Of a stretch of DNA of 57,039 bases, positions 1 through 57,039 are shown piece after piece. The translations under genes and the position numbers were made by a program. The DNA is from a virus. Position 1 is the first letter of the stretch. Each line of letters starts with the position of its first letter. The stretch lies in IMG/VR virus record IMGVR_UViG_3300017598_000221, positions 1 to 57,039 of that record; one strand, given 5' to 3'. The notes under the pieces were generated by a model. It was not told the origin of the DNA and made no database searches. It saw only the letters and a list, made by a program, of their open reading frames with translations.

Positions 1-1
1 A

Positions 2-205
2 GCAACTGACGAATGGGACAAGATAAGATACAGAATCATTATTAAAGATAACTATCAATGTACTAAGTGTGGTTCTACAGAAAACCTACACGTACATCAC
101 ACTCACTACAATGGCATAGAAACTATGTCTTTTGAAGATGACCAGCTAATCACATTGTGTGAACCATGTCATCTTATAGAGCACAGGAGAACATCATGGA
201 ATTAA
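2..205 (+). CDS. HNH endonuclease, C-terminal fragment
   Basis: The reading frame is open from the window edge and ends at TAA 203-205, so only the last 67 residues are visible. They contain a zinc-binding CTKCG knuckle, an HVHH box, and a later LCEPCH segment. This C-x2-C / HxHH / C-x2-C-H layout is the core of HNH nucleases, which cut DNA and are common in phages as homing or packaging-associated enzymes. The last bases overlap the next gene by 10 bp. Whether it is a free-standing homing nuclease or the packaging-type HNH cannot be decided without the N-terminus and the upstream genes. Confidence 0.8.
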   Translation, partial: ATDEWDKIRYRIIIKDNYQCTKCGSTENLHVHHTHYNGIETMSFEDDQLITLCEPCHLIEHRRTSWN

Positions 206-426
206 TTATCACAGCATTTGCAGTCTTTCTAAACTTTGGCTTACTTAAGTGGAAGCTAGATGCAGAAAGATACTCAGATTTATTTATAGACCTAGTAGTT
301 TTAGGCTCACTTACATACATGTTTGGTGGCACTATGGGAGGCATTGTCATAGGACTCGTAGCTGGTGCTATGATGTCAGTTTACTTACTCTTTTTTCCAC
401 CTAAATTCATGGCTAATTTAAGCTAA
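196..426 (+). CDS. Small membrane protein, 76 aa
   Basis: The start at 196 is chosen over an in-frame ATG at 166 because AGGAGA (185-190) sits at proper distance and the longer form would run deep inside the HNH gene. The protein has an N-terminal hydrophobic segment (ELIITAFAVFLNFGLL), a short charged stretch, then a long Gly-rich hydrophobic region (residues about 33-70), suggesting two to three membrane passes. No family is recognised. Its stop lies inside a stem-loop at 421-448 that could end the transcript. Confidence 0.6.
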   Translation: MELIITAFAVFLNFGLLKWKLDAERYSDLFIDLVVLGSLTYMFGGTMGGIVIGLVAGAMMSVYLLFFPPKFMANLS

Positions 427-460
427 AAAAAGCTCTTGCTTTTTAGCTGCTTTTTTAGCT
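421..460 (+). terminator. Stem-loop, possible terminator
   Basis: AGCTAAAAAAAGC (421-433) can pair with GCTTTTTAGCT (438-448) across a 4-nt loop, or alternatively with GCTTTTTTAGCT (449-460). It overlaps the stop codon of the preceding gene, and the T-rich second arms supply a U-run. The word AGCTAAAAAGC recurs at 494-504. Confidence 0.45.
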
Positions 461-465
461 CTAAA

Positions 466-489
466 ATACACCCAAAAATACACCCAAAA
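466..489 (+). repeat. Two tandem copies of a 12-bp repeat
   Basis: ATACACCCAAAA is repeated perfectly at 466-477 and 478-489 in the AT-rich gap between the gene ending at 426 and the exported peptide at 687. No gene was found in 427-686. The rest of the gap holds AGCTAAAAAGC-like words and a repeated ATAGCTAT word near 648-670. Function unknown; operator or transcript-end structure are possibilities. Confidence 0.5.
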
Positions 490-686
490 ATATAGCTAAA
501 AAGCAACATCTTAAAAAGCTAAAATAAAACGTTTGAGTTTTTAGAAAACAACCAAATCTTCATACGAAACAATACATCAAAATAGGTCATTTTGAGTCTT
601 TTTTACAGAAGTTTCAAAATTGCCTATAAAGCAATAAAATCAATCAAATAGCTATCTATAAATAGCTATAAAACAAAGGACAAATC

Positions 687-800
687 ATGAAGAAAATCTT
701 ATTAACATTAGCACTGCTTACAGCAGTTGCCAATGCAGGGGAGTGGATAAATGTGTGCACCGAAGACAACGAGTGTCATCAAGTCTATATCTACAGATAA
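687..800 (+). CDS. Exported micropeptide with signal peptide, 37 aa
   Basis: ATG 687 follows AAAGGA with good spacing. The first residues, MKKILLTLALLTAVANA, form a textbook Sec signal peptide (basic n-region, Leu/Ala core, ANA cleavage site). The predicted mature peptide is only about 20 residues, acidic, with two cysteines (in VCTEDNEC) that could form a disulfide in the periplasm. It overlaps the next gene, whose ATG is at 751. It is probably an early envelope-acting peptide, for example exclusion of other phages, but this is inference from the signal peptide and position only. Confidence 0.6.
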   Translation: MKKILLTLALLTAVANAGEWINVCTEDNECHQVYIYR

Positions 801-1053
801 TCTCATTGTAACTAATCATGCTGCATTCAGATTTCTAACCAGAGTATTGGAATTACCGGTGGATGAACATTCCATATCACAAAGACAGATTAGAATGGTT
901 CAAAATATAATCAGTAAAGATATTGATTCAATATTATTGAACCAAGGTATAAAGTATTGGATTAAACTTCCAAGCTTTGATGATTTCTATGCATGTTTAT
1001 ACAAAAATAGAATCATAACAATAGTAAAAAGAGAGAAACAAACAAATGATTGA
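751..1053 (+). CDS. Unknown early protein, 100 aa
   Basis: The start at 751 is supported by GGGGAG eight bases upstream, inside the 3' end of the exported-peptide gene. The protein is soluble and mixed, with a VTNHAAFRFLTRV segment of His/Arg-rich helical character and a C-terminal IITIVKREKQ. No family is recognised with confidence. It sits in the first small early operon. Confidence 0.5.
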   Translation: MCAPKTTSVIKSISTDNLIVTNHAAFRFLTRVLELPVDEHSISQRQIRMVQNIISKDIDSILLNQGIKYWIKLPSFDDFYACLYKNRIITIVKREKQTND

Positions 1054-1080
1054 GCAACGAGTATCAGTAGACAGCCTCAA

Positions 1081-1239
1081 ATGAGTGGAGAAAAACAACA
1101 TATATTCTTATCATGGGTCATGTTAAGAAACAAGAAGATGAGCGTAGGTAAAGCATCTATGTTGCTCAATAGATGGATTAACATCTGTAGAGTTCACAAA
1201 CTAGCAAACAAAATGAATCAAGGAAAACAAAATGACTAA
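1081..1239 (+). CDS. Small basic protein, 52 aa
   Basis: ATG 1081 lies in an ATGA overlap with a 12-codon reading frame (1046-1082) that itself overlaps the upstream gene, so translation may be passed along. The peptide is Lys/Arg-rich with short hydrophobic helices and ends 8 bp inside the next gene, whose ATG is at 1232. Not recognised. It is called from packing and coupling rather than homology. Confidence 0.45.
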   Translation: MSGEKQHIFLSWVMLRNKKMSVGKASMLLNRWINICRVHKLANKMNQGKQND

Positions 1240-1660
1240 AGTACTAGAACACTTAATAGCAGGCGGAACAGTTGTACGTGGAGATGGAACCATCCTAACA
1301 CTATCATCTTATGAGTTACTACCAATAGACCAGAACAAAGATGCTGAGTCATTCACACCTAAGCAATTAGAATCACTTGAGATTTACTATAATGCAGAAC
1401 AACTACGTATCATAGAGCTTGAAGCTATTGTAGCAAGACAGTCAAGTGAAATCAATAAGTTGGTTCTAAAGAACAAAAAGAATAGAGCAGAGTATAAGCG
1501 AATGACAGATGCAGAAAAGATTGAAGCTAAGACCTCTGTCCTGCTCGTGAAGGACAAATCTCGTAAAGAGATATGCAGTATGCTTATGAGCACTTATCCT
1601 ATCTCTCAGAGCCAAGCATACAAACTTGTAGGCGAAGCGTTAAGTAGTACCACTACATAG
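1232..1660 (+). CDS. Coiled-coil / HTH-like early protein, 142 aa
   Basis: Residues about 40-95 (LESLEIYYNAEQLRIIELEA, then a Lys/Glu-rich stretch) are predicted to form a long helical coiled coil. The C-terminus (KSRKEICSMLMSTYPISQSQ followed by AYKLVGEAL) resembles a helix-turn-helix recognition unit of the kind that scans for sigma-like or small-terminase-like HTHs. This suggests a dimeric DNA-binding protein, perhaps an early regulator. No named family is assigned. Confidence 0.55.
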   Translation: MTKVLEHLIAGGTVVRGDGTILTLSSYELLPIDQNKDAESFTPKQLESLEIYYNAEQLRIIELEAIVARQSSEINKLVLKNKKNRAEYKRMTDAEKIEAKTSVLLVKDKSRKEICSMLMSTYPISQSQAYKLVGEALSSTTT

Positions 1661-1675
1661 AACCAGTCTATCTAT

Positions 1676-1699
1676 TCGCATTCAGAAATGATGTAAGTC
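1676..1699 (+). promoter_or_regulatory. Post-stop element copy 1
   Basis: CGCATTCAG (1677-1685) is followed by TGTAAGTC (1692-1699), starting 17 nt after the stop at 1660. It is the most diverged of seven similar elements located just after plus-strand genes. Confidence 0.4.
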
Positions 1700-1805
1700 G
1701 ATAATTAAAAAGTACTGCCACAACGTCCTGAGATAAGATGCAGAGATAAGTGCGCGTACGAATAGTAAGCTAATACGTCCTGCAAGATTAACATGCTTAC
1801 TATGT

Positions 1806-1826
1806 ATCAGTGCCTTTGGCACTGAT
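1806..1826 (+). promoter_or_regulatory. 9-bp stem, 3-nt loop hairpin
   Basis: A perfect 9-bp inverted repeat with a TTT loop. N4 virion RNA polymerase recognises early promoters as hairpins with 5-7 bp stems and 3-nt loops, so the geometry is suggestive. It is followed by an A-run, not a T-run, so it does not look like a plus-strand terminator. Confidence 0.35.
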
Positions 1827-1926
1827 GCTCCCAAAAAAAATAAAAAAAAAGAAACAGTATATATATACAGTTATTTTTTACATGTGCTGTACAGCCCTAT
1901 ATTTAGGGGTTTGAGCACATATCAAA

Positions 1927-1966
1927 AGTAACTCAAAGTTACTCCAAATGTACTTTCAGGTATAAT
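1927..1966 (+). promoter_or_regulatory. Sigma70-like promoter with operator-like palindrome
   Basis: TATAAT at 1961-1966 is a consensus -10 box. Seventeen bases upstream, the weak -35 (GTTACT, 1938-1943) lies inside the palindrome AGTAACT-CAA-AGTTACT (1927-1943). A strong ribosome site (AAAGGAGAA) and ATG 1994 follow. A dimeric repressor on the palindrome would block the -35. The gene directly downstream encodes a winged-helix protein that could be that regulator. Operator function is inferred. Confidence 0.65.
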
Positions 1967-1993
1967 TTCGTTACTTTAAAAAAAGGAGAAAAA

Positions 1994-2440
1994 ATGCCTC
2001 AAGACATGAAGAACCTAGTCAAAGAGTACTTAGATGAAGAGCGTTATCAACAATCAACACCCTATGTATCATCATCACACAACTTCAAGATAAACATGAA
2101 AGATATGTTTCATCAGATATCTATGTGTGTTAGTGGAAACAAACAGTTCTCTATTTTGTATAAGATGCTACTTGATGTGAACCAATACAATATGGTCATC
2201 ATTAATAGTGCATATATAAAAAGAGTTGGTTCTATCCATAACAAGACGTACTACGACTTTATTAACAGAATAGAGGCTACGACATTACTAAAAAGAATAG
2301 ATGGCTTCAAAGGGCAGAGAGGTACGATTAAATACATGATTAATCCATATATCATATATAACTTCAGAAAATGTAAATCAAACAAACAGTTCATGGAAAA
2401 TTGCGACCTATGGAACAGTATAACAAAGGAACCAAAATGA
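1994..2440 (+). CDS. RepL-like winged-helix protein
   Basis: 148 residues, with a strong ribosome site (AAAGGAGAAAAAATG). The central and C-terminal part, from about residue 45, has the pattern of RepL/replication-initiator winged helices: a helical segment, a recognition-helix-like NKTYYDFINRIEA, then LLKRIDGFKGQRGTIKYMIN leading into NPYIIYNF. The 'y-x-INPyi' end is typical of RepL-type and phage replisome-organiser proteins, which bind origin DNA or autoregulate. It is first in an operon behind a host-type promoter with a palindrome over the -35, so autoregulation is plausible. Initiator versus transcription regulator cannot be separated from sequence alone. Confidence 0.6.
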   Translation: MPQDMKNLVKEYLDEERYQQSTPYVSSSHNFKINMKDMFHQISMCVSGNKQFSILYKMLLDVNQYNMVIINSAYIKRVGSIHNKTYYDFINRIEATTLLKRIDGFKGQRGTIKYMINPYIIYNFRKCKSNKQFMENCDLWNSITKEPK

Positions 2441-2601
2441 CACATATATCGGTTAACAGAGTGTGGACAAGCGAAGAAACAGCTTCTAAGCTAACAGAGC
2501 ATAAATCAAATTCACAAGAGTACAAACATATTACAGACTTGCACATGATTATACTAGGCATATCTTACCTAGCATTCTTAACATGGGTATTCACACGATG
2601 A
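2437..2601 (+). CDS. Small C-tail-anchored membrane protein, 54 aa
   Basis: The start at 2437 forms an ATGA overlap with the upstream stop. A hydrophilic N-terminal half is followed by a C-terminal hydrophobic helix (MIILGISYLAFLTWVFTR), the layout of a tail-anchored inner-membrane protein. Not recognised; early host-takeover or exclusion function is possible. Confidence 0.55.
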   Translation: MTHISVNRVWTSEETASKLTEHKSNSQEYKHITDLHMIILGISYLAFLTWVFTR

Positions 2602-2831
2602 TTAATACTATAGAGATGTCAATATATGACACATTGGTTCATATGAACCAAGTATGGATACCAGTAGATAAGAAGCTAATCAAAATAACTAGATTCAAAG
2701 ACGATAAATATATGACTACAAATTATAGATATAGACATGGAGTCTATACTACATTTTGCTCTGAACTATACTTTGGTTCTGCTATAGAGCTAATACAAAA
2801 GATACTAAAGGATACTGATGTACAAAATTAA
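2598..2831 (+). CDS. Unknown early protein, 77 aa
   Basis: The start at 2598 overlaps the upstream stop as ATGA. The product is small, soluble and Tyr-rich, with probable beta structure (MTTNYRYRHGVYTTF). Its coding sequence contains the perfect 18-nt palindrome TTGGTTCATATGAACCAA (2634-2651), a head-to-head pair of the window-wide GAACCA word. Function unknown. Confidence 0.5.
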   Translation: MINTIEMSIYDTLVHMNQVWIPVDKKLIKITRFKDDKYMTTNYRYRHGVYTTFCSELYFGSAIELIQKILKDTDVQN

Positions 2832-3051
2832 AATAAACAAATCAAATGGTCAAGCTACTATTATCAAAGGTGGTTTGCATGTAGAGATTTCAGAAGAGAT
2901 AGCGGATAACCATACTCATCTAAATCTAGCCAAAATATCATCAAATAAAAATGAAGAGATTTATTCAGGCTTAGATGTAGAACTAGAGCCATTGTGGAAA
3001 GAAGTTACCAAAGAAGACATTCTGATAGCAGAGGAGAAAGTCAATGAATAA
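2818..3051 (+). CDS. Unknown early protein, 77 aa
   Basis: ATG 2818 lies 14 bp before the upstream stop. The acidic soluble protein begins with short strand-like segments (MYKIKINKSNGQATIIKGGL) and ends in an acidic helix (EDILIAEEKVNE). It overlaps the next start at 3044. No family recognised. Confidence 0.5.
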   Translation: MYKIKINKSNGQATIIKGGLHVEISEEIADNHTHLNLAKISSNKNEEIYSGLDVELEPLWKEVTKEDILIAEEKVNE

Positions 3052-3487
3052 GCATGGATTTGAAGTAGAAGGTGATACACCAGACTACATGCTAATGGCT
3101 GTAGACGAACACGTAGTAGCTAAAGCTATGAATACTATGATATACGCTGAATATATGAAATACAAGCTCGAGTGTATGAAAGAAGCTCTTCGTAAACGTA
3201 CTATGTGCACAACACATAGTGGCGAACATAATGCACGTATTAACTTCACTCGCAAGGCTATCGCTCTAACTAAATCTAAAATCAAATCAGCTAGCTATGC
3301 TGATATTAAAAGTTTCACTAAGAACGAACAAATCATTGTACCAGTTACTGAGTTTGACATAGAGGAATTCAAAAGCCTTGTCAATAGAGAACCGGGATAT
3401 CAAACTATAGAATGGACATTCGTATCTAACAATGGTTCTATAGTAGAAATTATATTTACAACAGAAAGCGAGGAAGCACATGGTTAA
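3044..3487 (+). CDS. Unknown early protein, 147 aa
   Basis: Overlaps both neighbours by 8 bp. It has an N-terminal helical part with basic stretches (EALRKRTMC; FTRKAIALTKSKIKSAS) and a C-terminal alpha/beta part (QTIEWTFVSNNGSIVEIIFT). No catalytic motif seen. It belongs to the 2-4 kb coupled early operon. Confidence 0.5.
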   Translation: MNKHGFEVEGDTPDYMLMAVDEHVVAKAMNTMIYAEYMKYKLECMKEALRKRTMCTTHSGEHNARINFTRKAIALTKSKIKSASYADIKSFTKNEQIIVPVTEFDIEEFKSLVNREPGYQTIEWTFVSNNGSIVEIIFTTESEEAHG

Positions 3488-3755
3488 TCATAACGAAGCA
3501 TATAGAACAGCAATAGAACAGGTTTTAGAACCAAATAGAGGTGATGGTGGTTTTGTAAACTACTATGCTATTCCAGAGGGAGCTACAGAGCTTGACCATC
3601 TCATTAAACACAAGAAGATGACTCATGGTATTGGTGAAATATTCTGTGCTGTATATCGTCTTAATGACACAGGTGAGTACGAACGTAATCTTGGTAAAAT
3701 CAAAAGATACATCGACTTAGAACTAGAGTGGCTAGAAAAACAAAAAGGAAAATAA
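3480..3755 (+). CDS. DUF3310-like protein, 91 aa
   Basis: The C-terminal half (THGIGEIFCAVYRL, then ERNLGKIKRYIDLELEWLEK) follows the DUF3310 pattern 'GnI-K-Y..R...-DL-K-..-Yl', a helical family frequent in phages and sometimes annotated as nucleotide-kinase-like. The molecular role is not established. It overlaps the upstream gene by 8 bp and is followed by the DUF6948-like gene one base later. Confidence 0.55.
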   Translation: MVNHNEAYRTAIEQVLEPNRGDGGFVNYYAIPEGATELDHLIKHKKMTHGIGEIFCAVYRLNDTGEYERNLGKIKRYIDLELEWLEKQKGK

Positions 3756-3756
3756 A

Positions 3757-4146
3757 ATGAATATAGAAGACTTAACAATAGGCGAAATCAGACAAATAAA
3801 GGCAATGTTTGCAGCACCATCTGCTTCAGCAGAAAAGAACCAAGCAGGTTTAACCAACGGTATATTAGGAAAGAAATGTATTATCAGAACATATAGTGCA
3901 GGTGTTTGGTTCGGAGAAGTAGTTGAAAAATCATCAACTGAGTGTATCATCAAAAATGCAAGACGTATGTACTACTGGAACAACATCAAAGGTATCTCAC
4001 TAAGTGAAACATCACTATATGGATTGAAAGATGACTCAAAAATTCAAGCTCCTGTAGACAAAGTATTGCTTCAGCAAATCGAACTTATACCATGTACTGA
4101 CACAGCAATAGAATCAATAGAGTCTAAACCAAACTACTCATGTTAA
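3757..4146 (+). CDS. DUF6948-like phage protein, 129 aa
   Basis: The central region GKKCIIRTYSAGVWFGEV, then NARRMYYWNNIKGISLSE, and the end VDKVLLQQIELIPCTDTAIE followed by SIE closely resemble, from memory, a widespread phage protein family annotated DUF6948 ('RTYSAGVWFG...ARRMWYW...ISLS...IEIIPCT..AI-SIE'). Its biochemical role is unknown to me. The stop overlaps the first of four tandem Gly-X repeat genes (ATG 4140), implying translational coupling. Confidence 0.6.
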   Translation: MNIEDLTIGEIRQIKAMFAAPSASAEKNQAGLTNGILGKKCIIRTYSAGVWFGEVVEKSSTECIIKNARRMYYWNNIKGISLSETSLYGLKDDSKIQAPVDKVLLQQIELIPCTDTAIESIESKPNYSC

Positions 4147-4367
4147 ATACTAAAGACTCAGCCAAAAATGGACGTGGAGATGGACATGGACGTGGAGATG
4201 GACATGGAGATGGACGTGGTTATGGAGATGGAAGTGGATATGGCTATGGAAGTGGACATGGACGTGGACATGGAGATGGAGATGGAAGTGGATATGGACG
4301 TGGAGGTGGAAGCGGATGTGGAGCTGGTTATGGAAGTGGAGCTGGAGCTGGAAGCGGACATGGATAA
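4140..4367 (+). CDS. Gly-X repeat protein 1, 75 aa
   Basis: The frame is chosen because it starts with the header MLNTKDSAKNG shared by all four paralogues and because its ATG overlaps the upstream stop. After the header, glycine occupies every second residue (GGA codons), alternating with Asp, His, Arg, Tyr, Ser and Ala. The chain should be disordered or form a glycine-rich sheet/helix. His/Asp density could bind metal. It ends GGATAATG, where the TAA overlaps the next ATG by one base. Other frames are also open, an effect of the GGANNT composition. Function unknown. Confidence 0.6.
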   Translation: MLNTKDSAKNGRGDGHGRGDGHGDGRGYGDGSGYGYGSGHGRGHGDGDGSGYGRGGGSGCGAGYGSGAGAGSGHG

Positions 4368-4612
4368 TGTTAAATACTAAAGACTCAACCAAAAATGGAG
4401 ATGGACATGGACATGGATATGGAAGTGGAAGTGGTTATGGTTATGCAGATGGAGCTGGAAGTGGAAGTGGATATGGAGATGGACATGGATATGGACGTGG
4501 AAATGGACATGGATATGGAAATGGAGATGGATATGGACATGGATATGGAGCTGGACATGGACATGGAAGTGGAGACGGAGCTGGAGACGGAGCTGGACAT
4601 GGAGATGGATAA
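4367..4612 (+). CDS. Gly-X repeat protein 2, 81 aa
   Basis: Starts at the ATG overlapping the stop of copy 1 by one base. The header is MLNTKDSTKNG, then alternating glycine with Asp, His, Tyr, Ser, Ala, Asn and Arg. A longer upstream start in the same frame (4316) lies inside copy 1 and lacks the shared header, so it is rejected. Paralogue of the neighbouring three genes. No catalytic residues and no signal peptide. Confidence 0.6.
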   Translation: MLNTKDSTKNGDGHGHGYGSGSGYGYADGAGSGSGYGDGHGYGRGNGHGYGNGDGYGHGYGAGHGHGSGDGAGDGAGHGDG

Positions 4613-4851
4613 TGTTAAACACTAAAGACTCAGCCAAAAGTGGAAGTGGACATGGACATGGAAGTAGAAGTGGATATGAGAATGGAAGTGGTTATGGCTA
4701 TGGAGACGGAAGTGGATATGGACATGGAAGCGGAAGTGGAGACGGAGCTGGACATGGACATGGAAGCGGAGCTGGAGACGGAGACGGAGATGGAAGTGGA
4801 AGTGGAGTTGTAAGTGGAGCTGGACGTGGAAATGGAAGTGGATATGGATAA
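4612..4851 (+). CDS. Gly-X repeat protein 3, 79 aa
   Basis: One-base stop/start overlap with copy 2. The header is MLNTKDSAKSG, followed by Gly alternating with Ser, His, Tyr, Asp and Ala, with rare interruptions such as YENGS and VVSG. Same predicted low-complexity architecture as its neighbours. Confidence 0.6.
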   Translation: MLNTKDSAKSGSGHGHGSRSGYENGSGYGYGDGSGYGHGSGSGDGAGHGHGSGAGDGDGDGSGSGVVSGAGRGNGSGYG

Positions 4852-5108
4852 TGTTAAACACTAAAGACTCAGACAAAACTAAAAATGGACATGGTTATGG
4901 ACATGGCTATGGAAGCGGATATGGAGATGGATATGGAGATGGACGTGGACGTGGACGTGGATATGGACATGGAAGCGGAAACGGACATGGTTATGGAGAC
5001 GGAAGTGGAAGTGGATATGAGAATGGAAGTGGAGATGGAAGCGGAGCTGGTTATGGAAGTGGAGATGGAAGTGGACATGGACATGGAGATGGAGATGGAG
5101 ATGGATAA
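4851..5108 (+). CDS. Gly-X repeat protein 4, 85 aa
   Basis: One-base overlap with copy 3. The header is expanded to MLNTKDSDKTKNG, then the Gly-X repeat, with a GRGRGRGYG stretch and an end rich in HGDGDGDG. It overlaps the next gene (ATG 5101) by 8 bp in another frame. It is the last of the four and the longest. Confidence 0.6.
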   Translation: MLNTKDSDKTKNGHGYGHGYGSGYGDGYGDGRGRGRGYGHGSGNGHGYGDGSGSGYENGSGDGSGAGYGSGDGSGHGHGDGDGDG

Positions 5109-5316
5109 ACTAACTATAGAATGTGAAGGTATAGATGATATATCCTCACGATACAACGAACAACACATGCAGGTTACTATGAGTAATGTAGACCCACAGT
5201 TCATAGCCGACCTAGATGAAGCTGATGTGGTTCAGTACATAGAGAACCACTTACTACTTAAAGCTATTGGCGTAGAAGAAGTAGCTAAATGGCTAAAGGA
5301 AATTAGTTATGAGTAA
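5101..5316 (+). CDS. Unknown acidic protein, 71 aa
   Basis: ATG 5101 overlaps the end of Gly-X copy 4. The same frame stays open back to 4885 only through the Met/Asp/Glu shadow of the repeat, so 5101 is taken as the start. The acidic helical protein (ADLDEADVVQYIENHLLL, then GVEEVAKWLKEISYE) has no recognised family. It overlaps the next start by 8 bp. Confidence 0.55.
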   Translation: MDKLTIECEGIDDISSRYNEQHMQVTMSNVDPQFIADLDEADVVQYIENHLLLKAIGVEEVAKWLKEISYE

Positions 5317-5476
5317 CAAGCAAAATGATAGAAGTTGGCAACTATGGTCTGATGAAGAAGATGAGAAGGTAGCCTACATGCTATCTCATGGTTACACAGT
5401 AAAAGAGGTAGCTGTAGACATTGGTAGAACCAGTCAAGCTATCTACAATAGAATAAACTCGCTAAAGGACAAATGA
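5309..5476 (+). CDS. Myb/SANT- or HTH-like DNA-binding protein, 55 aa
   Basis: Starts inside the upstream stop region (ATG 5309). The sequence SWQLWSDEEDEKVAYML, then YTVKEVAVDIGRTSQAIYNR, then INSLK, shows a Trp-anchored acidic first helix and a clear helix-turn-helix ('vkevA..igRt..ai..Ri..L') as in SANT/Myb-like or Trip-type phage regulators. The whole protein is one DNA-binding domain. It overlaps the next gene by 4 bp (ATGATG). Confidence 0.65.
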   Translation: MSNKQNDRSWQLWSDEEDEKVAYMLSHGYTVKEVAVDIGRTSQAIYNRINSLKDK

Positions 5477-6273
5477 TGAAGTATCCGGTAGTGTGTCCAA
5501 TGTGTGACACTACAAGAGAAGTTGATTCCTCTACATTCTGTAGGATGGATAAAGTAGATGGCTCAATTGTACGTCAAGGACGATGTACAGATTGCTATAA
5601 CAAAAACAGAAAAGATAAAAAACAAGGAAAGAAAACATATAAATTATATTGTCCCAAGTGTGATGAAAGTAGAGAGATAAGTAGAAGTTCATTCTACTCA
5701 GTACCAACCACAACTAACTCAGATGGTTCCAGAACCAAGTTATGTGTCAAGCATTGTAAGGTATATGAAACAGAAGATAGAACATGTGAACAGTGTGGAA
5801 AGACTGAAGAAGTATACACTAAAGCTAAGAAATCTAATCTATGTAAAGCATGTATAAAAAAAGATTCAAACAAAAGATATAGAGCTAGAACTGTAAAGCC
5901 TATTGTAAAGAAAGATAAAAAACCTAAAGAGAACAAATGGTATCCATTAGACTGTAGTAGATGTGGTCAAATAAAGCGTTACAAGGTCAAAGAAGATGCA
6001 GACCATGATATGTGTAAGAAATGTAGAGTAGCAATATCAACTCGCTGTAAAGGTACGTCAGCATCTAAACTAAAGAAAGGATATCAACCTATCTCAAAAA
6101 AACCTGATGCTAAACCTAAACGTAAAAAAATATCTTCACAAGAGAGAGTATTTCAGAAGTTGGTTCAAGAGTTTGATACTAAACCTAAACCACCTAAAGA
6201 TATGGAAACTAGACCATTCACAACTGAAGAACAATCCATGATAGATGAGTTCTTATCTAAAAGGAAAAACTAA
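5473..6273 (+). CDS. Multi-zinc-ribbon protein, 266 aa
   Basis: Four Cys-pair modules are visible: CPMCD...C...CTDC, CPKCD with a later KHC, CEQCG...CKAC, and CSRCG...CKKC. These are joined by Lys-rich linkers and followed by a basic tail and an acidic C-terminal helix. Each C-x2-C pair set resembles a zinc ribbon, so the protein probably binds nucleic acid or a polymerase through several small zinc modules. ATG 5476, three bases later, is better spaced from AAAGGA and may be the real start. It heads a run of small Cys-rich proteins up to 7085. Confidence 0.6.
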   Translation: MMKYPVVCPMCDTTREVDSSTFCRMDKVDGSIVRQGRCTDCYNKNRKDKKQGKKTYKLYCPKCDESREISRSSFYSVPTTTNSDGSRTKLCVKHCKVYETEDRTCEQCGKTEEVYTKAKKSNLCKACIKKDSNKRYRARTVKPIVKKDKKPKENKWYPLDCSRCGQIKRYKVKEDADHDMCKKCRVAISTRCKGTSASKLKKGYQPISKKPDAKPKRKKISSQERVFQKLVQEFDTKPKPPKDMETRPFTTEEQSMIDEFLSKRKN

Positions 6274-6546
6274 ATGATTAGCTTAATATTGTTAAAAGAA
6301 ATTTCAAACACAAGCAATAAGGCAATAGCTAAAAAATGTAAAAAATGGATAAAGAAAAACAATGGTATTTTACACATAGAAACCATTGGCACTAATTTGT
6401 ACAATGTATCATTAGCAATATCAACAGAGACTAGATGGTACAGCTATAAGATACCGTATGTTAAATCTAAAAAAATAGGAATCATATTAGCCTGTCAGTA
6501 TATTGCTGAACAAAAAGATTTAATGGAAAGGAATAAAAGTGCCTAG
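6274..6546 (+). CDS. Unknown protein, 90 aa (paralogue of 7914-8258)
   Basis: Starts directly after the upstream stop. Basic N-terminal part (AIAKKCKKWIKKNNGILH), a beta-rich middle, and IGIILACQYIAEQKD near the end. The 'C.-W....G...  ...ACQ-W/Y-I' framework and the MIS start are shared with the 114-aa protein at 7914, suggesting duplication and divergence. Function unknown. Confidence 0.5.
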   Translation: MISLILLKEISNTSNKAIAKKCKKWIKKNNGILHIETIGTNLYNVSLAISTETRWYSYKIPYVKSKKIGIILACQYIAEQKDLMERNKSA

Positions 6547-6652
6547 TAGTTATAAAGCAAGACGTAACAGAGCTGATAAACAAGAACCAACTCAACGTAA
6601 TGAGAAGAGACCTAACTTCAGAAAACTGAAGAAACAACTAAAGGATAAATAG
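6539..6652 (+). CDS. Small basic protein with GTG start, 37 aa
   Basis: GTG 6539 overlaps the upstream stop by 8 bp and is preceded by GGAAAGGAA. The peptide (MPSSYKARRNRADKQEPTQR followed by NEKRPNFRKLKKQLKDK) is extremely basic and probably binds nucleic acid. Its stop abuts the next ATG (TAGATG). Support comes from packing and the ribosome site. Confidence 0.45.
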   Translation: MPSSYKARRNRADKQEPTQRNEKRPNFRKLKKQLKDK

Positions 6653-6883
6653 ATGGACTTACATTATGGCAACTGGAAAGAATCTAATGTGTGCAAAAAT
6701 TGTAATCAAGAATTAATATGGCTAGATAGTTGCAAGGTATGCAAATACTGTGGATACTCAAGTACATATATATTTAAAACTGTGGCTGCGAGAAAAATCT
6801 ATACTAAACATAAATTTCTAGGTATTTTCCCATACAAAATATATACATATACAGAAACTAAAGGACAAGTAGATGAAAACTGA
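6653..6883 (+). CDS. Zinc-ribbon protein, 76 aa
   Basis: Begins right after the preceding stop. CKNC...CKVCKYCG pairs (residues about 14-38) form a single zinc ribbon. The rest is basic and Tyr/Thr-rich. A small nucleic-acid or protein-binding adaptor is likely. Overlaps the next gene by 11 bp. Confidence 0.55.
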   Translation: MDLHYGNWKESNVCKNCNQELIWLDSCKVCKYCGYSSTYIFKTVAARKIYTKHKFLGIFPYKIYTYTETKGQVDEN

Positions 6884-7085
6884 AGAACTAAAATGCCCTT
6901 ATTGCGGTAGTGAAGTAGATTGGGAAGAAAAAGGTGAAATGTTATTTAAATTTCATAAAAACAATAAAGATGAATGTGACAACTATCTAACTTGCTGTGA
7001 GTGTGATGAAGATTTTCATGTATGCATACAAGTGAAATATTATTATAGTACATACAAAACACAATCTGTAAAAAAGATAAAATAG
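6873..7085 (+). CDS. Zinc-ribbon protein, 70 aa
   Basis: CPYCG (residues 8-12) pairs with CCECDEDFHVC (about 41-52) to form a zinc-ribbon fold, common in small phage regulators. Basic C-terminus. Second of two adjacent single-ribbon proteins after the multi-ribbon protein. Confidence 0.6.
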   Translation: MKTEELKCPYCGSEVDWEEKGEMLFKFHKNNKDECDNYLTCCECDEDFHVCIQVKYYYSTYKTQSVKKIK

Positions 7086-7119
7086 CAAATTGGTAAACTA
7101 AACGATAAAGGATAAATAG

Positions 7120-7515
7120 ATGAAAACAATTACAATAGATGGAACTGAATACGACTTGGTTCCAAAAGATGAAGCTTTAGTGTCTGATTGGAGGTTGCCT
7201 ACGACAGAAGAGTTGCTTACATTAGTTAAGTATGAAAAGTATAACCCTGCTAGTGACTTAGCTGATACGGCTTCTAGCTACTATTGGAGTTCTACTACCT
7301 ATGTTCACGATGAAGACTATGCGTTCAGCGTCCATTTCTACATCGGCAATTCGTACAACAACTATAAGTCTGTTGCTTACTATGTTCGTTGTGTAAAAGA
7401 TGGTAAACATGGTCTTGAATGGAGTGCTAGTAGTAATACGGAGATGGATTGGCACCAAGCTATCGAGTATGCTAAGAACTTAGAAGCACCCGTATATTAC
7501 AAGGAACCAAGATGA
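7120..7515 (+). CDS. DUF1566 (Lcl C-terminal-like) protein, 131 aa
   Basis: SDWRLPTTEELLTL, then SYYWSSTTY, then YYVRCVKDGKHGLEWS, match the DUF1566 signature 'WRLPt..EL..l...YWSST...  .yvRcVr', a C-type-lectin-like fold usually found in secreted or surface proteins. Here there is no signal peptide and it sits among early cytoplasmic genes. An N-terminal MKTITIDGTEYDLVPKD leads in. It ends in an ATGA overlap with a membrane peptide gene. DUF1566 proteins are sometimes targets of diversity-generating retroelements, but no reverse transcriptase is present in this window. Confidence 0.75.
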   Translation: MKTITIDGTEYDLVPKDEALVSDWRLPTTEELLTLVKYEKYNPASDLADTASSYYWSSTTYVHDEDYAFSVHFYIGNSYNNYKSVAYYVRCVKDGKHGLEWSASSNTEMDWHQAIEYAKNLEAPVYYKEPR

Positions 7516-7622
7516 CTGATGATATAAAACAGTGGTTGATTACCATAGCTGTATACCTGCTAGTTATGGGTACTATCATAACAGCATTGGTTCTAGTAGA
7601 CTTACAGACAATAGGAAAATAG
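7512..7622 (+). CDS. Single-TM membrane peptide, 36 aa
   Basis: ATGA overlap with the upstream stop. After MTDDIKQW, a continuous hydrophobic helix (LITIAVYLLVMGTIITALVL) spans the membrane once. It is immediately followed by another membrane-anchored protein gene at 7624. Confidence 0.5.
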   Translation: MTDDIKQWLITIAVYLLVMGTIITALVLVDLQTIGK

Positions 7623-7623
7623 T

Positions 7624-7902
7624 ATGACATTGTTAGACTGTGTCTGGGTATGGTTAATCATCATAGTTATTACAGTGGTTGGTTTTACTTCACATATTGT
7701 TTACAGTGATTTAAGTAACCAATCAAAAGAACCAATAGCTATAGTTGTAGAAGCACAAGAACCAATGATATGTTCTACCTCAGAGCATACTGAACGTCAA
7801 TACTTAACCTCATATGAAATCAAAGCTAATGATGTAGTTGACTTGGTTCACGGAGGAGTCTACTATGTAGGCAATTGTTCAGGAGAACATAATGAATTAT
7901 AA
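7624..7902 (+). CDS. Membrane-anchored exported protein, 92 aa
   Basis: N-terminal hydrophobic helix (VWVWLIIIVITVVGF) followed by a hydrophilic domain with two cysteines (MICSTSEHTERQY ... VGNCSGEH) that could form a periplasmic disulfide. Probably an inner-membrane-anchored periplasmic protein. Superinfection exclusion is a reasonable but unproven role for early genes of this kind. Confidence 0.5.
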   Translation: MTLLDCVWVWLIIIVITVVGFTSHIVYSDLSNQSKEPIAIVVEAQEPMICSTSEHTERQYLTSYEIKANDVVDLVHGGVYYVGNCSGEHNEL

Positions 7903-7913
7903 AGGAAATATAA

Positions 7914-8258
7914 ATGATAAGCAGAGAACTATTAAGTGAAGTGTTAAGCATTAGTCTAAATGAAAATATCCGTAACCCTATACATTTAGATGTTTACCAT
8001 AGCAACCAATTAAATTATTGTCTAACAGATGGGTGGAGCAATATCAATATCTATGAGCTAGCACATGAGTGTAAAGTTTGGGCGGTAAAGAAAGGTTTTG
8101 TTTTAAAAAGTCATATTTCATCAAATCAGTGTTTTTGTGCAATTGAATCATGTTCCACTGAAGAAATAATAGATTGTACATTCGAAAAGTTCGAATGGTT
8201 AGCTATCTTTAAAGCTTGTCAATGGATATTAGAAAAAGGAAGAACAAATGAAATTTAA
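7914..8258 (+). CDS. Unknown Cys-rich protein, 114 aa (paralogue of 6274-6546)
   Basis: AAGGAAATATAAATG start. Shares with the 90-aa protein at 6274 the framework ELAHECKVWAVKKGF ... AIFKACQWILEKG. The middle adds five cysteines (CFCAIESC...DC). Soluble. Function unknown. Ends overlapping the next start by 11 bp. Confidence 0.5.
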   Translation: MISRELLSEVLSISLNENIRNPIHLDVYHSNQLNYCLTDGWSNINIYELAHECKVWAVKKGFVLKSHISSNQCFCAIESCSTEEIIDCTFEKFEWLAIFKACQWILEKGRTNEI

Positions 8259-8811
8259 CACCCAAGAAGAATTAGCTGAACGCTTAAGAGCTGGTGAGAA
8301 GTGGAAACCCGTTGAGTATGTCCACTGGTGCTATTATAGTAAGGACGAAATGAACTCTTATAGAACTGGTGAATCAGCAATGAACCGAATTTGGAACCTC
8401 TGTGATGGTGAGACAGAATGGGGACAAGAGATTGAAGTTATAGAACCCTCAGGTGGTGATTGGTGTATTAGTGGTGCAGGAGACACAGGAAAAGGCGGTT
8501 CAGACAATTATTATAGAAACTTCGGGACAGAATTTAAAACAGAACAACAAGCAAAACAAGCATCTAATGAAATGTGTAAGCTTAACAGACTACGTAAGTT
8601 CATTTGGGATACTCAAGAAGAATTAGAGCCTGACTGGATAGCTGACTGGAGTGATTGTGACCAAGAGAAATATGTTGTAGTTCATGATTCTACTAATTCA
8701 TGGTGGGTAAGTGTGCCTTATTGGCAAATTAACCTCTTAACACCCGTAGGCTCAGAGAAAGTAATCGAGCATGTAATTAAATGTCTTAACAACGGCACAA
8801 TGGTTCTCTAG
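8248..8811 (+). CDS. Conserved phage protein, 187 aa
   Basis: The C-terminal half (EFKTEQQAKQASNEMCKLNR, then IADWSDCDQEKYVVVHD) resembles a recurrent phage domain with the pattern 'F-t-e-A-...-m-klnrL...DW-D-nq-Ky-V', known to me only as uncharacterised. The Trp-rich N-terminal half (KWKPVEYVHWCYY) is probably a separate domain. The stop lies within the hairpin TGGTTC-TCTA-GAACCA (8801-8816). Confidence 0.5.
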   Translation: MKFNTQEELAERLRAGEKWKPVEYVHWCYYSKDEMNSYRTGESAMNRIWNLCDGETEWGQEIEVIEPSGGDWCISGAGDTGKGGSDNYYRNFGTEFKTEQQAKQASNEMCKLNRLRKFIWDTQEELEPDWIADWSDCDQEKYVVVHDSTNSWWVSVPYWQINLLTPVGSEKVIEHVIKCLNNGTMVL

Positions 8812-8816
8812 AACCA
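8801..8816 (+). promoter_or_regulatory. GAACCA inverted repeat at gene end
   Basis: TGGTTC-TCTA-GAACCA, a head-to-head pair of the window-wide hexamer, containing the stop codon of the upstream gene. Possible transcript-end hairpin; no T-run follows. Confidence 0.35.
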
Positions 8817-8836
8817 ACATATGCAAAGGAAATTAG

Positions 8837-9361
8837 ATGACATACACACAGAACGATAAGTTATTGTTTACGATGTACTTAGTTTTATTTGAAACAAAAC
8901 AAAGAACCAAGACAGTTGAGAAGCTAACTAAACTAATTGGTTCATACTTTCATAAACCGGGTACATATCCTAAAGTCTATACAGTAGGTTTATCCAGAAA
9001 TGGTAACCATATGAAACGTAGAGATATAGTTGACAAGCCTGAGTATGCAGAAATGAAGACTGAAGTAGCTTCTATGTGGCGTAAACATACAAGTAAGCCA
9101 TTATCATTAGGAGCATTACTTATTGCACTAGAGAGCTATGCAGATGGCAGAAGAACATACTCTCAGAAGCTTATGGAGAAAGCACATACTTCATACTATT
9201 TTAACATAGAGAAAAAGGCTCCTGAAGAACGAGCACTTCTAGAGGCTGAGTCTGAAAAAGCAGCAGATGCACTATTACTTGAATTAGGCTATACGCTTAG
9301 AACCGAGCTAGGTCTACGTAAAAAGATAGTTGAACAAAATAGAATATTAGAAGGAAACTAA
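8837..9361 (+). CDS. Unknown protein, 174 aa
   Basis: Starts after AAAGGAAATTAG. Helical, mixed charge, with SYFHKPGTYPKVYTV, then PLSLGALLIALESYADGRRT, and a long charged C-terminal helix region rich in Glu/Ala. No family recognised. The TAATG overlap with the next gene indicates coupling. Confidence 0.5.
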   Translation: MTYTQNDKLLFTMYLVLFETKQRTKTVEKLTKLIGSYFHKPGTYPKVYTVGLSRNGNHMKRRDIVDKPEYAEMKTEVASMWRKHTSKPLSLGALLIALESYADGRRTYSQKLMEKAHTSYYFNIEKKAPEERALLEAESEKAADALLLELGYTLRTELGLRKKIVEQNRILEGN

Positions 9362-9522
9362 TGGAAACAACACAAATAGGAGATATAGGAAACTACTATG
9401 GCGGACTACATGTATTCAAAAAAGATAGTAAATATTATTGGTTCATAAAAGATTGGAATGATAACTATATAGAGGAAATAAGTGAAGAGCTATATGAATT
9501 ACTGATAAAGGAAAATAAATGA
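9361..9522 (+). CDS. Small acidic protein, 53 aa
   Basis: One-base overlap (TAATG) with the upstream stop and ATGA overlap with the next gene. Aromatic-rich (GNYYGGLHVFKKDSKYYWFI) with an acidic C-terminal helix. Not recognised. Confidence 0.5.
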   Translation: METTQIGDIGNYYGGLHVFKKDSKYYWFIKDWNDNYIEEISEELYELLIKENK

Positions 9523-9791
9523 TAACCTCACCAGAACACGAGAATTATATCAACTGGGCTATGAAAAAACTAGATATAACAATAAAGAAAGTACACAATG
9601 GTATTACTATGGAGAATCTATTTATATACAAAGGTAATGGATACAGCTTACTTGATGACCAACTAATTGATTGTCTTAAAGAGCTTATAGCAGAGAAAGA
9701 AGCTGAGTATGTACCTAGCAAGGTAGAGAGAAAAGCTTTCTGTGAAGCACTAAAAGATTTAGTGGAAGAGTATAAGGATGAGCTACTATGA
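9519..9791 (+). CDS. Unknown protein, 90 aa
   Basis: Coupled to both neighbours by ATGA overlaps. Helical and acidic (LLDDQLIDCLKELIAEKEAE ... FCEALKDLVEEYKDELL). No recognised domain. Confidence 0.5.
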   Translation: MITSPEHENYINWAMKKLDITIKKVHNGITMENLFIYKGNGYSLLDDQLIDCLKELIAEKEAEYVPSKVERKAFCEALKDLVEEYKDELL

Positions 9792-9985
9792 AAGATGCAA
9801 ACGAAGCATCATTGGATGCCTATATGGACTCCATAGAGAAAGCTGAAAAGATTACAGAGTATATCTTAGAGAGATGTACCAAACAGTTTGAAGATATAGA
9901 CAAAGCGCTAGCAGAGATACAGTCAGTCATAGATGAATATGATATAGATACAAATGCAGATATGTTCGTAAAGGAACATCTGTAA
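9788..9985 (+). CDS. Acidic helical protein, 65 aa
   Basis: ATGA overlap with the upstream stop. Entirely helical and acidic (YMDSIEKAEKITEYILERCT ... IDKALAEIQSVIDEYDIDT), compatible with a small coiled-coil or DNA-mimic-like inhibitor. This is shape inference only. Confidence 0.45.
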   Translation: MKDANEASLDAYMDSIEKAEKITEYILERCTKQFEDIDKALAEIQSVIDEYDIDTNADMFVKEHL

Positions 9986-10008
9986 TAACTAAAAATAAAA
10001 GGATTGAA

Positions 10009-10608
10009 ATGAAAAAATTAACATGTAAAGTAGTAGGAAATAACGAGCTAAGAGTCAATAACCCACAGTCAGCAGACCCATTGAATAAGTATGCTAAGAA
10101 GTTCAAAGAACTAAATGCTAATAGAAGAAAGACTGATTCAGATATTGAAAACATGCGTAATATGGAGATAGAGGCTAAATTGTATTTCAATGATGAGCTT
10201 GGTATTTATGTTCCAACTACTTGGGTAATGGCTAGTTTAGCAGCAGAGAGCTTCAAGCAGTGTAAAATATCTAAAGCAAATGCTAGAGGTGCAATATTCT
10301 TCAATAACACAAAAATCAAACTGTATTATGAAAAAATCAAAACAGTTAAAAAGATAGAGGATATTGTATTAGACCCATTCTTCAGAACCACAGAGCTACT
10401 CAAACAAGGTCAAGTTAAGATAGCTAAAGGTATTCCAACTTTTACCAATTGGTACTTTCACGTAGAGCTAGAGTTTGATGAAGAAGTAATTACATCAAAT
10501 CAAATAGAGCTTATATTAAATCAGGCTGTTGCACGCAATGGATTTGGTGATTTTAGACCTACTTATGGTAGAGGTACTGTGGAAGATTTAGTTATCGAAG
10601 ATATTTAA
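10009..10608 (+). CDS. Conserved phage protein with GFGDFRP motif, 199 aa
   Basis: Starts after AAAAGGATTGAAATG. The C-terminus carries ARNGFGDFRPTYGRGTVEDL, which I recall as the signature ('GiGdwRP-fGrF') of an uncharacterised phage family. The middle has alternating strands and a conserved-looking FTNWYFHVELEFDEE. It is the last gene before the (GAANN)n arrays and its stop is followed 5 bp later by post-stop element copy 2. Confidence 0.5.
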   Translation: MKKLTCKVVGNNELRVNNPQSADPLNKYAKKFKELNANRRKTDSDIENMRNMEIEAKLYFNDELGIYVPTTWVMASLAAESFKQCKISKANARGAIFFNNTKIKLYYEKIKTVKKIEDIVLDPFFRTTELLKQGQVKIAKGIPTFTNWYFHVELEFDEEVITSNQIELILNQAVARNGFGDFRPTYGRGTVEDLVIEDI

Positions 10609-10613
10609 TAGCT

Positions 10614-10634
10614 GGTATTCATAGATGTAAATCC
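10614..10634 (+). promoter_or_regulatory. Post-stop element copy 2
   Basis: GGTATTCA (10614-10621) then TGTAAATCC (10626-10634), 5 bp after the stop at 10608. Shortest spacing of the seven copies. Confidence 0.45.
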
Positions 10635-10641
10635 AGTTATT

Positions 10642-10947
10642 GAAGCGAACTGAAGTGAAAAGAACCGAATCGAACTGAAGGGAAAAGAAGTGAAGGGAAA
10701 TGAACTGCCTATCTTAGATAGTTAGAACCAAACTTTATGTTGGTTCTAAGGTGTCTACGATGCTAAGCGAAGCGAATTGAAATGAAGTGAAGTGAAATGA
10801 AACGAAATGAACTGAATCGAACTGAACTGAACTGCTAGAGCATATGTAAGTATGTTCTTTGGAGTTTAACTCTAAATGAATTGAAAAGAAATGAAGTGAA
10901 AAGAACTGAAAAGAAGGGAAAAGAAGAGAAGCGAAGAGAACTGAACT
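10642..10947 (+). repeat. Three phased (GAANN)n pentamer arrays
   Basis: Array 1 is 10642-10706 (13 units), array 2 is 10769-10833 (13 units), array 3 is 10878-10947 (14 units). GAA recurs exactly every 5 bp while the two following bases vary. Every array ends with GAACT then G. Spacers are 62 and 44 bp. The first contains a 10-bp hairpin TTAGAACCAA/TTGGTTCTAA (10722-10749), the second a TGTAAG word. Frequent TGA triplets make it non-coding. The stretch 10609-11007 has no gene. Candidate replication origin, iteron-like protein array or structured leader RNA; inference only. Confidence 0.9.
10722..10749 (+). promoter_or_regulatory. 10-bp GAACCA hairpin between arrays 1 and 2
   Basis: TTAGAACCAA (10722-10731) and TTGGTTCTAA (10740-10749) form a perfect 10-bp stem with an 8-nt loop, built on the window-wide hexamer. 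Confidence 0.5.
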
Positions 10948-11007
10948 GTTAGGATGCCTCTAGGGGTGTCTTATACAGTCCATGAGACTTAAAGCAAAAG
11001 GAACAAT

Positions 11008-11448
11008 ATGAACGTAGCAGAAGTATTAAAAGCTATTACAGATAACAATTTAGATTATGGCTCTGTATGGAGTGAAGAAAGACTAGTAGAAGTATTTAGC
11101 ATTGATTTACCTGACCTTAGTGGTAATGCTCAAAGCATTATTAAAAATGCTAAGAAGTTTGAACTAGCAAAAGTAAATGCTTATCTCATGGTTAATGAGC
11201 AATTGTTAAATCATGGTATGTGTTTCATTCAAGACAAAGACAATTATAGAGTACCTCTTATTAGCGAAATGACATCTTGTATAGATAAGTATTACAATAG
11301 CTCTACTCGCAAATTTAAGAGAGCTGAAAAGCTTAGAAGAAGTTTTAGTGGTAAATATCCAGTATTAGCCAAAGAGGTTAATGACAAGGCTAACAAAGAA
11401 CATATTATTCAATTATCTCAAAGTAAACAATATAAGCCAATGGCTTAG
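11008..11448 (+). CDS. Unknown protein, 146 aa
   Basis: Start after AAAGGAACAATATG, downstream of the GAANN arrays. Helical; the C-terminal part is strongly basic (SSTRKFKRAEKLRRSFSGKY) and could contact nucleic acid. No family recognised. First gene after the arrays and two genes upstream of the E1-like gene, so it could belong to that unit. Confidence 0.55.
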   Translation: MNVAEVLKAITDNNLDYGSVWSEERLVEVFSIDLPDLSGNAQSIIKNAKKFELAKVNAYLMVNEQLLNHGMCFIQDKDNYRVPLISEMTSCIDKYYNSSTRKFKRAEKLRRSFSGKYPVLAKEVNDKANKEHIIQLSQSKQYKPMA

Positions 11449-11463
11449 AACCACTAACAAATA

Positions 11464-11510
11464 GGCATTCAGTTTCAATTTTCCCCCTTTTGACTAATTG
11501 ATGTAAGCCC
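11464..11510 (+). promoter_or_regulatory. Post-stop element copy 3
   Basis: GGCATTCAG (11464-11472) and TGTAAGCCC (11502-11510), 16 nt after the stop at 11448. A perfect 12-nt palindrome CTTTGTACAAAG (11521-11532) follows before the next gene's ribosome site. Confidence 0.5.
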
Positions 11511-11559
11511 TACAAATACACTTTGTACAAAGCGTAAAATCAAACTAAACGGAGTAAAC

Positions 11560-11712
11560 ATGGCAGATTCATTGCAAGACATCATAGCTAAGAAGCTTAA
11601 AGATAAAGCATCTACAACAGGAGGTACAGCACCAGTAGCTACTACTGTAAGTACAACATCGTTAAAGAAAAGCTCGGATTCGGGCGACAATTCGGACCGA
11701 CTAGACTGCTAA
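11560..11712 (+). CDS. Small Ser/Thr/Lys-rich protein, 50 aa
   Basis: ATG 11560 follows GGAG with ideal spacing. A short amphipathic helix (LQDIIAKKLKDKA) leads into a disordered Thr/Ser/Ala stretch and ends SDRLDC. The last 12 codons use several TCG/GGC/GAC/CGA codons unusual for this AT-rich genome. It lies directly upstream of the E1-like gene, so it could be a substrate or accessory of the cassette. It is too short for a ubiquitin fold and lacks a Gly-Gly end, so that role is speculative. Confidence 0.6.
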   Translation: MADSLQDIIAKKLKDKASTTGGTAPVATTVSTTSLKKSSDSGDNSDRLDC

Positions 11713-11718
11713 TTTACA

Positions 11719-11739
11719 CAGAACCACTAAGTGGTTCTG
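11719..11739 (+). promoter_or_regulatory. 9-bp stem, 3-nt loop hairpin upstream of the E1-like gene
   Basis: CAGAACCAC (11719-11727), loop TAA, GTGGTTCTG (11731-11739). It sits 7 bp after one stop and 30 bp before the E1-like ATG. The 3-nt loop resembles N4 virion-polymerase promoter hairpins; a terminator is the alternative, but no T-run follows. Confidence 0.45.
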
Positions 11740-11769
11740 CACTGAGTTAACAACAAAAAAAGGACTAAA

Positions 11770-12822
11770 ATGCAAATAACAATTGACTTAAAAAATATAT
11801 ATAGAGAACAGATGGAGGTACGATATGCATTACCTGCATTATCTTACATGAGAGGTTCTAATGCAGTAGTAGATAGTTTCTACCCAACACTACTAGTAAA
11901 TGGACTTGATAACAAGGAAGCAATTAGCTCATCTACTGCATGTGCCATTTCTCCTGTTGTAGCAAAGGAGCTAAACGTACCGCAGATTCATATATCTGAA
12001 CTATGCTCACTGCTTCACTACAAAAAAAAGGATATTAAAAAAATCCTAACTGAAGTTAAATCGAAAAAGAAAAAAATACATATGCTTGGCATGGGTGGAA
12101 CTGGTTCAAACTTCGTATATTTCGTTGAAGAATTGTGTAGATGGACAAACACGATAAATATATTTAATGAAATTTTCATATCAGACAACGATACTTTTGA
12201 CATTACAAATATCCCCAGAATTCCATTCAATATGTATGGCTCAACTTCTACTTCAAAATCAGCAGTAGCATTAGATAACATTAAACTTATATCTAGAAAT
12301 ATACATTGCAAAACTTCAAAAATGTATATTTCAAACTTTATAAGTGCAGAAAAAGACACAATCTTCTATGGAGCACCAGATATTGAAACCAGAGAGATTA
12401 TCTTCGACTATAATGCAGATGAAACAAATATTGATAAAATCAATTTTGTATCTGCTACTCATGGTGGTGACAAATTTCTGTTACAAACCATACCTGAGCA
12501 GAATGAATCTCTACAAGTTGAATCATATGGACTGATTGATTTAAGTATATTCTTTATGAACCAATTAAAGATGTCAATATCATTCTTAGAAGAAATCACT
12601 AAAGATACAGATTTCTCTATTACCGCTGAACTGAAAGAGTATTCATTCAGAGATGAAATAGATAACAAGACATTTGGTTCTACATCTAAAGTACTTAACT
12701 TTCTATCACCCAAGCAAGAGCTTGTAGTACGAACAACTGAGGAACAAACAGTTCCTGATGAAACTGAACCAGTTAGCGAAGCCACAGCAGAAGAACCATT
12801 ACCTGAACTAGAAATATCATAA
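11770..12822 (+). CDS. E1/ThiF-type ubiquitin-activating-like protein, 350 aa
   Basis: A Rossmann adenylation domain is clear: G107-M-G-G-T-G112 (nucleotide loop), D139-N-D141 (ribose-binding acid), N147-I-P-R150 (the N-x-x-R arginine), K163, and D204-I-E-T-R208 (Mg/ATP). This is the residue set of E1, MoeB and ThiF enzymes, which adenylate the C-terminus of ubiquitin-like proteins. Residues 1-95 are an extra helical domain; the last 40 are an acidic Glu/Pro tail. No cysteine occurs after C180, so the usual downstream thioester cysteine seems missing. It is followed 15 bp later by the possible E2-like gene and then a JAB protease, as in bacterial ubiquitin-like operons. Ribosome site AAAAAAGGAC. 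Confidence 0.85.
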   Translation: MQITIDLKNIYREQMEVRYALPALSYMRGSNAVVDSFYPTLLVNGLDNKEAISSSTACAISPVVAKELNVPQIHISELCSLLHYKKKDIKKILTEVKSKKKKIHMLGMGGTGSNFVYFVEELCRWTNTINIFNEIFISDNDTFDITNIPRIPFNMYGSTSTSKSAVALDNIKLISRNIHCKTSKMYISNFISAEKDTIFYGAPDIETREIIFDYNADETNIDKINFVSATHGGDKFLLQTIPEQNESLQVESYGLIDLSIFFMNQLKMSISFLEEITKDTDFSITAELKEYSFRDEIDNKTFGSTSKVLNFLSPKQELVVRTTEEQTVPDETEPVSEATAEEPLPELEIS

Positions 12823-12837
12823 CAAGGAGAAACAAAA

Positions 12838-13992
12838 ATGTCATTATTCAACAACGCAATACTAAATAGACAAACATCATTTCAAAAAATTGCTTCAGAA
12901 TTCAAAGCTGATGCAATTGCAGATATTGAAAAAAATGTAAAAGAAATGGTTTCAGTACACAAAGACACAAACGATTCAATAGTAGATAGGTCGCATATAG
13001 CCAGCGAAAAAGATAGACTTATCTTTGAAGTGTCTCATTCAAAACTATTAGACGATATAGTTGAAGCAAACCATGTTCAACGCATCCCCAAACCATTTGG
13101 TTCACTGTATAACGAAGTAACATCAAACAAATCATTGGTATACATAAAAGGGAAGATGCCATTATCTGAAATAATAGAAATGGCTAACAGTCTGTATGAA
13201 ACACTTCCTGATACATTCTACGGAGTATTAGTTAAGCATGGAAAACATAAATTCTACAATCCTCTTCACCCACTAATAGCCAATGCTATGGTAGAGGGAG
13301 GTGAAGATATGAATCTAGAACATGAAGCAGTATTCTTTACATCATCAAAAACTCAAAAATCAGACAAAGATATTATAAATGAAGAAAAAGAGAACATAGT
13401 AAATATCATTACTTCTATGAGTATACCTACTAGCAATCAAATTCATAAAGTTACAAACATTAGTACTAGACTCAACGATTCATTAATGATAGTTGATTTT
13501 GATGCATATGACAAAAAAGGAAATTTAGTTGTAAAGGAGAATGATGCTAAATTTATAGTTCCAAATCAAATTATAAATAGTACCATTATTGCTCCGTACT
13601 ACGGTATATCATGTATAAACAGAACAGGTACTACACTGACTGGAGCTGCTTTAACAAAAGATATGCGTAGTGCAAACATATCTTCTAGTCATATGTGGAG
13701 TGCTGTTTGTACTGGCGGTAAAGGACATGATAAGTCTGGAATCAGAACACTATCACATTCCAATCATAAAAGCCCAATGTCAAACACTGTACTAACTGAA
13801 AACACATGGAACTTAGTTAGAGCATCTATAGAGACATCTTTGATGATATATGGATACACGTATGAACTAAATATAAAAGAGCCAATTAAGCGTATTGCCT
13901 TCGATGAGTGGAAAGCATTATCTGAAGATAATATAGAAATAGTAGACTACATGAATATGTTGTCTGAAATAAAATCACAGGAGATATCATGA
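12838..13992 (+). CDS. Possible E2-like conjugation protein, 384 aa
   Basis: Preceded by AAGGAGAAACAAAAATG and sandwiched between the E1-like and JAB genes. The C-terminal third has strands followed by H285-M-W-S-A-V-C291-T-G-G, reminiscent of the His...Cys-x-Gly active-site stretch of bacterial E2-like proteins (including the PRTRC-B type). After it come a loop and long helices (ENTWNLVRASIETSLMIYGY). The N-terminal 200 residues (VEANHVQRIPKPFGSLYNEV; HPLIANAMVEGG) are unrecognised. The E2 call rests mainly on context plus one motif. A phage-specific substrate or scaffold of the cassette is the main alternative. It overlaps the JAB start by 4 bp (ATGA). Confidence 0.4.
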   Translation: MSLFNNAILNRQTSFQKIASEFKADAIADIEKNVKEMVSVHKDTNDSIVDRSHIASEKDRLIFEVSHSKLLDDIVEANHVQRIPKPFGSLYNEVTSNKSLVYIKGKMPLSEIIEMANSLYETLPDTFYGVLVKHGKHKFYNPLHPLIANAMVEGGEDMNLEHEAVFFTSSKTQKSDKDIINEEKENIVNIITSMSIPTSNQIHKVTNISTRLNDSLMIVDFDAYDKKGNLVVKENDAKFIVPNQIINSTIIAPYYGISCINRTGTTLTGAALTKDMRSANISSSHMWSAVCTGGKGHDKSGIRTLSHSNHKSPMSNTVLTENTWNLVRASIETSLMIYGYTYELNIKEPIKRIAFDEWKALSEDNIEIVDYMNMLSEIKSQEIS

Positions 13993-15095
13993 TAGGATTC
14001 AACAAGTCAAAAGAAGAAAACAAGTTGTCAATCAAAAGAGGAAAAGCGAGTAGCTATTATTCACTATTCCTTCATACCAATAAAGCACTAGAGGAATACA
14101 GAACCAACAGTGGGATGTCTCCTCAATACTCTTCCGAGTATCAGCATCATTACTGGTTCACCACCTTTCGTATGCAGGTAGAGTCAGAGATTCTTGATAT
14201 TCATGTGCCAATCGTTATGTATAATTACCCACAGACTACTACATCTGCATCTGTAAACTTCCATCTTGAACAAGTTGAAGAGAAGTCTGACAAATTATTA
14301 TCACTAGCAGAAGAGAAAACAAAAGAGTTGTTATCATCATCTTTTGGTGAAACCATCACTGGTCTACTTCCAGTAGATATCAAGCTTGTCCCACTGGGAA
14401 CTCTCCACACTCATCCGGGCAAACTAGACTCATTCTCTGGAACAGACTATGGGGATAACCCTGAAAACCCCGGAATCGTGCATCCTATATCAACTATATC
14501 AGAAAAGAATACTCCATCGGTATCATCAATAGTCTGTCATTCTAAAGGCATAGCTAAGTTGGTTCATACAGAGTCTTGCCTAGTAAACATAAATGATAAT
14601 GTCATTACCTATTCAAAAGGCAAGACAGCATCTTATGTCAGAAGCGGAACTGGAAAAGAACCAAGCCCTATTCAATCTATGTTCTTTGAGCAAGAAAAAC
14701 TACCATCATATGAAGTAGATAGTGGAATCTCGTACTTAGAGAACGAAATAATCAAACCTGTCATTGATGAATGGGAAGCATCTAAATTTGAAATTGATAC
14801 TAGCAACATCTTAAAGGATAACGTAAACCCTGCTAAAAAATCAGTAAAAAAAGATTTTAATACTAAATCTAAATTCAATCTAATTGATTCAGCTGAACCA
14901 ATCTTTATCCTTGGTAACATATTTTATAAAGACGAAACATATACTGAAGATGACATAGATTATATGAGAGATGAGCTATCTGAACTAAATATATTCGATG
15001 TAAAAAGATTATCACTTATGCCTAGCAAGTCAGTAGTAAAAATATATGTTGATGAAGGATTCGGAGATACTATAAAACGGAGATACAAATGTTAA
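13989..15095 (+). CDS. JAB/JAMM-domain isopeptidase-like protein, 368 aa
   Basis: H140-T-H142-(7 residues)-S150-G-T-D153 is an exact JAMM zinc motif (H-x-H-x10-D with the conserved Ser), the active site of JAB proteases that mature or remove ubiquitin-like tags. Flanking sequence (LGTLHTHPGKLDSFSGTDYG) is typical of bacterial and phage JAB proteins. An N-terminal region of about 70 residues precedes the fold, and residues about 220-368 form a separate helical/acidic extension. ATGA overlap with the possible E2-like gene and 7-bp overlap with the next gene argue for a single operon with the E1-like protein. Confidence 0.85.
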   Translation: MIGFNKSKEENKLSIKRGKASSYYSLFLHTNKALEEYRTNSGMSPQYSSEYQHHYWFTTFRMQVESEILDIHVPIVMYNYPQTTTSASVNFHLEQVEEKSDKLLSLAEEKTKELLSSSFGETITGLLPVDIKLVPLGTLHTHPGKLDSFSGTDYGDNPENPGIVHPISTISEKNTPSVSSIVCHSKGIAKLVHTESCLVNINDNVITYSKGKTASYVRSGTGKEPSPIQSMFFEQEKLPSYEVDSGISYLENEIIKPVIDEWEASKFEIDTSNILKDNVNPAKKSVKKDFNTKSKFNLIDSAEPIFILGNIFYKDETYTEDDIDYMRDELSELNIFDVKRLSLMPSKSVVKIYVDEGFGDTIKRRYKC

Positions 15096-15814
15096 ATGAA
15101 TTAATCATTGAAGATGCTAAAAACAGTCGTGATGATAAAAAACAACTAACCTTGCCTTTATCATTTATAAGCGAAGAGATTATGTTTAATTACATAAATC
15201 TAGTCTACAACACTGATGAAGAAGATACTAATGACAACATCCTTGTATCAAACTATTTAAATTTAGATGTACAAAAATGTAAAAATCTTTTACTTGCAAA
15301 AGCGGATAATCCGACAATTCTAATTAGTTATCAAATAATTAATGACATACCAATTGAAATTGATATGTCATCTATAGTCTTTGATGGAGAGAACATTCAC
15401 TTAGTGAAAAAAGCGAGGTTCAATTCTATTCAACATATCGAAGAAGATATGACACATAGATATTGGAATGAAGCAATTTTAGCATTAGTAATTTTAGAAA
15501 AATTGAACTATTCAGTAAATAGATTGATGATTCATGTCATTGTATCAAATCAATCAGCAGGAGATGAAAAAATTCACACCATCTCTAAAAATAAACATCA
15601 TTTTACATATGAACATACAGAAGTTGGAAAATTAGCTGAAGAGAAAATAAAACGTTTATGGGAACAAATACAAACTGGCATAGAACCATCTGTCTGTACT
15701 GACACTTGGAATAACAAAAAATGCGAAACATATTGCCAATACGCAAGTCATAGACTTGGATTATGCTCAAAAGGATTAAACAATGAAAGCAGTGATAACC
15801 AACCACCATTCTGA
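15089..15814 (+). CDS. Cys-cluster protein, nuclease-like, 241 aa
   Basis: The C-terminus has CTDTWNNKKCETYCQYASHR then LGLC, a C-x8-C-x3-C-x9-C spacing that resembles the Fe-S or zinc clusters closing Cas4/AddB-type nucleases. A similar tail occurs in the PD-(D/E)XK nuclease at 16824. The central IEIDMSSIVFDGENIHLVKK could be a degenerate nuclease core (D...x-K). It overlaps the JAB gene by 7 bp and the next gene by 32 bp. The nuclease assignment is tentative; it might instead be an accessory of the E1/JAB cassette. Confidence 0.45.
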   Translation: MLNELIIEDAKNSRDDKKQLTLPLSFISEEIMFNYINLVYNTDEEDTNDNILVSNYLNLDVQKCKNLLLAKADNPTILISYQIINDIPIEIDMSSIVFDGENIHLVKKARFNSIQHIEEDMTHRYWNEAILALVILEKLNYSVNRLMIHVIVSNQSAGDEKIHTISKNKHHFTYEHTEVGKLAEEKIKRLWEQIQTGIEPSVCTDTWNNKKCETYCQYASHRLGLCSKGLNNESSDNQPPF

Positions 15815-16127
15815 TGACAAAACATTCAGTATGAACGGAATTGAAAGAAGTTTTGACGAGGAGATAGAACTAACCGAACAAGAGTACATAGTTCTTGAAC
15901 CAATGCTGGATGAAAGCAATAACAAGAAATTTACAATAGTAAAAAAAGAGATTGAACTAGTTCAATCAGGTTCAGTAGAATTATCAATAGATTATGTTTC
16001 AGATATAGTCATTAAAGAAATTGAACTATTTGATAGCATTAATAAATCACCTAACCACAGTGAAGAAGCAATCATAGCTATCTATACAAGAGTTAGTAAA
16101 ATTATAAACGAAAGAACATGGTCATGA
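15783..16127 (+). CDS. Unknown acidic protein, 114 aa
   Basis: Starts after AAAGGATTAAACAATG within the upstream gene. Strand-like N-terminus (MKAVITNHHSDDKTFSMNGI), then an acidic helix (EEIELTEQEYIVLEPMLDES). Length and N-terminal beta character made me consider a ubiquitin-like fold, but there is no C-terminal Gly and the pattern is not convincing. ATGA overlap with the next gene. Confidence 0.5.
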   Translation: MKAVITNHHSDDKTFSMNGIERSFDEEIELTEQEYIVLEPMLDESNNKKFTIVKKEIELVQSGSVELSIDYVSDIVIKEIELFDSINKSPNHSEEAIIAIYTRVSKIINERTWS

Positions 16128-16324
16128 ATCCAGTAGAAAGAAGCATAGCATCCAGAGATGGATGGGTAGAACCAAAGAAGAAGAAACAGTCTGCTGTAAA
16201 GCTTGGAGCTAAACATGCCGCTAGAGTAGCAACTACTAGAGCAGTCAAATCATCACTAGGTAATGGACTAACTGGTTCTATCGCTGCACTTATAGCAAGA
16301 AACTTTATCAACAAAAACACATAA
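16124..16324 (+). CDS. Small basic Ala-rich protein, 66 aa
   Basis: Start at 16124 (ATGA overlap) preferred over in-frame ATG 16118. A basic N-terminal half (EPKKKKQSAVKLGAKHAARV) leads to a Gly/Ala helix (LGNGLTGSIAALIARNF). The Gly/Ala-rich C-terminal half resembles part of the 130-aa protein downstream (IIGNNIIKF...GIAGTIAAKY), a possible distant relationship. Function unknown. Confidence 0.5.
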   Translation: MNPVERSIASRDGWVEPKKKKQSAVKLGAKHAARVATTRAVKSSLGNGLTGSIAALIARNFINKNT

Positions 16325-16330
16325 CATAGT

Positions 16331-16365
16331 GGCATCAAATACAATCGGGGTATACGTGTAAGTCC
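16331..16365 (+). promoter_or_regulatory. Post-stop element copy 4
   Basis: GGCATCA (16331-16337) and TGTAAGTCC (16357-16365), 6 bp after the stop at 16324 and about 65 bp before the next ATG. Confidence 0.5.
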
Positions 16366-16431
16366 ACTTTTAGCCATAAGCTTATCGCTCGAAAGAGTTA
16401 AACTACACGAAATTATAAAGGACATAAAAAT

Positions 16432-16824
16432 ATGTTAGAAATTGGAAATACAGCAGGCGTGCTTAAAGACGCAAATGTAGAAGCAACAAAGGCTTCAGCA
16501 TCAATCGTTGCCGGTAATATCATCGGTAATAACATCATTAAATTCGTTAAACCTCAGTTAGAAAAAACTGGTATTGCTGGAACTATCGCAGCTAAATATA
16601 TTGACCAACCACTTGGTAAAGCATTGTTACAAAATGCAGTAGCTGGTGTACTTATCCATACTATGCACGATAACGACAAAGCTATGCTTGTAGCTAACGC
16701 ATTAATCTCATCTGCTAACCTTGAGTTGGTTCAATCATTCAACATTGAAGAAATGTTTGACAACCTTACTAGTGGTGTAAACTTAGAACTTTTAAGTGGT
16801 GACACAGAAGGTCAAGAGAAGTAA
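16432..16824 (+). CDS. Gly/Ala-rich hydrophobic protein, 130 aa
   Basis: Preceded by AAAGGAC. Long Ala/Gly/Ile-rich helices (ASIVAGNIIGNNIIKF; GIAGTIAAKYIDQPLGKALL; NAVAGVLIHTM) that could insert in membranes or pack as an oligomer, followed by an acidic amphipathic C-terminus. TAATG overlap with the nuclease gene suggests coupled expression with replication genes. No family recognised. Confidence 0.55.
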   Translation: MLEIGNTAGVLKDANVEATKASASIVAGNIIGNNIIKFVKPQLEKTGIAGTIAAKYIDQPLGKALLQNAVAGVLIHTMHDNDKAMLVANALISSANLELVQSFNIEEMFDNLTSGVNLELLSGDTEGQEK

Positions 16825-17573
16825 TGCCTGATAAAGTCCTAATGATGGCAGAACATTCTTCTGTCTATCACGGGAACAAAGAACCAAAGCATATATCTGG
16901 TTCTCAGTTTGGCTCATCAATGCTACAGCTATGGCTTGCCAATAAATATGGCAAAGACATTAAACCATTCAGAGTAGGACAGAATACCATTGGTTCTATC
17001 TTTCATCTTGGCATGGAGACTGCTGCTAAACAACTATTCGGAGAAGAGGTTCTAACTGAACATGCTGTATCCAGAGTACTTCCAAATGGATGGACTATCA
17101 CTGGAACCATTGACCTTGTAGATAGAGAAGAAAAAGAAATCGTAGACTACAAGACTGGCAAGATGTATTCACTGAAAGTACAGAAACAAGAACCTCGTCA
17201 TGGTTATAACTTACAGCTAAACGCATATAAGTGGGCAGCAAAATTACCAGACTACAGAATGTACGATGCATTCTTTATGAAAGACAACAAAGAAATCATT
17301 GGCGAGAAAGCATATATCAAACATGAAGTCAAAGATATACCTACTTTCGTAACAGAAGCAGTTGACTTCACGAACGAGTTGCAGGACTGGATTGAGCGAG
17401 ACGAAGCTCCACCAAAGTGTGATACTTGGATGAGAATGGACGACACTAAAGCTAAAGGCGGAAAATTAGTTCCTTCAAGATGTTTACTATATTGTGATGT
17501 TGCACAATCATGTCCACACCTAGAACCATATATAGTTCAGCAGTTTCAAGCAAAATGCTTAACAAATGGATGA
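16824..17573 (+). CDS. PD-(D/E)XK nuclease, RecB/Cas4-like, 249 aa
   Basis: TITGTIDLVDREEKEIVDYK contains D97 and D108-Y-K110, the metal-binding triad of the PD-(D/E)XK superfamily. Upstream GSIFHLGMETAAKQL gives the helix motif, and QLNAYKWAAKL after the core is the QxxxY motif of RecB/Cas4 nucleases. The end has cysteines (SRCLLYCDVAQSCPH) consistent with an Fe-S cluster. Such enzymes act as 5' or 3' exonucleases in recombination and host DNA breakdown. It precedes two helicase genes, so a role in phage recombination is likely. Confidence 0.8.
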   Translation: MPDKVLMMAEHSSVYHGNKEPKHISGSQFGSSMLQLWLANKYGKDIKPFRVGQNTIGSIFHLGMETAAKQLFGEEVLTEHAVSRVLPNGWTITGTIDLVDREEKEIVDYKTGKMYSLKVQKQEPRHGYNLQLNAYKWAAKLPDYRMYDAFFMKDNKEIIGEKAYIKHEVKDIPTFVTEAVDFTNELQDWIERDEAPPKCDTWMRMDDTKAKGGKLVPSRCLLYCDVAQSCPHLEPYIVQQFQAKCLTNG

Positions 17574-17742
17574 GATAGATTCAATCACACTAGACAAAAC
17601 CAATCTTTTTAGACAAAAGATTATACTTAGACGTAAAGATGGTTCTGTCATACAAATACGTAATGCTACACCTGATGTGGCAGAAAAAGAATTCTATGCA
17701 GTTTTATCTGCATGGAACCAATATAAAGAGGCTAATAAATGA
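17566..17742 (+). CDS. Small protein, 58 aa
   Basis: Coupled by overlap to both the nuclease gene and the SF2 helicase gene (ATGA). Beta-rich start (IILRRKDGSVIQIRNATPDV) and a C-terminal helix (AEKEFYAVLSAWNQYKEANK). Not recognised. Position suggests an accessory of the nuclease or helicase. Confidence 0.5.
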   Translation: MDEIDSITLDKTNLFRQKIILRRKDGSVIQIRNATPDVAEKEFYAVLSAWNQYKEANK

Positions 17743-19313
17743 AACTATACGACCACCAAGATGAAGCCGTTTCATCAATACTATATTGCTTAGAGATGGA
17801 AGGCATGAACACAGTAGCATTAGATGCACCAACTTCATTCGGTAAATCACTGGTTCTATCAGAAGTAGCTGCACAGCTAACTGGAAAAGTAATCATACTT
17901 GTTAACATTTCTGCATTGATTGACCAAATCGCAGAACACTTGGTTGAGATTGGAGCAGAGTTCTCCATCCTTAAAGCTGGATACGAAGACCAATTTGACC
18001 CAAGTAAAAAGATTCAATTAGTTATGAGTCAAACATTTTTCGCAAGATATGAAAAGATAGACCTAGGAGACATCTCATGGGTTTTACAAGACGAAGGTCA
18101 TAGAGAAACATGGTCAGATAGAACCAAACATCTTCTTGACGTAGTTAAACCAGATGGTAGACTTCTCGTTAGTGGTACACCATTCGATTCTAAAGGTTAC
18201 GCACTCAAAGATGTAGACGAAACTATTCAGACTATTACTATACCAGAACTACAAGAGCAAGGATATGTGTCTCCTGTTGAATATTTCGTTCCAAAGTGGT
18301 CAGAGCAAATAGACTACTCATCACTCAGAATGTCTGGAGAAGACTATTCTGGAACTGCAATTGATGAACTTATAAACACTGATTCATATGCAGACATGGC
18401 AGTTCAGTCTATGAACAAGATGGATGGGAAAAGCAAAAAGACATTAGTATTTGCAAACTCAATTGAACATGCAAATACATTGGCAGAAGCATTGAACCAA
18501 GATGGTTATTCAGCATATAGTTATCATAGTGAAAACGACCCTAAAGAAGCCGCTGAAGCAATGGAATCATTTAAGACAGGTGAATCATCATCTGCATCAC
18601 TATTTGGCTCATCTAGCGTAGTTAAATGTGTTGTGGCAGTATCGAAGATATCAATTGGATTCTCAGTTAAAGACATCACACTATTGGTTCTATGTAGACC
18701 AACTAAAGTACTTAGTCTATATCGACAGATAGTAGGACGTGGAATTCGTACTCATCCAAACAAAACAAGTTGTGAACTACTAGACTTAGCATCCTGTGTA
18801 TCAACACATGGGTTCCACGATGAACCATATGAGCCTCCTGTCTACGGCAACAAAGAAGAACTGACTAGTGCTAAAGAATCATTGCAAGCAGAAGCTATTG
18901 AGTACATAGCAGGAGATGAACCAACTAAGATTACACGAAAAATGATAGTCGACAAAGTTGATGAAATCAAGCGTGATTCTAATGACATTTCTAAGCTGAG
19001 CGTAGATAAACTATCTGCTTTATTTAACATGACATCGAATTTACACACAGCATGTCATATAGCATTCGAGATGAACTTCAGAACCAAAGGTATCCCTTAT
19101 AAAGAGAATACTGTTGGATGGGCGATAGAGCCTTCGTTAACAATGATAGAAGATTACCCTGAATACAAACTCAGACTTGTGAAAACAATTAAAACTAGAA
19201 TGAAATCTATAGTTCGTGATGGAAAAAAACTAGCTGGCATATATTACTTCCCAGAGTGGTTATCAAAGCAGGTTCCATACTCAATTAAATCAGATGATTT
19301 TGAAATAGTATAA
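17739..19313 (+). CDS. SF2 DEAH-like helicase, 524 aa
   Basis: Walker A APTSFGKS around residues 29-37, DEGH at 118-121 (motif II), LLVSGTPF (motif III-like), then helicase C domain motifs ending SLYRQIVGRGIRTHP (motif VI with the arginine finger). The layout matches phage SF2 DNA helicases of the UvsW/RAD25 type, which unwind branched DNA, remodel forks or start recombination-dependent replication. The last 130 residues are a helical extension. It follows the nuclease and precedes a Dda-like helicase. Confidence 0.9.
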   Translation: MKLYDHQDEAVSSILYCLEMEGMNTVALDAPTSFGKSLVLSEVAAQLTGKVIILVNISALIDQIAEHLVEIGAEFSILKAGYEDQFDPSKKIQLVMSQTFFARYEKIDLGDISWVLQDEGHRETWSDRTKHLLDVVKPDGRLLVSGTPFDSKGYALKDVDETIQTITIPELQEQGYVSPVEYFVPKWSEQIDYSSLRMSGEDYSGTAIDELINTDSYADMAVQSMNKMDGKSKKTLVFANSIEHANTLAEALNQDGYSAYSYHSENDPKEAAEAMESFKTGESSSASLFGSSSVVKCVVAVSKISIGFSVKDITLLVLCRPTKVLSLYRQIVGRGIRTHPNKTSCELLDLASCVSTHGFHDEPYEPPVYGNKEELTSAKESLQAEAIEYIAGDEPTKITRKMIVDKVDEIKRDSNDISKLSVDKLSALFNMTSNLHTACHIAFEMNFRTKGIPYKENTVGWAIEPSLTMIEDYPEYKLRLVKTIKTRMKSIVRDGKKLAGIYYFPEWLSKQVPYSIKSDDFEIV

Positions 19314-19322
19314 GGCATATAA

Positions 19323-20606
19323 ATGAAAGTGAAAGAGAACCAAATGGAAGAAACGGAAAAGTCAAACATTGAACTAGAAAAAGAGTATAATCCTCTAAAT
19401 GAAAAACAGAAAATAGCATATGAGGAAGCAATATCTATAGACAATGATATTGTATTCATAACTGGTTCTCCGGGAACAGGAAAATCATTTACGGCAAAAT
19501 ATATCATAGATTACTTTTCAGAAATCACAGATAACAGCAGCATTGTAGCACTTGCACCAAGTCATCAATCAAAAGTAGTACTTAGAGACATGATTTACAA
19601 TGATAGCATTGATGTCAAAACTACACAGTCATACTGTAACATGGTTCCAGATTTCTATTCAGAAAAAGATTTCAAGTGGACCGGTAAGTATCCAGAGGAA
19701 AAGCAAGTAATACTTATAGATGAAATATCTATGGTATCTCAACAGCAGTTTGATTTAATCAGAGAGTCTTCATCTAAAATCATATGTCTTGGAGACAAGA
19801 ACCAATTACTATCTGTAGGTGAAAACAATGCTGACATGACACATATCAAAACCATAGAGCTTACCGAACAGATGAGACAGGAGAAGACCAATACATCATT
19901 GTATATGGCTATCCAAAGATACAAAGAAGCTATTCAATCTAATTCAAAAGTTGACTTATCTGGAGTACCAGAAGATGATACTTTATCATTGGTTCGAGAA
20001 AGAAAAGTATTATTTTCTAAATTTGTAAAATCAGAGATACACTCTAAAGTAATAGTGGCTGCAAAGAACGACATGGTAAACACATATAACTTGCAAGTAA
20101 AAAATGTAGTTGGTGAATCAATGTATGAGAAAGATGATATACTCATCACCCAATCACCTGTATGGGAAGTGTACAAGCAAGATAAAAAAGCTGACTTTAA
20201 TAACGGCGATATATTAAAAGTGCATTCAGTTAAATTTGTAAACAACGAAATTATGCCATACAACGAAGTATCTGTTTCGTATACTACCATTGATAGACCA
20301 ACCAATAAAATATGTATACCATCAAACAATGAACTTTATGAAGAGAGGCTTCAGGCATTGAGAGCTGATGCAAAGGCTAATCCTAAATTATGGAAGTTAT
20401 TCTATAAGTTCAAGAACCAGTTTGCTGAAGTCAAACATGCTTACTCTATGACATCGTGGAAGACACAGGGGTCAACATTTGACCAAGTATACATAGACCA
20501 TCAAGACATTGGTTCTATCCAGCATTGGGCAGATATGGACACATACAATAGAGCTATGTATATATCATTATCCAGAGCAAAAAAACACGCAACAATATTA
20601 TTATAG
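19323..20606 (+). CDS. SF1 Dda/RecD2-like helicase, 427 aa
   Basis: Walker A G48-S-P-G-T-G-K-S55, DEIS at about 133-136 (motif II), LGDKNQLLSVGE (motif III), LTEQMRQ (motif IV-like), a central SH3-like insertion, and a C-terminal motif VI (AYSMTSWKTQGSTFDQVYID ... YISLSRAKKHATILL). This is the T4 Dda/RecD2 type, a 5'-3' helicase for replication initiation; N4 gp37 is of the same class. Ribosome site about 10 bp after the SF2 helicase stop. Confidence 0.9.
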   Translation: MKVKENQMEETEKSNIELEKEYNPLNEKQKIAYEEAISIDNDIVFITGSPGTGKSFTAKYIIDYFSEITDNSSIVALAPSHQSKVVLRDMIYNDSIDVKTTQSYCNMVPDFYSEKDFKWTGKYPEEKQVILIDEISMVSQQQFDLIRESSSKIICLGDKNQLLSVGENNADMTHIKTIELTEQMRQEKTNTSLYMAIQRYKEAIQSNSKVDLSGVPEDDTLSLVRERKVLFSKFVKSEIHSKVIVAAKNDMVNTYNLQVKNVVGESMYEKDDILITQSPVWEVYKQDKKADFNNGDILKVHSVKFVNNEIMPYNEVSVSYTTIDRPTNKICIPSNNELYEERLQALRADAKANPKLWKLFYKFKNQFAEVKHAYSMTSWKTQGSTFDQVYIDHQDIGSIQHWADMDTYNRAMYISLSRAKKHATILL

Positions 20607-20615
20607 GAGAACCAC

Positions 20616-20810
20616 ATGAAAGTTAAAGACGTTATAGCCTTACTTCAAAAGATGGACCAAGAAGAAGAGCTTGTTATAGGATGGTGGAGAAAGGATTTCT
20701 TTAAAGACATAGAGAGTGCAGAGGATGATTGGAGCTGGATATGCAGCATAGAAGATAAACTTGATTGGTCACCAATATCTGCACAGATAAAAGCAAGACT
20801 AGACACATGA
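20616..20810 (+). CDS. Small acidic protein, 64 aa
   Basis: Start after GGAGAACCAC. The pattern MKVKDVIALLQKMDQEEELV resembles small phage proteins in which a short helix is followed by 'l..-d-e-v' (often annotated as uncharacterised). Trp-rich acidic middle (DDWSWICSIEDKLDWSPI). ATGA overlap with the next gene. Confidence 0.5.
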   Translation: MKVKDVIALLQKMDQEEELVIGWWRKDFFKDIESAEDDWSWICSIEDKLDWSPISAQIKARLDT

Positions 20811-21055
20811 ACGAAATGATTTCAAAACATTTTGTAGGTGTAAATTTCTTTACTCCAAATATACTTGCTTACAACGAAACCGATAAATACATGTATGAAT
20901 TATCAAAAGGTGATTCTATGTTCGCTGGAAATAACTCAAAAATATACGGAGTTACTGTTATTGACAAATCTACATTAGAAAAAAGAAATGATTTATCAGA
21001 TGTCTTTCAATCATATACAGAAGCTATTAATTACATAGATAACTATCTAACTTAG
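20807..21055 (+). CDS. Unknown protein, 82 aa
   Basis: Start at 20807 (ATGA overlap) preferred to in-frame 20765, which lies inside the upstream gene. Mixed alpha/beta (FVGVNFFTPNILAYNETDKY; AINYIDNYLT). No family recognised. Confidence 0.5.
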   Translation: MNEMISKHFVGVNFFTPNILAYNETDKYMYELSKGDSMFAGNNSKIYGVTVIDKSTLEKRNDLSDVFQSYTEAINYIDNYLT

Positions 21056-21078
21056 TACAAATTAAACAGGAGAACCAC

Positions 21079-21318
21079 ATGACTGAAAAAACAACATACG
21101 TAGCAGAAGATGAAAAAGAATTTTCAACAAAAGAAGAATGTATAGAGTATGAAAAAGCAGGAAGAGTATATATAGTTATTAGATACGCTGGGTACGACAT
21201 AATCGTAGGAGTATATGATAACTATGCAGACGCATTACTACATGTAAAAAGTGAACCTCTATCTGAATATTTCAAAATAAAAAATTATCCACTAAACATT
21301 CCACATAGAGGTTTTTAA
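21079..21318 (+). CDS. Unknown protein, 79 aa
   Basis: Preceded by CAGGAGAACCACATG. Contains a short 'F-dTkEECieYEkag' segment (EKEFSTKEECIEYEKAG) seen in many small phage proteins, then a beta-rich domain (VYIVIRYAGYDIIVGVYDNY). It lies one base before the primase gene. Function unknown. Confidence 0.5.
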   Translation: MTEKTTYVAEDEKEFSTKEECIEYEKAGRVYIVIRYAGYDIIVGVYDNYADALLHVKSEPLSEYFKIKNYPLNIPHRGF

Positions 21319-21319
21319 C

Positions 21320-23440
21320 ATGAATCAACTTGTATCTACTATACTAAATGATGTAGTATTAAAATCAAAAAAAGACATCAATCCAAAGATTGTTATTAAT
21401 GCGATTCATTTCTGTATGGCAATGAATGCTACACTTAAAAGAGCTAAGGTTCAGTTGCACGATGGGAAGAGATTTGATTTAAATTATTTTGCTATCACCT
21501 TTAGCAATAGCGGTTCAGGAAAAGATTTAGCTTTATCTATAGTTCAATCTATATTCAAAGAGCACACAGATGGATACCATTCTGCTATGATGAACAAGCT
21601 ATCTGAAGCAATTGATGAAGATGATTTTTCCATTCCAAATATCATAACGAAAGAAGGTACTCAAGCTGGTATTTTGAATGAAAGATATTCTCTCGATGTA
21701 ATAGGCATTGGTTCTACAAATATCAAGGTAGAGGAGCTTGTAGCAGTGATGAAGAATCCTAACTTCCATGATGTTATGAACATACTTACTGAGTCATGGT
21801 CTGATGGGCATAATGAAGCTGTGTCGAGACTATCTAAGGTATATCCAGAGATTCATAATGTTCCTATCAATTGTATCATGTATTCATCACCATCTGGATT
21901 TAGAAACAATCAGTCTAAAGCTTTCACAGAATTCAGTGACACCTTAGCAAATGGATTCTCTCGTAGAAGCCATATGGTATTTATTGATGACGAAATCAAT
22001 CAAGAAGAAGAACCAGAACCAACTATTGAGTCCATGAAGCTTGAAATTGAAAATTCAAAACAAGCTAGTATAAATAAAAAAGATATTACAGACTACGTAA
22101 ATCAGGTTCTGTTGGTTCATGGTCTTAACAAAACAATAGGCATGACTGATGAATCTACACTCAGACTGAAGCAGTACGAGATTCAGCTAAAGAACCGAGT
22201 CAAGAGAACTCCATTGATAAAGGATGCTGTTAGAGCAGAGCTATTATCAAGATGGTTCAAGATAGTACGTTTAGCTGCTCTGTATGCATTCTATGATGGT
22301 TCAGATGAGGTAAGCGTTGAGAACGTAGAAGATGCTATAGAATGGGCTGATTCATTAAACAAAGACCTATCTATCATTCTTAATGCAGAGACTGCTCAGG
22401 AGAAGATATACGACTATCTTGTTAAAGCTGGTAAATACTCATCTCAGACTGACATCATTAAATACCTAGGTATAAAACCTAATGAATTCAAGGAGTCTAT
22501 CTCTGAACTATTTACTGTAGCATACGACACTGGTTCTATTGTTCAGAAGAAAGTATTTGATGAAGAAGGTAATGTAATTAAGTATAATCTGATTCACGGT
22601 AAACCTACAGACAAAGGTAGAATGATATGTTCTGCATCTAATCATCCATCCACTGGTTTTGAACCAATGTATATTGATTACGATAACATACCTAACTTAG
22701 TGAATGGTGAGTATGGAAGAAACTACTCTGCTGGTCATTTCATTGACAATCACAGAAAAAAAGACAACTTTATTAAGAAATCAAATTTAATAATGTTTGA
22801 CATTGATGATGGCACTACAATCGAAGAAGCATTAGTATATTTATCTAGTTACCGTGGATACATATCAACTACTAAATCTCACCAGATAGTTAAACATCCA
22901 GGAGAGAAGTCTGAACAACCTGCATGTGATAGATTCAGAGTTATACTTGTTTCTAAGTTTGAGTTCAATCTAGAGATAGAGGAGCATAAACATACTATGA
23001 AGAATATGGCTGACTTCATTGGATTGAAGATAGATACAGCAGCAGTTGATGTAGCCAGATTCTATTACTCTCACGAAGGTGAAATATTTAATCTAAAAGG
23101 AACAGAGCTTGTAGACCTTAGAGACTACATTGTTGATACCAAGCAGAACGAGCAACTTAATAAAGTAGTTAACGACATTGACTCTAGACTATACAGTCAA
23201 TCAGACTATGACCCTAGAGCTAATGTAAATCGCTTTGACAAATGGTGTCTACGTAATGCTATAGTTGGTTCTAGAAATAACATTCTATATTATACTTTCG
23301 GAGCATTACTCGAACATACTGATTTATCAGAAGGCGAGGCTGTTTCGAAGATATACTCTCTAAATTCAATGTTACCAGCACCATTACCAGAAAATGAACT
23401 CGACCTGCTTCTTAGACCAGACTCTAGTCTGAAAAGATAG
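21320..23440 (+). CDS. DUF3987-like ATPase fused to AEP-type primase domain, 706 aa
   Basis: Residues about 45-350 hold a P-loop ATPase with Walker A SNSGSGKD (G65-D69), similar to the DUF3987 helicase-like domain. About 355-420 look like a winged helix (AQEKIYDYLVKAGKYSS...). About 485-590 resemble archaeo-eukaryotic-type primases: F-D494-I-D496-D, a TTKSHQ element, D537-RFRVIL and D577-VARFYY. About 630-706 match a PriCT tail (PLPENELDLL-type end). Primase before helicase is the common order; here it is reversed. Its place before the Sak4-like and SSB-like genes matches N4 gp43, the N4 primase. It probably primes phage DNA synthesis. Confidence 0.75.
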   Translation: MNQLVSTILNDVVLKSKKDINPKIVINAIHFCMAMNATLKRAKVQLHDGKRFDLNYFAITFSNSGSGKDLALSIVQSIFKEHTDGYHSAMMNKLSEAIDEDDFSIPNIITKEGTQAGILNERYSLDVIGIGSTNIKVEELVAVMKNPNFHDVMNILTESWSDGHNEAVSRLSKVYPEIHNVPINCIMYSSPSGFRNNQSKAFTEFSDTLANGFSRRSHMVFIDDEINQEEEPEPTIESMKLEIENSKQASINKKDITDYVNQVLLVHGLNKTIGMTDESTLRLKQYEIQLKNRVKRTPLIKDAVRAELLSRWFKIVRLAALYAFYDGSDEVSVENVEDAIEWADSLNKDLSIILNAETAQEKIYDYLVKAGKYSSQTDIIKYLGIKPNEFKESISELFTVAYDTGSIVQKKVFDEEGNVIKYNLIHGKPTDKGRMICSASNHPSTGFEPMYIDYDNIPNLVNGEYGRNYSAGHFIDNHRKKDNFIKKSNLIMFDIDDGTTIEEALVYLSSYRGYISTTKSHQIVKHPGEKSEQPACDRFRVILVSKFEFNLEIEEHKHTMKNMADFIGLKIDTAAVDVARFYYSHEGEIFNLKGTELVDLRDYIVDTKQNEQLNKVVNDIDSRLYSQSDYDPRANVNRFDKWCLRNAIVGSRNNILYYTFGALLEHTDLSEGEAVSKIYSLNSMLPAPLPENELDLLLRPDSSLKR

Positions 23441-23445
23441 CTTCT

Positions 23446-23487
23446 GGCATCAGGCAGTATCTTATAGCTACTGTTCTGTGTAAGTCC
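23446..23487 (+). promoter_or_regulatory. Post-stop element copy 5
   Basis: GGCATCAGG (23446-23454) and TGTAAGTCC (23479-23487), beginning 5 bp after the primase stop and ending about 27 bp before the next ATG, just ahead of its ribosome site. Confidence 0.5.
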
Positions 23488-23513
23488 AGAAACCTTTTAC
23501 GTAAGGAGTTTAT

Positions 23514-23672
23514 ATGGAGCAAGAGAAGATTGCAGAAGTGCTTGAGTATTTCTTTAATTTTAAAGGCATAGTTAAGCCTACGGTCAACGATGTATCTGAA
23601 AAGTTTGGACTATCAATCCAAGAAACTATGAAAATATTAAAACTAGAACCAACTCTAAGGGAGAATCAATAA
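23514..23672 (+). CDS. Small HTH-like protein, 52 aa
   Basis: Strong ribosome site (GTAAGGAGTTTATATG). The sequence AEVLEYFFNFKG, then PTVNDVSEKFGLSIQETMKI, has the form of a winged/HTH DNA-binding helix pair. TAATG overlap couples it to the P-loop ATPase downstream. Possibly a DNA-binding accessory of the recombination pair. Confidence 0.5.
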   Translation: MEQEKIAEVLEYFFNFKGIVKPTVNDVSEKFGLSIQETMKILKLEPTLRENQ

Positions 23673-24322
23673 TGGGACAACTTGTATTTATAACAGGTCC
23701 ATCTGGTGTCGGAAAGAGCCGTAGTATCAAAACTATGAATCCTGAAAACACATTATGGATTAAAGTTCAAAATAAGTTAGCTCCATTCCCTGAGAAGAAA
23801 ATGGGATGGTCACTGATTGGAGATGATGGTTCAGGGAACCAAGTTGTATCTAATGACTATGAGTTCATCAAAATGCTTGTATTAAAAGCTAAGTCCAAGG
23901 GATTTAAATCCATAGTCATTGACGATGGTTCATACCTTATGTCAAATGAGCTTATGGCAACTATGGAAGAAACTGGATACGAAAAATTTGTTCGCATGGC
24001 TAATAATGTCTGGGAACTCTGTAAGACTATCACAGAAGAAACTGATGACGATGTTATCACTTACCTTACTTGGCATACAGAACAGAACCAAGATGGTTCT
24101 CTGAAGCTTAAAACAGTAGGTAAACTAGTAGAAGAGAAGTTGACTATCGAAGGATTAGCAACTATTGTACTACGAGCAGACAGACTGGATAGTGCTTACA
24201 AATTCAGAACTCAACATGCAAATGATATTTCTAAGTCACCAGAAGGATTGTTTGAAACAGAGATTATTGACAATGACTTAGGTCTAGTTGATAAATCAAT
24301 AAGAGAATATTGGGGTCTTTAG
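23672..24322 (+). CDS. Sak4/N4-gp44-like P-loop ATPase, 216 aa
   Basis: Walker A ITGPSGVGKS at residues about 7-16, a Walker-B-like KSIVIDDGSYLM near 80, and a polar-end strand VITYLTWHTEQNQD. The size and layout are those of Sak4-type RecA-like ATPases that work with a phage SSB in single-strand annealing, and of N4 gp44, which lies in the same place between primase and SSB. It probably assists recombination-dependent replication. The next gene is the SSB candidate. Confidence 0.75.
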   Translation: MGQLVFITGPSGVGKSRSIKTMNPENTLWIKVQNKLAPFPEKKMGWSLIGDDGSGNQVVSNDYEFIKMLVLKAKSKGFKSIVIDDGSYLMSNELMATMEETGYEKFVRMANNVWELCKTITEETDDDVITYLTWHTEQNQDGSLKLKTVGKLVEEKLTIEGLATIVLRADRLDSAYKFRTQHANDISKSPEGLFETEIIDNDLGLVDKSIREYWGL

Positions 24323-24366
24323 ACCAACACACGATATGTTAATTACACAGAACTAAAAGGAATATG

Positions 24367-25014
24367 ATGGCAGATTTATTTGCAGATTTAGGATTAAACA
24401 AAGAAGAGGTTGCTTCAGAAGCAGGAGCAGAGACAGTTGGTGGAACAATGATAGACAGTGGTGTCTACAAAATGAAAGTTGATAAGATGTACGTAGCAAC
24501 TACGGAAAAAGAAGCTAAGATGCTTACACTTGAGCTAGTTGATACAACTAATCCAAAGACAGTTTTAAAATACGCTACTTGTATTAAGTCTGGTACATCA
24601 AACAAAGATGCTTCTAAGCACTACAAATCAACTTATACTAAAAACAATAAAGAATTTCCATTACCGGGTGTAATTGAGATGTCTAAAATCCAGCAAGCAC
24701 TTGGCAATATTGAATTTACTACTACACCAACCGAGATTGATGGTAAAGATGGAAAGCAATCTGTTGAAGCAATCCTTACTGCAACAGGAAAGATTATGAC
24801 AGTAGGTGTTAAACAAGAGCTTGGTGAGTACTCTAAAAACTTCATCTCAACATTCTTAAACCAAAATGGAGAAAACTCTAAAGGAGAGAATCTTGTAGAG
24901 AAGCTAGCTGAGAGCATTGCTAAGAATCCTACTAAAACACCTAAAGACAAAGGTGGTGCTTCAAACGCAGGTGGTTCAGCTCAACCTAAAGCAGAAGCTC
25001 CTAAAGGTTGGTAA
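24367..25014 (+). CDS. ssDNA-binding protein candidate (N4 gp45-like position), 215 aa
   Basis: ATG 24367 is better spaced from AAAAGG than ATG 24364. The protein has an OB-fold-like beta region (SGVYKMKVDKMYVAT...KMLTLELVDTTNPKTVLKYA), a conserved-looking middle (PGVIEMSKIQQALGNIEF), and a disordered Pro/Lys/Gly/Ala C-terminal tail. DUF669-like proteins of this type follow Sak4 ATPases and act as ssDNA-binding proteins. In N4 the SSB gp45 occupies this position and also activates host RNA polymerase at late promoters. The call rests on context and fold shape. Confidence 0.6.
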   Translation: MADLFADLGLNKEEVASEAGAETVGGTMIDSGVYKMKVDKMYVATTEKEAKMLTLELVDTTNPKTVLKYATCIKSGTSNKDASKHYKSTYTKNNKEFPLPGVIEMSKIQQALGNIEFTTTPTEIDGKDGKQSVEAILTATGKIMTVGVKQELGEYSKNFISTFLNQNGENSKGENLVEKLAESIAKNPTKTPKDKGGASNAGGSAQPKAEAPKGW

Positions 25015-25020
25015 AGTCAT

Positions 25021-25036
25021 GCATTATGCGTAAGCC
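25021..25036 (+). promoter_or_regulatory. Post-stop element copy 6
   Basis: GCATTA then TGCGTAAGCC (25021-25036), 6 bp after the stop at 25014 and 12 bp before the RusA start. A compressed variant of the element. Confidence 0.35.
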
Positions 25037-25048
25037 AATAATAAGACT

Positions 25049-25456
25049 ATGAAAGAACCTATACTCAATTTTACATGTAAGTATCCAGTCATATTGACTG
25101 GTAGAGGAAAAGGTAGACTTTGTACAAACAACTCTGTACCTGATTGGTACAGATATCAAAAAACTAAAATCAAAGATATGTTTAAACAATCAATTGGTGA
25201 ATGGTCTATACCGAAATCTGAATTGCTTCTGCCATTAGGAAGCATTAAATTCACAATCATCAGACCTGACCATACTCGTATAGATGCTGACTCACCAGCT
25301 ATATCTGCTGGCAAATGGTCAGCTGATTTTCTGGTGGAGCAAGGTTGGTTCTCAGATGATGATAAAATACAGTTTTTATATTGCCCAATGGTAGTAGACA
25401 AGAGTATTGAAGAAACCATGGTTAAAGTAGAAGTTTATGACCATCATTTGATTTAG
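25049..25456 (+). CDS. rusA: RusA-family Holliday junction resolvase, 135 aa
   Basis: The core HTRIDADSPAISAGKWSADF, then LVEQGWFSDDDKIQ, is the RusA signature 'D-x-D...K..-l.-L...g-i-DD-.-i'. D79, D81 and D103-D105 are the likely metal ligands. RusA dimers cut four-way junctions, resolving recombination intermediates before packaging. Length (135 aa) is normal for the family. Last clear enzyme gene of the plus-strand arm. Confidence 0.8.
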   Translation: MKEPILNFTCKYPVILTGRGKGRLCTNNSVPDWYRYQKTKIKDMFKQSIGEWSIPKSELLLPLGSIKFTIIRPDHTRIDADSPAISAGKWSADFLVEQGWFSDDDKIQFLYCPMVVDKSIEETMVKVEVYDHHLI

Positions 25457-25462
25457 TAGATA

Positions 25463-25505
25463 GGCGTTGTAGTTTTTACTAGCCCTTTTATCTACATGTA
25501 AGACC
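25463..25505 (+). promoter_or_regulatory. Post-stop element copy 7
   Basis: GGCGTTG (25463-25469) and TGTAAGACC (25497-25505), 6 bp after the RusA stop and ahead of a 48-aa membrane peptide gene. Confidence 0.4.
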
Positions 25506-25532
25506 TAAGACTATCTTATTCACTGGTTGCTT

Positions 25533-25679
25533 ATGAATATAGTTCAAACACTTATCCTTACGATATTTATAGTCCTTGGAATATATCTTGCAGTGTTTCT
25601 ATCATATATATTGGTTCCTGCATCTGTGTTCCTATTTGTCTTTTTTATTATACACTCCTTCCTAAAGGAAGAACACTAG
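25533..25679 (+). CDS. Membrane peptide, 48 aa
   Basis: ATG 25533; almost entirely hydrophobic (LILTIFIVLGIYLAVFLSYI, then VPASVFLFVFFIIHSFL) with a charged KEEH end: one long or two short membrane helices. It is convergent with, and overlaps by 18 bp, the 3' end of the virion RNA polymerase gene. The ribosome site is weak, so the call is moderate. Confidence 0.45.
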   Translation: MNIVQTLILTIFIVLGIYLAVFLSYILVPASVFLFVFFIIHSFLKEEH

Positions 25680-25700
25680 GTTCCTCCAATCTAGGAGTGT
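25652..25700. terminator. Stem-loop at the convergence of the two arms
   Basis: ACACTCCT (25652-25659) pairs with AGGAGTGT (25693-25700); an inner TTCCTAAAGGAA adds a small palindrome. It spans the overlapping 3' ends of the plus-arm membrane peptide and the minus-arm RNA polymerase gene. No U-run is obvious, so bidirectional termination is inferred from position. Confidence 0.4.
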
Positions 25701-28700
25701 CGTTGGGTCATTTATTATTCTACCATCATCAATTTTATTGATTATGTTAGAGTCAATAATATTAGCCTGATTTGCATTTAGCAAATCTGCTATTGCATAA
25801 CCAGCTACAGCAGTAGTAGGGTTATATCTTAGTAGATTGTATATTACCTTCTGAATTCTTAGCCAGAACGACGGAAACATCAATATACCATAGTCACTTA
25901 ATATCTTTACTTGCTCAGGCATATTTCTTCTGTAGTCTATGAATACCTCATTAGCCTCAAGATAAGCTTCCTCTTTAGTATACTTCTTGCCAGTTTTTTC
26001 ATTGGTTCTAATCAGCAATCCTCTTGCTAGAGTGTACTTACTTAGTGCATCAGTAGTCACCATGAATGAACCACCTATCTTTGTAACCTCACTTGCTGGA
26101 GTACCAAGTATATTACCTATATACCTTGCTACGCTATCAGTATCTTTTGTCTTACGAAGTCTATCAACTAGATTCTCTATTTCAGAACCAATACTTGTTT
26201 TATTCGCACTACTTAATTTAGATGCTGTAGTTATTAGACTATCAACAGAGAATCCTTTTGATGCTCCGAATGACTGCCACCATTTGATGGCTTTCTGTAT
26301 CTCGTTATAGTTACCTCTTTTGTCAGTAGTTACATATTCAACGATATTATCTATGTCCTTCTGTAGACCAGATACACTATCAAAATCTTTAGTAACTAAG
26401 TTCGTACTATATGATTGCACAAACCCATAGTTGAATGCATCATAGAATGGCATTATTTTTAGATTCTCTTCAAGCTTATCTAGCTTAGCTTTAGCCTCTG
26501 CTCTTTCTTCAGAACCAAGTTGTGTGCTCATTACAGCTATCTTTGCATTTACGATGTCTCCACGAGCTTCAGCAAACTTGTTATACTCTCTCCATCCTTT
26601 TTTGAATCCCTTCGCAATTTCTATCGTACCCATACCTCTAGTCTCTAATATACCAATATTTGATACGAAGTCTACAGCCAACTTAGATGCACTTGTTACT
26701 ACCATATGTTGCTTTGCAAAAACAACTAGTTTCTTCCATGCACTTTCTACTTTAGCTAAGTCTCTATTTCTATCTCCAAACAGACTAAAGTTTCTGTGTC
26801 CTATCAATGCACTTGATTCACTCTTTTTAACAAGTGACACGCTTCTATTGAAATCATTATACGTAGTTAGGTTCTTTGGACTCATGTAGAACATTTTGAC
26901 TTCTTTTGGTAGCTTTTCATGTGACTCATAATCGAATCTTATATCTACAAACATTGGCAATACGTTATCTGCATTGTCATTTCTATTAGCTCTTATTTTT
27001 TTAGCCAACTTATCCAAGTCATCTCTGTTATATATTCTTTCAGTAGCTTCTTTCTGAACTATCTGTCTTACAGAACCCATTTCAATCAACTCTTTATTAT
27101 GCACGTACGTCCTTAGCAGACCATGAGCAACACTTTGTTTTATCTCTAACTTATCTACTGCTGTAGCATAATCAATCACATACCTATATCTACCATTGTC
27201 ATCAACTATTTGGTTCAAGTCTAGGAAGTTGTTCTTTTGTCTATCAGTCATAGCTTCGAGTTTCTTTCTCAGTAGCAACCCATGCTCTTGGTCAAGGTAG
27301 AATCCATTTTTAAACTTATTTATATTCAGACCTACACCCGGAGTATTACCGGCACTAATCATAGGTCTTGCAACTATTCCTTGTACGATACCATCTGGTT
27401 CCTTTACTACTATCCACTCATTCTCTTTAGTAAACTCATTACTTTTCAAGTCTCGCTTATCTACTGTACGGAACTCATATTGGTTCTCGTATACATCCAT
27501 ACTGAAGTGACCATCGTAATCTATATCGTATCTTGGGTCACCTTCCGTATATTTACCACTGAATCCAATAGCCAACTCATTCACTTCTTCTGCTAAATAT
27601 CTGTTCGTTATAGACAGGCTGTACAGCTCTTTGAACAGCTTCTCATCCATATCTTTTATCATTTTTTCAGAACCATTGATGTTCTTCATTGCATATAGAG
27701 CTACAGCAGCTTTATGCTTCTCTCCATATAGTCCAGCCTTAGATAGGTTGATATATCCATTTGTCATCACTCCTTTAGAGTAATAGTTTGCTACTTGCTC
27801 AAGTCTCTCAACATTCTCTGGTCTTATATCCAGTGAACCAATAGCATCGTCTATGGACATAGTTCCTGACTTTAGTCCATCTACTATATCTTGATGCTTC
27901 TCTAGCCCACCTATACCTGTCTTGTTAAATATTTCAAAAACTCTAACTCTATCTTTCTTATCTTTATATTTAGTATTTATTCTGTCGTCTAAGTCCCTGA
28001 GGTTGTCAGTTAATATAGTTGCAGACTCTTGAGCTATGCTGGTTCCTAGATTTAGTAGCTTATTCATCAGCTTTGAATCCACATCTTTTGACACACCTAG
28101 AACACTCTTCATTTCCTGAGCTATCTTGCTGTCATAGAATCCAGTTCTTATCAGTCCTACTGCACCTCTATATGCGCTTGAGTTCGCAATACCATACTGA
28201 TTTCCCTTTTTGGCTATAGGAGACAGGATATCTATTGCTGCTCCACCCCATATTCCAATAAACGTAGCAATATATGAGTTCTGCTTCTCTATTATATTTT
28301 GAGCATATTTATATGGATTCTTATATGCATCTTTATATATATCCTCATTACGAGCCATGCTAGGAGCTACAGCTTCATTATCTTTAGCAATAGAGCCAAA
28401 CTCTTCTGCATTCATTATTGTTGTCTCTAGAGCACGTATAGTGTTCTTCATAGTTGGTTCAGTCGTATCGTTGAAGTAATCACTTCTTTGTTTAGACGAC
28501 ATTTTAGATAGAAGCTTTCTAGCCTTATCTACGACTACTTGAACCAGTTTCTGGAATAGATTAGTTGGTGTTTTTGCAAAACCTTCTATCTCTTTAGCAA
28601 TCTCTGGTTCATTTCTCATTACTGATACAAACTCAGATACTTGATATATCTTTATTACATCCTCTTCGCTAATACCTCTTCTCTCAGATTCATTCTTTAT

Positions 28701-31700
28701 GTCAGCCTTGCTGATTGGACTCAATATATATCCAACTCTATTCTTAGCCTTTTCAGGCATAGAACCAAGTGTCTTTAGTCTATCAACTAGTTTTACTATA
28801 TGCTTTATCTCTCCAGCATTCATATTGTTTTCTATATAGTTGAACGAAGTAGCATGGTCTATCTCATGTGCTAGTACTTCAACGAATGTATCAGGAGTTA
28901 GTACTTCACCAGTTCTAGGGTCTTTTAACTTCTTGTCTACATATATCTTATTGTATGCACCACTATATGATGTAGATTTTATCACTTCCATATCACCATT
29001 TAGCATCTTCTGCGTCTTCTCAAGCAATGATTTATGTGTACTTGATACATCTAGATTTGCAAGCAATTCCTGTAGCTTCTGCTTATAGCTTGCACTGCTA
29101 TTCTGCCAAGTCATTGCATCTTTTGCAAAACTCTTTTGTTTATCTATCTTTTTATTTGATGTTTTCTTTTCCTTCACAGCCTTCGGCTGTTCAGCAGAAC
29201 GTCTACCTTGGTTCTTTAGTCCAAATATATCAGTTTTAGTATCCTTTAGAAATTCCTTTTTAGACTTCAGTACTGGTTCTTGTAGTTTCTTTATCTCATT
29301 TAGTTTTTTAGTGAGTACATCTTTGTCTTTTCCATCTGGCATTTTCGATATAGCAGATGATGCCTCATCAATTGCAGTACCTATGTAGTCATACTCAACT
29401 GCTGTATCAACTATATTCTTCTCATATGAGTCTTTGAGTGTATCCATTTCATTAGCAGAACCATACTCAGCATCATGTACTGTCATTACACCTAGTTCAG
29501 GTTGACCTACCATGTAGTCTTCCATGCTTCTAAGCAATTGAGCAGCATCAGATAGATGTTGAAGATTAACAAAGAACGATGTTCTATTATTGAACTTCTT
29601 ATTCACTAGCACTGGATTACCATCCACAGATATATCTGATACAGTTGTCTTCAGTTTCTTCAGTGATGCCTTCTTGCTCTTTACATCAGCAGCATTCGCT
29701 TTAGATTTCCCTTCACGGATATCCTTTAGTTCTAGTGCTGACATTGCAGTACCTATTTCACCATTCCACTCATTCGTGTTCTCAAGTATATTGTATATAG
29801 AGCCCATTGTCTTTCTATAGTCTGATACTGCTGGAAATGATTTGTTTAGATTCTCTATATACACCTCAGCCATTGGCATATAGTGTTCAGCTACTTTATC
29901 TAAGTCACTCTTCTTTATATCTCTGATTAGAGGCTTAAACTCACCCTCCATATTGTCTATCGTATAGTTGGTTCCAGATATTTTATTTATCTTTTTTAGA
30001 GCATTATTGTTGTAGTTATTTGCTTTCATTACTAGGTCTATCGCAATGTTCTCAGCCATGATATTAGATGTGTTTTCTTCCATCTGTCCATAGAACCATG
30101 TCATTACAGGACCCTTAGCTAAATCTCTAAGCTTGAATCCCATCTTATCCACTAGCTCATCTATTACTGGCATTACCTCTCTAGCAACCTCTGGTTCTAG
30201 TTCTGATATTGTATTATTGTGATGATTGTATGGGTCTACTCCATCTAAGTTCTCTTCATTGTTGACTCCCATTTTCTTCAGCACTTCTTGAACCTCTGGA
30301 TTACCAGATAGATTCATCAGTGTATTCACAACACCACTTGCTGTAGCATCGTATTCCACTGCATAGTCAGTAGTTATCTTATCTTTGTTCTTAGCTACGT
30401 ATACATCATGCATAGCCTTATATAGAGACATTGCTCTGAACGGGTTCTCTTGACCCATTGCTTTAGATATTAAGTTTGAACTTCTTACTGTATATTTTTC
30501 ACTATATCTATCAAGCAATGCTTTCATCTTGCCTTTTGGTTCTAGAACATCTTGTTCACTTATACCTAGTTCTTCAGCTAATGTCTTGACTAGTACATCT
30601 GCACCCTGTGCATTTGTTGTATACTCCCCTTGAGATACCATTTGTCTAGCCATACGCTTATCACCTTGGAACTCCAAGATTGTTTGCATAAGATGTATTC
30701 TTTGATTGATAGCAGACTCGTAGTTATAGTGGAATCCTTCTTCATTCATAGCTTCTATCTCTTCGATATTATCTACAAGCTCTCTCAGTATGTCTTTACG
30801 ACCTCTGTTTCTACCTTGCTCATTTTTCTTTCTTAGTACAGGGTTGTTTGACTCTACGCCTATCAGTTTCAATATCTCTTTATCTTTTGCAAAAGCTTCA
30901 TCTATATCTCTTGAACCAACTCTTGTTTTCACATCTTTCAGTAGTCCAATGAACTCTGGTTTAACAAAGAATCTAAGCTTATTTATGTTCTTGATTATAT
31001 CAAGATGATTGTCTGATAGCGACCTGTCTACTGGTACTTCATCTACTGGCACTTCAGTTGGTAGCTCTACATTGGTAGGCTTGAGCAATCTAGCAAGAAC
31101 TGACATCTCTCTTGCAATACCTGCATTATCTTTAGACAATATAATAGTATTATCTTTTATAGATGTTACGCTCTGCCCTTTGGTTCCACGCTCTTCTGTA
31201 GCTAGTAGTCTTGACTTCTCAGAACCAAGTTTTGATATATCCTTAGTAGAGAATGTTGATTTACCTGATTTAGTCACTAGAGCTTGTACTGGAACTAATG
31301 CTTCTTCTCTCTCAACTAGATTCATCTTTTCAGCAATGTCTAGCATCTGATTACCTATGTTTGCATATGCAACAGAAGTAGCCTCTTCAGAACCACGTAA
31401 TGCAGTTCCAAAACTATTCATATAGTCTTTACCAAGTTGAACATTCAGACCTAGCGACCTAGTGGTTCCTGATTTTGGCGCAAGTCCTTTGTCAGCTCTA
31501 ATATCAGCTTCTGCATCTACAGATGAGCTTACTCCTGCCATAACCAAAGACATTACCCTCATAGCTTTAGCAGTACTATCTCCCTCTTCTCCAACTAGTG
31601 TATCTAGTTTAGCTTTAGTATCTTTATCGCTTAACGACTTCTCGATACTCTTTCTAGTTTTCCTTAGAACCTTGTTTGTTTCAGAACCAAGTTCAAGTCT

Positions 31701-33683
31701 TTTAACTAGTCTTTCGGTCAATTTACTTGTTTGCTGATTAGCGATACTTGTTACATCAGACTTAGTTAGACCTCCGTCGACAGCAGTATTGATTGTCTCT
31801 TCTGTTACTTCACCTGCATCGAATGTTCTTTCTTTCTTGCTAGTCTTAGCTATAGTATCTACAGAACCAACAGGCTCTATATTTACATCTGATATTCTTT
31901 GTGCAAGAGATACTGCACTCGATATTCCCGGAGTGAACTGTTTAGTCACCTTTTCTTTAGCTACTCTCTTAGCCTCAGTTGGTTCTACTCCACGACTAAC
32001 TAACTCTTTAGCCATAGTATTCTCTATATTCTGTTTCATCTCTTTCTGAAGTACTTCTAGTTCTTCACCAGCTTTCTTCTTTTGTTCTGGTGTAGCCTTT
32101 TCATCATCAAGTACTTCAAATATCTTATCTTCTTCTTTGACCAGCTCATCTTCAGTTCTGGTTACAGGTACTTCCTCGTCAGGCGTTACAGTTGGTTCAG
32201 GCTCCTTTTTCTCACTCTCTGCCTTAGCCACCTTTGATACTTTCTTAGCTAGTTGTTCTGTAGTCTTCTCTTTCAGTGCTGTGGATACTCCACCTACTAC
32301 GTTTGCTCCAGTAGATAGTGTTCCACCTACTAGTCCACCAACTGCACCCTGATGTATTTGTTTAGGGTCAGATGCTATTTCACCTAGTGTTCTCTCACCC
32401 TCTTTTTGTGTTGAGAGCGTATCTTGTATGCCTTCTGCATATTCCTGTAGAGCTTCCCCTCCAGTTCCAACTGCTACATTACGAATCCGGCTCTTTGAGC
32501 CGGGCATCATATTTCTTACACCCATCTTTATCAATAGTTTTTCTGGGAGTATTAGAGCTAGATTTATACCAAAGTTTTTAGCCATGTCTTCTTCTGACAT
32601 TTCTTTATCATTATTTTCTTTGTATTTTATAGACTGGTCTTGAGTTTTGTTGGCAGCATATGTCGCAGCTCCTACAAATGGAACCATTATCTCACCAGTT
32701 ACTGCTGCACTATCTGCTATCAATCTATCTACTTGAGTAGCTGCTGTAGCAATAGAACCAAGGTAGTCTCCTTCTTCCCACTGCTTTTCAGACTCCTGCA
32801 TAGCAACTTGCTGTTCCTTTCTACTCTCATCACTTACTCCAGTATATGCATCTGCAACCTTTTGACCGTTGTCTTGGTCAGCTACATTCAGTGCAAACTT
32901 CATCAAGTCTTCTTCTGCTTCATCTACTCCGAAGAACTTATCTATGTTTTTAGATGCATTCTTTAGACCAAGTCCTTTTATTGCAGAATCAAGTAGTCTA
33001 TATGTCTTACCAAACTCCTGCACACCACCTGATTGAGCTATATCTATGAACTCAGCAGCTCTACTCTCTTTGAATTTGCTACCATCACTTGATGAGCCTA
33101 TCTTAAAGTCACCAGTATCCTCTACTGCTGCTGAAACACCTGTTTTCAGTGTTGCATTACCTGTTTCAATTAATCTATCTTGTAATGACTCTCCAGACTC
33201 ATTAAACATTGAACCAATTTGCCTACCATATCTATCAACATGACCTTCTATTCCTGTGATGTTCATTCTCTGGTTCTTGCGCTCGTTTCGTATAGACTTG
33301 TCATACAGTTTTTGATTCTCTGGCGTTAGTGGATTCCTACGAAGTTCTGCTGATGCTTCTGGATTAGCTACTACATTAGAACCAAAGTTATCTACAGCTA
33401 TTCTTGATGCTTGATAGTCGGCATCAGCCTGACCAGTTACAGGCACACCATTAATCTTTCTTTCTGGTGCATCTGGGTATAAACCACTTGTTTCACCAGT
33501 CCTTATTCTCTTACCATCTAAATACGCTGTATCTGCGTCATAGAAATTAGAACCACTTATGGTTCCTAAGTCTTTAGATTTTTGTGCTAGTTTTTGATTT
33601 ATTGATTGTGTTTTAGTGTCAAACTTAGTAGGTTTGCTAAATTCCTCAAATGAGAAATCTAGACTTTCAAAAGATGATGGCAT
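25662..33683 (-). CDS. Virion-packaged RNA polymerase, N4 gp50-like, 2673 aa
   Basis: Single-subunit polymerase motifs: A, EY-D1112-ATASG (compare T7 D537 DGSCSG); B, K1190-GPVMTWF-Y1198-G (T7 K631...Y639, same spacing); C, H1403-D1404-AEYGS (T7 HDSFG). Upstream EGFHYNYESAINQRIHLMQ aligns with the T7 region around DxxGR, with the Gly replaced. In N4 the homologue is injected with the DNA and transcribes early genes from hairpin promoters. Other parts: N-terminal Y-D49-A-D51-T...DGKRIR...DAPE resembles a degenerate staphylococcal-nuclease fold; H1606-EIDH1610 with a likely third ligand E1684 is a zincin protease motif. Last gene of the late minus-strand operon, converging on the SSB/RusA end. 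Confidence 0.9.
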   Translation of the reverse strand: MPSSFESLDFSFEEFSKPTKFDTKTQSINQKLAQKSKDLGTISGSNFYDADTAYLDGKRIRTGETSGLYPDAPERKINGVPVTGQADADYQASRIAVDNFGSNVVANPEASAELRRNPLTPENQKLYDKSIRNERKNQRMNITGIEGHVDRYGRQIGSMFNESGESLQDRLIETGNATLKTGVSAAVEDTGDFKIGSSSDGSKFKESRAAEFIDIAQSGGVQEFGKTYRLLDSAIKGLGLKNASKNIDKFFGVDEAEEDLMKFALNVADQDNGQKVADAYTGVSDESRKEQQVAMQESEKQWEEGDYLGSIATAATQVDRLIADSAAVTGEIMVPFVGAATYAANKTQDQSIKYKENNDKEMSEEDMAKNFGINLALILPEKLLIKMGVRNMMPGSKSRIRNVAVGTGGEALQEYAEGIQDTLSTQKEGERTLGEIASDPKQIHQGAVGGLVGGTLSTGANVVGGVSTALKEKTTEQLAKKVSKVAKAESEKKEPEPTVTPDEEVPVTRTEDELVKEEDKIFEVLDDEKATPEQKKKAGEELEVLQKEMKQNIENTMAKELVSRGVEPTEAKRVAKEKVTKQFTPGISSAVSLAQRISDVNIEPVGSVDTIAKTSKKERTFDAGEVTEETINTAVDGGLTKSDVTSIANQQTSKLTERLVKRLELGSETNKVLRKTRKSIEKSLSDKDTKAKLDTLVGEEGDSTAKAMRVMSLVMAGVSSSVDAEADIRADKGLAPKSGTTRSLGLNVQLGKDYMNSFGTALRGSEEATSVAYANIGNQMLDIAEKMNLVEREEALVPVQALVTKSGKSTFSTKDISKLGSEKSRLLATEERGTKGQSVTSIKDNTIILSKDNAGIAREMSVLARLLKPTNVELPTEVPVDEVPVDRSLSDNHLDIIKNINKLRFFVKPEFIGLLKDVKTRVGSRDIDEAFAKDKEILKLIGVESNNPVLRKKNEQGRNRGRKDILRELVDNIEEIEAMNEEGFHYNYESAINQRIHLMQTILEFQGDKRMARQMVSQGEYTTNAQGADVLVKTLAEELGISEQDVLEPKGKMKALLDRYSEKYTVRSSNLISKAMGQENPFRAMSLYKAMHDVYVAKNKDKITTDYAVEYDATASGVVNTLMNLSGNPEVQEVLKKMGVNNEENLDGVDPYNHHNNTISELEPEVAREVMPVIDELVDKMGFKLRDLAKGPVMTWFYGQMEENTSNIMAENIAIDLVMKANNYNNNALKKINKISGTNYTIDNMEGEFKPLIRDIKKSDLDKVAEHYMPMAEVYIENLNKSFPAVSDYRKTMGSIYNILENTNEWNGEIGTAMSALELKDIREGKSKANAADVKSKKASLKKLKTTVSDISVDGNPVLVNKKFNNRTSFFVNLQHLSDAAQLLRSMEDYMVGQPELGVMTVHDAEYGSANEMDTLKDSYEKNIVDTAVEYDYIGTAIDEASSAISKMPDGKDKDVLTKKLNEIKKLQEPVLKSKKEFLKDTKTDIFGLKNQGRRSAEQPKAVKEKKTSNKKIDKQKSFAKDAMTWQNSSASYKQKLQELLANLDVSSTHKSLLEKTQKMLNGDMEVIKSTSYSGAYNKIYVDKKLKDPRTGEVLTPDTFVEVLAHEIDHATSFNYIENNMNAGEIKHIVKLVDRLKTLGSMPEKAKNRVGYILSPISKADIKNESERRGISEEDVIKIYQVSEFVSVMRNEPEIAKEIEGFAKTPTNLFQKLVQVVVDKARKLLSKMSSKQRSDYFNDTTEPTMKNTIRALETTIMNAEEFGSIAKDNEAVAPSMARNEDIYKDAYKNPYKYAQNIIEKQNSYIATFIGIWGGAAIDILSPIAKKGNQYGIANSSAYRGAVGLIRTGFYDSKIAQEMKSVLGVSKDVDSKLMNKLLNLGTSIAQESATILTDNLRDLDDRINTKYKDKKDRVRVFEIFNKTGIGGLEKHQDIVDGLKSGTMSIDDAIGSLDIRPENVERLEQVANYYSKGVMTNGYINLSKAGLYGEKHKAAVALYAMKNINGSEKMIKDMDEKLFKELYSLSITNRYLAEEVNELAIGFSGKYTEGDPRYDIDYDGHFSMDVYENQYEFRTVDKRDLKSNEFTKENEWIVVKEPDGIVQGIVARPMISAGNTPGVGLNINKFKNGFYLDQEHGLLLRKKLEAMTDRQKNNFLDLNQIVDDNGRYRYVIDYATAVDKLEIKQSVAHGLLRTYVHNKELIEMGSVRQIVQKEATERIYNRDDLDKLAKKIRANRNDNADNVLPMFVDIRFDYESHEKLPKEVKMFYMSPKNLTTYNDFNRSVSLVKKSESSALIGHRNFSLFGDRNRDLAKVESAWKKLVVFAKQHMVVTSASKLAVDFVSNIGILETRGMGTIEIAKGFKKGWREYNKFAEARGDIVNAKIAVMSTQLGSEERAEAKAKLDKLEENLKIMPFYDAFNYGFVQSYSTNLVTKDFDSVSGLQKDIDNIVEYVTTDKRGNYNEIQKAIKWWQSFGASKGFSVDSLITTASKLSSANKTSIGSEIENLVDRLRKTKDTDSVARYIGNILGTPASEVTKIGGSFMVTTDALSKYTLARGLLIRTNEKTGKKYTKEEAYLEANEVFIDYRRNMPEQVKILSDYGILMFPSFWLRIQKVIYNLLRYNPTTAVAGYAIADLLNANQANIIDSNIINKIDDGRIINDPTTLLDWRNLVFFL

Positions 33684-33692
33684 ACGCTATCC

Positions 33693-35321
33693 TTATTTAT
33701 TTAATATATCTCTTCTCGATTTCAGCTTAGTTAGCTCTCTCTCTAGTTGACTTCTTCTGCTAGGTTGAAGTCTTTTACTTTCGAGTGTTTTATTTATGTC
33801 TCTAACTAAAGAACCAATATCTTTCAGTTCTGCTCTTATTTCTGATATTTGTATTCTATCTCTTTTAGTCTGAGCTTTGCTAGTACCTTTGGTAGCATCA
33901 CCATACTTGCTTTCAAGTATCTGCAATCTTTTACCTATTGGTTGCTTTGCCTCTTTTCTTGTCTCTGTTTTTACCTCTTCTTTTTTTGTAGACTCAACTC
34001 TCTCAGCTTTCTTTTGAGGAACTTTACTTCTTGAACCAAACAGGCTTTCAAATCTACTCTTAACATCACTTGGTTCTGCTTCACTACCTTGACCTGTTAT
34101 ATTCAATACATCTCTATTGTATCTCTCTTGTGCCTTAGCTATATTTCTAGACTGTTCAGGTGCATTAGTATTATATGTAGTTGTTGAGAAGTTTCTATCT
34201 CCTCCAACAGAGCCAGAACCACTTGCGAGCTGTTTTGATTTAGCAGTTTCTTTCAGTTTTCGTTCCATTACTCTGAAGAACTTCTCTTCTTTTAGTGCAG
34301 ATTCAGTTACATTCCCTGCCTTGTCACTTGACTCTAGTGCAGCGTTTAGTATCATATCAGTAGATGGATATAGTTTTCTTCCACCTACTTCTACATATAG
34401 ATTAGCTGCGTTTGACACAAGCTCTGTCATGTCATCAGCCTCTAACTTTCCTAACCAACTAGTAGTAAACAAATCATTTGGAAATTTCTCTTCAAGTTTA
34501 GATACAGTGCTGAATTGGTTCTTAGATGGTGCATTACCAAGGAACTCTCCAGTTTTATAGCTTTTCTTAGAACGAGTAGTACCCTTTCTGGTTCCTATTC
34601 CCTCCTGCACAGTCTTCTTGCCTAATGCTATCCTGCTCAAGTCTGTCTCTAGATTCTTTTCTGCTCTCTTCAAATCTGTCTTCTGTACATCAGTTAGATT
34701 AGTAGGTGCTAGAGCTTCCTCTCGTGCTGCTGAAGCAGTTTTCACATCTCCACCAGCTTCTAGTACGTTTCTATATACATTGTCTGCATAAGCCTTAAAA
34801 TCAACAGGTTGTCTATCTTGTAATGCTAGAGTCTCTTGATTAGCTAGTTGGATACGTCTGTCATACTCTTGGTTCACAGCACCTATTGCATTATTTGTTG
34901 CCTCATCTACCTTAAGTGCTCCAGTTGTTTGCACTGTATTACCTTGTGCATCATACTTTGTTGTACCACCCGGTATAGTTGATAGTGCAAGCTCTCTGTT
35001 TTTGTTTATGTTTGCATACTCATTATTTAGTGCGTTAGTTGTGCTGTCGATAAACTGCATTCTCTGCTTATCTGCACTGAGTATTCCTTCTTTGACATCT
35101 GCATCTACCTGTCTAAGACGTGACTCTTCTGCTAGGTCAGCTTCCTGTCTCTGCTCTCTAAGTTCAAGTGACCTTTCTTGACGTGCGTCAAGATTTCTTG
35201 CAAGCTCTCTATCCTGTACATTTGTGATTGCATCACCAACAGAACCAACTGCTCTAGCGAATCCTGTAGTTGCACCAGAGTTGAATCCGGGTGCTGTTAC
35301 AGCTCTTGCTTCAAAAGGCAT
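33693..35321 (-). CDS. Internal virion protein candidate, 542 aa
   Basis: Lies directly upstream of the virion polymerase gene. Predicted mostly helical with long coiled coils (REQRQEADLAEESRLRQVDA; LEREL-type C-terminus) and a disordered Ser/Thr/Lys-rich middle. In N4, genes 51-52 beside the polymerase encode internal or ejection proteins, and position plus helical content fit that. No enzymatic motif seen. It is 2 bp from the next upstream gene, so they are cotranscribed. Confidence 0.6.
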   Translation of the reverse strand: MPFEARAVTAPGFNSGATTGFARAVGSVGDAITNVQDRELARNLDARQERSLELREQRQEADLAEESRLRQVDADVKEGILSADKQRMQFIDSTTNALNNEYANINKNRELALSTIPGGTTKYDAQGNTVQTTGALKVDEATNNAIGAVNQEYDRRIQLANQETLALQDRQPVDFKAYADNVYRNVLEAGGDVKTASAAREEALAPTNLTDVQKTDLKRAEKNLETDLSRIALGKKTVQEGIGTRKGTTRSKKSYKTGEFLGNAPSKNQFSTVSKLEEKFPNDLFTTSWLGKLEADDMTELVSNAANLYVEVGGRKLYPSTDMILNAALESSDKAGNVTESALKEEKFFRVMERKLKETAKSKQLASGSGSVGGDRNFSTTTYNTNAPEQSRNIAKAQERYNRDVLNITGQGSEAEPSDVKSRFESLFGSRSKVPQKKAERVESTKKEEVKTETRKEAKQPIGKRLQILESKYGDATKGTSKAQTKRDRIQISEIRAELKDIGSLVRDINKTLESKRLQPSRRSQLERELTKLKSRRDILNK

Positions 35322-35322
35322 A

Positions 35323-35766
35323 TTATACTCCTCTTTTATTCGATGCTCTGCTAAATGCTGAACCGAGAGCTTTACGTCTCTCTACTGTATCATCATATTC
35401 ACGTTTTTGAATCTTACGTGCTTGGTCTGCACCAGCTATATTTGCATCAGCTATTCTACCTTGTTGATACAATCCATACAGAGAACCAAGTGCTCCTATA
35501 CCTTTAAATCCAATATCAAATGCAGATGCATTGTCGTTGAAAAATCCAGCATTCTCTGGTTCAATTGTGCCTTGTGGCATAGTTTTAAGATGATTGCCTG
35601 ACATATTTGGGTTAAAAGCTGTACCTGCATTATTGAATCCTGTACCGGGGACATTGTTATTGACTAGTGATGTCGAGTATTGGTTCCCCATTCCATAGAA
35701 GCTGTTTGTTGACCCACCCAAACCTTGGTTCTGAAACGCACTTGAGTATTCTAATTCTTGTGGCAT
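35323..35766 (-). CDS. Virion-associated protein candidate, 147 aa
   Basis: A Gly/Asn/Phe-rich disordered N-terminal part (NQGLGGSTNSFYGMGNQY) precedes a Gly-rich hydrophobic segment (IGFKGIGALGSLYGLYQQ) and a basic C-terminal helix (QARKIQKREYDDTVERRKAL). This resembles small internal or ejection proteins of podoviruses. Between the 542-aa protein and the 165-aa head protein. Confidence 0.5.
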   Translation of the reverse strand: MPQELEYSSAFQNQGLGGSTNSFYGMGNQYSTSLVNNNVPGTGFNNAGTAFNPNMSGNHLKTMPQGTIEPENAGFFNDNASAFDIGFKGIGALGSLYGLYQQGRIADANIAGADQARKIQKREYDDTVERRKALGSAFSRASNKRGV

Positions 35767-35819
35767 GTTGTATCCTTTAAGTTATTGTGATGGTTGCATC
35801 AGTAGAGAGTGTCCATAAG

Positions 35820-35840
35820 AGAGAACCATACTGGTTCTCT
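35820..35840. promoter_or_regulatory. 9-bp stem, 3-nt loop GAACCA hairpin
   Basis: AGAGAACCA (35820-35828), loop TAC, TGGTTCTCT (35832-35840), in the gap after the 165-aa head gene. Same geometry as the hairpin before the E1-like gene. Could be a transcript-end or processing hairpin for the minus-strand mRNA. Confidence 0.45.
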
Positions 35841-35849
35841 ATATAGAAA

Positions 35850-36347
35850 CTATTTCTCGTCTAAGTAAACGATTTGATACATTCCTGATGATACTGATTT
35901 GTAGTTACCTGTTCCATTTCCATTTTTATCTAGCACTTCCTCTTCCATCAATTGCTTTCTGCTTTCAATGTTATCTAGTAATGCTTGTTCAACAGCAAGA
36001 ATAGTGTTTAATGGCATTACTCTTGAAATATCTAAATACATATTATGAACTCCAGCAAATACAGTCTTACTACCTTGGTTCTCACGAGCCATGTTTGTAA
36101 TTTTAACTTTACGTAAAGCAGTTGCTTTCATACGCATAAGTTGAATGCGATTTAATTTAGTACCACCATCTACGGTTTTAGCCTGAGATTTCTTAGCAGT
36201 AGCCTCATTAGCTCTTACCCCAATTGCCTCATCTATTTTCTCTTGTAATTTATCTGCCTTGATATTATACGCAAATGTAACACCTAGCTCTGTAGCCTCT
36301 GATTTTAAAGCTTCTAGTTCTTTGTCTTGGTCTTTTTGTACTGACAT
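35850..36347 (-). CDS. Head-associated protein, 165 aa
   Basis: The N-terminal helices (LEALKSEATELGVTFAYNIK ... LQEKIDEAI) look like a HeH/LEM-type helix-extended-loop-helix found in phage head proteins. The C-terminal domain (LNRIQLMRMKATALRKVKIT) is basic. Encoded just downstream of the major capsid gene in transcription order, where N4 places gp54/gp55-type head proteins. Structural role inferred from position. Confidence 0.55.
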   Translation of the reverse strand: MSVQKDQDKELEALKSEATELGVTFAYNIKADKLQEKIDEAIGVRANEATAKKSQAKTVDGGTKLNRIQLMRMKATALRKVKITNMARENQGSKTVFAGVHNMYLDISRVMPLNTILAVEQALLDNIESRKQLMEEEVLDKNGNGTGNYKSVSSGMYQIVYLDEK

Positions 36348-36370
36348 TTAAGTCCCTTTTGTTTTAAGTT

Positions 36371-36408
36371 GGTATTGATACCACAACCGTTGGTTCCGAA
36401 GAACCAAC
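36371..36408. terminator. Two hairpins after the major capsid gene
   Basis: GGTA-TTGA-TACC (36371-36382) and GTTGGTTC-CGAA-GAACCAAC (36389-36408) lie in the 77-bp gap downstream of the capsid gene. The second is another GAACCA inverted repeat. They may reduce read-through or protect capsid mRNA; there is no strong U-run. Confidence 0.45.
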
Positions 36409-36424
36409 TATGTAGCATCAGTTA

Positions 36425-37771
36425 TTAAACTGAAGCACCTACGTAAGCAACTAATAGCTTATCTGCTTGTAATGCAAGAGATGCAAACCAGTAGTTGTAA
36501 GAGTGGAACCCTTTAACACCATACTTATCTGTATCTGTAGCAACGCCCGGCTCTTTAGATTTGAACTTAACTCCACCAGCACCTTGTAAACCTACAACAG
36601 CGTAAGACCCTTTTGTTGGATATACAATTGGGAATACATCGTAGTTACCACCAGTCTCTTGTTGACCGATATTTGTAGTTACTGCTGCACCAGCGCCTTC
36701 ATATTTCATCATACGAGTAGTTTCAATGAAACGAGTTTCATGCATTTTACCAACTTCATTTCTAGCTAAGTTGTTAGCATATGCATAGTCTTCAACAGAT
36801 GAATACTCATCAATTGTCTCTACATCATATTTAACATCTTCACCAATGATTGCGTAGTATGCAGAATTTACAGTAGTTGTGCCGAATTTTTGAGAACCAG
36901 TGATGATTGATGCATTCTTCTCTGCAAGATTTGTCTTAAGACGTTTTGCAATTTTACGAGTAAAATCATATGTAATACGAGCATCTTCATCACCTGTACC
37001 AATTGTAGCCAAACTAGTAGCAGTACCAGAATAGAAACGTACACCTGCTCCACCTAGCATACCAAGTTGAACTTCATCATCACGAACTTCCATTGCAAGA
37101 CGAGCTAATTTAGTTTTGTATTCCATTACCATGTTGATATCAGAGAACAATTCTAATTCATCTGTATACTCTAAGTAATTACCACGTCTTTTAAGAGTAG
37201 TCTCTAGGTTTTCACGAGTAACACCAACACGGTTAACGTCAGACGCACCCTCAGCTAACGATGGAAGACCAGAAACAACATTACCTACATTACGACTTGA
37301 ACCATATAAATTACCACCACCAGTAGTGATTTCAACAACAAGTGGTTCTACGTTTCCAGCAATTGCAGCGATACCTTCAGCGGTAGCGTCATATGTTACT
37401 TTTGCAGCATCCGCTGTAGATTCATCTACGTATGCAACATTGTTGAATACCCATGAAGTATTACCGATGATATTACCTTCACCATCAATACCTTGGTCAT
37501 TCTGATTGATGTCACGTAAGATGTGATGAACTTTAGGTACCTTGAATGTCTTACCAGAATTTCTTTGTTGAGTTCTAGCATCTGTGTATGAACTAAAAAT
37601 TAAATCAGGTACAGCTAATTGAATAGCCTTACGGTCTAAATAATCAACACGAACATTTGGTCCAGAAGTAGTATCAGTACCATTCCCATATACTTGTCCA
37701 GAATAGTCAGCAGCAGCAACTGATACTGCATTTAGTGCTTTAACAGCAACGATTGAAAACATGTTTTTCAT
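36425..37771 (-). CDS. Major capsid protein, N4-gp56 family, 448 aa
   Basis: The C-terminal part GKMHETRFIETTRMMKYEG, then YDVFPIVYPTKGSYAVVGLQ, and KGFHSYNYWFASLALQADKL has the layout of the N4-gp56 major capsid family (HK97-fold). The middle LKRRGNYLEYTDELELFSDI is also typical. It assembles the icosahedral head. Flanked by a scaffold-like gene upstream and small head genes downstream, the N4 order. Good match in length. Confidence 0.85.
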   Translation of the reverse strand: MKNMFSIVAVKALNAVSVAAADYSGQVYGNGTDTTSGPNVRVDYLDRKAIQLAVPDLIFSSYTDARTQQRNSGKTFKVPKVHHILRDINQNDQGIDGEGNIIGNTSWVFNNVAYVDESTADAAKVTYDATAEGIAAIAGNVEPLVVEITTGGGNLYGSSRNVGNVVSGLPSLAEGASDVNRVGVTRENLETTLKRRGNYLEYTDELELFSDINMVMEYKTKLARLAMEVRDDEVQLGMLGGAGVRFYSGTATSLATIGTGDEDARITYDFTRKIAKRLKTNLAEKNASIITGSQKFGTTTVNSAYYAIIGEDVKYDVETIDEYSSVEDYAYANNLARNEVGKMHETRFIETTRMMKYEGAGAAVTTNIGQQETGGNYDVFPIVYPTKGSYAVVGLQGAGGVKFKSKEPGVATDTDKYGVKGFHSYNYWFASLALQADKLLVAYVGASV

Positions 37772-37796
37772 TTTTTTATCCTTATGTAAATAGAAC

Positions 37797-38969
37797 CTAT
37801 AATGGTTCTATATCACCATATAGCCTTTTAAAGTCTTTGTCGAATTCATCATCGTCCATATCTTTTAAGCTTTTTGAAACAGGTTTTGAAGCTGCTCCTT
37901 TCTTCTTGGTAGTTGATACGACTTTTCTTTTTTCTTTGACAGTAGCTTCAGCTTTAGGTTTTGGCTTATCTTTACCCGAATCATCAGGTTTATTAGCAGT
38001 CATATTTTTAGCTGTGTCTATATACATTTTCATTGTATCACCAGCTCCATATAAAGCTTGTAGTTTCATTACCTCTGGCATAACCTTTTGGTAAATACCA
38101 TTTTTAAAGTCATCATGTAGAAACTCTAAATTCTCTGGTGAACCACTTACTTTATTGTAGAAGTCTTCAGGCATATTGTTTAAAGCTTCTTGAATAGCAG
38201 AACCATACTCATTGTCACTTTTAATAGATGAGATTACTCGTTCCATCTCTGGGTCAGCAGTAGCCTTGCCATGTTGTTTTGGAACGTAGCTTCCCTTATT
38301 ATCAGTTTCAACATCTATAGGGTCTAGGTTAGCATCGGCAAGCAACTTACCTAATGCATCCTTATTTCCACTCTTGGCTTCCACCAACAGATTCAAGTCG
38401 CTATCAGTTAATCCATTTTCTTCCATAATACCTATTGATACTCGGAACGGCTTTAACTGTTGCATATGCTTTGTATAGTTTAAGCCCTTTTGAAAACCAG
38501 TAATCAATTGGTTCATAGTAGCTCTAGTTGACATACCATTTGCTGATATATCAAAAGGAAGTTCTTCATCCATAGGTATGTTTTCTAACGAGAATGTCTC
38601 CTCATTAGTATCTTCATCCTCAGATTCATCACTATCCTTTTCATTTGCAGAGTCCTCATCATCAATCTCATCTTCAGTTGAATCAACTTGCTCATCAGCA
38701 GTCTCATCTTCTTCCGATTCATCATCATTCAGTTGTTCTACTGTCTCATCAGATTTCTCTTCTTCGACCTTATCTTCTGTATCAATTACTTCACTTACAT
38801 CATCTTCTGAACCAGTTGGTGAGTCACCAGCTAATTCCATGTTCTCCATCTTTTCAAATGCAGCATCAAAGTCAGCCTCACTCAAAGTATCTGCTGGAGG
38901 AAGTTCATCTGAACCAGTTACAGAACCACATCTTAATGATGCTGTTTTACAAATAACATAGTTATTCAT
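37797..38969 (-). CDS. Scaffold-like acidic protein, 390 aa
   Basis: A very acidic, low-complexity N-terminal half (SEDEDTNEETFS, many Glu/Asp/Ser runs) and a basic C-terminal tail (KPKPKAEATVKEKRKVVSTT) ending in DDDEFDKDFKRLYG. Acidic helical proteins immediately before the capsid gene are usually scaffolds that bind capsid through a basic C-terminus and are lost on maturation. It overlaps the 128-aa gene by 8 bp. Scaffold role inferred. Confidence 0.65.
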   Translation of the reverse strand: MNNYVICKTASLRCGSVTGSDELPPADTLSEADFDAAFEKMENMELAGDSPTGSEDDVSEVIDTEDKVEEEKSDETVEQLNDDESEEDETADEQVDSTEDEIDDEDSANEKDSDESEDEDTNEETFSLENIPMDEELPFDISANGMSTRATMNQLITGFQKGLNYTKHMQQLKPFRVSIGIMEENGLTDSDLNLLVEAKSGNKDALGKLLADANLDPIDVETDNKGSYVPKQHGKATADPEMERVISSIKSDNEYGSAIQEALNNMPEDFYNKVSGSPENLEFLHDDFKNGIYQKVMPEVMKLQALYGAGDTMKMYIDTAKNMTANKPDDSGKDKPKPKAEATVKEKRKVVSTTKKKGAASKPVSKSLKDMDDDEFDKDFKRLYGDIEPL

Positions 38970-39348
38970 TTTCTGATTCCATTGCTTCTAGCTGGTTCAC
39001 AAGCTCTTCTCTTTGACCAGGCACTAGGTATTGAGATAAGTCATTGTAATTGTATTCTATATATGCACGTAGATATCTCTTAGCCTTTAGTTTTTCAAAA
39101 AGTATATCTTGTCTTTCGGTGACTTGTCTATTTGTTGTTGTTAGAAGTCCACCAATTCTTTCGGCATCTGCATCTATGTATCCTTCACTGATAATATCAA
39201 TGAAATCTTGATTATCAAGCAATCTCATAAATTTAGTTGCACGCTCTACATTGTTATCAAACTCTTCAAGGCTAGTCTCTATTACGTTGGATTGTTCCGG
39301 TTCAAATATTTCGTCAACAGATTTACTTTCAAGTTGTACGTCTTTCAT
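38962..39348 (-). CDS. Unknown head-module protein, 128 aa
   Basis: First gene after the promoter at 39416-39444. Acidic and helical, with VIETSLEEFDNNVERATKFM, then EKLKAKRYLRAYIEYNYNDL. Sits between portal and scaffold, matching small N4-like structural genes of unknown function (gp58 position). No motif recognised. Confidence 0.5.
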   Translation of the reverse strand: MKDVQLESKSVDEIFEPEQSNVIETSLEEFDNNVERATKFMRLLDNQDFIDIISEGYIDADAERIGGLLTTTNRQVTERQDILFEKLKAKRYLRAYIEYNYNDLSQYLVPGQREELVNQLEAMESENE

Positions 39349-39415
39349 TTAGAATTCCTTATATATACTCAGTTTATCGACAATGATTAGGTCGTAGCAC
39401 TTTTTTTATTTAAAA

Positions 39416-39444
39416 ATTATAACATAAGTTATTTATTTTGTCGC
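39416..39444 (-). promoter_or_regulatory. Sigma70-like late promoter (scaffold-capsid block)
   Basis: Read on the minus strand: GCGACA (39444-39439; 4 of 6 match to -35), a 17-bp spacer, and TATAAT (39421-39416) preceded by TG (extended -10). The -35 overlaps the end of the portal gene. Transcription would enter the 128-aa, scaffold and capsid genes. N4 late genes use host sigma70 polymerase, which agrees. Confidence 0.55.
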
Positions 39445-41412
39445 ATTACTATTATTCTGTGCTTGGAGCACAGCTTGGTTCTGAGCACGATTGTTTTCCT
39501 TATCTAGCTCTTCAGCATGAGCAGAACCATCTGCATTCTTTACAAATGATTGGTCATCTAGGTCAGCCTTAGCATGAGCGCTTCGTGTCTTAGCTCTTTC
39601 ATTATCAGCTTTAGCAGATTTCAGGTCTAAGTCTACACCGTTCTCATTTGCTTTAGATTGGTTCAGTGCTATTTCACTTTGTAACTTAGCTATCTCTAGC
39701 TGTTTGATTTGCTGTTCTAGAGGGTCTGGTTGTGGTACGAAGTTTTGTATCTTCATAGACAATTCAGGCATTCTCTTGAGGTCTGCTATCTCAGACAATA
39801 TCATCTTAGTCATATCAAATGGCAGTGACTGACCCATAGTTTGAAGCATAAATGATAGCTCTCCAGACTTAGATGCATCTGTCTCTGCTGTAGAGATACT
39901 TATATCAATATCAAGATTACTTCTCATGTCATCACGATTGTGAACGAATGGCTTGTTCGTAATTCTCTGAACATCATCTACTGATAGATACACACTATTT
40001 AGACTATTCCACTTCTCTAGGATAGGTATGATGAAGTTCTGAGCATAGTTTCTTGTTATGTCTATCTCTCGTTTAGCTACCGCATCTAGTGCTCCTCTAG
40101 CCTCTGTTGCACTACCCATAGAACCATTTCCTGCTCCGAATGCTCTAGTACCAGTTAGTTCATCTATATTTCTCTTTATGCTTTCTGAAAATTGGAACAC
40201 AGATGACGGTAGTGGATTATAATCACCAACCCAAATATCTCCATTTTGTGCATTATATTCAAAGTCGTCACCTCTTTCAAACTTCTTCTTCTCTAGTGGA
40301 CTCATAGAACCAACTGGCATCCCCTTCTGACCGTTAGTAGATGAATCCAATGTGTTTAGCAAACTACGCTTGATACCAGTTTCAATCTTTTGGTCTACAT
40401 CTATTAAGTCTGCATTTGGATTACCGTATGGGCTAAGTGGTTCTGAATCTATTGTACATGACACAAACGGCTTCTTATTGTCAGGATATGGATTCTCCTC
40501 TAATCTAATAATGATGTCACCAACCCATACACACACTATCTCCTCAGCTATACCATCACCATTCAGGTCATAGTTTCCCCAGTATTCAATAACTTCAAAT
40601 TCACGTCTAGCTTCATCTGTAAATTTAAAATTACCTTCATCGTTTTCATAGTTACTTCTAGACTTCTCTAGTTCACTTTGCATTAAGTCTTTTACCTTAT
40701 CAAGGTCTTTATACAAATCTTTATTTTCGTTAAGCTTAGACATGTTTGAACTATATTTGATTATCATAAAGTTACCGTCTTCAGCTTTGCCTTCCACTGT
40801 TGGGTCTACATAAACGAATGCATTATCTAGCAGTTCGGCAGTTGGTCGGTTGTATATAGTCTTTGTTACCGTCTTAGTCTCGTATCCGGTAATTACTTCT
40901 TCGTATGGAGGCACTCCATTTGCAATCATTTGTTGTGCTTGATTAATATCTTCGACAGGAACCATTTCTACTATTGGTTCCTGAATCTCTACCTCTGCTT
41001 CGCTTGATTCCCAAGATACTTTTGCAAACACAGTTCCCTCTCGTTGAAGTGTTTTAAACGAGTTGCTTACAAAGTTGTATCTATCGAATTCTCTTGACCA
41101 TTGATAATTTAATATGTTTTCAGTTTGCTCAGATATTGCTTCATCTTCATGAGATATTGCATCTACTTTTACCATGTTTGGAGAAGATACAAATGGGTCT
41201 ACTACTTGAGCCAACTGCCAAACACTTGCTTTCTTTATGTCACGACTTACTACTTTAGCTTTGTTTGGATTTTTTTCATTACCATATAAATCGCCATTAT
41301 ATGCTTTTATCCAATATCTATGCTTTTTTGTCCAGTCATCATGGAAAGTATCTGAATTGGTAAGGTCTTGTTTTAGCGTGTCTAGAATAGTTTTGTTTTC
41401 TTGTTGGCTCAT
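39433..41412 (-). CDS. Portal protein, N4-gp59-like, 659 aa
   Basis: Contains the helical-rich portal pattern: FDRYNFVSNSFKTLQREGTV then FAKVSWE; a DPTVEGKAEDGNFMII strand region; TGIKRSLLNTLDSSTNGQKG; IDELTGTRAFGAGNGSMGSA; and AKREIDITRNYAQNFIIPIL. The C-terminus is a coiled coil (QQIKQLEIAKLQSEIALNQS) and a charged tail. These are hallmarks of N4/P22-type podovirus portals, forming the dodecameric DNA channel. Its place before the scaffold and capsid genes fits. Confidence 0.85.
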   Translation of the reverse strand: MSQQENKTILDTLKQDLTNSDTFHDDWTKKHRYWIKAYNGDLYGNEKNPNKAKVVSRDIKKASVWQLAQVVDPFVSSPNMVKVDAISHEDEAISEQTENILNYQWSREFDRYNFVSNSFKTLQREGTVFAKVSWESSEAEVEIQEPIVEMVPVEDINQAQQMIANGVPPYEEVITGYETKTVTKTIYNRPTAELLDNAFVYVDPTVEGKAEDGNFMIIKYSSNMSKLNENKDLYKDLDKVKDLMQSELEKSRSNYENDEGNFKFTDEARREFEVIEYWGNYDLNGDGIAEEIVCVWVGDIIIRLEENPYPDNKKPFVSCTIDSEPLSPYGNPNADLIDVDQKIETGIKRSLLNTLDSSTNGQKGMPVGSMSPLEKKKFERGDDFEYNAQNGDIWVGDYNPLPSSVFQFSESIKRNIDELTGTRAFGAGNGSMGSATEARGALDAVAKREIDITRNYAQNFIIPILEKWNSLNSVYLSVDDVQRITNKPFVHNRDDMRSNLDIDISISTAETDASKSGELSFMLQTMGQSLPFDMTKMILSEIADLKRMPELSMKIQNFVPQPDPLEQQIKQLEIAKLQSEIALNQSKANENGVDLDLKSAKADNERAKTRSAHAKADLDDQSFVKNADGSAHAEELDKENNRAQNQAVLQAQNNSNATK

Positions 41413-41442
41413 AGTTTTCCTTGTTAATTATGTAATTATATC

Positions 41443-43152
41443 TCAAATAATACTTTTTCGCTCTGATGACGAATAGTACTTGTTGTAGTCATATGCATCT
41501 GCATACATCATATCTATCTGTGTTAGCATCTCAAATTGATACTTCTCAAATACTATTTGTGAGTTTTCTTCATCGTCAACAAACTCATCTACACTGCTCT
41601 GATTATGGTCTGATGCTAAATTGTTCTTTATAGTATCATATGTCTGGCTTACCGTGGATACGATATTCACTACATTAATTATGGTGTTTGTGAAGTTACT
41701 TACTGAACTAAAGCTTCTAATTACTAAGTCAACCGTATAGTCAATCACTTGGCTCACAGTTACATTAACAGCTGCTGTTCCAGCAGTTGTAGCAGCTGCA
41801 GTTGTAGTAGTAGTTGTAGTAGTAGCAGTTGTAGCAGCTGCTGTTCCAGCTGCAGTTGTAGCAGTTCTAGCAGCATCCATATAGTTGCTTATCATGCTAT
41901 ATATACCTACTATTGCCGTTGCAACTCCTACCCACATAGATACGTCACCAACTACTGTTACTACATGTGTAGCAGACTTTCCTCCTTCTGTAGCTAACAC
42001 ATAAGAACCAACTGCTACAGTTACACTTAGCGTCATTATTACCCATGACCATCCACTAAGCAGGAATCCACTTGTTGTGCCCCATGTTAGAAAGAATATT
42101 ATGATTGTAAGTATCACCAGTATCGCTCCAACAACATACTCCCACCATTCAGTATCTTTTATCCTGTATCCACTATCCATGTTAAACTGAAGAAGTTTTG
42201 CAAAATCCTTCTTCTTCATCTTATTGGATGCATCAACTCTTAGCAGTCTTTTGTACCACAAGGAGTCATCAGTTGGTGGATAATCCTCCTCTATAAGCTT
42301 AGTCATCTCTATGGAGAATGTACTAGCCTCTAGTGTTGAATATTTCACTTCTGTTGTCTCATGGTTCCTTACGAACTTATTCCTGTATGCTTCGTAGTAT
42401 TTATACAGTGGTTCCATATCTTTTACTTCAAAGTCATCAGGTGTCTTCTTTTTCACATTAAGAACCATTATTGTTGTGAATTTCGGACCACTCTTAGTGA
42501 TGACTGGCTTCACATACACTTGAACCACACTGTAGTCATAGAACTTTGGTAATAACATAGCAAATTTGTATGGGTCATCGTTGAGACTACTGTTGCTTGT
42601 TACTGAGTTGAAAACTGGAGCATCTGGGTCAAGAGGTAACGATGAGGCTGTTCTTCTGAACCAGTTTGCATATTGGAAATAGTGGTCTATAAACATGTCA
42701 TTCTCCAGAGCAATCTTTCCTTCTGGAGATAGTACTGCTGTCAATCCACTCTTTGTTATATATCTGTCATCAAATGTAGATAGCGTTATCCTGAATGACT
42801 GGTTCTTTGGTATCTCATCTATGAACTCAAGTATATCTTCTCTCTCTAGTACTTGTGATTCATCAGACTTCTGCACAAGGCTGAACCATATCTGCTCTAC
42901 CTCATCGTAGTCTCTACCCTCATCTATATTCTCAGCCAGTTGACTTTTTTCTACACCTAATGCATTTGTAAACCTGTTGAACTTGTAGTCATCCCTGACT
43001 CTAGAACCATCCCACCATACTAGGCTTCCCTTGTAACATTCTATGCCATCAACAGTCTTGGTTTCCCATACTTTTTTAAACCTAGCGTGCAAAGCAGATA
43101 GGCTATTATATTTATATATTGATATTTGAAGCCTATCGTAGTTTACATACAT
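41443..43152 (-). CDS. Tail/ejection protein with membrane segments, 569 aa
   Basis: The N-terminal 330 residues are soluble, alpha/beta (KGSLVWWDGSRVRDDYKFN ...). Residues about 335-425 contain three strong hydrophobic helices (VVGAILVILTIIIFFLTW; SWVIMTLSVTVAVGSYVL; MWVGVATAIVGIYSMI). A low-complexity Ala/Thr tract (about 430-460; GTA/GCT triplet repeat in DNA) follows, then a hydrophilic C-terminus. A virion protein with membrane-spanning segments between portal and fibre genes could form the DNA-ejection channel. No family name recognised. Confidence 0.55.
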   Translation of the reverse strand: MYVNYDRLQISIYKYNSLSALHARFKKVWETKTVDGIECYKGSLVWWDGSRVRDDYKFNRFTNALGVEKSQLAENIDEGRDYDEVEQIWFSLVQKSDESQVLEREDILEFIDEIPKNQSFRITLSTFDDRYITKSGLTAVLSPEGKIALENDMFIDHYFQYANWFRRTASSLPLDPDAPVFNSVTSNSSLNDDPYKFAMLLPKFYDYSVVQVYVKPVITKSGPKFTTIMVLNVKKKTPDDFEVKDMEPLYKYYEAYRNKFVRNHETTEVKYSTLEASTFSIEMTKLIEEDYPPTDDSLWYKRLLRVDASNKMKKKDFAKLLQFNMDSGYRIKDTEWWEYVVGAILVILTIIIFFLTWGTTSGFLLSGWSWVIMTLSVTVAVGSYVLATEGGKSATHVVTVVGDVSMWVGVATAIVGIYSMISNYMDAARTATTAAGTAAATTATTTTTTTTAAATTAGTAAVNVTVSQVIDYTVDLVIRSFSSVSNFTNTIINVVNIVSTVSQTYDTIKNNLASDHNQSSVDEFVDDEENSQIVFEKYQFEMLTQIDMMYADAYDYNKYYSSSERKSII

Positions 43153-43161
43153 TTCTAATAC

Positions 43162-44070
43162 CTATTTAGAATTACTAGGGTTATGTGGTTCATCTATATT
43201 CACGTTTAGATACTCTATTGCATCTACCCACATATCTATGTACGGTTGAATAACCACTCCATTATCACCTAAATCTACCTCTGCTGCAATCATACCTGTA
43301 ATCATCTGAGCTGAACTATTTGCTACATGCTGTCTTTGGTTATCATCAAACCCATATCGTTGTCTTTCAGCAACTAGAAGTTGTTGATTTGTATATCCAG
43401 CGACTAAGCCACCATCATCTTTGTATCCATTGGCAAAATCTGTATTGCTTGCATATCCTTGTAAGTACGTATACCCATCAACATTAGTTACTTCTTGGAT
43501 GCTCAGGGTTCCACTTTCTCTATATGTCTTAGCAAGTTGAGCATATATGTTTGAATTTATTTGTTTGGTTTGCTCGTACTTAAGACCCTCATCTTCAAGA
43601 GTAACAGCTAGTCCACATGTGTCAGTTGTTGCAGCTCTACCATTATCACGTATAGATGCACTAGATATAGCAAGAACATTTGCTTTTTTAATACATGTAT
43701 CTGCTTCCATATTACATATCTGCTCTTCTTTAAGTTCTACATCTGCCTGTATTGCTAAAGCTTGTTGCTCAAGTAAAGTTATCTTGTATGCACCATCTCT
43801 CTCTTCTATAGCCCATTGCATAGCTTGGTTCATAGCGTTAGCAGTAATACTACTTGTCATAGAACCAATGTTCTGTGCTACTACTTCAGCTTTCTCTTTC
43901 TCAGTTATGTTTAAATCGTCAAACATATACTTGAATGTATCTTTTGATTTCTCATATATAGAACCATCTGCTAGAGATGCTTCCATCAACTTACTGAACT
44001 TATCTACTACCTCTAAATCACCTACGCTTGTTATAGCTGGAGGTGTTATTGTTTTTCCACATGAACTCAT
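43162..44070 (-). CDS. Virion structural protein, 302 aa
   Basis: Helical N-terminal two thirds with coiled-coil stretches (LLEQQALAIQADVELKEEQI) and five cysteines. The C-terminal NQQLLVAERQRYGFDDNQRQ segment is similar to what I recall in uncharacterised structural proteins of N4-like phages. Located between the membrane-segment tail protein and the long fibre gene. Role inferred from position. Confidence 0.55.
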   Translation of the reverse strand: MSSCGKTITPPAITSVGDLEVVDKFSKLMEASLADGSIYEKSKDTFKYMFDDLNITEKEKAEVVAQNIGSMTSSITANAMNQAMQWAIEERDGAYKITLLEQQALAIQADVELKEEQICNMEADTCIKKANVLAISSASIRDNGRAATTDTCGLAVTLEDEGLKYEQTKQINSNIYAQLAKTYRESGTLSIQEVTNVDGYTYLQGYASNTDFANGYKDDGGLVAGYTNQQLLVAERQRYGFDDNQRQHVANSSAQMITGMIAAEVDLGDNGVVIQPYIDMWVDAIEYLNVNIDEPHNPSNSK

Positions 44071-44088
44071 TTGATTATTCCTTTTATT

Positions 44089-46590
44089 TTATATTCTATC
44101 AGAGGAGTTTGAAAACCCTACATCAATAGTATGGGTTCCTATATCTCCGATATACAAGGTTGCTGTACTGTTTGATGCTACAACAGTAGATGTGAAATCC
44201 ACATTATTATATGTGTCATTAACAAATAGATTTCTAGCCAACTCTATAGTATTCCATCCCTGTCTCATGCTCATTGAAACATTTCCCCTGTTGCTTCCAC
44301 CTATATATATAGTTATGCTTACATTAAGTATGCCACCACCACTATTGTCAACAACAAATACTGATGCTGATGCCCTAATATCTGAGAATGATGATAGGAT
44401 ACACATCTTGTATGGGCTAAACCCAGCAAATCTTCTACCAACTAAAGTTGTTGTCACAGATGATGAGGATGATGTTTCTAACTTTCTAACATATGCTGGT
44501 CCGTAAGAACCATCGACATCTCTACTTTTAACTCTAAACACATTCGCATCTACATCTGAACCAGATATGTTTGTTCCGTATATGGTACCACCTATAATAT
44601 TGTACCCTTTAGGATTGTCACCATTAAAGTTTGGTAATCCATTTGATGATAGCATAAATCCTTGAACATTATTCAAGTCATTTGCATTGAAGTTACCTGA
44701 TACAAATGAACCACCATATATTTCACCACCGATAATCTTAGCACCTACTATATTTGCTGTCTCAGGATTAACACTTGAGTCTAATAGAAACCCTGTAATG
44801 TTTGGGTACTCACCATTTATTGGAGTTCCCGGGTTGTAGTTTGCACTCTTAATAAACCCATCTATCATCAAGTCAGAGTTCATTGTTATTCTTGATGAAC
44901 CAGTTGTATCTGTTATTAACTCAAATGGAGTTGCAGTGTTACCTGAGTCTTTGATTCTGAATACATCTGCATTAATCTGAAAATTACTTGGTTCATTAGA
45001 GCCATCTGCAAACGACCATCCTGTAATACTATCGCCATCAACTATCAATTTAGATGCTACTGCTGCTGTACCAGAAAGCTGTAGATTCTCTTGTTCAATC
45101 CATCCAAGTGCTACACCAGTGTATACTTCTATTTTGTTGTATCCTGCTGTACCAGCATATATCTGTACATTATGAATCTCTCCATCTGCATTCTTGATTC
45201 TAGTTAGTCTTACCATGCTGACTTTGAGTTGTGGCTCATATACTATTGGTGAACCACCTCCAGCTATATCTTGGTATGAGTAAACTACGAAGTTACCTGC
45301 AAATACATCTTCTAACGTGTCTATTCTGATTGACAGATTCTTATCTTCTATGTATTCCCAAGTATACGGATTGCTATCATTACCTGTGAAGTTCACATTG
45401 TTGTCACCAATTACTGTACCAGCAATTAGAGTTCTCATTATAGTTCCGTTATACCACATGTCACCAACACAGTTTGACGTTGCATATACCTGACCTGTTG
45501 TTGGGTCTATTGGACACGTAGGCTGAGACACACCATTGGTCATCTTTACTTTACCATCAGCTATACCTTTAGCATCTAATGCTAGTTGATATGCTGCTGC
45601 TGATTGAGTATCAATTATCTCTTTCCAACCATACCCATTAGCATCTACTAAACAAGAACCAATGTCTGCTGTGTATTTACCAAACTTCCAACTTCTTAGG
45701 AAATCTTTTTGTGCAGGATTAACAGGATTGTCTTCATATAAGACATATGTATCTGCTGTTTTCTGAGCTAGAACACCTGTTGCTTTCCATGTAGCATATG
45801 GTTCTTGTGTCTCAACCAGACAACCATTTCCGTCTACTGGACCATTAGCTCCTTCATCAACTTGATTGTAAAATAGAGTTTCAATAACTCCATCTATTTG
45901 CTGTTCTAAGTCTGATATAGAACCAAATGCATCATTGATTCTATCTTCTTGAGATGAGTATGATGCAACTAGTGTGCTTATTACTGAACCTTGAGAATTT
46001 AGGTCATTAGTAGTAGCAGTTATCTTCTCATCAAACCATGCTCCACCATCTCCATCATTTTGCCAAGCAGCAACAGTTTGTCTTGATATTGCAGTAGCTC
46101 CATCAGAATCAACCTTTACTACATCAAGATGTTGCACACCTGCTGTATTGCTATCAGTGGATATTTTTAAAGCAGATATATCATATGCTGTCTTGCTATT
46201 CTCATCAGCTATTATTCCAAACTGTTTAGTTACACCATCTTCAAACCCATCAAATCTATCTTCTAGGTCTGATACCTCATCAGCTAAGTCAGATGTATCT
46301 ATCGCAGTGTCTAGGAGGTCTTGGAACCAAGTAGGTATGTCAGTGCTTCTTTGAACCAAGTACACATCATCTGATGCAAAGGTATATGCATTTACATGTA
46401 TCTCTACCTCTATCGACTGTACAAGAACTCCTTCTACAATTGATATTCCTGACTCAACATCTACAGTATCATTGATAGTTGTTGTAGTAGTAGATGTACA
46501 AACCTCTACATCACCACCTTTTGCAGCAGGAGGTATGGTTTCAAATAATGATTCTAACCCATCAGGGAGTAAGTACTGACTACCAGCCAC
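44089..46590 (-). CDS. Tail fibre / receptor-binding protein (J-like), 833 aa
   Basis: The middle (GDMWYNGTIMRTLIAGTVIG; YTWEYIEDKNLSIRIDTLED) is the typical helical-plus-DUF1983 stretch of lambda-J-like central fibres. The C-terminal third has repeating GG-x-IYG units (AKIIGGEIYGGSFVSGNFNA; YNIIGGTIYGTNISGSDVDA) forming a beta-helical shaft, then a beta-sandwich tip. The N-terminus lacks a full J hub, so it is a fibre rather than a baseplate hub. It probably recognises the host surface. Confidence 0.7.
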   Translation of the reverse strand: MAGSQYLLPDGLESLFETIPPAAKGGDVEVCTSTTTTTINDTVDVESGISIVEGVLVQSIEVEIHVNAYTFASDDVYLVQRSTDIPTWFQDLLDTAIDTSDLADEVSDLEDRFDGFEDGVTKQFGIIADENSKTAYDISALKISTDSNTAGVQHLDVVKVDSDGATAISRQTVAAWQNDGDGGAWFDEKITATTNDLNSQGSVISTLVASYSSQEDRINDAFGSISDLEQQIDGVIETLFYNQVDEGANGPVDGNGCLVETQEPYATWKATGVLAQKTADTYVLYEDNPVNPAQKDFLRSWKFGKYTADIGSCLVDANGYGWKEIIDTQSAAAYQLALDAKGIADGKVKMTNGVSQPTCPIDPTTGQVYATSNCVGDMWYNGTIMRTLIAGTVIGDNNVNFTGNDSNPYTWEYIEDKNLSIRIDTLEDVFAGNFVVYSYQDIAGGGSPIVYEPQLKVSMVRLTRIKNADGEIHNVQIYAGTAGYNKIEVYTGVALGWIEQENLQLSGTAAVASKLIVDGDSITGWSFADGSNEPSNFQINADVFRIKDSGNTATPFELITDTTGSSRITMNSDLMIDGFIKSANYNPGTPINGEYPNITGFLLDSSVNPETANIVGAKIIGGEIYGGSFVSGNFNANDLNNVQGFMLSSNGLPNFNGDNPKGYNIIGGTIYGTNISGSDVDANVFRVKSRDVDGSYGPAYVRKLETSSSSSVTTTLVGRRFAGFSPYKMCILSSFSDIRASASVFVVDNSGGGILNVSITIYIGGSNRGNVSMSMRQGWNTIELARNLFVNDTYNNVDFTSTVVASNSTATLYIGDIGTHTIDVGFSNSSDRI

Positions 46591-46591
46591 C

Positions 46592-46978
46592 TTAGAATCC
46601 TATGTTCTCTACGTATACTTCATACACAAGTGCTTTACTATCCGTTGGTAGTCCAGCTACATTGAAGTCTATTAAACACTTACATGTGTCTGCTGGTTTA
46701 GAACCATCTTCTTTAGCTCCAAAGTCGTATGGGAATAGTGCAGTCTCTTCAGCAGTAAGACTAAGTTGAAACTCTCCACCTTCTAGGTTTCCTAGAGATA
46801 AGTCTTTTCCTCCACCATCAGGTAAGACTATAGCATTGTTACCTTGCTTCTCTACAAAGTATGCTCTAGCTGTGTCACCAACTTGAAGCTCTACTGGAGT
46901 AGGAGAACCAGCTTCTTTCACTACGATAGTAGCACTCATTTCTAATCCGTTCACTATAAGTAATCTTGGGTTTGCCAT
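46592..46978 (-). CDS. Small beta-rich tail protein, 128 aa
   Basis: All-beta sequence (NPRLLIVNGLEMSATIVVKE; ARAYFVEKQGNNAIVLPD) with a Cys pair (CKC). Encoded 1 bp upstream of the 833-aa fibre start and 5 bp after the 473-aa protein. Probably a fibre adaptor or baseplate component; inference from fold class and position. Confidence 0.5.
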   Translation of the reverse strand: MANPRLLIVNGLEMSATIVVKEAGSPTPVELQVGDTARAYFVEKQGNNAIVLPDGGGKDLSLGNLEGGEFQLSLTAEETALFPYDFGAKEDGSKPADTCKCLIDFNVAGLPTDSKALVYEVYVENIGF

Positions 46979-46983
46979 TGATT

Positions 46984-48405
46984 TTATCCTCTTGGTATTC
47001 TAGTTAGCAAGTCAGCAGATACATCTAATATATGTTTAACTACTGTACCTGTATCGTCATAGACAGTTATTACTCGCTTATCACTAGAAACAGTAACCTT
47101 ATTATACACCATTTCTTTTATCAGCTCTATCACTGCTGGGTCATTCTTCCAGTTGTCTTTGTTTGAATAGCTATCTAAAGCATCATGAAATTCTCCCTCA
47201 TCAAAGCTAATGCCTTGCGTAAGAGTCCTAGTTGCATATGTCCATATCTCCTCTGGAGAAGTACCTTGACCACTTTCAGTAAGAGTTCTTGTATGGTAAT
47301 CCCATACTGCTTCAACGCCTGCATCTAGGTCTTTTCCAACCGTAGCTTTACCTAACGTATGTACAGTACAGTCTACACTTGATTCATCTTGGAGTTCAGC
47401 TACACCACGTATATAGAAGTCGCCTTCTGTACAAGAGCTGTCTATTATAACCCATCCTGAATGGAAGTCTAACGCAGTTGATGAGTCGTAAGAGTGGTTC
47501 TTAAATGTTATTTCTCCAGTAAAGTTTCTAAATATAAGATTTTGATTTGAATGATTAAAGTCTATTACAGCAGTACTACCAGATGTAGCAACAACTGAGT
47601 AACAACCAACAAATGATGCAAAACTATTCTCACCAAGTACAATAGGACTCTCTGTAAGACCACTATCTAATACGAAACCATTTACATATGTCAGCTCTAG
47701 CAATAGACAGCTTCTTAGAACACAGTTATCATCCAGTACACCTGATACAGAACATTCTCTAATATCACACTTATCTATAGTTGCTCCATCTTCAAGAACC
47801 AATGAACTATTGATAGGGTTTTGTCCAGTTATCCTGAACGATGAAACATCGTCTCCGACAGATAGTGTCAATGCACCTATTACATATAGAGCATCCATAC
47901 CAGCTTCTTTTGCAATAGCCACTGCATCTTGAACATTATTACATGGTCTACCAAGAGTTCCAGTTGGAAATACTGTACCTGCAAATCCATTGACTACATC
48001 AATAGCTACTTGCCCTTCCTTGAATGAAGCTGCTTGTAAAGATGTCAAGTCTTGAAGTCCTGCTGAGTTAGCTGTACGAATAGATACTTGGTTCACATTA
48101 ACTACATCACCAAGATTACTATTGGCTCCAACAAGGTTGACTGCATACTGACCATCTTCAAACGTAATAGTGTATCCATTAATCATCTCAACAACTCTAG
48201 CTAGAACTGCTCCTGATACTTCAACAGTAGTATTATGTGAGTGTGTGTCAGGATACTGTATACCATCATTGTCATCTTCTCTATCTTTTAAGAAGAGTCT
48301 AAATGCTGGTATGTCTAGTTGCCAAATCTCTGTTGGAGTAGATTGGATTTGAACCATATCTACTTTGTCTATAGTTATAATTTTGGTTATCCAATCAATG
48401 TTCAT
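46984..48405 (-). CDS. Beta-helix tail protein, 473 aa
   Basis: After an N-terminal part with beta-strand content, residues about 145-340 have the short-repeat pattern of a right-handed parallel beta-helix (SSLVLEDGATIDKCDIRECS; SVSGVLDDNCVLRSCLLLEL; FASFVGCYSVVATSGSTAVI). The C-terminus has two copies of 'W-y-(H/A)-TRTLT' (VWDYHTRTLTESGQG and IWTYATRTLTQG), a motif I recall in phage fibre-associated proteins. Likely part of the tail or a host-polysaccharide-binding fibre. Confidence 0.6.
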   Translation of the reverse strand: MNIDWITKIITIDKVDMVQIQSTPTEIWQLDIPAFRLFLKDREDDNDGIQYPDTHSHNTTVEVSGAVLARVVEMINGYTITFEDGQYAVNLVGANSNLGDVVNVNQVSIRTANSAGLQDLTSLQAASFKEGQVAIDVVNGFAGTVFPTGTLGRPCNNVQDAVAIAKEAGMDALYVIGALTLSVGDDVSSFRITGQNPINSSLVLEDGATIDKCDIRECSVSGVLDDNCVLRSCLLLELTYVNGFVLDSGLTESPIVLGENSFASFVGCYSVVATSGSTAVIDFNHSNQNLIFRNFTGEITFKNHSYDSSTALDFHSGWVIIDSSCTEGDFYIRGVAELQDESSVDCTVHTLGKATVGKDLDAGVEAVWDYHTRTLTESGQGTSPEEIWTYATRTLTQGISFDEGEFHDALDSYSNKDNWKNDPAVIELIKEMVYNKVTVSSDKRVITVYDDTGTVVKHILDVSADLLTRIPRG

Positions 48406-48413
48406 AATATTCC

Positions 48414-51155
48414 TTAGTCATCTGACACCATTAGTGCTGTGTATGAGAAACCAGTTGATGTAATAGTTCCCACAACTTCTGCTGTCTTATATAGAGGTGA
48501 AGCAGTTCCTTTTCTAACACGACCTACAATATCTTGGTTCCCTCCATAAGGCATACTTACTGTTGCTATACCATTTGAGTCTGTAAAGTCATCTAGTATA
48601 ACAGTATCATCAGCAATAGGACCATTTCCTGTAGCAATTAGATATACCCTAGCTCCTTCAATAGGTGAACCATCGTTCAGAGCAGTTACAGATATTGGAA
48701 TATCATTATTGATTATAACAGTTGCTCCAGCAGTTTGATATGTCATGCTGACATTTGTGTTGATAGTTACTGTGCCAGATACAGCAGTTACATTTATGTC
48801 ATATGTATTTCCTGATAGCTGTAGGTTATTCATAGTGTATTCACCAACTGTGTCTATCTCTATACCATTACTATTGTCTTTAAATGTACCACCTATTAGT
48901 GTTCCATCTAACTTTAATGCTCCATTGCCAGAGTGACCTGAGAACGTACAGTTATCAACTACAGCAGAGTTGTGTATTACTTGAGGACACTCAACGAAAG
49001 ATACACCACTGTATGTCTTTCCATTATCCATTACAAAAGTAGCTTTAATATGCAAAGTACCTGTGTAATCAACCGAATCATTGATACCACTATAGTAGTG
49101 ACCTTTCTCAGAAGAGATAAGACTATTGGTAGCAAAACCATCAACTGTATCAAGTGTTATACCACCAACTCCACCATCAATGTTCCACAGGAAATTATTT
49201 ACACCATCAGCTTGAGGAGGGAATGATAGAGCTTGATTAGCCATTCCCATATAAGTATGAGTAGCACCATCTCCAAACTGTAGATTGGTTGCCAATACAA
49301 ACTGAGAAGCAACAATAGATTGAACTGTCTCAGTCAGGAATGTACCAAAGTTGTCTGAGTCTCCTGAAAGTATTGCATCAATATCTCTCCACTCTACAGG
49401 TCTATCTATTCCACCACCAGTTACACTAATTGTTTGCATAGTGTATTGCTCATATGTATACATCAAATCTCTATTTGCAGAAGAGTTTGCTCTACCAATG
49501 ATTCCATAATACTTAACTATAGTTGGGTCAAATGAACCAGATGTTCTTATCGGAGTATCAACACTGTTAAGGTCTATTAATGATAGCTCAGGTGTAACTG
49601 TTTGTCCACCTCTAGCCCATAGTCTCCATAGCTTCCAATTGTCATTAGAGTCTATCACTAGAAACAAAGTCTCTTTTACGTTTGAAGAACTTCTTGCTCT
49701 ACTCATTATGCCTAGTATATCGCCTGAGAAGTCTACAGGAGTAGCGAATGAACGACAGTTACCAACTGTGTTAACATTCCAATAATATACACCTGAACCG
49801 GGTCTCGCATAATTGTAATTACCACCAGTACCACTATCGACATAATCATTGACACACATTCCATTATCTACAGTATCTAGTGTGCCTAAAGAAGGAGTTA
49901 GAACCACCAATGTTGCATTTAGAAAAGCATTTGCATCTGTGTAGTAACTATACCAATAACCTTCATTGTAAGCAAACATACTTGCATGTTTTGCAGGAAA
50001 GTATTTACCGTCGGGAAGATTAGCAGAAGCAGCTCCAGTTATGTCAGTCAGCCTACCAGCAGTAAGAACAACATCATTTCCATAAGAACCAAGTCTCATA
50101 AAGCCAGTTACATCACCGTAGTATGTAGCAGAAGTTGCATGAACCAAACAATGAGCAGTAGTAAGGTCTGCATCAACTGCTTCATTGTTTACAAAAGCAG
50201 AACCACTATACCCCTCAACTGTCATGTATCCAGCAGTTCCAGTATACTTATCAACGCTATGAAAAGTTCCTGTTTCACCTGATGCAAATGTTATAGCATC
50301 GCCTTGAACAAAATCAACACCACTAAAATTATCAACACGCACCCTCCATGTATTAGCAGGAGCTACATAGAACGGTACAGCCGAATTGGTTTCAAATGGA
50401 AGCCCAGTGGATAGGTCTACACCACTAGCTTTAACAGCAGCTTCCCATCCTGAATCATTGTGAGTAACTGCTGGGAAATCAACCAATGTTTTCTTTGGAT
50501 TAATATCCAATGGTTGTAGCTCATCACCTGCTGGGTCATCTTTAACTATGAATCCACTAGCACATGTTTGGTCACTAGGCACACTGTCAAAGAAGTTTGC
50601 TACAGCACCAGTATTTACAATTCTCTGATAGAAGATAGAATCACTTGTACCGTATGTACCATACAGCTTCAGCGCATTAGATGGAGTAGTCCCTTGTGAT
50701 ATTGCATCAGCATCAGAACCACTTAAGTATATAGCTAATTGGTTATCTGCTGTAGCTGTCATAGCAGGATATTCTACGAATGTATTTGAGCCACCAGTAA
50801 ATGATGTAGCTTGTCCATCTACAATAGGACTAGCTGGGTCAACTCCTCTGATAGCAAGTGTATACATGTAAACATATAGACCTACTGTAGATGACCATGT
50901 AGAACACTGTTCGTTATCTGCTATTGCAAACTTGTAATACACTCTAGTCTCAAGATATGCATTTAATGGGTCAGTTCCAGAAACTTCAATCCATCCAGCA
51001 TCATCTATTGTTACAATATCGTCATCATTTGCGTTCCATGCCATCACTAGCATGTCACCAGTCTTGACACCAGTCAGAGGTTGCTCCGCAAACCCTGTTC
51101 CGATAGTATCAGCGTTAAGATTGTATGAAAATTTATGGTCTGCTATAAAAGCCAT
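48414..51155 (-). CDS. Large tail protein with beta-sandwich, beta-helix and Ig-like domains, 913 aa
   Basis: Residues 1-200 are a beta-sandwich (HKFSYNLNADTIGTGFAEQP ... LAIYLSGSD). The centre is beta-rich. About 700-810 form a beta-helix (TYSGVSFVECPQVIHNSAVV; DNCTFSGHSGNGALKLDGTL), and the C-terminus is an Ig/carboxypeptidase-regulatory-like domain (PISVTALNDGSPIEGARVYL ... DSNGIATVSMPYGG). Such composite proteins are tail spikes or fibres. It precedes the smaller beta-helix protein in the same unit. Confidence 0.65.
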   Translation of the reverse strand: MAFIADHKFSYNLNADTIGTGFAEQPLTGVKTGDMLVMAWNANDDDIVTIDDAGWIEVSGTDPLNAYLETRVYYKFAIADNEQCSTWSSTVGLYVYMYTLAIRGVDPASPIVDGQATSFTGGSNTFVEYPAMTATADNQLAIYLSGSDADAISQGTTPSNALKLYGTYGTSDSIFYQRIVNTGAVANFFDSVPSDQTCASGFIVKDDPAGDELQPLDINPKKTLVDFPAVTHNDSGWEAAVKASGVDLSTGLPFETNSAVPFYVAPANTWRVRVDNFSGVDFVQGDAITFASGETGTFHSVDKYTGTAGYMTVEGYSGSAFVNNEAVDADLTTAHCLVHATSATYYGDVTGFMRLGSYGNDVVLTAGRLTDITGAASANLPDGKYFPAKHASMFAYNEGYWYSYYTDANAFLNATLVVLTPSLGTLDTVDNGMCVNDYVDSGTGGNYNYARPGSGVYYWNVNTVGNCRSFATPVDFSGDILGIMSRARSSSNVKETLFLVIDSNDNWKLWRLWARGGQTVTPELSLIDLNSVDTPIRTSGSFDPTIVKYYGIIGRANSSANRDLMYTYEQYTMQTISVTGGGIDRPVEWRDIDAILSGDSDNFGTFLTETVQSIVASQFVLATNLQFGDGATHTYMGMANQALSFPPQADGVNNFLWNIDGGVGGITLDTVDGFATNSLISSEKGHYYSGINDSVDYTGTLHIKATFVMDNGKTYSGVSFVECPQVIHNSAVVDNCTFSGHSGNGALKLDGTLIGGTFKDNSNGIEIDTVGEYTMNNLQLSGNTYDINVTAVSGTVTINTNVSMTYQTAGATVIINNDIPISVTALNDGSPIEGARVYLIATGNGPIADDTVILDDFTDSNGIATVSMPYGGNQDIVGRVRKGTASPLYKTAEVVGTITSTGFSYTALMVSDD

Positions 51156-51158
51156 TTG

Positions 51159-52403
51159 TTAGTCTTTCTTCCACTCATATATTAAATCTAAGAAGTCAAT
51201 CTCAAATGTATTATTAGCATTTTCTTTTCTGACTTCAACCTGTAGCGTCATCCCAGTTTCAACTGTTTGCACAAATGGAAATGCATAATATTTTGATATC
51301 TTATCAGTGTTATCTTTCGGTTCTCTTCTGAACTCATTCCATATAGGAGAGTCACCAGTAGGTGCTAGGCTAAACCTAAAGTAAGCAGAGCTATTTGTTG
51401 AGTTCAGTGAATACGTCATAGACAGCTTTACTTCATATGTTGCAGCAGGTAGTACGGTTGTGTTCAGTGTACCTACTGTCTCATATACATCATTTGTAAC
51501 AGTATGGTTAACTACTTTAGTGAACTCATATGCTGGACTAAATGGAACCCATTTTACGCCATCAAACTTCTGAACATTTCCTGCTACAGGTGGAACTGTA
51601 GTCATATCTGTATCACTAAGATTTGCAATTGCTACAGAGTGGGGATTATTAGTATTACTTGCATGAGCAGTATTCAATGCTATAGCATCAGTATTGTCTG
51701 AGATGTCAGATGTATTAGTAGCTATATTGTTTGCATTGGTTTGTATGTTCACAGCATTGGTGCTTATGTCTGAAGTATTGGTAGCTATCTCAGGTATATC
51801 AGAAGCAATGATTACTACATCACCAGTTCTTCCTTGAACAGAACCAACTGTACTGAGGTTTGGAAGTAATGCCCAATCATTTGAAGTAGGGTCATCTATT
51901 TCTGCTACATACTCACCATTGAGGTTTGTATCACCCTCTGATGTTACAATAGCTCTATCGCCTTGTATGATGCCTACAAGTGCATTTCTTTCTGCAATAG
52001 TTTCTACAACATAAGTGTCAACATTTTGAGTAGCTGGTAAATATATAGGGTCTATCTTCGTTTGAAAATCCAATGGTGCATACCCACCAACTGCTCCACT
52101 GTCTGATAATGGTACATATAGGTTAGCTGCTGTGTTTAACTCTTGACGAACCAACAGAGGATTCATTATCAATGTAGTTGATGTAGCTTCTGAAGCATCT
52201 TGAGATGTTGCAAAGTCCAAGTTTAAAGATGGTACTTTTCCATTAGTCAACTTCATTATCCCATTATTCCCACCTACTTCACTATTGTCTATCTTTAGTG
52301 CAGTCTGTGAATCAGTATATGTTCTTTCATCAACTAGCTTTTGGTCTATCTCTGGCTTTCTATATGTAAGAGAGTCAAAATCTATTTCTGTTGGTTCTGC
52401 CAT
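51159..52403 (-). CDS. Tail fibre protein with N-T-S-D-I repeat stalk, 414 aa
   Basis: An N-terminal attachment-like region precedes a phage fibre stretch (PLSDSGAVGGYAPLDFQTKI). A coiled-coil stalk at about 190-245 repeats 'I-x-T/D-N-t-s/a' (EIATNTSDISTNAVNIQTNA; NNIATNTSDISDNTDAIALN), as in trimeric fibres. A globular beta tip follows (TVTNDVYETVGTLNTTVLPA...). SD sequence good. Encoded right after the endolysin. Confidence 0.65.
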   Translation of the reverse strand: MAEPTEIDFDSLTYRKPEIDQKLVDERTYTDSQTALKIDNSEVGGNNGIMKLTNGKVPSLNLDFATSQDASEATSTTLIMNPLLVRQELNTAANLYVPLSDSGAVGGYAPLDFQTKIDPIYLPATQNVDTYVVETIAERNALVGIIQGDRAIVTSEGDTNLNGEYVAEIDDPTSNDWALLPNLSTVGSVQGRTGDVVIIASDIPEIATNTSDISTNAVNIQTNANNIATNTSDISDNTDAIALNTAHASNTNNPHSVAIANLSDTDMTTVPPVAGNVQKFDGVKWVPFSPAYEFTKVVNHTVTNDVYETVGTLNTTVLPAATYEVKLSMTYSLNSTNSSAYFRFSLAPTGDSPIWNEFRREPKDNTDKISKYYAFPFVQTVETGMTLQVEVRKENANNTFEIDFLDLIYEWKKD

Positions 52404-52440
52404 ATCGTTTCCTTTTTAATATTGTATCTAATATGTCCAC

Positions 52441-52824
52441 TTATTTGTAATAGTTCCAAACTACTTCCAGTGGCTTTGTGGTATCTACATCTGCATGTAT
52501 TGAACCATTATTTATTCCAATTCTAGTGAAACCTGCCTCATATAATGCAAATAAAATTTTATAACATTGGTGTGAAGTTCTATATTCAATATCTACAGCA
52601 GTACATTCTATTGTTTCAGTAGCAATATGCGAAGATGATTCTGAGCCTCCGACTGACTTATTGTGTTTTACACAACGACAAGCTGAACCACTTCTTCTAT
52701 CTATAACGAAAGACACTCCAGCTATTGCTCTTGCAGCATCAAGTTTATCTTTTAGTTCTCTACTAACATTATTGGTTCCACATCCACATTGACATGAAAA
52801 CTCTTTCTCAGAGAAGTACATCAT
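52441..52824 (-). CDS. M15-family peptidase endolysin, 127 aa
   Basis: The peptidase M15A-type zinc site is complete: S-x-H66 in SESSSHI, D78 (CTAVD), and H110-A-D112 in GSIHADVD. The N-terminus (YFSEKEFSCQCGCG) is the usual entry of phage M15 DD-carboxypeptidase-like lysins. It cuts peptide cross-links of peptidoglycan. Nine cysteines are unusual for this fold (CQCGCG, CRC) and might bind metal or make disulfides. No signal peptide, so it needs the holin. Overlaps the membrane protein gene by 4 bp. Confidence 0.8.
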   Translation of the reverse strand: MMYFSEKEFSCQCGCGTNNVSRELKDKLDAARAIAGVSFVIDRRSGSACRCVKHNKSVGGSESSSHIATETIECTAVDIEYRTSHQCYKILFALYEAGFTRIGINNGSIHADVDTTKPLEVVWNYYK

Positions 52825-53204
52825 TTGACTTCACCATTAACAGCCTTGAGTACATCATTCTTTATATAGTACATCTGTCTATTTCCTTTCTCTACATCTT
52901 TAGCAACCCTAGATATATCTTTAGTTAAAGACTCTAAATCTCTTGTTATCAACATATTTTCTGTCTCTCGATTGTGTATAGATACAACTATCCATATGAA
53001 CAACAGCAGAATAGATGGTAATACTATTTTAACTATCAACCCTATTAAGTCAACCTTAGAGGTTAGAGATATCATATCCTCAACCATTGGTTTAACATCA
53101 TCTTTGATGTAACCCTCAACGGAAACAATTCTTGACTCCTGTAATACCTGAGTTAGCTTAATCTCTTTTACTTCCTCTCTAATCTGCTCCATGTTTGGTT
53201 CCAC
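52821..53204 (-). CDS. Single-TM coiled-coil membrane protein, 127 aa
   Basis: N-terminal charged coil, one strong TM helix at about residues 55-75 (LIVKIVLPSILLLFIWIVVS), then a basic/helical C-terminus. Similar small proteins in phage lysis modules are called holin-like or spanin-like. Here, lying between endolysin and PAS protein, it may be an antiholin or inner-membrane spanin subunit; undecided. It overlaps both neighbours. Confidence 0.55.
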   Translation of the reverse strand: MEPNMEQIREEVKEIKLTQVLQESRIVSVEGYIKDDVKPMVEDMISLTSKVDLIGLIVKIVLPSILLLFIWIVVSIHNRETENMLITRDLESLTKDISRVAKDVEKGNRQMYYIKNDVLKAVNGEVK

Positions 53205-53748
53205 CCTCTTCTCCTAAATAGTTCCTATTTATTAAGTCGCTTATACATTCTCTAAATCTCTGAGGAATCTCTTCTTCTTTAGATAGAGCAGTTAGTCTTG
53301 TGAACTCATACGTTATATCTCTACCAACACCAACTGTTCCTATAATTGTACCCATAGCATCTCTCATGACATCTTTATGAACTTCAAGAACCAGTAGTTG
53401 CCCATTAACCATGAATGTTTCTACAAACTTCATTGGTCGTTCTTTACTCAGGACTATAGTATCACTATCAGCACAGATTGGACCAGCAGTATGGTTCTCT
53501 GCTCCAATGCTCTTCCTTCGTTCATCAGACAGTTCCATATCTGTTTTACCAACTGTGTTAGTTAAGCTCTTGGAGAATAGTAACCCACTAATTATCTTAC
53601 TGTTAGCCCACATGTATCTACCATCTATATCTTTAGCCCATATCATGTCAGCACTTGATACACCAATAGAACCAAGTAGTGTCTCTAGCTTTGCCTTCTC
53701 AGAGTATATCCTAAGTAGGTTTACTTCACATTCTTCTAGTGTTTCCAT
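53179..53748 (-). CDS. PAS-domain protein in lysis cassette, 189 aa
   Basis: Residues about 28-148 form a PAS/PAC domain: ADMIWAKDIDGRYMWANSKI, then GKTDMELSD, then a strand core, closing with GTIIGTVGVGRDITYEFTRL, a canonical PAC end. PAS domains bind ligands, heme or flavin, or mediate dimer contacts in sensors. No kinase, cyclase or membrane helix is attached; short helical ends only. It sits in the lysis gene block, overlapping the membrane protein gene by 26 bp. A role in sensing host state to time lysis, or in disturbing host PAS signalling, is possible; inference. Confidence 0.75.
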   Translation of the reverse strand: METLEECEVNLLRIYSEKAKLETLLGSIGVSSADMIWAKDIDGRYMWANSKIISGLLFSKSLTNTVGKTDMELSDERRKSIGAENHTAGPICADSDTIVLSKERPMKFVETFMVNGQLLVLEVHKDVMRDAMGTIIGTVGVGRDITYEFTRLTALSKEEEIPQRFRECISDLINRNYLGEEGGTKHGAD

Positions 53749-53749
53749 A

Positions 53750-53941
53750 TTATCTCTTCTTCATCATAGGGTGTCTTATATGAGCTTTCTCATCATATAT
53801 ATCTTGCAGCACTACATGTACACCTGTCATCTTGTACTCTATAAGAGTTGAGTGTTTCTGTAGCTCAACCATTGAGTATGACATCCATACCATCCATCCT
53901 GTAAGCAGTGTAGCTACAATCTTCTTTACAGCATCATTCAT
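53750..53941 (-). CDS. Small membrane protein of lysis cassette, 63 aa
   Basis: N-terminal TM helix (IVATLLTGWMVWMSYSMVEL) followed by an amphipathic helix (STLIEYKMTGVHVVLQDIYD) and a basic end. Abuts the holin gene (shared base at 53941). Could be an antiholin or i-spanin-like factor; no family recognised. Confidence 0.5.
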   Translation of the reverse strand: MNDAVKKIVATLLTGWMVWMSYSMVELQKHSTLIEYKMTGVHVVLQDIYDEKAHIRHPMMKKR

Positions 53942-54300
53942 TATTTCTTTATGAAGCTACTCATAACTCCACCTGTAAAATATAAACTCATTACAGCCAT
54001 GAAAGACCATCCAAGCATACCTACTATTTCTAATGAGTTTATTTGCATAGCAGTCTCTAATAGAAATGGATACCATGCTCCAACTATAACTAGCAATACT
54101 TCTACTATCAAAACAAAACCAAATAGCTTAGATACTGAAAATGCTAATCCTCTCTGAATTAATTTGAATGGTCTGAAGTCATTAAGTAATTCCTTCTTCA
54201 TCTCAGCTTTCTCTTGGTCAGTATAGAACGCTTCATCTATCTTGTTCATGCCTTCATTAATGGTTCCATTAGTACCAAATAGTCCATCCATCAATCCCAT
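53941..54300 (-). CDS. 3-TM holin-like protein, 119 aa
   Basis: An N-terminal hydrophilic stretch (DEAFYTDQEKAEMKKELLND) precedes hydrophobic helices (LFGFVLIVEVLLVIVGAWYP and LEIVGMLGWSFMAVMSLYFT). This is the pattern of the GTA/3-TM holin superfamily, including the 'f-t.qE-a...' start. Holins permeabilise the inner membrane at a set time, letting the M15 endolysin reach the wall. In the lysis block with endolysin and lipoprotein. Confidence 0.7.
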   Translation of the reverse strand: MGLMDGLFGTNGTINEGMNKIDEAFYTDQEKAEMKKELLNDFRPFKLIQRGLAFSVSKLFGFVLIVEVLLVIVGAWYPFLLETAMQINSLEIVGMLGWSFMAVMSLYFTGGVMSSFIKK

Positions 54301-54309
54301 TATGTCTCC

Positions 54310-54705
54310 TTAGACTTTTCGCCATTTGGTTGAAGATATTGAGCCTTTAGTTAAGACACCATCTGCATCATCACACACAAACTTCTCATCTCTATCTACA
54401 GCATAGAACTTAGCTGCATTGAAATCAACATATTCTCTTATAGGCAATTGTATAGATACACCATTCTCAGCATTTGTTGTAACGTAAAATACAGTAGTTA
54501 CCTCACCTGAATAGTCTATATCTGAAAGCTTAATAGCAAAGTGAGTATCTGTAGTGGCTCCTATATACTCTTTACCTGAACCTTTTTGCTTACTAACAAC
54601 AAACTCATACTCACCATCATACTCCCATGACAACAACACATGACTATCTTGAACTAAGATAGCTTTCAATTCCGTTACTGGTTCATATCCACTTGGGTTA
54701 CTCAT
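54310..54705 (-). CDS. Fibronectin-III-like protein, 131 aa
   Basis: EPVTELKAILVQDSHVLLSW, then YDGEYEFVVSKQKGSGKEY, follow the FN3 pattern ('P-...-L.a...-s.-v.L.W......Y.v'). A second short domain ends with WRKV. The ATG overlaps the stop of the lipoprotein gene as ATGA. Small FN3-type proteins decorate phage particles or fibres; role inferred. Confidence 0.55.
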   Translation of the reverse strand: MSNPSGYEPVTELKAILVQDSHVLLSWEYDGEYEFVVSKQKGSGKEYIGATTDTHFAIKLSDIDYSGEVTTVFYVTTNAENGVSIQLPIREYVDFNAAKFYAVDRDEKFVCDDADGVLTKGSISSTKWRKV

Positions 54706-54851
54706 TTTAAATCCTTTAGTTTTGTTAAATCAGAGCAATCTGTGTCACAATGACACTCAAACTCAACTACAGCTTTACACTGTGATATCTCATTGGTTCC
54801 TGATATGGCACTACAGCCTTGCAACAATAGAACCAATAATAGTTTACTCAT
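54702..54851 (-). CDS. Small lipoprotein (outer-membrane spanin candidate), 49 aa
   Basis: MSKLLLVLLLQGCSAISGTN gives a short signal peptide with lipobox L-Q-G-C13, so the mature protein would be a roughly 37-residue lipoprotein, acidic and with five more cysteines (CHCDTDC). Small lipoproteins of this size in lysis blocks are usually the Rz1-like o-spanin that disrupts the outer membrane. There is little Pro, which is unlike classic Rz1, and no obvious nested partner, so the spanin call is tentative. ATGA overlap with the FN3-like gene. Confidence 0.55.
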   Translation of the reverse strand: MSKLLLVLLLQGCSAISGTNEISQCKAVVEFECHCDTDCSDLTKLKDLK

Positions 54852-55068
54852 ATTCATCTCTATCTATAGACTCAACACAATGTCTCTTAGAGCCTCTGTC
54901 TATCCAAGATAATGCTTTACATAGCATAACCTCTGCCTTAGTAGCTCTGCCCTCTTCTATGCGTTTACCCATACGACCACTAAGTGTTTCATCTGGATTA
55001 CCGCCTAGAACAGTATTAACTGTTTGGTCTAAGCTAATAAGCAAGTTCCAAAAGTATTTACCAAACAT
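54844..55068 (-). CDS. Conserved small phage protein (lysis-neighbour family), 74 aa
   Basis: WNLLISLDQTVNTVLGGNPD, then ETLSGRMGKR, matches a family I recall beside phage lysis genes ('i-LDq-vNtllGG.PDETLS.R..r'), typically ending with a CK...C motif (here CKALSWIDRGSKRHC). Function is uncharacterised. Overlaps the lipoprotein start by 8 bp and the DUF4376-like gene by 11 bp. Confidence 0.65.
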   Translation of the reverse strand: MFGKYFWNLLISLDQTVNTVLGGNPDETLSGRMGKRIEEGRATKAEVMLCKALSWIDRGSKRHCVESIDRDEYE

Positions 55069-55444
55069 CTGACTGCTCCTGACCAGCTAGTGTTAGTGCT
55101 TCCATTAATTGTTCAACTGATACCTGTTCTACTTCATTATCAGCCATCTTCCAATCAATCAATGGATTAGCAAGGATAGCATCATATACAGGTTGAAGAG
55201 CAGGATTTGCCATAACCATTGCTTTGATAAACTCAAATACCATAGCTATACCAACTCTTGACATTCTAGTTTGACTAACCTCATCACCATCCCATGTACC
55301 CACAGGAGTAGTCACAGTGATGCTATTCACTGTAATTGCTCTAGTTCCTTTTGCACTGCTATGTTCTTCTAATGCCTCTTCATAGTGAGTAGTAACCTTT
55401 AACATACCATTGCTAGTCGTATGACCTTTACCTATTAGCTTCAT
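55058..55444 (-). CDS. DUF4376-like tail-associated protein, 128 aa
   Basis: TWDGDEVSQTRMSRVGIAMV matches the DUF4376-type pattern 'twDgDe.Sq.RM.rai', found in phage tail-fibre-associated proteins. The N-terminal half is beta-rich (GMLKVTTHYEEALEEHSSAK). It follows the LamG-domain tail protein, so it may assist its folding or attachment. Confidence 0.55.
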   Translation of the reverse strand: MKLIGKGHTTSNGMLKVTTHYEEALEEHSSAKGTRAITVNSITVTTPVGTWDGDEVSQTRMSRVGIAMVFEFIKAMVMANPALQPVYDAILANPLIDWKMADNEVEQVSVEQLMEALTLAGQEQSDVW

Positions 55445-55453
55445 GTAGTCTCC

Positions 55454-57039
55454 TTATTCAAATAGTGCTGCATTAACAGCTTTAATCTTATTACCAATTG
55501 CCTTCGCAGTAACTCTAGTGTTTAGTGTAACTGAACCAGTTGCATCTACTACAGGATTATGTGTTCTATTGACTCTAAGGTTACCTAAAGTTCTTAAATC
55601 TTTCTTCTCATCAGAAGTTAGCAGTCTGTTGAATACTTGGGCTTGGTCCACTTCCAATGGAATACCAGGTGTCACATTAGAGGCACCTGCACCAATTCTA
55701 GTACCATCAAATATGGGAAATGCCCCACTGTTTACCCACGTAGCCGCCACAACTACCCCGTCTAGTTCAACGGAAGTTGTGGAGGCAGCACCATCTCTTT
55801 CAACTAGTATGTGATGCCATGCATCGTCATTGGTAATAGTTGCCCCATCTGCTTCAAGGTACCCTGCCTCTAAACCGACCCAGATTTTAGATGTAAAAGA
55901 ACCACCTATTGCAAAAGAACACACAGCATTATCAGAAATACTACCCCATGCAAATATACCATTATTATTAACCACTGTAGTTCCGGCGTATTTAAGCCAA
56001 AATGATGCCGTAGACGTGCCACAAGGTATGACAGCATCATTAGAGTTTAGATACACACTTTGCCCTATACCACTGACTGCCCTGTCAAATTTACCTATCG
56101 AGTATGTTTCGGTACCACCTGATGCTTGTACAGTTGATGTACCTAAATTTTCTGTCAGGTTGCCCTCAAACTCACAACTAAACTTTAATGAACCATCACC
56201 AAATGGGTCTATGTTGTTTGGGGCAAATATCGTATTGGTATCAACCAATCTTGTAGCTTCTTGATAACCTGTTCCATCATCCATCTTGTACTCAACTTTG
56301 TTATCTACTGCAAACACTCTTGATGGTACTTCTGATATAGTTGGGTCTAGTGTGTATGTGTAGTATAGTTCTTTTCCGATAAAAGAATCTTCGTTGCTTG
56401 TTAAAGTTTTGTTAAAAAATCTTAACTGGTCTACAGAAATAGAGCCATGTCTATTTGTATAGTTGTCTGCTTGTCTAGCTATAAACATATTTGAATGTCC
56501 TGATGTCATACCTGAATAAGTAGCTGAAGCCATTAGAGTTCCATCTGCATATAATCTAGCCTCTGTCTCATCGTATTCAAACCGTAAAAAATATGTATTT
56601 CCAACTGTTATTAAAGAGGATACATCTTGAGCTGAACCTGTTTGAGAACCTCCATTTCCTACTATTACAAACAATCCTGCTGTTGTGTGAAATCCAAAAG
56701 TAAATCCTCTAGTATAACTATTGGCATTATTGTTTGAGCTAACACAGGCATTACCACCAGCGTCGGCTTCCCATGTAAAATAACCTGAGATAGCAAATGA
56801 ACCACTTGGCGATGATATACCCGTATCTACTGCTGTAGTACTTCCGTCTAGTAGTTCAATCTTTTGTCCAAAAGTACCACTACTATATGTTGGTGTACCT
56901 ATGGTAGATGCTGTAGTTGTATTGTCTATAGAGGAAGCATCACCATCAAAATTGAAGGCATGTAGACAACTACCGTCACCTAGTACATCTAGTAGTGCTA
57001 CAGTATTAGTCTCTATTGTCCCACTGATATTATCATAAG
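55454..57039 (-). CDS. LamG-domain tail/adhesin protein, 5' end outside window
   Basis: The frame is open to the window edge (about 527 residues visible), so the true start lies upstream. Two concanavalin-A/LamG-like jelly-roll domains are seen. The first includes VLGDGSCLHAFNFDGDAS, then YSSGTFGQKIEL, and ARQADNYTN. The second includes GDGSLKFSCEFEGNLTENLG, then ISDNAVCSFAIGG, and DDAWHHILVERDG. These domains bind glycans and are common in phage tail fibres. A short helical C-terminus follows. It begins the visible part of the late operon. Confidence 0.7.
   Translation of the reverse strand, partial: YDNISGTIETNTVALLDVLGDGSCLHAFNFDGDASSIDNTTTASTIGTPTYSSGTFGQKIELLDGSTTAVDTGISSPSGSFAISGYFTWEADAGGNACVSSNNNANSYTRGFTFGFHTTAGLFVIVGNGGSQTGSAQDVSSLITVGNTYFLRFEYDETEARLYADGTLMASATYSGMTSGHSNMFIARQADNYTNRHGSISVDQLRFFNKTLTSNEDSFIGKELYYTYTLDPTISEVPSRVFAVDNKVEYKMDDGTGYQEATRLVDTNTIFAPNNIDPFGDGSLKFSCEFEGNLTENLGTSTVQASGGTETYSIGKFDRAVSGIGQSVYLNSNDAVIPCGTSTASFWLKYAGTTVVNNNGIFAWGSISDNAVCSFAIGGSFTSKIWVGLEAGYLEADGATITNDDAWHHILVERDGAASTTSVELDGVVVAATWVNSGAFPIFDGTRIGAGASNVTPGIPLEVDQAQVFNRLLTSDEKKDLRTLGNLRVNRTHNPVVDATGSVTLNTRVTAKAIGNKIKAVNAALFE

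Follow-up and report, generated by a model that had tools for sequence, protein, structure and literature searches.

In Bil and other bacterial ubiquitin-like operons, an E1, an E2, a JAB protease, and a modifier are encoded together, and the modifiers are beta-grasp proteins. To our knowledge, other E1/E2 cascades with a modifier of their own likewise use a beta-grasp protein. In QbsD/QbsE, a JAMM protease removes the tail of a sulfur carrier; in microcin C7, MccB adenylates a heptapeptide, and the ThiF-like gene lies beside a short peptide gene. The modifier Pup is short and disordered and is conjugated by its C-terminus: the PafA ligase attaches it through a C-terminal Glu, and no E1, E2, or JAMM takes part. 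In CBASS, the E1/E2/JAB set of Cap2 and Cap3 acts on cGAS, a substrate that is not a beta-grasp protein, via a single C-terminal Gly (PMC10097602). According to Iyer et al. 2006, type 6d systems feature a Cys protein in which a His on the C-terminal side of the Cys is absolutely conserved (PMC1779556).

We analysed a stretch of 57,039 nucleotides (the window), a linear contig of 57 kb that corresponds to its source record (IMGVR_UViG_3300017598_000221) and may be incomplete. It carries a cassette of genes for a short Ser/Thr-rich peptide, an E1/ThiF-like protein, a putative E2-like carrier (the middle protein), and a JAMM protease (Table 1). Like the PRTRC or type 6d operons (PRTRC_A, JAB; PRTRC_B, E2 family D; PRTRC_C, ubiquitin-like; PRTRC_ThiF), the cassette has separate genes for E1, Cys protein, and JAB. 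The phage E1 resembles PRTRC ThiF, the best matches of the phage JAMM profile are PRTRC_A proteins, and the middle protein has an invariant His C-terminal to its Cys, as in 6d. However, the phage order is peptide-E1-E2-like-JAMM, whereas PRTRC operons have E2-JAB-E1 and the plasmid operons ParB-E-C-F-B-A-ThiF; the cassette lies in a phage and not in a plasmid; a short peptide rich in Ser and Thr is its candidate for the modifier; and the middle protein has no significant similarity to PRTRC_B. No gene for a PRTRC_C beta-grasp protein, a PRTRC_F helical protein, or a PRTRC ParB was seen in the phage neighbourhoods. With neither a PRTRC_C-like modifier nor the B-A-ThiF order accompanied by E, C, F, and ParB, the cassette was not classified as PRTRC.

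Type II CBASS also combines E1, E2, and JAB and has a Gly-ended substrate without a beta-grasp; in contrast to its Cap2, a fused E2-E1, the phage genes for the E1 and the middle protein are separate, and the phage substrate would be a peptide of 38-50 aa. No CD-NTase was seen among the phage operon genes, and a classification as type II CBASS was rejected on these two grounds, the separate genes and the missing CD-NTase. Bil-type operons likewise hold E1, E2, JAB, and modifier in one operon, but they are bacterial and have beta-grasp modifiers; they were set apart from the cassette by description only. As in Pup, the candidate tag is short and its C-terminal end would be used, but the cassette has an E1-type enzyme and a Gly-end peptide. 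It was not considered a Pup system, as all nine peptides known from the cassettes consist of a part ending in Gly and a variable tail, and no operon protein matched PafA. The QbsCDE and ThiS-ThiF-JAMM systems share with the predicted phage pathway an E1-like adenylation and a JAMM that takes off a short tail behind a Gly; their carrier, however, is a beta-grasp protein, and they have no conserved Cys protein of the phage kind.

Table 1. Positions of the cassette features and the adjoining downstream gene in the window.
Feature	Position	Strand	Observation
Candidate modifier, Ser/Thr-rich peptide, 50 aa	11560..11712	+	Homologous ORF in 9/9 loci; profile rank 1; own ribosome-binding site
RNA hairpin, 9-bp stem CAGAACCAC/GTGGTTCTG	11719..11739	+	z about -5 versus shuffles
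E1/ThiF-like adenylating enzyme, 350 aa	11770..12822	+	Pfam ThiF; PRTRC ThiF profile; invariant residues
Putative E2-like carrier (middle protein), 384 aa	12838..13992	+	Conserved in nine loci; weak profile similarity to PRTRC_B
JAMM/JAB metalloprotease, 368 aa	13989..15095	+	Prok-JAB match; JAMM set invariant
Protein with C-terminal Cys cluster, 241 aa	15089..15814	+	Outside the conserved core; overlaps JAB stop codon

Conservation and distribution of the cassette

The five open reading frames were confirmed at the coordinates in Table 1. Relatives of the E1, middle, and JAMM proteins are adjacent in eight other metagenomic phage loci, in an order and on a strand identical to the window, with pairwise identities of 19-50%. 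Including the peptide, the order peptide-E1-middle-JAMM on one strand was found in the window, L002, L004, L005, L009, L010, L011, L014, and L037; an extra gene lies between peptide and E1 in L005 and L037. The genes of the E1, the middle protein, and the JAMM protein are real, and synteny in nine divergent loci is beyond chance. Co-occurrence in related phages had been named beforehand as one of the points on which the proposal of a conjugation cassette could fail, and order and strand are kept in all nine. Co-evolution as judged from distance matrices for the nine loci (r = 0.69 for E1/E2, 0.39 for E1/JAMM, and 0.24 for E2/JAMM) is too weak for use.

The preliminary description had assigned the DNA to an N4-like phage (Schitoviridae), and the N4-type portal (phrog_1216, E=5e-145) and the C-terminus of the virion RNA polymerase (phrog_2206, E=1.5e-28) bear this out. 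The portal of the window is matched by 491 phage records. Among the 11 records searched, the portal was found in eight and the virion RNA polymerase in seven; the remaining records are contigs of 15-58 kb. A group of N4-like bacterial viruses, all uncultured, carries the cassette. A tblastn search with the E1, middle, and JAMM proteins gave no convincing relatives in cultured phages, nor did plasmids yield any. The bacterial and archaeal genome contigs gave none either, in scans that can overlook distant relatives because they are based on short conserved patterns. The surroundings of the cassette are replication and recombination genes, and clustering of the neighbourhoods gave no further family common to all.

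The E1-like, middle, and JAMM proteins

The E1-like protein matches Pfam ThiF (E=4e-5, short of the curated cut-off) and, over its E1 part, the PADLOC 'E1-E2' model (E=3e-5). In hhalign, it matched PRTRC ThiF over 64 columns (probability 93%, E=3e-7); NCBIfam PRTRC_ThiF gave 14.7 bits, where the cut-off is 144.75. Its loop GMGGTGSN lies at 107-114; G107, G109, G110, N147, R150, and K163 are invariant in the nine homologues, and position 139 is D or E. A GxGG loop with the adenylation residues N147, R150, and K163 is as expected for the E1/MoeB/ThiF superfamily, and the previous designation as an E1/ThiF adenylating protein stands. D204 varies among the homologues. No catalytic Cys is conserved in the E1-like proteins.

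The middle protein matched none of the families of Pfam, PHROGs, or NCBIfam. Its shortest complete versions are those of L009 and L010. N280, V290-C291-x-G293, and H307 are invariant in the nine loci; PYYG occupies 253-256. The preliminary description had pointed to an E2-like stretch from H285 to C291. C291 is indeed invariant, but H285 is unique to the window, so that an E2 assignment via this residue was rejected; the conserved His is the downstream H307. Profile comparison with PRTRC_B (Prok-E2 family D) gave a weak similarity (probability 2%, E about 0.03), whose score was reached in 2/200 column shuffles and, with Cys aligned to Cys and His to His, in 0/200; in direct HMM searches, neither of the two retrieved the other. 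AlphaFold models from alignments of 4 and 8 sequences had mean pLDDT values of 33 and 44, and Foldseek found no structural match to the model (best E=0.14). The structure prediction suggested for this protein scored low, and a UBC fold was established neither there nor by profile comparison. Judged by its residues, with an invariant Cys and a downstream His in keeping with the E2 family found in PRTRC-type operons, the middle protein is plausibly an E2-like carrier.

The JAMM protein matches Prok-JAB at no better than E=0.013 and carries the exact H-x-H-x10-D motif reported before. E50, H140-x-H142, S/T150, and D153 are invariant in the nine loci (T141 and S150 in the window), so the JAMM/MPN+ signature E, H-x-H-x(7..)-S-x-x-D is present throughout, with weak family scores. 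When the JAMM profile was compared to 1159 ORFs from 14 PRTRC plasmid stretches, the top five matches were all PRTRC_A JAB proteins. These sequence features support the identity of the protein as a JAMM protease. In L002 and L014, the gene is split into two ORFs; either two chains reassemble or the protease is dispensable there. An intron in L002 was rejected (no Rfam match), as was stop-codon read-through in L014, where the stop is followed by another one in frame and the second part of the gene begins in a different frame.

The upstream peptide and the hairpin

The preliminary description found the modifier not obvious and treated the 50-aa Ser/Thr-rich ORF as a mere flank. Comparison changed this view: an ORF for a peptide of 38-50 aa lies 5' of the E1 gene in 9/9 loci, each with its own ribosome-binding site (GGAG in the window). 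With leave-one-out profiles, the peptide ranked first in 8/8 loci among 69-383 short ORFs per locus; in the window it was first of 383, yet with a weak score (E=0.04), and such scores may partly mirror composition because the peptide is of low complexity. The ninth peptide (L037), missed by the profile alone, was recognised later by its location and its C-terminal motif; the end reads EAKSKSG, then VHPN. At the C-terminus of all nine peptides, a stretch rich in Ser and Lys leads up to an invariant Gly, behind which comes a variable tail of 1-8 residues with no sequence conservation. In the window, the sequence is MADSLQDIIAKKLKDKASTTGGTAPVATTVSTTSLKKSSDSG followed by DNSDRLDC, with the predicted JAMM cut between the two, after the invariant Gly (G42). 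A Gly with a tail appears here as in ubiquitin-like precursors. The peptide is too short and too low in complexity for a beta-grasp, and comparison with the PRTRC_C profile gave a probability of 0.2%. Going by its conservation, the peptide is a fourth component of the cassette and the best candidate for the modifier.

The hairpin between peptide and E1 gene is extended in the window by an outer stem (11710-11749). All eight loci tested have a strong hairpin in the same position (z from -2.7 to -6.1), compared to 4/28 control gaps at z < -3. The stem sequences are unrelated from locus to locus. The probable effect of the hairpin is to raise expression of the peptide over that of the enzymes.

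Proposed mechanism, competing explanations, and neighbouring genes

We propose that the cassette encodes a reversible ubiquitin-type peptide-tagging system of the phage, to which we assign a probability of roughly 0.6. The more specific version, to which we give slightly less than even odds, is a viral E1/E2-like/JAMM cascade with which large N4-like phages tag proteins during infection, the modifier being a peptide of 38-50 residues that is probably disordered and has no beta-grasp; this would combine the chemistry of ubiquitin with a tag resembling Pup. Because the hairpin follows the peptide gene, the peptide would be produced in excess over the enzymes. The JAMM protease would cut off the variable C-terminal tail and expose the invariant Gly, which E1 would adenylate. 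Because the E1 has no conserved Cys of its own, it may transfer the peptide straight to the middle protein, forming a thioester on C291, with H307 nearby. The peptide would then be attached to lysines in proteins of the phage or its host, from which JAMM could remove it. One guess is that the neighbouring replication and recombination proteins are the targets.

In the open-access papers searched, we found no phage with its own complete activating, carrying, and deconjugating set and a dedicated modifier. If the proposal is correct, a peptide of about 40 residues is enough for a ubiquitin-type tag, which would bear on the origin of E1/E2 cascades and provide a tool for tagging that is very small. 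A further question is how protein tagging benefits a lytic phage, and whose proteins are tagged.

The enzymes might instead serve an unrecognised beta-grasp protein encoded elsewhere, as in PRTRC, with the peptide as a leader or operon regulator. We consider this unlikely. A peptide ahead of an operon with a hairpin behind it resembles an attenuator, and the modifier of 6d/PRTRC is a beta-grasp protein (PMC1779556); moreover, a protein of 85-103 aa, which could be beta-beta-alpha-beta, is encoded just upstream in L002, L004, L010, and L037. However, no homologue of this protein was seen beside the triad of the window, of L005, or of L009, and its KGE end in L010 and L037 falls on the peptide's ribosome-binding site; it was rejected as the modifier. 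No candidate is common to all cassette neighbourhoods, and a leader has no need of an invariant Gly 1-8 residues from its end. That the same chemistry serves counter-defence, with the peptide as a decoy or tag that disarms host conjugation immunity (Bil, CBASS), has a slim chance in our estimate. Host E1-E2-JAB systems do block phages (PMC10097602), and in L009 a gene of metallo-beta-lactamase fold directly follows the cassette; its similarity to anti-Pycsar Apyc1 is weak (E=3e-8, under the Pfam cut-off). Such a gene is near the cassette in two loci only (L005 and L009), though, and the cassette persists across very divergent phages, where it sits with replication and recombination genes and not in a variable counter-defence island.

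Two further explanations do without conjugation. The peptide could be a sulfur carrier (cf. ThiF/ThiS, QbsCDE), trimmed by JAMM and adenylated by E1, whose thiocarboxylate gives sulfur to tRNA or a cofactor. The E1 lacks a conserved Cys, like the MoeB/ThiF enzymes, and tail trimming by JAMM has its precedent in QbsD/QbsE; but the known sulfur carriers have a beta-grasp fold, the neighbourhoods have no sulfur donor, rhodanese, or thiolation enzyme in common, and the conserved Cys protein would be left unexplained, which makes this quite improbable. The peptide could also be the precursor from which E1 and the other enzymes make a small modified peptide acting on the host or on competing phages, as with MccB and microcin C7. 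Both the adjoining ThiF-like and short peptide genes and the conserved peptide end fit this idea, which we nevertheless hold to be very unlikely: a conserved JAMM or Cys carrier is missing from MccB systems, the neighbourhoods share no gene for an exporter or for self-immunity, and the peptides, at 38-50 aa, are longer than a heptapeptide and continue in a variable tail beyond the Gly.

The protein with the Cys cluster had been counted among the surroundings of the cassette. Clustering leaves it unjoined to the other loci, so it is neither a member nor a conserved part, and it has no family match of its own. By eye, similar C-terminal Cys clusters are found in L005 (13016-13708; PDDEXK_1, E=0.004) and in L041; the protein is probably of PD-(D/E)XK/Cas4-type, from the neighbouring recombination genes.

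Conservation of the cassette

Relatives were sought by scanning viral contigs with single proteins and with alignments. Eight divergent loci were found besides the window (L002, L004, L005, L009, L010, L011, L014, and L037), all from metagenomic phages; a further contig (L041) ends within the JAMM gene, and L003 is a near-duplicate of L002 (3 differences in 16,831 bases). All eight other loci keep the genes for E1, the middle protein, and JAMM side by side, in identical order and strand. Pairwise identities across the nine loci are 26 to 50% for E1, 19 to 42% for the middle protein, and 23 to 39% for JAMM. No relatives were found in a tblastn search against 50,697 phage records, or in a pattern scan of bacterial and archaeal genomes (one per species).

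Judging from its portal and virion RNA polymerase, the window phage is N4-like; the record, linear and 57 kb long, may be incomplete. An N4-type portal is present in 8 of 11 records and a virion RNA polymerase match in 7; the remainder are contigs of 15-58 kb. In-frame TAA stops occur within the portal match of the L037 contig (G009) and the polymerase matches of the L003 and L010 contigs (G002 and G006); these reflect split genes, insertions, or assembly errors.

Cassette genes in the window
Feature	Position	Strand	Basis
Peptide ORF, 50 aa	11560-11712	+	ORF reading
E1/ThiF-like protein	11770-12822	+	ORF and family search
Middle protein, 384 aa	12838-13992	+	ORF reading
JAMM/JAB protein	13989-15095	+	ORF and family search

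The upstream peptide and the hairpin

A short ORF of 38-50 aa with a ribosome-binding site lies upstream of E1 in all nine loci; the preliminary description had regarded the window's copy as a mere flank. The peptides are of low complexity, with few aromatic residues, and are Ser/Thr-rich in most loci. In a leave-one-out test, a profile from seven peptides was compared to every 30-70-aa ORF in the remaining locus. The peptide ranked first in all eight loci among 69-383 short ORFs, with E-values from 6e-15 (L010) to 0.04 (window). The window peptide, having the weakest E-value, thus diverges most within this set of eight. The profile missed the L037 peptide among the listed ORFs of that locus; an ORF found later at the expected position, with a good ribosome-binding site (MADNTEEFDLDALIEEMAENEEEQITITSVEGGVSEAKSKSGVHPN), is a candidate ninth peptide by its position and C-terminal motif.

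Each of the nine peptides ends in a Ser/Lys-rich stretch, then Gly, then 1-8 further residues; these tails are all different (DNSDRLDC, Y, K, Q, S, I, NR, LL, and VHPN). An invariant Gly with a dispensable-looking tail is the hallmark of ubiquitin-like precursors that need trimming by a protease. A beta-grasp domain would not fit in the peptide, whose length and sequence simplicity are insufficient. A conserved protein of 85-103 aa, probably beta-beta-alpha-beta as judged by eye, is encoded directly upstream of the peptide gene in L002 (7096-7383), L004 (5409-5720), L010 (7361-7618), and L037 (3369-3641); no such protein was seen beside the E1-middle-JAMM triad of the window, L005, or L009.

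Each of the eight loci tested has an RNA hairpin in the gap that separates the peptide from the gene after it, at the same position but with unrelated stem sequences. Its z-score is below -3 in seven loci and -2.7 in the eighth, compared to z < -3 in 4 of 28 intergenic gaps of comparable length elsewhere in the same loci. The likely effect is a higher level of the peptide than of the enzymes. In L037, a 295-aa ORF (3840-4727), HNH-type endonuclease-like as read by eye, interrupts this gap; no hairpin lies in the first half, and a weak one (z -2.1) in the second.

Catalytic residues, PRTRC operons, and a predicted pathway

Residues invariant among the nine sequences include G107, G109, G110, N147, R150, and K163 in E1; N280, C291, G293, and H307 in the middle protein; and E50, H140, H142, and D153 in JAMM, where position 150 is S or T. 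The E1 position equivalent to D204 varies, and no conserved Cys was found in the nine E1 sequences. H285, previously proposed as the E2-like His of the middle protein, had to be abandoned: of the nine sequences, only the window's has it. The JAMM gene is two ORFs in the divergent phages L002 (10029-11745) and L014 (9887-11088). The break falls at the same site, immediately 3' of H-x-H-P, so that S-x-x-D sits on a different chain from E and H-x-H; in both phages, the downstream half has its own start. A 109-aa ORF separates the halves in L002, only a few bases in L014.

The cassette was compared to PRTRC operons taken from plasmids. The phage E1 resembles PRTRC ThiF in an alignment of 64 columns that surround the nucleotide-binding loop (hhalign probability 93%, E=3e-7). 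When 1159 ORFs were ranked by the JAMM profile, the top five were PRTRC_A proteins, but no E-value was significant; by hhalign, JAMM and PRTRC_A match at E=0.001. The similarity between PRTRC_B and the middle protein is not significant (probability 2%, E about 0.03). Column shuffles of this pair reached the real score in 2 of 200 cases, and in 0 of 200 with Cys-Cys and His-His aligned, a suggestive result obtained with a segment and options picked after the sequences had been seen. In operon type 6d, the Cys of the E2-like protein is followed toward the C-terminus by a conserved His (Iyer et al., PMC1779556), a feature likewise present in the phage middle proteins. The cassette neighborhoods showed no PRTRC_C, PRTRC_F, or ParB, and the gene order differs; therefore, we do not claim PRTRC membership.

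From the observed conservation, gene order, residues, Gly with tail, and hairpin, we infer a pathway whose steps are all predicted. JAMM would trim the peptide tail, E1 would adenylate the Gly, the peptide would pass as a thioester to C291 of the putative E2-like middle protein and then to target lysines, and JAMM could also undo the tagging. In CBASS, the E1/E2/JAB set Cap2/Cap3 can act on a protein that lacks a beta-grasp, via just one C-terminal Gly (PMC10097602). Because nuclease, helicase, and primase genes lie near the cassette, one guess is that replication or recombination proteins are tagged; another guess is a role in counter-defense.

Neighboring genes and repeats

Downstream of the window's JAMM gene are a Cys-cluster protein and then recombination genes. 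C-terminal Cys-cluster proteins, probably of PD-(D/E)XK/Cas4 type, occur near the cassette in the window (15089-15814), L005 (13016-13708), and L041 (1289-1894 and 5071-5814). A reverse transcriptase (RVT_1, E about 1e-20) lies directly 3' of the cassette in L011 (11220-12002) and L037 (9225-9968), with PADLOC DRT/retron-type models as the nearest. Metallo-beta-lactamase-fold proteins are encoded directly 3' of JAMM in L009 (6288-7064; weakly similar to anti-Pycsar Apyc1) and about 2 kb upstream of E1 in L005 (5767-6534); in type 6a, a metallo-beta-lactamase gene accompanies E2-E1-JAB fusions (Iyer et al., PMC1779556). Three otherwise unlike L005 ORFs (7527-7943, 13798-14190, and 14210-14551) share the C-terminal end FILHDTN; two of these genes also have a 32-nt DNA repeat in common at their ends, which may be a regulatory element.

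The window also contains three clusters of intergenic imperfect repeats in a five-base phase (..ACTGA AGTGA AAAGA ACCGA..; 10624-10958). Short-period repeats at 4316-5316 lie within ORFs, one Gly/His/Asp/Tyr-rich (98 aa) and one Met/Asp/Glu-rich (143 aa), and this region has a strong GC skew (0.41 over 4001-6000).
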